Assembly: GCA_020724025.1 (NCBI GenBank)
Contig: DYHU01000050.1
Coordinates: forward strand, 12,486 to 17,520
Length of the DNA stretch: 5,035 nucleotides
Direction: 5' to 3'
From: Syntrophorhabdus sp.
GTDB lineage: Bacteria > Desulfobacterota > BSN033 > UBA1163
Below the pieces are notes generated by a model that worked only from the letters and a program-made list of their open reading frames with translations, did no database searches and had not been told where the DNA came from. Numbering within the stretch: position 1 is the first letter of the stretch; each line of letters starts with the position of its first letter. Below are positions 1-5,035 of this stretch, piece after piece. The translations under genes were made by a program, and so were the position numbers.

Positions 1-1322
1 GCCCAGCGATCAATCTCCTCTCTCCTATTCATCTCCGTTACCGTAACGAGGAGGTGGTGATCAAGCTCCAGATAGAAGCTTACTAAGTCCAACCCTCCCA
101 GGATCCCTTCCGTCCTCAACTTCTCCAATACCTTCTCAGGGTCTCCGTCAATCTCCAAAACGAACTCATTGAAGGTAGGAGATGAAAAAGCAACTCTGCA
201 ACCCTCAATCTGAGAGACAACCTTCTTTGCATACTCCGCCTTGCTCAGGTTCATCATGGCTAACTCCCTCAACCCCTTCTTTCCAAGGCAGGAGAGAAAG
301 ATCGTTGTCATCAGGGCGCAGAGCCCTTCATTCGTGCAAATATTGGAGGTGGCTTTCTCCCTGCGAATGTGTTGTTCCCGGGTCGCCAGGGTGAGAACAA
401 AACCCCTCTTCCCTTCCAGATCAACGGTCTCACCCACAAGTCGTCCGGGCATATTTCGAATAAACTTCTCCCTTGTCGTGAAGATGCCAAGATAAGGCCC
501 ACCAAAGGAAAGAGGAATCCCAAGGCTCTGCCCTTCTCCCGCCACAATATCGGCCCCGAATTCTCCGGGTGGTCTCAGAATCCCATAGGCAATCGCCTCG
601 CTGAAGCCCGCGATCATCACCCCCCCCTTCTGATGGACCCGCTCTCCGATCTTCTGAAGGTCTTCTACCACACCAAAGAAGTTTGGATTTTGAACGACGA
701 CCGCACTCACATCCTGATCAAGAAATTGGGCCAGGGCCTTCTCATCCGTTCTCCCCTCCCCCTTCAGATACGGGATCAGAATGATCTCCTGCTCTTCAGG
801 GTCGATGTAGGTCCGGATGACCTTCCGATATTCGGGATGGATGGCTTGTGAGAGCAGGATCTTCTTCCTCCCTGTGATTCGGTGAGCCATCAAAACCGCT
901 TCGGCTAAACTCGATGCCCCGTCATACATCGAACCATTCGATACCTCCATACCGGTCAACTGGCACATCAATGTCTGAAATTCGAAAATGGCCTGAAGCG
1001 TTCCCTGACTGATCTCCGCCTGATAGGGAGTGTAAGCGGTATAGAACTCAGAACGTGAGGTCAGATGCGAAACCACGGCGGGGATAAAATGATGATAGGC
1101 CCCCCCGCCGAGAAAACTGGCGAAAAGGGGACTCTGGAGACCCTCCATATGGCGGATGAGGTCGGGTTCGGAAAGAGGTCCGGGCAGGTCTAAGGGTTTT
1201 GAGAGTCTGTGCCCTTTAGGGATGTTTCCGAAGAGATCCTCAATGCTTCTCACACCAATCGCTTTGAGCATCTTCTGAACATCTTCTTCGGTATGGGGAA
1301 GGTAGCGGAGGTAGTCTTCCAT
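1..1322 (-). CDS. gcvPA: Glycine dehydrogenase (decarboxylating) subunit 1, GcvPA; 3' end cut by window edge
   Basis: This is the N-terminal half of the split P-protein. Together with GcvPB it decarboxylates glycine with pyridoxal phosphate and passes the aminomethyl group to the lipoyl arm of GcvH in the cytoplasm. I translated the minus strand from the ATG at 1322 and found 440 uninterrupted codons with no stop before the edge. The protein begins MEDYLRYLPHTEEDVQKML. Family landmarks follow in order: LGGGAYHHFIP at about residues 71-81, FYTAYTPYQAEISQGTLQ at about 93-110, LTGMEVSNGSMYDGAS at about 122-137, GEGQSLGIPLSFGGPYLG at about 262-279, and ATSNICTNEGLCAL at about 324-337. The family is usually near 445-450 residues and the last visible residues (TEMNRREEIDRW) match its C-terminal end, so only a few codons are missing. 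The PLP lysine belongs to GcvPB, expected just beyond the edge. The start overlaps the gcvH stop by one base (TAATG), implying translational coupling. No frameshift is seen. Confidence 0.97.
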   Translation of the reverse strand, partial: MEDYLRYLPHTEEDVQKMLKAIGVRSIEDLFGNIPKGHRLSKPLDLPGPLSEPDLIRHMEGLQSPLFASFLGGGAYHHFIPAVVSHLTSRSEFYTAYTPYQAEISQGTLQAIFEFQTLMCQLTGMEVSNGSMYDGASSLAEAVLMAHRITGRKKILLSQAIHPEYRKVIRTYIDPEEQEIILIPYLKGEGRTDEKALAQFLDQDVSAVVVQNPNFFGVVEDLQKIGERVHQKGGVMIAGFSEAIAYGILRPPGEFGADIVAGEGQSLGIPLSFGGPYLGIFTTREKFIRNMPGRLVGETVDLEGKRGFVLTLATREQHIRREKATSNICTNEGLCALMTTIFLSCLGKKGLRELAMMNLSKAEYAKKVVSQIEGCRVAFSSPTFNEFVLEIDGDPEKVLEKLRTEGILGGLDLVSFYLELDHHLLVTVTEMNRREEIDRW

Positions 1323-1708
1323 TACGATTCCTCTGAAAGTGTTCCCTGATAGGCCTTTGATGAGAGAAGTCCATTCAACTCCTCCCTCTCCCTCAACTCC
1401 ATCCTGAGGAGCCACCCTTTTCCATAGGGGTCCGTATTGACCAATTCCGGATGGTCCTTCAGTTCCAGATTCTTTTCAATGACCTTACCGGTGACCGGAG
1501 AGAAGATGTCGGCGACCGTCTTCACCGATTCAACGACTCCCATGCTCTCCCCTTTTTTATATTCGGATCCGATCTCCGGAATGTCCACATAGACGATATC
1601 TTTCAACTGGCTCTGGGCGTAGTCCGTGATCCCGATCGTCACCTGATTTCCTTCATCTCTTACCCACTCGTGATCTGCAGAATATAGCAGCCCTCCTGGA
1701 AATTCCAT
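1322..1708 (-). CDS. gcvH: Glycine cleavage system H protein (lipoyl carrier)
   Basis: This 128-residue protein is the mobile carrier of the glycine cleavage complex. Its lipoyl-lysine arm shuttles the aminomethyl intermediate between P, T and L proteins. The start MEFPGGLLYSADHEWVR matches the family start (x-FP-x-x-L-x-Y-x-x-x-HEWV), which fixes the ATG at 1708. The lipoylation site is Lys63 in VVESVKTVADIFSPVTG, where the family usually has ESVKA. The C-terminal NTDPYGKGWLLRM (about 91-103) is also canonical. A run of five G (1717-1713) lies 4 bases before the ATG and is a modest ribosome binding site. The stop TAA shares its last base with the gcvPA start codon. No gcvT lies beside it: upstream is a 324-base spacer and then the SerK-like gene. 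Whether gcvH is transcribed from the riboswitch promoter or its own is unclear, because a terminator-like hairpin stands in between. Confidence 0.97.
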   Translation of the reverse strand: MEFPGGLLYSADHEWVRDEGNQVTIGITDYAQSQLKDIVYVDIPEIGSEYKKGESMGVVESVKTVADIFSPVTGKVIEKNLELKDHPELVNTDPYGKGWLLRMELREREELNGLLSSKAYQGTLSEES

Positions 1709-1788
1709 ACAACCCCCTTTATCTTAAATTTCAGATTTTACATTCCTACACAATAAAGTCTGAGGATTTATCTCTAACATTTCTCCAC

Positions 1789-1831
1789 AAAAAACCTCCC
1801 CTCCCCAACGTGGGAGGGGATGAAGGGGAGG
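1789..1831 (-). terminator. Terminator-like GC hairpin followed by six T, between the SerK-like gene and gcvH
   Basis: Read on the minus strand, CCCCTCCC (1819-1812) can pair perfectly with GGGAGGGG (1805-1798). A run of TTTTTT (1794-1789) follows after AGG. In an alternative register CCTCCCC (1831-1825) pairs with GGGGAGG (1801-1795), which abuts the T-run and encloses a CCCC/GGGG inner stem. Either shape fits a factor-independent terminator for a transcript coming from the riboswitch and SerK-like gene. If active, it would reduce expression of gcvH-gcvPA from that promoter. Function is inferred from structure only, and the hairpin may simply be part of a repeat. Confidence 0.5.
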
Positions 1832-1835
1832 GGGG
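1812..1835 (+). other. Potential G-quadruplex motif, plus strand
   Basis: Four G-tracts of 3, 4, 4 and 6 bases are separated by loops of 1, 5 and 1 bases. This satisfies the usual pattern of four runs of at least three G with loops of 1-7. It lies on the strand opposite the gene transcripts and overlaps one arm of the terminator-like hairpin, so hairpin and quadruplex would compete. Formation in the cell is unproven. Confidence 0.5.
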
Positions 1836-1865
1836 AGCAAATTCAGACCAAATCTCTTTTGTCCA

Positions 1866-1887
1866 CCCCCACCCTCACCCTCCCCCC
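1866..1887 (-). other. Potential G-quadruplex motif, minus (transcript-sense) strand
   Basis: Read on the minus strand, G-tracts of 6, 3, 3 and 5 bases are separated by loops A, TGA and T. Very short loops favour a stable quadruplex. Because the flanking genes are on the minus strand, this motif would be present in any RNA reading from the SerK-like gene into gcvH. It shares bases with the neighbouring long hairpin, so the two folds are alternatives. Confidence 0.5.
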
Positions 1888-1936
1888 TGCCTTCGCCGAA
1901 GCGGCTTTGCGCAGACAGGCATCGAAAGGGGGAGGG
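1878..1936. repeat. Long imperfect inverted repeat (hairpin) in the intergenic region
   Basis: CCCTCCCCC (1878-1886) pairs with GGGGGAGGG (1928-1936). Inside it TGCCT (1888-1892) pairs with AGGCA (1917-1921), and the tip can form GCCG (1895-1898) with CGGC (1902-1905). This nested cruciform-like structure resembles dispersed intergenic repeat or MITE-like palindromes. A single copy is visible, so its repetitive nature is inferred. There is no T-run beside it, so it is not called as a terminator. Confidence 0.5.
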
Positions 1937-1940
1937 GATT

Positions 1941-2027
1941 TGCGAGAAATCTCAAATATCTTTAGATAGATTTCGGATTTAAGATTTTGTTTTTTCAATC
2001 TGCAATATGCAATCTCAAATTTGAAAT
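1941..2027. repeat. AT-rich degenerate short repeats downstream of the SerK-like gene
   Basis: Related words recur in this stretch: AATCTCAAAT near 1949, ATTTCGGATTTAAGATTTT near 1970, CAATCTGCAATATGCAATCT near 1999, and AAATTTGAAATAG ending near 2029. A related AAATTTCAGATTTT lies across the GC-rich hairpins near 1726. They are imperfect and in both orientations. No function can be assigned. Confidence 0.35.
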
Positions 2028-2032
2028 AGACT

Positions 2033-2449
2033 TTATCTCAACTCATCCAGCGGAATATTGATGACCGTTTCGATGATGGAGATGTGTTTCAACTCTCCCT
2101 CCACTCGGATCATGTGCTTCGATGTCTTGGGAGGCATTCTTCCACTAGTCAAAGCCGTATGAATGATCATCTCCTTTGTAACCTTCTCGCCCTCCCTCCA
2201 GGGGATGACCTCAATTTCCGGCGATTGATAGTCGACCAGGACGACCGGAATTTTTTTACAACCTATCCTTTTCAAAGCATGGAGTCGGTGGTGCCCATCC
2301 AGGATGATGTAAGTACTCTTATCCACGGCAATGGGCATTTTGAGCATCCCATCCGAAAGGATCTCGTTTTTCAATTCCTCGAGATAATCGGGTCGGATCT
2401 CTTCATGTTCTCTCAACTCCTCGATTCTGATAAAAACAATATCAACCAC
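2033..2449 (-). CDS. Small ParB/sulfiredoxin-fold protein, SerK-like (putative free serine kinase)
   Basis: The protein has 138 residues from the GTG at 2449. An AGGAG (2460-2456) abuts an ATG at 2455, too close to serve it, but sits 6 bases before this GTG, so GTG is the preferred start; the ATG would add two residues. Visible motifs (GTG numbering) are an N-terminal strand VDIVFIRIEELREHEEI containing His15-Glu16, then IILDGHHRLHALKRIGCKKIP with DGHHR at 51-55, and a C-terminal PPKTSKH near 106-112 with INIPLDEL at the end. From memory, Thermococcus SerK, an ADP-dependent free serine kinase of about 240 residues, has the same order: VDYVFI...HE (catalytic Glu30), DGHHR, then PKTTRH and a similar tail. 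I infer phosphorylation of serine to O-phosphoserine, feeding cysteine or 3-phosphoglycerate. The protein is much shorter than SerK or staphylococcal SbnI. Alternatives are a ParB-like DNA-binding or CTP-binding regulator. It is the first gene after the glycine riboswitch. Confidence 0.85.
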   Translation of the reverse strand: MVDIVFIRIEELREHEEIRPDYLEELKNEILSDGMLKMPIAVDKSTYIILDGHHRLHALKRIGCKKIPVVLVDYQSPEIEVIPWREGEKVTKEMIIHTALTSGRMPPKTSKHMIRVEGELKHISIIETVINIPLDELR

Positions 2450-2463
2450 GCTCATCTCCTGTC

Positions 2464-2507
2464 AAAATAAAAAGGGGAAGGACAATCGAATATCGATCTC
2501 CTTCCCC
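2464..2507 (-). terminator. Intrinsic terminator, expression platform of the glycine riboswitch
   Basis: On the minus strand GGGGAAGGA (2507-2499) pairs perfectly with TCCTTCCCC (2482-2474). An inner ATCGA/TCGAT stem, a TAT loop and one bulged G complete the hairpin. TTTTTATTTT (2473-2464) follows directly. It ends 8 bases before the first possible start codon of the SerK-like gene. Its 5' arm begins within the 3' strand of the proposed P1 of aptamer 2 (2510-2506), the arrangement expected when ligand-stabilised P1 opposes termination (ON switch). The switching direction is inferred. Confidence 0.9.
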
Positions 2508-2630
2508 CTGTCTTTTGACCTGAGAGATTATCCCTCGGTAAGCTCGGGATTTGTCCCCTTCGGTGTCCCGCCCTTCGGTAAAAACCCAGAGTAAACCTTG
2601 AACTCGTTGAAAGGCGGAAGCTTTCCAGGA
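2505..2630 (-). ncRNA. Glycine riboswitch aptamer 2, with extended P3 arm
   Basis: Proposed P1 pairs TCCTG (2630-2626) with CAGGG (2510-2506). The core ACACCGAAGGGGACAAA and the 3' segment CTCTCAGGTCAAAAGACAG identify it. It departs from consensus in having GGAAAG where GGAGAG is usual, which leaves an A-C mismatch against CTCTC, and GGGGACAAA where GGGGCAA is usual. Between the 5' strand and the core an extra arm is present: CCGCCTTTC (2617-2609) pairs with GAAGGGCGG (2576-2568) in nine base pairs (one G-U), enclosing about 32 bases. ATCCC/GGGAT forms the hairpin after the core. Confidence 0.88.
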
Positions 2631-2638
2631 TTCAGCCA

Positions 2639-2735
2639 AGTTACAGTCCTTTTGCCTGAGAGTTTCTCCCCGACCTTGTCGGGCATTGCCCCTTCGGCGC
2701 CCCTCCCCTTGCGTTTCGAGGTCTCTCCTGTAACC
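2639..2735 (-). ncRNA. Glycine riboswitch aptamer 1
   Basis: P1 is formed by GGTTACAG (2735-2728) with CTGTAACT (2646-2639), seven Watson-Crick pairs plus a terminal G-U. GGAGAG directly follows the 5' strand and pairs with CTCTC of the CTCTCAGGCAAAAGGACTG segment. GCGCCGAAGGGGCAA is the conserved core, and CCCGAC/GTCGGG forms a stable hairpin after it. All landmarks match the family consensus closely. The linker to aptamer 2 is about eight bases. Its TGAA could pair with a leader TTCA (2741-2738) as in the leader-linker helix known for this class, if transcription starts far enough upstream. Confidence 0.95.
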
Positions 2736-2744
2736 TATGAAGTT

Positions 2745-2773
2745 ATTCTGTTCGAATTATGAGTTTATGTCAA
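2745..2773 (-). promoter_or_regulatory. Sigma70-type promoter for the riboswitch and SerK-like transcript
   Basis: On the minus strand a perfect -35 hexamer TTGACA (2773-2768) is followed after exactly 17 bases by CAGAAT (2750-2745), which matches the -10 consensus at four of six positions including A2 and T6. The predicted start, about seven bases on, falls near A2738, just before aptamer 1 P1. The -35 box is formed by the last two sense codons of gyaR (Leu-Thr), and its TAA stop begins the spacer. The spacing and the position before a riboswitch make it convincing, but no transcript data are available. Confidence 0.75.
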
Positions 2774-3739
2774 GACTTCTTTATTCACTAAGTTTGGAGG
2801 CCGTCTACCCCATAGCCCTTCCACTAAATTCTCTGCTGCCATAATGGCCATGCGAAGCCGAGTCTCACGGGAAGCGCTCGCTATATGGGGCACCAGGACA
2901 ACATTCTTCATCCTTATGAGTTCAGGTTCCACCTCAGGCTCTCTCTCATAGACATCGAGTCCTGCTCCACCAATCTTTTTCTCCTGGAGTGCTCGCACCA
3001 ACGCCTTCTCATCCACCACAGGACCTCGAGAGGCATTGATCAGGATGGCAGTAGGTTTCATGAGGGCCAGCTCAACATCTGAGATATAGTGTGTCGTCTC
3101 GGGAAAGAGAGGCACATGGAGGGAGACGAAATCCGATTTGGAGAGTAACTCCTTTTTATCTACGAATTGGGCTCCCAATGACTCTTCAATGGAAGGAACT
3201 GCTCTGACCACATCGGTGTATAAGATCTTCATATCGAAGCCCCTGGCTCTCTTGGCCACTCTCTGTCCAATCCGGCCTAGACCACAGACCCCAAGGACCT
3301 TATGGTGCACATCATGACCTAAAAATTCCATCAACTTCCATCCCCTCCATTGACCGGACCTTAGAAACTGATCCGCCTCAACCACCCGCCTTGCTACTGA
3401 GAGTAGGAGGGCCCAGGTGAGATCAGCAGTCGTATCATCCAAAACTCCTGGGGTATTGGTCACCATCACCCTGCGACGGGTACAGGCATTGACATCAATA
3501 TTATTATACCCTACTGCCACATTGCTCACGATTTTAAGTCCAGGACACTGGGAGAGCACATCATCGTCGATTCGGTCAGTTAGAAGGGTGATCGCGCCCA
3601 TCTTATCCTTGAGCCTCTGGATCAGGATGTCTGAAGGTAAGGGAAATTCGTTTGAATGATAGTCCACATCAAAATGTTTCTCAGCCAGTGCAACTGCCTC
3701 ATCAAAAATCTTCTGGCTTATTAGGACTTTTGGCCTCAT
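2765..3739 (-). CDS. gyaR: D-2-hydroxyacid dehydrogenase, glyoxylate/hydroxypyruvate reductase type (GyaR-like)
   Basis: This complete 324-residue enzyme is predicted to reduce glyoxylate to glycolate and/or hydroxypyruvate to D-glycerate with a nicotinamide cofactor. The order is family-typical: an N-terminal catalytic-domain half; VGYNNID at 76-82 (substrate loop); TNTPGVLDDTTADL at 94-107; the Rossmann motif GLGRIG at 153-158; Arg238 in NASRGPVVDE; Glu267 in EREPE; and His285 in PHIASAS. These supply the Arg-Glu-His catalytic set. The tail PPNLVNKEVLT matches archaeal GyaR. Asp176 after the second Rossmann strand (ILYTD) favours NADH over NADPH. It has no ACT regulatory domain, unlike most SerA proteins, but 3-phosphoglycerate dehydrogenase activity cannot be excluded. 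The ATG at 3739 has GGAGG nine bases upstream. It follows the aminotransferase stop by 18 bases. Its final codons double as the -35 box of the next promoter. Confidence 0.93.
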   Translation of the reverse strand: MRPKVLISQKIFDEAVALAEKHFDVDYHSNEFPLPSDILIQRLKDKMGAITLLTDRIDDDVLSQCPGLKIVSNVAVGYNNIDVNACTRRRVMVTNTPGVLDDTTADLTWALLLSVARRVVEADQFLRSGQWRGWKLMEFLGHDVHHKVLGVCGLGRIGQRVAKRARGFDMKILYTDVVRAVPSIEESLGAQFVDKKELLSKSDFVSLHVPLFPETTHYISDVELALMKPTAILINASRGPVVDEKALVRALQEKKIGGAGLDVYEREPEVEPELIRMKNVVLVPHIASASRETRLRMAIMAAENLVEGLWGRRPPNLVNKEVLT

Positions 3740-3748
3740 ATAGATCTT

Positions 3749-3753
3749 CCTCC
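3749..3753 (-). promoter_or_regulatory. Ribosome binding site of the GyaR-like gene
   Basis: GGAGG on the minus strand lies nine bases before the ATG at 3739, inside the short gap after the aminotransferase stop. It confirms the start chosen and supports co-transcription with the upstream gene. Confidence 0.8.
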
Positions 3754-3757
3754 AGGA

Positions 3758-5035
3758 TCAATAAAGATGCTCCCCTCTTTCGATGAAAATTCTGAATCCT
3801 TCCTTATCTAAAGAGGCTTCGGCAATTCGCTTCAACCCATTCTTTAAAGACTCGGTCTCAGTGGCAACGGAAATCCTCAGGTAGTGGAGATGTTCAGCGC
3901 CAATACGACCAAAGGATTTACGATCCATGGTCGCAACCTGATATTTGAACAGGAGGAACATCTGGAAGAGGGTTGAGGGGCTTGTCTTCATTTTTATTGC
4001 AGGCGGAAGACTTTGATATGCATCGATGATTCCCAGATCCCTGCAAACGACAGAAATGTTCGGGAAAACATAGAATGCCCCTTTCGGCTTCTGGCAGGTA
4101 ATCCCTTGGATACTATTCAAACCATTCACGACCAAATCCCTCCTCGCTTGAAAAGTCTCGACCATATTGTGAATGGCATTATATCGAAGAGGAGATTCAA
4201 GGGCGATACGGGCGCCCTCCTGGTTGTATGGAGGGATGCAGGAAAAATAGTTGATATTCAGGTTCTTGAATATCTCCGCCTCTTCTACCGTAGGGAAGAG
4301 GGCCCAGCCGATTCGACCCCCTGTCCAAGAGTAACTCTTCGAGGCCCCGCTGACCAAGACTGTGATCTTCTCCATTCCAGGAAATGAAATGATACTACGG
4401 TGTTTGTTCCCATCAAAAAGAATATTCTCATATACCTCATCCGAGTAAATACGAATGTTTGCAGAACACCTCTTCCGAATCACATCCCCAATCTCCTTAA
4501 GCTGCTCCTGAGAAGCCACGCCCCCAGTAGGATTCGACGGAAAATTGAGAAAGATCAACTTGGTCTTCTTGGAAAGAACAGAAGCCATATCCTCTCCAGT
4601 AAGGGAAAAACCCCTCTCCTCTTTCAAATGAACTGGAACAGGCTGAGCCCCAATATAATTGATAAAGGATTCATAGATGGGAAACCCTGGACTAGGATAG
4701 ACAATCTCATCTCCAGGATCACAATAGGTCTGCTGACTTAAACCAATGGGAGGTTTAGCTCCCGGAAACACCACAACCCGTTCAGGTGTTGCCTGAATCC
4801 CCCGACTTTCGCTCAGCTGTTTTGCAATCGCCTTACGCAGTGGTAGGATTCCCTGAGGATCACAATAATGTGTATTATCCAGATCGAGCTGCCTTTTAAC
4901 CTCCTCCTTGATAAACCCAGGAACAGGAAAATCCGGCTCACCTAAATTACACTTGATCACCTTCTTCCCCTGCTCCTCGATACTCTTGATATAAGGCCCG
5001 ATTTTAAACGCGTTCTCCGTATCAATGAGTCCAAT
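3758..5035 (-). CDS. PLP-dependent class I/II aminotransferase (aspartate aminotransferase family); 5' end cut by window edge
   Basis: The frame is open to the right edge, giving 425 visible residues. The first are IGLIDTENAFKIGPYIKSIE, a typical N-terminal segment of this family. The GTG at 4960 is therefore internal, and the true start lies probably 5-20 codons outside. Fold-type I landmarks (edge numbering) are NLGEPDFP at about 29-36; CDPGDEIVYPSPGFPIYES at about 105-123; PSNPTGG with Asn168; YSDEVYENI with Asp199 and Tyr202, which contact the PLP ring; the Schiff-base Lys233 in SGASKSYSWTGGRIG, with Arg241 binding the phosphate; and Arg387 in LRISVAT, which binds the substrate alpha-carboxylate. 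It transfers an amino group between an amino acid and a 2-oxoacid in the cytosol. The acceptor is not readable from sequence. Its partner, the GyaR-like gene, hints at glyoxylate, pyruvate or hydroxypyruvate. It ends with TGA at 3760-3758 and is probably in an operon with gyaR. Confidence 0.93.
   Translation of the reverse strand: MGLIDTENAFKIGPYIKSIEEQGKKVIKCNLGEPDFPVPGFIKEEVKRQLDLDNTHYCDPQGILPLRKAIAKQLSESRGIQATPERVVVFPGAKPPIGLSQQTYCDPGDEIVYPSPGFPIYESFINYIGAQPVPVHLKEERGFSLTGEDMASVLSKKTKLIFLNFPSNPTGGVASQEQLKEIGDVIRKRCSANIRIYSDEVYENILFDGNKHRSIISFPGMEKITVLVSGASKSYSWTGGRIGWALFPTVEEAEIFKNLNINYFSCIPPYNQEGARIALESPLRYNAIHNMVETFQARRDLVVNGLNSIQGITCQKPKGAFYVFPNISVVCRDLGIIDAYQSLPPAIKMKTSPSTLFQMFLLFKYQVATMDRKSFGRIGAEHLHYLRISVATETESLKNGLKRIAEASLDKEGFRIFIERGEHLY

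Follow-up and report, generated by a model that had tools for sequence, protein, structure and literature searches.

A tandem glycine riboswitch precedes a short SerK-like gene at the head of a glycine-cleavage operon in Syntrophorhabdus and close relatives

To our knowledge, free serine kinase activity has been described in few organisms. One case is SerK of Thermococcus kodakarensis (TK0378; PDB 5x0b series), for which the excerpted text of the original study describes an ADP-dependent phosphorylation of free serine (PMC5120207). In the same excerpts, Makino et al. proposed a route from serine through phosphoserine to 3-phosphoglycerate, which together with GlyA would also allow glycine assimilation. 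They further noted that serK in some Desulfurococcales lies near genes for 3-phosphoglycerate dehydrogenase, or near genes for a 2-hydroxyacid dehydrogenase and an aminotransferase, and that the T. kodakarensis gene is not part of an operon (PMC5120207). Extracts of another study report that a SerK-like archaeal protein binds CTP rather than ATP, and one of its section headings states that neither sequence nor AlphaFold3 predicts nucleotide specificity reliably (PMC12704722). On the regulatory side, serine genes are rare in the glycine riboswitch regulons covered by the extracts of PMC3766115, which name sdaA in beta-proteobacteria and two mycobacteria, and serC and serA in one Clostridium. 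In metagenomes, serC has been found behind a glycine riboswitch (extract of PMC2211319).

Here we compare these systems with a window of 5,035 nucleotides (the whole stretch of DNA that was analysed) from Syntrophorhabdus sp., whose features are collected in Table 1; the surroundings beyond the window edges are known from relatives only. The original prediction for this locus was a tandem glycine riboswitch with a gene for a 138-residue ParB/sulfiredoxin-fold protein with SerK hallmarks as the first gene behind it, and this observation is confirmed: both aptamers are covered by Rfam models, the second in a degenerate form, and the first gene after them encodes a protein with a ParB_N domain, a predicted SerK fold and the expected motifs.

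Table 1. Features of the window, from the upstream genes to the downstream genes in the direction of reading
Feature	Position	Strand	Evidence and remarks
Class I/II aminotransferase	3758..5035	-	PF00155; cut by the window edge
2-hydroxyacid dehydrogenase, nearest to glyoxylate reductase	2765..3739	-	409 bits, cut-off 455; PDB 6bii 6e-99
Putative sigma-70-like promoter, TTGACA-17-CAGAAT	2745..2773	-	Consensus scan
Glycine riboswitch aptamer 1	2634..2740	-	Rfam model RF00504 at 63.9 bits (E 4.9e-12), with a gathering score of 32
Glycine riboswitch aptamer 2, degenerate in the window	2504..2633	-	Within the RF03166 two-aptamer match
Intrinsic terminator hairpin and U run	2472..2509	-	Folding, -23.8 kcal/mol
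Short SerK-like gene	2033..2449	-	138 aa from GTG 2449; 140 aa from ATG 2455; ParB_N (PF02195)
gcvH, operon gene 2	1322..1708	-	NF002270, 166.4 bits, cut-off 117
gcvPA, operon gene 3, runs off the window	3..1415	-	NF001696, 621.9 bits, cut-off 364

The aminotransferase gene and the gene for the glyoxylate reductase-type dehydrogenase lie immediately upstream of the riboswitch on the same strand. The SerK-like gene has AGGAG 6 nt upstream of its GTG start, and because gcvH and gcvPA follow it on the same strand, it leads a glycine-cleavage operon and is not a substitute for one. The earlier description of the gene as standing where gcvT would be usual therefore needs correction. The longest gcvPA frame begins at 1415; NF001696 matches it from residue 37 onward, and the true start is probably ATG 1322, adjoining the gcvH stop. 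Between the SerK-like gene and gcvH, the window has a gap of 324 nt (1709–2032), compared with 19–188 nt in relatives, which suggests a possible insertion that would weaken co-transcription. This interval contains G+C-rich repeats and a terminator-like stem at 1820–1797, and a gap of this kind counts against the explanation proposed below.

The two-aptamer model RF03166 spans positions 2750–2504 (E 8.2e-15) with a score of 70.6 against a gathering score of 110, and since this match is significant but below the gathering score, we read the second aptamer of the window as present and degenerate. In relatives, both aptamers score above the RF00504 gathering threshold. The folding energy of the leader was better than that of 200 out of 200 shuffled sequences (z −4.6). 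According to the pairing in the Rfam alignment, P1 of aptamer 2 is formed by UCCUG (2630–2626) and CAGGG (2510–2506); the 5′ arm of the terminator starts at 2509, and AGGG is common to this arm and to the 3′ strand of P1. The whole leader folds to −113.0 kcal/mol when free, with the terminator, and to −98.5 kcal/mol when P1 is forced and the terminator is broken. The predicted overlap of terminator and P1 is the arrangement expected if glycine turns transcription on. A similar hairpin with a U run was found in 10 of the 11 leaders examined (the window and G001–G009), and neither the U run nor the terminator hairpin was found in the eleventh (G022). Hairpin and U run also follow the riboswitch in four relatives that lack serK (G205, G270, G405 and G401). 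A simple terminator scan did not return the riboswitch terminator that folding showed, and a bulge in the terminator stem probably explains this miss. As for transcription of the leader itself, a promoter consensus scan of 1650–2860 returned 3 sites against 1.5 expected in shuffles, so the promoter call is weak alone, and its position just upstream of the aptamers fits. With such a promoter, the leader could be transcribed independently, from a site that overlaps the 3′ end of the dehydrogenase gene before it.

Recurrence in relatives had been set as a check on this arrangement. A scan of genome contigs gave 19 loci, of which L001–L010 belong to close bacterial relatives with 73–89% identity, and a later scan added one more close relative (G022). 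A glycine riboswitch precedes the SerK-like gene in all ten close bacterial relatives with upstream DNA (L001–L009 and G022; L010 starts inside the gene and was left out of this count), and each of these ten assemblies has exactly two RF00504 matches, which is one tandem pair. Downstream, gcvH and gcvPA come next after SerK in 9 of the 9 close relatives with enough DNA (G005 and G006 were left out because their contigs end too early). Further on, gcvPB, lipB, lpd and lipA are found in all eight loci whose gene order was mapped, with names taken from one annotated representative per protein cluster. In one relative (L075, G007), a longer antisense frame overlaps the SerK gene.

In the class as a whole, 23 genomes were searched, of which 11 have the SerK-like gene and 15 the riboswitch. 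Five genomes have the riboswitch without the SerK-like gene: it leads directly into gcvH–gcvPA in G405 and G401, into the aminotransferase and dehydrogenase genes in G205, and into an aminotransferase gene, a transketolase-like gene, lipB and the gcv genes in G270, while in G403 the contig ends ~40 nt past the second aptamer. The transketolase-like protein of G270 has 786 aa (L066:1988–4348), and its gene lies between those for the aminotransferase and lipB–gcvH. Further afield, RF00504 had no match in the five archaeal genomes with a relative of the protein (G011–G015), and no Rfam glycine riboswitch was found at the four loci with a long bacterial SerK (L111, L112, L128 and L129), at L113 (G085, a weak match) or at L015–L019. 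The link between riboswitch and SerK thus rests on one bacterial order, within which it recurs; the check came out in favour of the arrangement for the close relatives and did not extend it beyond them.

We also considered the upstream aminotransferase–dehydrogenase pair as a fixed partner of SerK. This idea was dropped, as a close relative of the aminotransferase is absent from all 11 genomes with serK (E 1e-80), and the dehydrogenase is near SerK in only 1 of the 10 bacterial serK loci, with upstream DNA of varying extent. Counting from the glycine riboswitch, a relative of the aminotransferase is gene 1 in G205 and G270, and a relative of the dehydrogenase is gene 2 in G205. The pair behind the riboswitch of G205, which has no serK, occupies L064:4839–7226; G270 has the aminotransferase without the dehydrogenase. 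In G382 (L104:5997–10236), aminotransferase and glyoxylate reductase-type genes are followed by lipB- and lipA-like genes. The pair is a second module tied to glycine (G205, G382).

Turning to the protein, the predicted model superposes on SerK over 131 of 140 residues (1.7 Å, 30% identity), with the SerK/SbnI fold running through the whole chain. In the numbering of the 140-aa form (ATG 2455), the motifs are E18, D53-G-H-H-R57 and P109-K-T-S-K-H114. E18 aligns with SerK E30, the residue altered in the E30A and E30Q PDB entries, and no variation is seen at HE, ILDGHHR, K110 or H114 across 24 sequences with identity down to 34%. The equivalent of SerK W102 is a histidine in some members (P0082, L004, L008). 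The profile aligns to SerK 14–105 and 204–229 only, with ~98 middle residues (106–203) absent, and the protein therefore differs from the full-length (~240 aa) SerK architecture, which includes this middle region. The absent SerK residues 106–203 may contribute to the active-site cleft. Given that the NCBIfam SerK equivalog NF053625 scores 70.5 bits, far under its cut-off of 380, we call the protein SerK-like and not SerK. Taken together, motifs and model argue for a shortened SerK-like protein whose predicted serine-kinase role is well supported, though unproven. If this role is true, a minimal serine kinase of 138 aa could reveal what the fold needs for catalysis.

The neighbours of SerK relatives elsewhere are informative about the likely product. 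Full-length SerK relatives occur in 4 of 395 genomes of the phylum (G358, G304, G285 and G243), and ACT domains follow the long SerK in all four. In G358, G304 and G285, behind the long SerK comes an ACT-ACT-phosphatase with a SerB match of 104–121 bits against a cut-off of 144, and in G243 the contig ends after the ACT domains. The long SerK comes directly after a GcvT–SHMT fusion in two of the four (G304 and G243), and in G285 an aminotransferase of the alanine–glyoxylate/serine–pyruvate type comes after the phosphatase. In a Desulfurococcales MAG (L015), the ORF of a short SerK (5944–6450) extends into the beginning of an ORF for a PALP enzyme (6419–7600), whose best PDB match is CysO, an O-phosphoserine sulfhydrylase (5e-67). 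Judged by gene neighbourhood, these contexts in independent lineages fit phosphoserine as the presumed compound. No clear link to serine was seen among the neighbours of the archaeal short form scanned in L012, L013 and L014, which argues against a universal serine context: these neighbours include an exchanger in L012, homoserine dehydrogenase and BioY in L014, and a nucleoside hydrolase, the tryptophan synthase alpha chain and a PALP enzyme in L013, a layout that L011 shares.

The GcvT–SHMT fusion is itself common in the order, where each of the 17 genomes searched has a match. Of these matches, 14 are full length; contig ends cut the fusion in G008 and G249, and in G404 it is split over two adjacent frames. 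It has 883–916 aa (L072:12997–15723, L073:16128–18863, L111:2479–5130, L128:2982–5732) and keeps the PLP-lysine motif in all five fusions checked. For the SHMT half, the top PDB match is 4bhd/4uqv (1e-53), which we take to be the Methanocaldococcus enzyme. Among the 11 genomes with serK, the fusion shares contig and strand with SerK in 7, lying 7.5–19 kb downstream, and is on a different contig in the remaining 4.

Considering riboswitch, operon and protein together, we think it reasonably probable that a glycine-ON riboswitch controls a putative free-serine kinase along with glycine cleavage, with glycine passing to serine and O-phosphoserine toward 3-phosphoglycerate. Plentiful glycine would bind the tandem aptamers and stabilise P1 of aptamer 2. 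To judge from the overlap, P1 would then take sequence from the terminator, and transcription would read into the operon, which would yield the glycine-cleavage proteins together with a minimal kinase for free serine; the operon of relatives would supply lipoylation enzymes as well. Glycine cleavage would turn one glycine into methylene-tetrahydrofolate, and serine hydroxymethyltransferase would combine this with a second glycine to give serine. The short SerK, as its fold, its catalytic residue and the neighbours in other lineages suggest, would convert serine to O-phosphoserine, with ADP, ATP or CTP as candidate phosphate donors. Phosphorylation would presumably pull the reversible serine hydroxymethyltransferase step forward and carbon toward 3-phosphoglycerate. 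Because serB is above its cut-off in 10 of the 11 genomes with serK, phosphoserine could also be hydrolysed, so a regulated cycle, or a loss, is possible. If the proposal is true, a riboswitch directly switches on a free serine kinase, which would mean regulated glycine assimilation in bacteria. The interpretation given in the original prediction is partly supported overall.

Other readings of the protein deserve weight. In one of them, which we consider unlikely, the protein has no kinase activity: it would bind nucleotides and use the ParB/SerK fold as a switch, driven by CTP or ATP, to regulate the glycine-cleavage and serine enzymes or to serve them as an adaptor. ParB-fold proteins do bind CTP, ATP or GTP, the archaeal SerK-like protein bound CTP in the extract cited above (PMC12704722), and the short form is without the SerK middle part. 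However, the E30 equivalent and the common motifs are invariant, the neighbours in other lineages include phosphoserine-acting enzymes, and the whole 140-aa chain forms the SerK-type fold with no DNA-binding or extra domain. A DNA-binding ParB-type protein for partition or occlusion is hardly credible, even though ParB_N, the sole Pfam domain found, passes its cut-off (28.6 against 26.3) and several public names of relatives are ParB N-terminal domain protein or Spo0J. The HTH and C-terminal dimerisation domains of canonical ParB are absent, and a length of 138–140 aa leaves no space for them. Moreover, the profile comparison gives 1e-21 for SerK against ~4e-3 for canonical ParB, and the fold match covers the whole chain for SerK against ~86 residues for ParB. 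On this profile comparison and fold match we rejected a ParB partition protein, and the original assignment to SerK, and not to the DNA-binding ParB regulators, stands on structural comparison as well.

If the protein is a kinase, its substrate and its purpose could still differ from those we favour. A small-molecule kinase of the SerK fold with another substrate in the pathway, such as glycerate or a lipoylation intermediate, would sit well with lipB, lpd and lipA in the operon of the relatives and with the glyoxylate reductase-type gene found immediately upstream both in the window and in L009. The closest named relatives, however, are SerK and SbnI, a free serine kinase and an O-phospho-L-serine synthase (for SerK, excerpts of PMC5120207), and the pairing with O-phosphoserine sulfhydrylase in L015 points to serine, so that we regard another substrate as quite improbable. 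Cysteine, made from serine via O-phosphoserine, had been named in the original prediction as an onward product, and its synthesis is a role shown for SerK in Thermococcus according to the excerpts (PMC5120207); the overlap of the archaeal short form with the sulfhydrylase ORF in L015 agrees with it. Nevertheless, the serine acetyltransferase gene cysE (TIGR01172) is above its cut-off in 9 of the 11 genomes with serK (the exceptions are G006 and G010), no cysteine synthase was found among the annotated operon genes, and control by glycine fits poorly. We therefore hold it very improbable that cysteine is the main purpose of the kinase, and return to a serine kinase working toward 3-phosphoglycerate as the preferred reading.

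The same fold may reach further. A SerK/SbnI fold is also predicted for DUF1015 (PF06245), which shares the three motifs (model of L130:1492–2730; loci L130–L159), and we know of no characterised member of this family. It is present in 168 of the 198 genomes of the phylum sample, and a Thermotoga maritima member matched in the control of this search. In the 26 loci (of 30) with a recognised copy, it measures 409–469 aa; hhalign aligned the short SerK with it over 16 columns only. An Rfam scan of 20 of the 30 DUF1015 loci gave no glycine riboswitch, and among the neighbours of DUF1015 in the 30 loci, over ~1.5 kb on each side, none matched the genes of the window, the gcv genes of the relatives or the neighbours of SerK. 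At least four genomes with serK (G001, G007, G009 and G022) have no DUF1015 in the 198-genome sample (chance 4e-4). Mutual replacement of DUF1015 and the short SerK was rejected as an explanation, since 22 of the 23 genomes of the class lack DUF1015, with or without SerK, and kinship thus explains its absence from the genomes with serK.

COG4198, presumably the same family as DUF1015, was reportedly found behind glycine riboswitches in Firmicutes in a study of 2007. It is conceivable, though somewhat doubtful, that SerK-fold serine kinases are a widespread and mostly unrecognised part of the glycine/serine node. They would comprise the short form with riboswitch and gcv genes, the long form with GcvT–SHMT and a SerB-like phosphatase, and DUF1015, and would carry glycine through serine and O-phosphoserine to central carbon, under glycine induction in some lineages. 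Such a role would explain the orphan link between riboswitch and COG4198. The fold match would then offer a testable function for the family and a possible reason for the position of COG4198 behind glycine riboswitches.

In the open-access literature covered, which includes PMC6944388, PMC3766115, PMC2211319, PMC12704722 and PMC5120207 and few subscription papers, we found no description of a serine kinase under the control of a glycine riboswitch, in agreement with the original prediction, which knew of no account of this link. Each part of the locus can be compared with something known. With SerK, the window protein shares the fold over most of its length, the E30 equivalent, the DGHHR and PK(T)xxH motifs and the same metabolic corner, and the neighbours of serK in Desulfurococcales echo the two upstream genes of the window. 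Unlike SerK, it is ~100 residues shorter, bacterial, preceded by a glycine riboswitch and placed in a glycine-cleavage operon, and its activity is only predicted. This operon would place the glycine-assimilation idea of Makino et al. under direct glycine control. SbnI, in contrast, is a longer staphylococcal protein (242–256 residues in PDB chains) that belongs to siderophore synthesis and is both an O-phospho-L-serine synthase and a regulator, while DUF1015 proteins differ from the window protein in their greater length and very low sequence similarity. Known glycine riboswitch–gcv operons have tandem aptamers, a terminator and downstream gcv genes as found here, but in the present locus a serine-kinase-like gene comes first, and known parts are joined here by a regulatory link that is new.
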